From the NCBI GenBank assembly GCA_030629485.1, contig DAOVOW010000005.1:1-15718 (forward strand): a stretch of 15,718 nucleotides of DNA, read 5' to 3'. The position numbers were made by a program, and so were the translations under genes. Shown here piece by piece: positions 1 through 15,718 of this stretch. Each line of letters begins with the position of its first letter. Within the stretch, counting starts at the first letter, position 1. The notes under the pieces were generated by a model. It worked only from the letters and a program-made list of their open reading frames with translations, was not told the DNA's origin and searched no databases. Source of the DNA: a bacterium (GTDB lineage Bacteria; Zixibacteria; MSB-5A5; GN15; FEB-12).

Positions 1-602
1 ATTTTGAGAGAGAAACCCACCTCGGGCCGCCCAATAGCCAGGGCGGTAGCAAGGCGAGAGATGTGTCTCGCTTCGGTCGTTTCGGTCTTGAGGAATTTGC
101 GTCGCGCCGGAGTATTGTAGAAGAGATCCGCCGCTTCAACGACAGTCCCGACCGCAGCAGCTGTCGGCTGACACGATTGCAGCACACCCCCTTCGTAGAT
201 GATCTCGGTACCGGCCGCCTGAGCCGCCGGGCGAGAAACCATTCTCAATCGCGACACCGAAGCTATCGAGGGCAATGCTTCTCCACGAAACCCATAAGAC
301 GCGAGCGACTCCAGATCATCGAAAGCGGAAATCTTGCTGGTGGCATGACGACCGAAGGCGATCTCGACCTGCTCCTCAGAAATGCCGCATCCGTTGTCGA
401 CGATCCTGATCAGCTTGACTCCGGACTTCTCGACAACGATGTCAATCCGGTCGGCGCCGGCGTCAAGTGAGTTCTCAACCAGCTCTTTCACGACCGCCGA
501 GGGGCGCTCAATCACTTCACCGGCCGCGATTTTGTTAACGACACGTTCCGGCAACGGACGGATCCATCGTTGGCGTCTGGTCTCGTTCGAGGCGTCACTC
601 AC
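1..602 (-). CDS. mutL: DNA mismatch repair protein MutL, N-terminal part (cut by window edge)
   Basis: MutL is the ATPase that couples MutS mismatch recognition to strand incision. About 200 N-terminal residues are present; the rest lies beyond base 1. The GHKL ATPase signatures are clear. Motif I runs KIAAGEVIERPSAVVKELVE then NSLDAGA (about residues 24-50), with the Mg-binding Asn near 44. Motif II is DNGCG (about 69-73), followed by GRHATSK (84-90). Motif III is GFRGEAL (104-110), and YNTPARRKFLK follows further on. The chosen start is GTG at 602, which overlaps the mutS stop by four bases (GTGA). A strong Shine-Dalgarno AAGGAGG lies 7 bases upstream inside the end of mutS. No in-frame ATG gives the conserved N terminus, so GTG is well supported. 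The endonuclease or dimerisation domain cannot be judged. Confidence 0.96.
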   Translation of the reverse strand, partial: MSDASNETRRQRWIRPLPERVVNKIAAGEVIERPSAVVKELVENSLDAGADRIDIVVEKSGVKLIRIVDNGCGISEEQVEIAFGRHATSKISAFDDLESLASYGFRGEALPSIASVSRLRMVSRPAAQAAGTEIIYEGGVLQSCQPTAAAVGTVVEAADLFYNTPARRKFLKTETTEARHISRLATALAIGRPEVGFSLK

Positions 603-3202
603 TCGAGTTCCTCCTTGAGTCGACTTAGAATCTCCAGCGCTTCCATGGGTGTAACCTGGTCGGGATCGATCTCGGCCAGCAGCTTTTCCACTTTCGACGG
701 CTGGGGATCGAACAGACTGGGCTGCACCCGCTCTTTGTACAAACCGGCGCCCAGTTCGCTTTGGTTGAACTTACCGGACTCGAGCAGTCGTAGCACCTGC
801 CGGGCGCGTGCGATCGACGATTTCGGCAGGCCGGCCAGCTTGGCTACTTCTATGCCGTACGAGTCATCGCATCCCCCCTTGATAATCTGATGCAGAAACA
901 CGACCCGGTCCTCCCACTTCTTTACCGCCACCTGGTAGTTGCGCACTGTCGGATAAAGAGAGGCCATCGAGGTCAATTCATGATAATGAGTGGCGAAGAT
1001 CGTTCGCGCTCCGATTTTTTCATTGATAAACTCAACCACCGCCCAGGCCACCGACAACCCATCGAATGTGGAAGTGCCGCGTCCAACTTCATCCAGCAGG
1101 ATCAGCGAACGTTCGGTAGCATTGTGCATGATGTTGGACGTTTCTACCATCTCAACTAGAAACGTCGACTGTCCGCGGGCCAGGTTGTCCAGCGCTCCGA
1201 CGCGCGTAAAGACACGGTCGACCAGCCCGATCTCGGCGCTATCCGCCGGTACGAACGATCCGATCTGGGCCAGAATCACGATCAAACCGATCTGCCGCAG
1301 GAAGGTCGACTTGCCGGACATGTTGGGACCGGTCAGAATATGAATCCGCTCGTCGGTCGTCATCATGGCATTGTTGGCCACGAAGGCTCCGGCCTCAAGC
1401 ACCGCCTCGATGACCGGGTGGCGACCGTTCTTGATAACCAGACGGCAGTCCTCGAAAATCTCCGGACGACAGTAGTTTTTTGTGACGGCCAACTCGGCCA
1501 GTGATGAGACAAGATCAAGTTCGGCCAGAAGATCTGCAGTACTGATGATGTCACCGATGCGATCCTCCAGGCGGTCCATCAACTGCAAATACAACTGTTC
1601 CTCCAGGCGGAAGATCTTCTCCTCAGCCGACAGGATCAGCCCCTCTTTCTCCTTCAGTTCCGGGGTGATATAGCGTTCGGCATTGACCAGGGTCTGCTTG
1701 CGAATATACTCCGACGGTACAGCGTCGGTATTAACCTTGGTTATTTCAAGGTAATACCCGAACACTTTATTGAAGCCGACCTTCAGAGTAGCTATCCCGG
1801 TGCGTTGTCGTTCCTGCTCCTGAAGGGATGCTATGTAAACACGGGCATCGTGGATCGAGTCGTTCAGGGCATCCAACTCTTGCGAGTATCCTCGCTTGAA
1901 TATGTCACCTTTGTTCATGACCGGCGGTGGTTCTTTAGCCAGGGCATCGTCGAGCATGGATATAATATCGCTATTGTCGAGCAGCGATCCTGCGATCTGA
2001 GTCAGCAACGGACTGGCAACGTCCCCCAGCAACTCCTTCAACTGCCGCGCCGTTACCAGTCCATCCTTGATGGAGGCGGCTTGTCGAGGGCTAAGTTTGC
2101 CGATGCCGAGTCGACCAGCCAGCTTCTCCAAATCCGGCAGACCCTTGCTCAGCTTTTGGATGCCGCCACGAAGCTCGTGATGGCGCAACAGTTCCGACAC
2201 ACCCGAAAGACGCCGTTCTATCGTTGTTTTGCTCTTGAACGGTCGCAACAAACTGCTGCGAAGACGCCGCGCGCCCGGCAGGGTCTGGGTGTGATTGATA
2301 ACGGCAAAGAGTGAGTGTTCCTCACCGGCGGTGGCGATGCTGCGTATCAACTCCAGGTTGCGCACGCTGGAATAATCCAGGTGCATGTGCTCGTCGGTAT
2401 CAAAACGGGTGAGTCGGGTGATGTGAGCCAGCCGGTCGCGATGGTTCTCGCGCAGGTATCTAAGAATGGCTCCGGCGGCGCCGATGGCTCGACGACTGTC
2501 GACGACACCAAAACCCTCGAGGGTGGCGGTACCGAAATGCTGGTTAAGATCTCTGTGGGCGGAAGCAACATCGAAGTTCCACTCACCGAAAGGAGTAATC
2601 CGGGCCACGCCATCGACCAAATCGAGTCGTCGGGCCAATTCGCTCGGCTCCAGATCGGCCGGATAGAGCAGTTCGGCAGGCGCGAGTACTTTCAGACGCT
2701 CTACGATGTCATCGACAGGTCCCTCGTCAACGACAAATGATCCGGTCGATAGGTCGAGGGCCGCCAACCCCATGTTGGCTTTACCATCCGGAAAGACGGC
2801 CGCCAGACAGGGCGGTGACTCAGAGCCATCGACCGCTTCGACAGTGGCCGTACCGGGCGTAAGTATCTCCACGATCTCGCGCTTTACGATGCCCTTGGCC
2901 TCCTTGGGATCCTCGACCTGCTCCACCACCACTACCTTCTCTCCGGCGGCTAACAGGCGGGCTAGGTATTTGTCCGCAGCATGGTACGGCACACCGGCCA
3001 GGGGGATTCGTTCACTCTCACCGTGGGAGCGTGAGGTCAGGACAATCGACAGGATGGGTGCAGCCTTGACGGCATCGTCACCGAACATCTCATAGAAATC
3101 ACCCATGCGGAAAAACAGAATCTTGTCGGGATGCTGCTCCTTGATGGCATGGTATTGTCGCATCAAAGGAGTCATAGAATTGCCTGAGGACGACTTACTC
3201 AT
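599..3202 (-). CDS. mutS: DNA mismatch repair protein MutS
   Basis: Full-length MutS (867 aa; the family is usually about 850-880), the mismatch-recognising ATPase. The N-terminal mismatch-binding domain carries MGDFYEMF, with the Phe-x-Glu wedge at Phe36 and Glu38. Connector, lever and clamp domains follow. The ABC-type ATPase has Walker A GPNMSGKS (about 625-632), the ARGQSTF signature (675-681), Walker B LILLDE (about 700-705) and the THYHE switch (738-742). Near the C terminus QPSLF (827-831) resembles a beta-clamp-binding motif. The start is ATG at 3202, sharing ATGA with the stop of the upstream SPOR gene. No clear Shine-Dalgarno lies before it, so coupling is likely. An alternative ATG at 3175 has CAGG 7 bases upstream and would still keep the conserved core. 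No disruption is seen. Confidence 0.98.
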   Translation of the reverse strand: MSKSSSGNSMTPLMRQYHAIKEQHPDKILFFRMGDFYEMFGDDAVKAAPILSIVLTSRSHGESERIPLAGVPYHAADKYLARLLAAGEKVVVVEQVEDPKEAKGIVKREIVEILTPGTATVEAVDGSESPPCLAAVFPDGKANMGLAALDLSTGSFVVDEGPVDDIVERLKVLAPAELLYPADLEPSELARRLDLVDGVARITPFGEWNFDVASAHRDLNQHFGTATLEGFGVVDSRRAIGAAGAILRYLRENHRDRLAHITRLTRFDTDEHMHLDYSSVRNLELIRSIATAGEEHSLFAVINHTQTLPGARRLRSSLLRPFKSKTTIERRLSGVSELLRHHELRGGIQKLSKGLPDLEKLAGRLGIGKLSPRQAASIKDGLVTARQLKELLGDVASPLLTQIAGSLLDNSDIISMLDDALAKEPPPVMNKGDIFKRGYSQELDALNDSIHDARVYIASLQEQERQRTGIATLKVGFNKVFGYYLEITKVNTDAVPSEYIRKQTLVNAERYITPELKEKEGLILSAEEKIFRLEEQLYLQLMDRLEDRIGDIISTADLLAELDLVSSLAELAVTKNYCRPEIFEDCRLVIKNGRHPVIEAVLEAGAFVANNAMMTTDERIHILTGPNMSGKSTFLRQIGLIVILAQIGSFVPADSAEIGLVDRVFTRVGALDNLARGQSTFLVEMVETSNIMHNATERSLILLDEVGRGTSTFDGLSVAWAVVEFINEKIGARTIFATHYHELTSMASLYPTVRNYQVAVKKWEDRVVFLHQIIKGGCDDSYGIEVAKLAGLPKSSIARARQVLRLLESGKFNQSELGAGLYKERVQPSLFDPQPSKVEKLLAEIDPDQVTPMEALEILSRLKEELE
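610..616 (-). promoter_or_regulatory. Shine-Dalgarno site for mutL inside mutS
   Basis: AAGGAGG on the minus strand, 7 bases before the GTG at 602 and within the last codons of mutS. It decides the non-ATG start of mutL and fits translational coupling across the GTGA overlap. Confidence 0.8.
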
Positions 3203-4197
3203 CGAGCAACAACAAGAAAACTCTGGTTGTGCTCGGCCTCCAGTTTATCCTTGAACCGGGAGGCCGATAGATAGTCAGGAAAGCGACCGATGTACACGAC
3301 GTGGTAGTTCTTGTCGGATATCTTCTTTCTCAACTGATCAAGTTTTTGACCGTACTTCGTAAACCGGGCGCGCATCTTCTCGGCGTTTTCCTTTGATGAG
3401 AAGACACCCAATTGGACGGAGTAGAAAGTGCCGGTCAGCTTATCGGCCGTACGATCGGTTTTGTCACCCGAAGACAGATCGCCCATGCGATCCAGAAGGG
3501 CGTCGACACCCACGGCGGAAGGGTAGCTTTCGTGCATCAGAGAGTAGTAAAACACGGCGTTATCGGCGTTGCCCTTGGCAATAGCGGTCAGGGCCAGCAG
3601 GTAAAGAGCCGGTGGAACGCCAACTCCGGATTTGCTGCGCGACAGCTTGCGGAGGACCTTGTCGGCGCCGATCTTCTTCCCGTAGTGCAGCATCACTCTG
3701 GCTTTGTCGATCTGACCCCATTGGTTGCGGCTGCCGTCGGCGTACGAAAGAAGATAACGGTCAATCTGCCGCAAAGCCGACTCATGAGCTGATGAAATAT
3801 CATCCACTATGATCGAATAACGTAACATCTCATCACGGTATTGCCCGGATTCCCATCGCGAAAGATACTCGGTCACGATCAGACCGAGATTCTTCAGATC
3901 ACGATTCAGGAAATAGTACTGGGCTAATCGGTAGTAGATTTGCTCTCGATGGAACGACGATACCGAGACCTGAAGCGCCGCTTGCATCAGTTTTATCGAC
4001 TTGACCCCGTCGGTTTCCAAAAGCCCGGCGTAGAAGAGCAAATCACCGTCTCGCGTGGAAGCACTGGAGACGCTGGAGAGTGAGTCGGCCGCCTGTTTGA
4101 GGTCCCCGCTGACAATCAACGAGTAGATATCCATTGCTCGACCGGAACCGGCCAGTATAGCCGTCAGGCAGATTGTCAGGAACAAAGTCTTCATCAT
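3199..4197 (-). CDS. Secreted TPR-like protein with C-terminal SPOR domain
   Basis: A 332-aa exported protein. Residues 1-21 form a signal peptide (MMKTLF, a hydrophobic core, then a GRA cleavage site). Residues about 25-240 are helical and TPR-like, for example YYRLAQYYFLNRDLKNLGLI and LYLLALTAIAKGNADNAVFY. Residues about 257-332 match a SPOR domain: FYSVQLGVFSSKENAEKM, then NYHVVYIGRFPDYLSASRF and a final SFLVVAR. SPOR domains bind denuded peptidoglycan glycan strands, so this protein probably acts in the periplasm at division or remodelling sites. That role is inferred from the domain. It lies 18 bases after lapB and overlaps mutS by four bases. Two ATG codons in tandem open the frame, and neither has a strong Shine-Dalgarno. 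No standard gene name fits. Confidence 0.85.
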   Translation of the reverse strand: MMKTLFLTICLTAILAGSGRAMDIYSLIVSGDLKQAADSLSSVSSASTRDGDLLFYAGLLETDGVKSIKLMQAALQVSVSSFHREQIYYRLAQYYFLNRDLKNLGLIVTEYLSRWESGQYRDEMLRYSIIVDDISSAHESALRQIDRYLLSYADGSRNQWGQIDKARVMLHYGKKIGADKVLRKLSRSKSGVGVPPALYLLALTAIAKGNADNAVFYYSLMHESYPSAVGVDALLDRMGDLSSGDKTDRTADKLTGTFYSVQLGVFSSKENAEKMRARFTKYGQKLDQLRKKISDKNYHVVYIGRFPDYLSASRFKDKLEAEHNQSFLVVAR

Positions 4198-4215
4198 CGG
4201 ACGATTCGGGCCGGA

Positions 4216-5322
4216 TCAGTTTTGACCGATGACCGCACGGGTCGAATCCGCGGCGGACGCATCAGCAGCGGTTCTGAGTTTCTCGCGTCGCAGCACCAGG
4301 CGCTTTACGAACTTCTCGAGCTTTTTTTGGTCACCTTTGTCCACATGGATGCGAATCAGTTCGAGGATCGGTTCGAGATTGTCCGGCTCTTCCTCAACGA
4401 TCTGAGTTAGTATCTCCTCGGCCAAATCAAGTTCGCCTTTCTTCTCGTGGAACTCAGCGAGCGAAAGTCGGGCCTGCAAATCTCTGGGAGAATGTCTGAG
4501 GATATCCTCACAAATCTGGGCTATGTCGCCATAACGCCCCAGATCGAATAGTGCCTTCTTGAGCCGCTCGATGGCGCGATAGCCCTCGGCTGGAACAGCC
4601 TCGATCAGTTTCTTCCAGAAATTGACAGCATCTTCGTAGCGCTGCTCTTCAACGTAAGAATCGCCAATGACCAGATAGGCGGGCGCGAACGATGGATCGA
4701 GTCCCAGCGCTTCTTTGAACAGGACCCGAGCCTTGTGATGCTCTTTCTTCTTGAACAACTTAAGCCCTTGCTGATACTTGAAGACGGCCAGCGGAGTCTT
4801 TGACTTGTTGGACTCTATCCTCAGGATACGACCGGCGGTTTCGTAAGCTTCGTCCCACCGGCGTTGCTTCTTCTGAACCCCAAGCAGTTGGTCATATCCC
4901 CACCTGTCATCGGGACTCAGGGCAATCAGTTCTTTCAGGGCCGCCTGGGTCATCTCATCGTTGCCCAGGGCGGCGTAGTCCCTGGTCAACTGTTTCAGGA
5001 TCGCCTGTTTCTGATCTCGGTTCAGTCCGCCGCGCAAAGTGAGATCCTTGTGAACCTGCAGCGCCCGGTCGGGTCGCTTATGTTCACGGAGGATTTGTCC
5101 CAGGCGAAGGTAGGCGTCAATATTTGCAGAGTCCTCAGCAACAACCTGACGTAACTTGGTGAACGCAGTCTCCGCCCGGCCGTCGAGAAGGTTTTGAAGA
5201 GCTTCGACATAGAGTTGGTCGGACGACGTCCGGCTGGTCGGACGAAAATAGCGTTCGTAGATCGCATACAGCGTTACCGATGCGATCATCAGAACAACGA
5301 ATACAAGTACGTACTCTACCAT
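4216..5322 (-). CDS. lapB: LapB (YciM)-like TPR protein lacking the C-terminal metal-binding module
   Basis: A 368-aa protein with one N-terminal membrane helix (about residues 3-21) and a long TPR array facing the cytoplasm. Layout and wording follow LapB/YciM: a helical hairpin YVEALQNLLDGRAETAFTKL, then AYLRLGQILREHKRPDRALQ, and LTRDYAALGNDEMTQAAL. In enterobacteria LapB controls FtsH-mediated turnover of LpxC and so balances LPS synthesis; I infer a related envelope-assembly role. Typical LapB ends in a rubredoxin-like domain with two CxxC pairs. This protein ends in a polar tail after about residue 345, with no CxxC pair. Its start at 5322 has CAGGA 5 bases upstream and lies 15 bases after lapA. 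The lapA neighbour strongly supports the name, but loss of the zinc module means the function may differ. Confidence 0.82.
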   Translation of the reverse strand: MVEYVLVFVVLMIASVTLYAIYERYFRPTSRTSSDQLYVEALQNLLDGRAETAFTKLRQVVAEDSANIDAYLRLGQILREHKRPDRALQVHKDLTLRGGLNRDQKQAILKQLTRDYAALGNDEMTQAALKELIALSPDDRWGYDQLLGVQKKQRRWDEAYETAGRILRIESNKSKTPLAVFKYQQGLKLFKKKEHHKARVLFKEALGLDPSFAPAYLVIGDSYVEEQRYEDAVNFWKKLIEAVPAEGYRAIERLKKALFDLGRYGDIAQICEDILRHSPRDLQARLSLAEFHEKKGELDLAEEILTQIVEEEPDNLEPILELIRIHVDKGDQKKLEKFVKRLVLRREKLRTAADASAADSTRAVIGQN

Positions 5323-5337
5323 GACATTCCTGAGGCG

Positions 5338-5703
5338 TCACTCATTGTCGCTGAATAACGGTTTATCAGCCGGCGGTTTTGATTCCCCTGAAGTTACCAG
5401 ATCGGCCGATTCCTCAATGGGTCGGTTGCGTAAGGCCGTCACTTCGCCCTCCAGAGCTTTGATCCGGCGGCGAGTCGCGCGCAATTGCACCGACTGCTTG
5501 ATGAATACTGACATGAACAGAAACAGCGATACCAGCACACCCGGCACGAACGACCAGAACACCACCGTGATAAGCGGCACATCGACATACTGGACCCAGA
5601 TCAGATTGACCCGAACGTTCTGCTGCGAATCAGAATTGTAATAGGCAAACGCAACTACGCACAGAATCAGTGCGACAATCAGTATCGCCCGCACAGCCCA
5701 CAT
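5338..5703 (-). CDS. lapA: LapA-domain inner-membrane protein
   Basis: A 121-aa protein with two membrane helices (about residues 4-22 and 42-67) joined by a short loop containing NVRVNLIWVQYVDVPL. A charged cytoplasmic tail with a short coiled-coil stretch (RATRRRIKALEGEVTALRN) follows. This is the LapA/DUF1049 architecture, usually about 100 residues and usually directly upstream of lapB, as here. LapA partners LapB in lipopolysaccharide assembly control in enterobacteria. The start is ATG at 5703, with GGAGG 4 bases upstream, which is slightly close. No in-frame alternative start gives a better fit. It is the first gene of the run lapA-lapB-SPOR-mutS-mutL. Confidence 0.85.
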   Translation of the reverse strand: MWAVRAILIVALILCVVAFAYYNSDSQQNVRVNLIWVQYVDVPLITVVFWSFVPGVLVSLFLFMSVFIKQSVQLRATRRRIKALEGEVTALRNRPIEESADLVTSGESKPPADKPLFSDNE

Positions 5704-5731
5704 AGGACCTCCAAGTTGACCTCCCCTTCCA

Positions 5732-5759
5732 CTATTATCTCACGAAACCGAGCCGCCAA
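5732..5759 (-). promoter_or_regulatory. Possible promoter before lapA
   Basis: On the minus strand TTGGCG (5759-5754) and TAATAG (5737-5732) are separated by 16 bases in the 106-base gap between the secreted-protein gene and lapA. Both boxes match sigma70 only in part. The position would give a leader of about 20-30 bases. This is a weak call from spacing and position alone. Confidence 0.25.
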
Positions 5760-5809
5760 CCGGTACTCGATCAAGAGTCGTCTTCGAGACCGACCAGCCG
5801 TCCGACAGC

Positions 5810-6517
5810 TCAGCTTTTGCTCTCTTCTTCCGATCCTGTCCACTTAATGCTGTTTACCATTTGTGTCAGAAAGGCATCAACCCCCTTGTAGTAAAGGGAT
5901 TCACACATCAGGTGGAAGACCAGGATAGTGTTATCCTTTTTGATGGCCGTTACCGTACCTTCGTAGGCGCCACGGACACGTTTGCCGGCGCCGGTTGAAG
6001 CTGCCGACAGCGCCACTTCCTTCATATAGGTGCATTTACCCGCCCAACGGAACCCTTTGCTGTCCCCTACCCTGATCGTCTTACGCCCTCTGGGGACCAG
6101 TGGATCACGGTATGTCCCGGAACCAACAGAGCTTTCGTTTAGCAGTTCGAATTCCTTCAGAATATCCTTCTTCTGATCGGACCTGTAAGTCTGACTCACC
6201 AAAGAATCAATAAAGGCGGCGGCTCCGAGGGTGGTGGTGTCAACCCATATAACTATGCGCGGCACTTGAGTGTAGTCCGGGGCATCCTGGTAATCGGGTG
6301 GTACCTCATAGTTCTTTTGTATCAGGAACAGCCTGAAGTGGCTCTTGTCATAACCGACCTTGTATTTCCAGTCGTCGGGCAGGTCGATCTGAAAGCCGTA
6401 CTTAACATCGACAAAGACGTTGTCGGTAACCTTGCCGGCCTTCGCTTTCTTGCGCCGTGCTGAAACCGCCGGTATCATCACCAGGAGCGCCAGGAGAATT
6501 ACCAGTAGTCGTTTCAT
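5810..6517 (-). CDS. Secreted protein of unknown function
   Basis: A 235-aa protein that I do not recognise as a named family. Residues 1-20 form a clear signal peptide (MKRLLVILLALLVMIPAVSA), followed by a basic patch RRKKAKAG. The mature part begins VFVDVKYGFQIDLPDDWKYK, a pattern seen at the start of PsbP/Mog1-like secreted domains. It then alternates strand-like and helical stretches, ending in MVNSIKWTGSEEESKS. No catalytic motif is visible. The best start is ATG at 6517: AAGGAG lies 7 bases upstream, whereas the in-frame TTG at 6520 would leave only 4. It stands between the exopolysaccharide and lap operons with gaps on both sides, so it is probably its own unit. A role at the cell surface is all that can be inferred. 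Confidence 0.75.
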   Translation of the reverse strand: MKRLLVILLALLVMIPAVSARRKKAKAGKVTDNVFVDVKYGFQIDLPDDWKYKVGYDKSHFRLFLIQKNYEVPPDYQDAPDYTQVPRIVIWVDTTTLGAAAFIDSLVSQTYRSDQKKDILKEFELLNESSVGSGTYRDPLVPRGRKTIRVGDSKGFRWAGKCTYMKEVALSAASTGAGKRVRGAYEGTVTAIKKDNTILVFHLMCESLYYKGVDAFLTQMVNSIKWTGSEEESKS

Positions 6518-6524
6518 CAATGCT

Positions 6525-6530
6525 CTCCTT
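6525..6530 (-). promoter_or_regulatory. Shine-Dalgarno site fixing the start at 6517
   Basis: AAGGAG on the minus strand lies 7 bases before ATG 6517 and 4 bases before the in-frame TTG at 6520. It favours the ATG. Confidence 0.7.
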
Positions 6531-6568
6531 CTATCTTCACAAGCCGTCGACTCTTACTAAGTTTTACT

Positions 6569-6587
6569 CTTATACATTGATAGTCAA
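6569..6587 (-). promoter_or_regulatory. AT-rich putative promoter region for the secreted-protein gene
   Basis: The 165-base gap holds an AT-rich segment with TTGACT (6587-6582) and TATAAG (6574-6569) on the minus strand. The two are only 7 bases apart, so they cannot be a -35/-10 pair with each other. One may belong to a promoter whose partner box is poorly conserved. This marks the likely promoter area rather than a defined promoter. Confidence 0.25.
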
Positions 6588-6682
6588 GGAAATAATCTAA
6601 AAAGTTGCGCCTGGAGCACGGTGCGAAGAGTCGGGATAGATTTCACGCGTGCGAGGAAGGATGCCGGACCGATCATAGTCCC

Positions 6683-7549
6683 TCAGCGAAAACCGATCTT
6701 ACGTTGTCGTTGCTTCTGGATATAGTGCTGTATGGTCGTAAAACGGAAATCGCTGAGGAGCTTTTCCAGTTTCATCACCAAGGTCGCAGTTGAGCCATAG
6801 GTGCGCAACCTCTGAACAGCCGACAACCCCCCCACCGGTGGCGGCTCGGGATCGATTTCCCAAGGGTGAATATAAACCACGGCGGGTTGGCCGTGCCGGT
6901 TCAGTCGCCTGATGATGCGTCGTGAGTACCAATACGGGCAGTGGCGCAAGTAACCGCCGCCGGCAATCGGCAGATTCCACCAGAGCAGCCGATAAGTCGA
7001 GGCCGGAATCTCATACAAGAAACGTCCCTGGTCGAATTTCATACGGAACATCTCCCGCGGACCCTTGGGCATACCGTAGAGGTCGTGTTTGATTGGGAAA
7101 ATGGAACTGTCATATTCAAATCCGAGTTCGGACAGAATCTCAAAAGCCCACGGCACGCTGTCGTTGATCGACCAACTGGGCGCTCTATAACCAAGCGGCC
7201 TGTCTCCACACGCCTTGACAATGGCGTTCACGGCCCGCCGCGTATCGAGACGAAATTCCTGGGGATCAAGCTGATCGACACGGCGATGAAAGTAGCTGTG
7301 ACATGCGATTTCGTGACCGTTAGCATGAATCTCGGCGACCAGGTCGGGATACATCTCCGCGCAGTAACCAAGGACAAAGAAGGTGGCGCGGACGTTATGA
7401 CGCCGGAATAACTCCAGAAGCCGGAGGCTGTTCTTCTTCAGGGTTGACGGCATTTCCTTCCATTGGTCACGATGGTAACGCTCGGTCAACGCCTCGACTA
7501 CAAACCACTCCTCCAAATCCACGGTCAGGAGATTAACTTCGGACTCCAT
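6683..7549 (-). CDS. NodB-family polysaccharide deacetylase, XrtA/PEP-CTERM-locus type
   Basis: A 288-aa cytoplasmic-type carbohydrate esterase 4 protein that would remove acetyl groups from N-acetylated sugars of the exopolysaccharide or its precursor. NodB motifs are intact, numbering from ATG 7549: the catalytic and metal Asp in TVDLEEW (Asp11), the metal-binding HSYFH (His84, His88), GYRAPSWSI (Arg122) and the late His in YIHPWEID (His228). The C-terminal part, with HPWEIDPEPP and a YGSTATLVMKLEKLL segment, matches the DUF3473-type tail of deacetylases in XrtA loci. No signal peptide is visible. ATG 7549 has AGGTG 5 bases upstream; an in-frame GTG at 7552 is possible. It is the last gene of the export operon, starting 12 bases after the kinase stop codon. 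Confidence 0.9.
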   Translation of the reverse strand: MESEVNLLTVDLEEWFVVEALTERYHRDQWKEMPSTLKKNSLRLLELFRRHNVRATFFVLGYCAEMYPDLVAEIHANGHEIACHSYFHRRVDQLDPQEFRLDTRRAVNAIVKACGDRPLGYRAPSWSINDSVPWAFEILSELGFEYDSSIFPIKHDLYGMPKGPREMFRMKFDQGRFLYEIPASTYRLLWWNLPIAGGGYLRHCPYWYSRRIIRRLNRHGQPAVVYIHPWEIDPEPPPVGGLSAVQRLRTYGSTATLVMKLEKLLSDFRFTTIQHYIQKQRQRKIGFR

Positions 7550-7561
7550 CACTGCACCTGT

Positions 7562-8368
7562 CTAACGGGAGTGTGAACGAGATGTGTCCCCTTTAGAATC
7601 GGGGTTGCTCCGATGGCGGTGGTTCGTTTTCCCACGTCGGTCACGTGCCTTGGCGGCGATGTGTGCCTGCGACTTGCGGGTTCGGTACTCATAGCCGTAG
7701 TAGCGATAGTCGTGGTAATACGGAAGGGTGTTATTCATGTTGTTAAGTACGACGCCGAGAATGCGGTCTCGATTCGGATCAATGATTTCAACGGCCCGCT
7801 CAACAAGCTCTCGCTGCGTGGTGCCGGCCTTGACCACCAGCAAGACACCATCCAGTTCGGGAGCCAGGAGCATTGGGTCTGAAACCGGCAGGGCCGGAGC
7901 CGCATCAATCAATATCAAATCATAGTAGAATTTCATGTCATCGACCAGCGTTGCAATCGCCTCAACATCGAAAAGCTCGGTCGGCTCGGGATGGTAATCA
8001 CCACAGGTTATGACATCGAGCTTATCGATAGAGGTCTTCTTGATGGCATCACGTGGGCTGAATCCCTCCTGCAGAATTTCCGTCATTCCGTGCTTGCGTC
8101 CCAGAATAAACAGTTTGTGCATGGTGGGCCGCCTGAGATCACAATCGAGGATCAGTGTTTTCATCCCCTTGTGTACCGCCGCCGTAACGCCAAGGTATGC
8201 GCATACGGTCGACTTGCCCTCGGACAACATTGAAGAACTGATCAATATCGACTTCAACTCCGTTGACCGTTCCATCTGTTGTATTCGGTGTAGGAGCCGA
8301 CGGAACTCAGTGGCGAATGGCGCCTCAAGGCGGAAAATGTCAATGACTGAAAGTCGCTTTGGCTTCAC
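7562..8368 (-). CDS. Stand-alone BY-kinase/CpsD-type ATPase for polysaccharide export
   Basis: A 268-aa P-loop protein of the bacterial tyrosine kinase (CpsD/CapB/Wzc catalytic domain) family, which cycles phosphorylation to control polysaccharide polymerisation and export. EFRRLLHR near residue 21 resembles the oligomerisation motif. Walker A is SSSMLSEGKST (about 44-54), Walker A' is LILDCDLRRP (72-81) and Walker B is LILID (151-155). A tyrosine cluster YYHDYRYYGYEY (about 217-228) is the usual autophosphorylation site. After it comes an unusually basic, His/Arg/Ser-rich tail of about 40 residues. There is no membrane helix, so it should act with the separate Wzz protein encoded two genes upstream. 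It starts at GTG 8368, with AAAGG about 8 bases upstream, and only two bases separate it from the TPR gene. Confidence 0.9.
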   Translation of the reverse strand: MKPKRLSVIDIFRLEAPFATEFRRLLHRIQQMERSTELKSILISSSMLSEGKSTVCAYLGVTAAVHKGMKTLILDCDLRRPTMHKLFILGRKHGMTEILQEGFSPRDAIKKTSIDKLDVITCGDYHPEPTELFDVEAIATLVDDMKFYYDLILIDAAPALPVSDPMLLAPELDGVLLVVKAGTTQRELVERAVEIIDPNRDRILGVVLNNMNNTLPYYHDYRYYGYEYRTRKSQAHIAAKARDRRGKTNHRHRSNPDSKGDTSRSHSR

Positions 8369-8370
8369 AT

Positions 8371-9501
8371 TTATGACCTTTGCGCGATCTGACTCAGGAG
8401 ACCGCAGATAGCTTCGTACTGTTTGGTCGCCTCGCTCAAGTCGCCGGCAACCTTACCTAACGAAGGATTCATATCGACCACACGCTGGTACTGCTCCACA
8501 CCTTTGCGCCAAAAAAGGCGCGCCTGTTCGAAATAACAGCGCCCCAACTCCGAATACAAGTCAACGTAGGATGGGTTTTTATCGACTTCAGCTTGCAGGA
8601 AGGCGATGCGCTCGGCGATAGCCTCTTCCGACACCCACTCCGGATACATCACGAAGCGCATATAGAAGGTGGTGAATTCCCGACGGTGTTGTTCCTTCTT
8701 CTGTTGCTGAACACTCATCAGCAGGTCGTTGGCCCGTTCGAGTTGCGATTTCGAAATCGCCTGCATGCCCTGACGATACGAGTCGCAGTCGTACTCCGGC
8801 TGTATCAAGGCCGCCCTCTTGAAGTAATCAGTCGACTTGGTGAGGACACTCTGAAAGAGGTTGGTATCTTCACCGCCAAGCGCATTCTGAAGCAGAGCCA
8901 GGCCCAGGTTGAAGTAGGCGTCGGCATAATAAAGGTTGATCCTGATCGCCTCCTCAAGTTCGATCACGGCCCGCTTGAAAGATCGCGCGGCCATTAGTAT
9001 CTCACCCAGGTTGTTGCGATAGTCGGCGAACCCCGGACGCGCCTTGACGGCGGCCTCGGCCGCCTGGACGGCTTCGGGCGCCTGCCCCAGCGCAAGATAT
9101 GTCATACCAAGCTGGTTATACGCCTGATGCATATGCGAATCGTATCGGACAGCTTTCTCGAACAAGGTGCCGGCCTCATCATACAGCTTCTTGTAAAAGA
9201 ACGCCATTCCCAGATGATACAACTTCCGAGGGTCCCCTTCGGTTGAGATTGTACGAAACGCCTCCAGGAGCGTCTCGATCTCTTTCTTCATCTCCCCGTG
9301 TTTGATCTTCACCAGTGAAAGCAGTTCTTCGGAACTCACTTCCGCAGGATGCGGACTCTGGACCAACTCTATTGCGTGCCCATCGACGTAGACCGTCGTC
9401 GAAACCCGACAGGGGTCGGAGTCACTGGAAGTTTGGATGACGTATTCTTTGTTGTTCTCGACCAACTTGCTCTTCAATCGATACGTTTCCATAAGCCTCA
9501 C
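8371..9501 (-). CDS. Cytoplasmic TPR protein with an unassigned N-terminal domain
   Basis: A 376-aa protein with no signal peptide or membrane helix. Residues about 1-75 form a distinct strand-rich N-terminal segment (METYRLKSKLVENNKEYVIQ, then VSTTVYVDGHAIELV) that I cannot assign to a named family. TPR repeats follow from about residue 90, e.g. KLYHLGMAFFYKKLYDEAGT, AYNQLGMTYLALGQAPEAVQ, DYRNNLGEILMAARSFKRAV and AYFNLGLALLQNA. More TPR-like helices follow toward the C terminus (YSELGRCYFEQARL). It lies between the Wzz and kinase genes, with a four-base GTGA overlap upstream and a two-base gap downstream. An adaptor role in the Wzz/kinase machinery is inferred from position only. GTG 9501 is the outer start; ATG 9492, three codons in, is equally plausible. 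Neither has a strong Shine-Dalgarno. Confidence 0.8.
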   Translation of the reverse strand: MRLMETYRLKSKLVENNKEYVIQTSSDSDPCRVSTTVYVDGHAIELVQSPHPAEVSSEELLSLVKIKHGEMKKEIETLLEAFRTISTEGDPRKLYHLGMAFFYKKLYDEAGTLFEKAVRYDSHMHQAYNQLGMTYLALGQAPEAVQAAEAAVKARPGFADYRNNLGEILMAARSFKRAVIELEEAIRINLYYADAYFNLGLALLQNALGGEDTNLFQSVLTKSTDYFKRAALIQPEYDCDSYRQGMQAISKSQLERANDLLMSVQQQKKEQHRREFTTFYMRFVMYPEWVSEEAIAERIAFLQAEVDKNPSYVDLYSELGRCYFEQARLFWRKGVEQYQRVVDMNPSLGKVAGDLSEATKQYEAICGLLSQIAQRS

Positions 9502-10997
9502 CGTATACGAGGTAGTTTATCTATCTTGGGGATGGCGGCCAGCACTGGCATACCGAGTAAGCTCTCGACATCTTCGGTCCGCCTGAATGACCTATCCAGA
9601 ACCTCAGCCAGGAACACCGCGCCCCCGCCGATGACCAACCCCAGCAGGAACCCCATCACCAGTATTTTTTTCTTGTCGGGCCAAAACGGCGCCAACGGCA
9701 CCCGGGCCGGTTCAATGATCTTGTACTTGGTCCGATCCTTGGCCCTGTCCGAGAGGATTTCGACGGTTGTCTCCTCGGAGCGAAAGGCGTCGCGGTATCG
9801 TCGAGCATCGGCTACCTTGCGCTCCAGTTCACTGATCTCCGCCTGCAATTGAGGTATACTATTGAGCGTTTCGGTAATTTTGTCATACGAAAGCTGCAAC
9901 TGAGTCCGCCTGGAGTTCAGAATATCGAGATTTTCGCGAGTCACGAAATATCGGCTTAATATGTTACGCTGATTGTCCGGATATGAAGCAAACTGTTCAT
10001 CGACCACCCGGCTCAGTTCACGTTCAAGGAAGCGTACGGCATCGTTCATTCTGATGTTGACGGCGATAGCTTTCTGCTCATTCCAGGCGTACTTCGCCAT
10101 CATACCGGCCAGCGACGCTATCTGCCCGTCGATTCTGGTGCGCAGCTCAACCAGGCTGTCGGTGTACTTAAGTCGGGTCGCGGCTAAGCCATAGCTTTCC
10201 AGTTGGCTCCTCAGGTTGAGTAGTCCGTTGGAATCATTAGCGATCTCCAACTGGGTGCGCTCGATGTCCGAGAGTATCTCGCGCCTGTTTGCCTGTGAAG
10301 AAATGTTATCCGGCAATTGCGTGCGGGTTAGACGCGATTGGGCGGTGGCCAACGAATCCAGAGCCTGCTGATATTCCCATTCAGTGCGTTCCAACTGCAA
10401 ATCAGCAAAGGACTGATTGTCGAGAATTTTCTCCAACTCATAGCCCGATTTTTCCTGCTCCAGAATCTCAGTCAGACGAGTCACCATGTTCTTCGCCTCA
10501 ACCGGATCGATAGACTCAACCGTGATCTCGATCTGATCAGCACCCACAAAAGCCACACTTATCTGATCACGCAGTCGCTCCAGAAGCAAGTGAAACTTCA
10601 ACTGCTCCAGACTTTGCAGGGGGTTGTCCTCACGCATCTGTGCGGCCTGACGACTGATATCCGGATTAACGTCTAACTTGAGATCCCGAATCAACTGATA
10701 CAGATAGGCCTGCGATGTAATCTCGTTCTGCAGCGACTGCAACTGTCTCCGGCGATCCTCGCTGCTCATGCGCGGGTTGGCTTCGCGGCCGATAATGCTG
10801 ATCAACTCGCGGGAGACGTTATAGGGTCGATCAATCCAAATAATGGTCGAGGAGCTATACATCGGGGTCAGAAGGAGTGAACTGCCGTACCCAGCCGCCG
10901 TGGCCAGGATCAGGGGAATGATTATCAGCCACTTGCGCTTCAGGACGACAGCCAGAATCTCCCTGATGTCGACACTTTTTTCTTCCTTGTGCTCCAT
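9498..10997 (-). CDS. Wzz/GNVR-type polysaccharide chain-length determinant, inner-membrane co-polymerase
   Basis: A 499-aa polysaccharide co-polymerase. Residues about 1-20 are cytoplasmic, with a membrane helix at about 22-44 (WLIIIPLILATAAGYGSSLL). A Wzz-type region with MYSSSTIIWIDRP follows, then a long periplasmic coiled-coil portion (about 170-425). Next are a proline-rich EPARVPLAPFWP motif (429-440), a second helix (about 444-465) and a short cytoplasmic tail, DRSFRRTEDVESLLGMPVLA. That tail is the type that contacts and activates a BY-kinase, here a separate protein encoded two genes downstream. Length and long coiled coil suit the chain-length determinants of XrtA/EpsH loci rather than short O-antigen Wzz. 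ATG 10997 follows the export gene by 17 bases. Only weak ribosome-binding similarity (AGGATCC) is seen. Confidence 0.92.
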   Translation of the reverse strand: MEHKEEKSVDIREILAVVLKRKWLIIIPLILATAAGYGSSLLLTPMYSSSTIIWIDRPYNVSRELISIIGREANPRMSSEDRRRQLQSLQNEITSQAYLYQLIRDLKLDVNPDISRQAAQMREDNPLQSLEQLKFHLLLERLRDQISVAFVGADQIEITVESIDPVEAKNMVTRLTEILEQEKSGYELEKILDNQSFADLQLERTEWEYQQALDSLATAQSRLTRTQLPDNISSQANRREILSDIERTQLEIANDSNGLLNLRSQLESYGLAATRLKYTDSLVELRTRIDGQIASLAGMMAKYAWNEQKAIAVNIRMNDAVRFLERELSRVVDEQFASYPDNQRNILSRYFVTRENLDILNSRRTQLQLSYDKITETLNSIPQLQAEISELERKVADARRYRDAFRSEETTVEILSDRAKDRTKYKIIEPARVPLAPFWPDKKKILVMGFLLGLVIGGGAVFLAEVLDRSFRRTEDVESLLGMPVLAAIPKIDKLPRIR

Positions 10998-11014
10998 ACG
11001 CCAATCGGAGGATC

Positions 11015-12007
11015 CTACTCGTTATCCGCTGGTTTCAGGTTCTCATACAACAGCAAGGCTGAGGTTGCAGCACCGAGAATGGTGACGAAAGTACCCAGGT
11101 TGCGGCTCATAAAGCTCTGCTTCCGGAACGGCACGACACATACATCTTCTTTACGCACGGTATGGCGTGCCGGCGTGCCGGTCAGGGCGTATTTTTCGAG
11201 ATCAATCAGCATAGTCTGGCCGTAGTAGCCATCTTTGCTGATGAGCTTGGTGTGCTTGAGATCGGCCATGTCGGTATGGCCACCCGCCAGCGCCAGCGCC
11301 TCCATGACGTCGAGATTCTCCTGGTAGCGAACGGGACCCGGTGTGTGCACAGCGCCCAGCACGTAGATGACATTCCGGCGCGTCGCCAACTGACCGATAT
11401 CCGGCGGCGCAATTCCTACCGGTGAACGGGGAACGTCAATAGCATCCCGGCGGTTCAGCTTCGGCAGGTTATCGACACTACCGTCCGCAATTGCTGCTGC
11501 CACGTCTACTACTTCAACCTGACCGGCCTTATCGCCGCCGCGAATGATATTCACCCGGCTGAGGTCACCGAGTTCCGTAACCCAGCCGGCTTCATTCAGA
11601 ATCGTCAGCAGATCAGGTATCTCCTCAAACGTCTTCTTACCCGGATTGTTCACCTGACCGTAGACGAACACATGTTGATAATTGTACTCCGTCACCTGTA
11701 CCACGCACTGGGAGATGCGGTTGTTCAAGCGCGACATCCGCCTGACAATGTCAGTCTGCAAATCCTGGATGGTTTTCCCCGCCGCTACCATTTCTCCGAC
11801 AATGTCCAGAGATACTTTGCCATCCTGTCTGACCCGTACTGAAGCATTCAAGGTCGGATCCTGCCAGAATCTAATTTGCAGCATATCTTCCGGACCGATT
11901 CGGTATTCTTCGGCCGTGGCGGCGGTAGCGCTGCATAGAAGCAACGCCATGCTTGCAAGAAGAATCATCCTGTTCATTAAACCTGCACGCTTTTTGATAA
12001 GTTCCAT
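11015..12007 (-). CDS. Wza-type outer-membrane polysaccharide export protein
   Basis: A 330-aa exported protein (320 aa from the inner ATG at 11977) that would form the outer-membrane exit channel. An N-terminal signal peptide ends near ATAATA, followed by the poly-export domain beginning EEYRIGPEDMLQIRFWQDP. Two SLBB-like domains follow, at about 112-190 (VFVYGQVNNPGKKTFEEI) and 213-285 (VIYVLGAVHTPGPVRYQENL). A C-terminal hydrophobic helix (LGTFVTILGAATSALLLYEN, about 304-323) may cross the outer membrane as in Wza. No lipobox Cys is found at the cleavage site, so unlike Wza it is probably not a lipoprotein. ATG 12007 has AAAGG directly against it, too close for ribosome binding. ATG 11977 (GCAGG 4 bases upstream) keeps the signal peptide and may be the true start. 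It is the first gene of the export operon. Confidence 0.9.
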   Translation of the reverse strand: MELIKKRAGLMNRMILLASMALLLCSATAATAEEYRIGPEDMLQIRFWQDPTLNASVRVRQDGKVSLDIVGEMVAAGKTIQDLQTDIVRRMSRLNNRISQCVVQVTEYNYQHVFVYGQVNNPGKKTFEEIPDLLTILNEAGWVTELGDLSRVNIIRGGDKAGQVEVVDVAAAIADGSVDNLPKLNRRDAIDVPRSPVGIAPPDIGQLATRRNVIYVLGAVHTPGPVRYQENLDVMEALALAGGHTDMADLKHTKLISKDGYYGQTMLIDLEKYALTGTPARHTVRKEDVCVVPFRKQSFMSRNLGTFVTILGAATSALLLYENLKPADNE

Positions 12008-12085
12008 CCTTTGAACAACTTATAGTAAAATCGGCATATTTCCCATTTACGTTAATAAGTAAGCGTTCAGTCCCTCGGCTGTAAA

Positions 12086-12099
12086 GCATTAAAAAATGC
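12086..12099. repeat. Small AT-rich inverted repeat in the gap before the export operon
   Basis: GCATT, four A, AATGC: a 5-bp perfect inverted repeat in the 121-base gap between the cyclase gene and the export operon. It could be a weak operator or chance. No T tract follows in either direction beyond its own loop, so it is not a convincing terminator. Confidence 0.25.
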
Positions 12100-12128
12100 A
12101 GTCGGAAAGTCGCCGGCGCCACCTGTTC

Positions 12129-13754
12129 TTACGGAGTATCCTCCTCGAAGACCAGCGACTTGTTGCGGCCGCTCTCTTTGGCTTTCAGGAGTGCCATATC
12201 GGCAGCGTGAATCATTTGCCTGGAATCATCGCCATGATCTGGGAATATGGCGCCGCCTAACGACACCGTGCACCTGAGCGGTTCATCGGCATTGTCGATC
12301 CGAAATTTGGTCGTGGAGATCGCATTCTGCAGCCGCTTCATGAACCGGCGACAAGTTTCCTGATCGGCCTCCGGCATAATGACACAAAACTCATCCCCCC
12401 CATACCTGGCCACCACATCGATAGAGCGAATACTATTGCGAAGAATCTCACCGAGCTGTTTTAGAATAGCGTCACCGGCTAGGTGGCCGTAAGTGTCGTT
12501 GGTCGCCTTGAGTTCATCGAGGTCGAACAGAATAAAGGCCAGTTTGCGTCCGTAACGCTGGGCGCGGGAGATCTCCTCGTCGAACCGCCGGAGGAAATAC
12601 CGTTGATTTGCCAGGCCGGTCAGGTTGTCGGTGTAAGACAACTCCTCGATGCGCACGAAGGACTCGGCATTGTCGATAAGGTCGCCGACACGGCCGCGCA
12701 ATAGATCGAGGCGATCACGCACCATCGAGGGTTCCCCCCCACCCCTCCAGGCCAGGACTCCCTCGCGCTGCGGTGCCAATGAGTAGCTGGTGATATAATC
12801 AAGCCCTCCATCGATCAGAGCTTCTATAGCCTTATTCAACGATTCGTCCCGGAACTTGAGGTCGTTCAAACGCACGAGTTTTTTATCCTCGAGTCGTGAT
12901 ATCAAGCTGCTCAGCCTTAACGTCTCCGGTACATTGGTCGCCCCACTGATACCGTGTGTTAAGACGCGCAATTCGTCGTTGGCCGGTCGATAAATAAACG
13001 CCATGCGTTCCAACTGAAGTTCGGAGACGATTGCCTCAACGATCTGTGCCACGATTGTCTCGGGATTGCGGTGTCGGACCAGTTTTATCATAGCGCTCGA
13101 ATCCGATGACTGGAGTCGGCGTGTTTCCGTTTCGGCGGTTGACAGTTTTCTCTGTAAATCTTCGTTACGTGACTCATGCCACTTGACATGATAAGCCGCC
13201 GACAAACATTGGGCCAGGCTCGCCACCAGTGACTTGAACGAGTGCTCGCGTGTGGAAAGAGTGCTGCGTATGAAGTAAACACCGTATAGATTGTCTCGCC
13301 AATAGATTGGGAAAAAGGTATCAAACCCCAGTTTCACCAATGTTTCATAGGTGTCGCCCGGAAGAGCCGACTTAAGATGAAAGAGGCATCGCGGCAGGTA
13401 ATCGGCTCGCAGGCATTCGCCGAGATCCTTGGTATAGGGCAATCGGAAATCGCGCCGATCGACCTTGGCAAGACCGTGACTGTAATTGTGCCTCAACCAG
13501 CCCCGTTTTTTTCTCAAGAAGAGAATTCGCTCACAGCCGAACGATTGTTTGAGCAAATCCGATACTTTGGCCGCCACCTGTCCTATTACGCCGTCACGGC
13601 TGTTGGCTTGCAACAGAGCAGCGAACTCCTCAAGATCCAACCGCCGTAGTACCGCCAGCCGTTTTCTGTCATCACTGATGCGGCGAATCAGCACCAGCGT
13701 CAGCAACACGACCAGACAGACCAGAATAAATATAAGAGTGTGCTCAGTGATCAT
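12129..13754 (-). CDS. Membrane-anchored GAF-GGDEF diguanylate cyclase
   Basis: A 541-aa protein that would make cyclic di-GMP from two GTP. An N-terminal membrane helix lies at about residues 6-23 (TLIFILVCLVVLLTLVLI). A first GAF-like sensor region (about 50-190), a short coiled coil (195-215) and a second GAF-like region (about 225-365) follow. The GGDEF domain spans about 370-535. The substrate and metal site is complete: FDLDELKATND (Asp411 to Asp420), GHLAGD and YGGDEF (452-456). The inhibitory I-site RSID (443-446) lies five residues before GGDEF, so product feedback is likely. It follows the STAS locus and has its own predicted promoter. The export operon begins 121 bases downstream; c-di-GMP commonly promotes exopolysaccharide, so local control is a reasonable inference. 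The signal sensed by the GAF regions is unknown. Confidence 0.93.
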   Translation of the reverse strand: MITEHTLIFILVCLVVLLTLVLIRRISDDRKRLAVLRRLDLEEFAALLQANSRDGVIGQVAAKVSDLLKQSFGCERILFLRKKRGWLRHNYSHGLAKVDRRDFRLPYTKDLGECLRADYLPRCLFHLKSALPGDTYETLVKLGFDTFFPIYWRDNLYGVYFIRSTLSTREHSFKSLVASLAQCLSAAYHVKWHESRNEDLQRKLSTAETETRRLQSSDSSAMIKLVRHRNPETIVAQIVEAIVSELQLERMAFIYRPANDELRVLTHGISGATNVPETLRLSSLISRLEDKKLVRLNDLKFRDESLNKAIEALIDGGLDYITSYSLAPQREGVLAWRGGGEPSMVRDRLDLLRGRVGDLIDNAESFVRIEELSYTDNLTGLANQRYFLRRFDEEISRAQRYGRKLAFILFDLDELKATNDTYGHLAGDAILKQLGEILRNSIRSIDVVARYGGDEFCVIMPEADQETCRRFMKRLQNAISTTKFRIDNADEPLRCTVSLGGAIFPDHGDDSRQMIHAADMALLKAKESGRNKSLVFEEDTP

Positions 13755-13775
13755 GATAATACGCTCTTACCGAAA

Positions 13776-13803
13776 ACTATAGACAGCGCAGTCTACGTGT
13801 CAA
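13776..13803 (-). promoter_or_regulatory. Sigma70-type promoter for the diguanylate cyclase gene
   Basis: On the minus strand TTGACA (13803-13798, perfect -35) and TATAGT (13781-13776, five of six for -10) are separated by 16 bases. The predicted transcript start is near 13769, about 15 bases before ATG 13754. The -35 box directly abuts the TGA stop (13806-13804) of the STAS extension frame, so promoter and upstream gene end back to back. Confidence 0.65.
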
Positions 13804-14106
13804 TCAATAAAGGTCTCGACGTCGGGCCCACACGAACCTGAATCGCGAACGCCGAGTAAGAACGCGATTGTTCCTGAGAATACGGAACACACGCCACCAG
13901 CCGACATCGCTGAAGAACGGTTGACTCTGTAACTCACGGGTCATCTCGCGAATCGACGCGAAGGGATCCTCGCATACCATTGAAAGCACCTCGCTTTCCA
14001 AGTCCCCTCCCCCGTGGAATTGATTTTCAACTTCTACCTGATGGCGCTGTGGTCGATGACCTGCGGCGAACTGGTCATCAAGAGTCACACGCGTCAAAGT
14101 GGCGTT
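13804..14106 (-). other. Out-of-frame C-terminal extension of the STAS gene, HTH-like and basic
   Basis: Continuing from the A tract in the neighbouring frame, 100 codons stay open to a TGA at 13804. The first 35 or so residues are a polar linker. The remainder looks like a folded small domain: ESEVLSMVCEDPFASIREMT, then VGWWRVFRILRNNR and a very basic RRSRFRFVWARRR. Three predicted helices with a basic tail suggest a helix-turn-helix or winged-helix DNA-binding domain, but I cannot name a family. The frame has no plausible start of its own: the only ATG (14220) lies inside the STAS gene and gives low-complexity out-of-frame residues. It joins the STAS frame exactly when one A of the ten-A run is removed, giving a 225-aa fusion. 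Confidence 0.7.
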
Positions 14107-14482
14107 TTTTTTTTGCTCCGATTTCGACCGTCTCGCCGAAATCGGAGCGAGCATCCTCCACCGACTCGTAGGCGCGGAGAACGTTGTCGAATTCGAGCAA
14201 GTCGTAGATTTCGTAAACATTCGGTATCATATTGGCCAGTTTGATATCACCGTCATTGGCCCGAACGTCACGGATATTGGAGATGAATATCCCCCAACCG
14301 GCCGATGAGACGTAGTCCACCCCGGCCAGATCGACCACTATTCGGTAACGTCCCCTTTTGAGAAGCGAATCGAACACCTCTTCCAACTGGGAAGCCGTGG
14401 CGGTATCTATCACGCCATCGACACGTACTTCCGAGGCGTCGTCCCGACTTCCTTCGGACAATGATATGGCTATGCCTTCCAT
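14078..14482 (-). CDS. STAS-domain protein, SpoIIAA/RsbV-type antagonist (frame as written)
   Basis: As written, a 134-aa protein that is mostly one STAS domain (residues about 5-112). Its core RIVVDLAGVDYVSSAGWGIF places Ser59-Ser60 at the position phosphorylated by anti-sigma kinases in SpoIIAA/RsbV (DSSG there). It could therefore be dephosphorylated by the PP2C protein encoded just upstream. In partner switching the unphosphorylated form binds and titrates a kinase; no such kinase lies in the window. The frame reads through the ten-A run (14105-14114 on the plus strand) as KKK and stops 8 codons later with a non-domain tail RHFDACDS. One A fewer would give a longer STAS-HTH protein. ATG 14482 has only GAGG about 13 bases upstream, a weak site. 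The gap to the phosphatase is 136 bases. Confidence 0.88.
   Translation of the reverse strand: MEGIAISLSEGSRDDASEVRVDGVIDTATASQLEEVFDSLLKRGRYRIVVDLAGVDYVSSAGWGIFISNIRDVRANDGDIKLANMIPNVYEIYDLLEFDNVLRAYESVEDARSDFGETVEIGAKKKRHFDACDS
14105..14114 (-). repeat. A10 homopolymer in the STAS coding strand, candidate slippage site
   Basis: Ten A residues in a row on the coding strand (ten T on plus), the longest homopolymer I noticed here. It lies exactly at the junction where the STAS frame ends early and the extension frame begins. Such runs slip during transcription, during replication, and in some sequencing methods. Confidence 0.9.
14115..14148. repeat. Perfect 12-bp inverted repeat abutting the A10 tract
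   Basis: Arms GCTCCGATTTCG (14115-14126) and CGAAATCGGAGC (14137-14148) pair perfectly around a 10-base loop. In the mRNA of the STAS gene this forms a 12-bp stem-loop ending directly at the first A of the ten-A run. It lies within codons for SDFGETVEIGA, so it is constrained by protein coding yet fully symmetric. Confidence 0.9.
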
Positions 14483-14618
14483 GACCGTCCACTTACCTCA
14501 AGAAAATGTCATCAATCAACCAGAATTAACATCGAAAAACTTCTCAGAGCAAGCAAAAATGTCCTTCCGTTCGATCATGCTCTCACTCTGATCGATAGTT
14601 CACCAACGACCAATCGGC

Positions 14619-15718
14619 TCAGAGTCGTCGGCCGCGCTCGGTGGGATCGTCCACTGAGATCAACTCCGAAGTATCGTGCCGTCCCATTATTGCAGCGGTT
14701 GTGATTGGTACGGCGCGCGCGATTATGAACGTGATATCGTCGGTCTGTTTGGTAAATCCTGCGAAATCATCAATCTCACCCACGACCTCCTCGCTCAAGC
14801 TGTTGAGTTCAGGTCGGGCAGCGAGGCTGAACCGATTGCTCAGGAGTTCGGCCAATCGATCCAGGCCGAATTGGCGGCCACGCGGATCGGCGGCCTCGGT
14901 AATGCCATCGGTGTAGATGAAGAAACCGTCGCCGTCTTCCAGTTTGATACTGACCTGTTCAAGGTGATCCTCGAAGCTGCCGTTCAGCGACACAGGAAGC
15001 CCCAGCGGCATGCCGCCGGGGTTGATACGATCCATCAGCCCACTGTTGGCGCTGTAATAGAGCATCGGATTATGCCCCGCCGAAACGATGTCGATCCGGC
15101 CCAGGGTCGCGTCGTATATGACCAGCATGACAGTGATAAACATACCGCTCGGCATATTATTGCAGAGGTAATCGTTGACCCGGACCAGCGTATCGGCGGC
15201 GGAGGTGGCGCCGACTGAACTGATCTGAATCACGGTGCGCAGCATCGACATCACCAGCGATGCCGGCACTCCCTTGCCTGATACGTCGGCTACCACCAGA
15301 CAGTAGCGCTCCGGGGCAATCTCGAAGACATCATAGAGATCACCACCGACAATGGATGCGGCCCGGTAGAAGGCGTCCAGTTCGAGCCCCGGAATATCCG
15401 GCAGACGTCGGGGCATCAGCGTCTGCTGGATCTGGGAAGCGAGTTCGATTTCCTTAGCCATCTTCTCGCGGGCCACGATGTTTTCACGATCCTGACGCAA
15501 ACGGGTCATCATCTCGTTGAAAGCCCGGGAGATCTCAAAAAACTCCTCGGCTCCCTCCAGCGGCAGTTCCGACTCCAGATCGCCGGAGGTGAACCGACGT
15601 ACCCGCCGAGTAATCTGTACGATCGGTCGCACGAAGTAATTCGACAGCATGTAAACTCCCAGGGCTCCGAACAACAACAGCATAAGCGTAAGCTGAATCA
15701 CGCGATAGCGAGCCTGTC
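14619..15718 (-). CDS. HAMP-SpoIIE/PP2C serine phosphatase of RsbU type, N terminus beyond window
   Basis: The C-terminal 365 or so residues of a membrane sensor phosphatase. The frame is open to the window edge; the GTG at 15701 sits within a membrane helix, so the real start is outside. Counting from that codon: a hydrophobic helix (about 2-20), a HAMP linker (about 21-73, RPIVQITRRVRRFTSGDLES), a coiled coil ending in ASQIQQTLMPRRLP, and the PP2C domain (about 105-330). Metal-binding motifs are complete: GGDLYDVF (Asp121, Asp124), ADVSGKGVPA (Asp139), SAGHNP, YTDGITEA (Asp265) and TDDITF (Asp321, Asp322). Such enzymes dephosphorylate STAS antagonists, and the next gene encodes one. A missing N-terminal part, probably a first helix and periplasmic sensor, would set the input. 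Confidence 0.93.
   Translation of the reverse strand, partial: QARYRVIQLTLMLLLFGALGVYMLSNYFVRPIVQITRRVRRFTSGDLESELPLEGAEEFFEISRAFNEMMTRLRQDRENIVAREKMAKEIELASQIQQTLMPRRLPDIPGLELDAFYRAASIVGGDLYDVFEIAPERYCLVVADVSGKGVPASLVMSMLRTVIQISSVGATSAADTLVRVNDYLCNNMPSGMFITVMLVIYDATLGRIDIVSAGHNPMLYYSANSGLMDRINPGGMPLGLPVSLNGSFEDHLEQVSIKLEDGDGFFIYTDGITEAADPRGRQFGLDRLAELLSNRFSLAARPELNSLSEEVVGEIDDFAGFTKQTDDITFIIARAVPITTAAIMGRHDTSELISVDDPTERGRRL

Follow-up and report, generated by a model that had tools for sequence, protein, structure and literature searches.

The 15,718-nt window analyzed here, from a Zixibacteria genome, encodes a STAS protein whose reading frame closes shortly past a run of ten As, with an HTH-like extension continuing in a neighboring frame. 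The same STAS-HTH protein occurs in relatives (Candidatus Zixiibacteriota) and, judging from their sequences, the run at its junction is fixed while the frame state across it is free. The explanation we consider probable is programmed transcriptional slippage at A10, which would give both STAS alone and STAS-HTH from any DNA frame; several genes of this lineage would use A10 in this way. The retention of the run while the frame across it changed repeatedly suggests a deliberate stutter of the RNA polymerase making a short and a long protein.

The locus is laid out as follows:
14619-15716, minus strand: HAMP-SpoIIE phosphatase gene, the upstream neighbor, which runs off the window end
14482-14078, minus strand: STAS ORF of 134 aa, the proposed short product, a STAS domain with a Lys-rich 8-residue tail after the run
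14105-14114, minus strand: A10 run, exactly ten As at the STAS/HTH junction, the proposed slippage site
13804-14106 (stop included), minus strand: HTH-like C-terminal part, 100 residues past the run, read in the +1 frame with respect to STAS
12129-13754, minus strand: GGDEF protein gene, the downstream neighbor

The STAS ORF matched Pfam STAS (PF01740, E 1.6e-16), and this match, together with the fold search of the fused model, identifies a STAS domain, as expected of an anti-sigma factor antagonist. An earlier reading of this DNA without database searches (the sequence-only reading) had the STAS frame ending 8 codons past the A10 run, and saw a likely real protein in the neighboring frame open to 13804; the first point was confirmed at the coordinates above, and the second was borne out by homologues in relatives with a conserved HTH-like domain. 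In the window, the third frame closes after 3 codons, and the frame reached with one A fewer stays open for 100 residues. Among run-bearing named loci with enough flank, the HAMP-SpoIIE neighbor is kept in 39 of 40 and the GGDEF neighbor is present in 41 of 41. No kinase gene was seen within the window. Beyond the GGDEF gene, ORF translations read as apparent polysaccharide export genes.

To place the window among its relatives, we scored 53 of 55 genome loci and 78 of 80 named loci, i.e., 131 loci of which 98 are distinct, most of the genomes compared being metagenome assemblies. L074 was left out as another protein, L075 (which has A10 on a cut contig) was unscored, as were the named loci L200 and L209, on contigs without the HTH, G046 was not included, and L211, with A8, was classed as having no run. 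Overall, an A9-A11 run stands at the STAS/HTH junction in 60 of the 98 distinct loci (A10 in 51, A9 in 8, and A11 in 1). Relative to STAS, the HTH of these run-bearing loci is in frame in 24 (offset 0), in the -1 frame in 32 (offset 2), and in the +1 frame in 4 (offset 1), the window being one of the last. All 38 loci without an A9-A11 run are plain in-frame fusions, hence no out-of-frame member lacks the run, and no run of 7 or 8 As was found among out-of-frame members. The STAS-HTH fusion posited by the sequence-only reading is real, as the plain state of these 38 loci; on its proposed check of whether relatives have a continuous frame and a conserved run, the run is conserved in 60 of 98 loci and the frame is continuous in 24 of the 60 run-bearing loci and broken in 36. 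Outside the run, AAA makes up 55% of the Lys codons of run members and 53% of those of the other loci, so that ten As are not demanded by Lys-Lys-Lys alone.

The closest kin of the window (G001, G005, and G006, with 89.6-91.2% DNA identity over the HTH part) would have their frames brought together by one A more, and the window by one A less (or two more), a one-base difference in frame offset that rests on a single assembly. The earlier claim that skipping one A joins the two frames therefore stands for the window's genome, but not for 32 of the 36 out-of-frame loci, which need one A added. Another pair of close kin, G036 (A10, in frame) and G008 (A9, out of frame), have identical flanks, and their differing run lengths indicate that replication slippage occurs too. 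Similarly, the database proteins P0139 (223 aa, fused) and P0157 (129 aa, split) are identical at 99 of 100 STAS core residues, and their frames part right after the Lys run.

We built a quick tree of the 98 loci from STAS and HTH residues, with the run excluded (36 of its 95 inner branches are open). Run presence changes once on this tree, on a branch with support 82 that is not starred, while frame state changes at least 14 times among the 60 run-bearing loci; with starred branches only, the -1 state still requires 7 changes, the in-frame state 5, and the +1 state 3. Past the run, a stop is reached within 12 codons in both non-HTH frames in 56 of the 60 run-bearing loci, compared to 21-30% at control sites (51 of 180 within the HTH, 54 of 180 within STAS, and, in run-less loci, 8 of 38 at the corresponding position). 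Counted relative to the HTH frame, one of the two ends 3-4 codons past the run in 42 of 60 loci, and the second ends after 10 codons in 31 of 60. The locus hence displays what is expected of slippage genes, i.e., a long A run (about nine or more) in a coding region conserved among homologues (60 of 98 loci), and an extension that is conserved as protein or followed by nearby stops in the other frames.

When 61 genomes were searched for the extension, 54 had a match at E ≤ 1 and 7 had none; the weakest matches are not meaningful, some of those at E ~0.02-1 being due to chance. The open frames of good matches form two size sets, ~100-120 aa and ~213-286 aa, and ten residues (D, P, F, W, W, F, L, R, R, and F) do not vary among 22 diverse members. 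When split off, the extension is represented in the protein database by unnamed or “hypothetical protein” entries (33 matches). A chance reading frame, which the sequence-only reading would have accepted had there been no homologue, or none on a STAS protein, is ruled out by the homologues found on STAS proteins of relatives. Between the window and its kin, dN/dS was 0.06-0.10 (NG86) and 0.14-0.19 (YN00) for STAS, and 0.21-0.29 (NG86) and 0.46-0.55 (YN00) for the HTH, so that the latter is under clear constraint according to NG86 and moderate constraint according to YN00. A PDB sequence search with the HTH profile returned only 2ia0_A (E 0.12), a fold search using the fused model hit its STAS part only, and one using the HTH by itself yielded no strong match; DNA binding by the HTH-like extension is predicted. 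In the STAS part, a Ser-Ser ahead of AGWG is invariant in 45 fused members, and is the presumed site of phosphorylation, by comparison with SpoIIAA/RsbV.

Past A8, A runs become scarce in the genomes counted. Counting exact runs on both strands of 12 genomes, we found 4052 A7, 1004 A8, 140 A9, and 47 A10, i.e., successive ratios of 0.25, 0.14, and 0.34. A9 runs were about half as frequent in these genomes as predicted by the A7-to-A8 step, and there may be more programmed sites among the 140 A9 sites. Across 24 fully read genomes (11 of the 12 run-count genomes, with 34 of 42 A10 sites in the four genes, and 13 further), 67 of 80 A10 sites lay in STAS-HTH, coaBC, dnaX, or mnmE, and the remaining 13 were diverse. 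The single-contig genome G064 carries four A10s, one in each of these genes. Outside STAS-HTH, the loci inspected are:
coaBC loci: L092 (window's genome, C396), L076, L080, L102, L111, L216-L245, L276-L295
mnmE loci, the gene behind yidC: L091 (window's genome, C47), L077, L081, L088, L246-L275
dnaX A10 sites: L078, L083, L098, L103, L113, and ten more

coaBC had a match in 52 genomes, from which 50 loci were inspected (G049 and G051 excepted) and 49 counted, L294 being incomplete. In 37 of the 49, an A9-A11 run separates the CoaC and CoaB parts; 26 of these are in frame and the other 11 in the -1 frame. The 12 loci without a run comprise 9 in frame, 2 in the -1 frame, and 1 in the +1 frame, which indicates that splits arise without a run too. 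For mnmE, 15 of the 30 loci inspected (out of 57) carry A9 or A10; in 13 of these 15, the run is preceded at 4-11 nt by an ATG (12) or GTG (1), and the body of the gene is in the -1 frame. In 8 of the 13, the stretch examined additionally contains a start codon that is in frame. In dnaX, the A10 lies within a long open frame and both other frames are closed within 13 codons in all 15 sites read. Elsewhere, an A10 stands between two overlapping frames of an apparent Mg-chelatase gene, as judged from its residues (L108, G023:C3, ~position 1526), and a PP2C-like phosphatase ORF terminates at an A10 run (L112, G013:C1, ~position 1529).

Sequence comparison shows a conserved run, a free frame, closure of the two other frames, and a conserved HTH; the slippage itself, its extent, and the roles of the products are inferred. 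RNA polymerase at A10 would release mRNAs with differing A counts, so that the sequence past the run would be translated in all three frames: one would yield STAS-HTH (~225 aa), and the two others would stop shortly past the run and yield STAS alone with a short Lys-rich tail. Since both products would arise from in-frame or out-of-frame DNA, the DNA frame would be free to drift as long as the run is kept near ten. By analogy with known partner-switch systems, and given the neighboring genes, the SpoIIE phosphatase would dephosphorylate the STAS serine, STAS alone would engage a kinase or anti-sigma partner, and STAS-HTH would bring the same switch to DNA, with the short/long ratio set by the run. 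Several features fit transcriptional slippage: runs that are never shorter than nine As and mostly exactly ten, a frame that is free and can be +1, closure of the other frames, and scarce A9. Excerpts of PMC3711429 and PMC1088944 treat dnaX slippage at such runs as already known. Baranov and others, in parts of PMC1088944, describe selection against runs as visible at nine in many genomes, with the caveat that run avoidance alone cannot separate transcription from replication slippage.

The main rival, which we regard as unlikely, is programmed -1 ribosomal frameshifting on A_AAA_AAA within the run of a faithful mRNA, whereby, as for E. coli dnaX, a fraction of short product would come from in-frame DNA and a fraction of long product from -1 DNA. 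The lean toward the -1 frame among out-of-frame loci (32 of 36 for STAS-HTH, 11 of 11 for run-bearing coaBC, and 13 of 13 for mnmE with a nearby start) fits the insertion of one A, nucleotides being gained at runs of nine As or Ts according to passages of PMC5009743, and is predicted equally by -1 ribosomal shifting, and in-frame loci also close quickly in the -1 frame. However, a -1 frameshift gene would always have its second product in the 0 or -1 frame, which is the case for 56 of the 60 loci; the other 4, including the window, are in the +1 frame, through at least three separate changes forced by starred branches. All 60 runs also hold at least nine As, although seven As suffice for a ribosomal frameshift heptamer. 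Such heptamers are listed in portions of PMC3711429. As for stimulators, a weak test since these vary, an upstream Shine-Dalgarno-like motif was found in 12 of 60 loci only, and no general downstream RNA structure was detected (mean z -0.31, with 4 of 60 under -2).

Phase variation, in which replication would alter the run length and cells would switch between STAS alone and STAS-HTH, appears improbable. The one-A difference between G036 and G008 is what it would produce, as is the near-identical core of P0157 and P0139 with a differing frame past the Lys run, but it is weakened by the narrow range of run lengths (51 of 60 are A10), by the closure of both alternative frames at the same places irrespective of the STAS frame, and by the retention of the run in in-frame loci. 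It would also have to account for the same run in dnaX, coaBC, and mnmE, housekeeping genes for which random switching-off is unlikely. Even less probable are two ordinary overlapping genes, with the HTH made separately by re-initiation or translational coupling: an ATG, GTG, or TTG is found in the HTH frame near the junction in 16 of the 36 out-of-frame loci, and the start codon overlaps the STAS stop in 7 of 36 (a TTG in the window's three kin), but 20 of 36 have no start codon in the stretch examined, ATG occurs in 1 of 36 only, a Shine-Dalgarno-like motif precedes the start codon in 0 of 36, and the 24 in-frame run-bearing loci are plain fusions. Finally, a homopolymer error from sequencing or assembly of the window's genome, or a change that recently inactivated the gene there, would explain why its frame offset is one base off that of its three closest kin; we give this hardly any credence, as dozens of independent assemblies share the run and a break of frame, and KK is found in the tail of 107 of 108 short STAS proteins among those retrieved. 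With 60 run-bearing loci, 36 of them out of frame, and an HTH that is still conserved, sequencing error and pseudogene are rejected for the family, if not strictly for the one-base offset of the window. Among the four options listed by the sequence-only reading, programmed slippage is thus favored, inactivation and error fall away at the level of the family, and phase variation is weakened.

If transcriptional slippage operates here, A10 in three different DNA frames is predicted to lead to the same two products, and what is preserved at this recoding site would be the run, with the DNA frame left to drift. Annotation would then render one functional protein as a short STAS protein and a stray unnamed or “hypothetical” ORF. 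We further propose, as a tentative extension that we hold somewhat short of probable, that A10 serves the whole lineage as a common regulatory element: runs of nine or more As would be few in its genomes outside a small recurring set of genes (STAS-HTH, coaBC, dnaX, and partly mnmE), in which an insertion-prone RNA polymerase would split output between frames. In that case, product ratios could co-vary with slippage modifiers such as nucleotide levels and elongation factors, and CoA synthesis, replication, tRNA modification, and a phospho-switch would be tied to one physical parameter.

To our knowledge, no STAS regulator split by slippage is known. Within the open-licence PMC literature, we found no work on transcriptional slippage with anti-sigma or STAS proteins, on Zixibacteria with an anti-sigma factor antagonist, on slippage in Zixibacteria (Zixibacteria with frameshift gave only an unrelated title), or linking coaBC to transcriptional slippage or phosphopantothenoylcysteine to slippage and frameshift. 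The closest parallels come from other genes. As described in sections of PMC1088944 and PMC5009743, the A9 of Thermus thermophilus dnaX resembles the present case in being a coding A run with a long and a short product and nearby stops in both other frames, and in Chlorobi, dnaX genes consist of two ORFs out of frame at A10, as here (excerpts of PMC3711429). Compared with both, the protein here is another one, the run is fixed with the frame at 0, -1, or +1, and several genes of the lineage share it. In Shigella, the regulator mxiE and spa13 yield the regulator or longer product only after transcriptional slippage; those are not STAS proteins, and the parts of PMC1088944 and PMC5009743 that cover them describe no lineage-wide set. 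Programmed frameshift genes of the Mg-chelatase type have a poly-A between two protein parts in different frames in six genera, with frameshifting measured (passages of PMC3711429); STAS-HTH is a different gene, and L108 in G023 is the one that resembles Mg-chelatase by its residues. Relative to the anti-sigma factor antagonists SpoIIAA and RsbV, the locus differs in that no kinase gene was seen in the window, and STAS-HTH adds an HTH-like extension at its C-terminus, connected by a disordered link in which the A10 lies.
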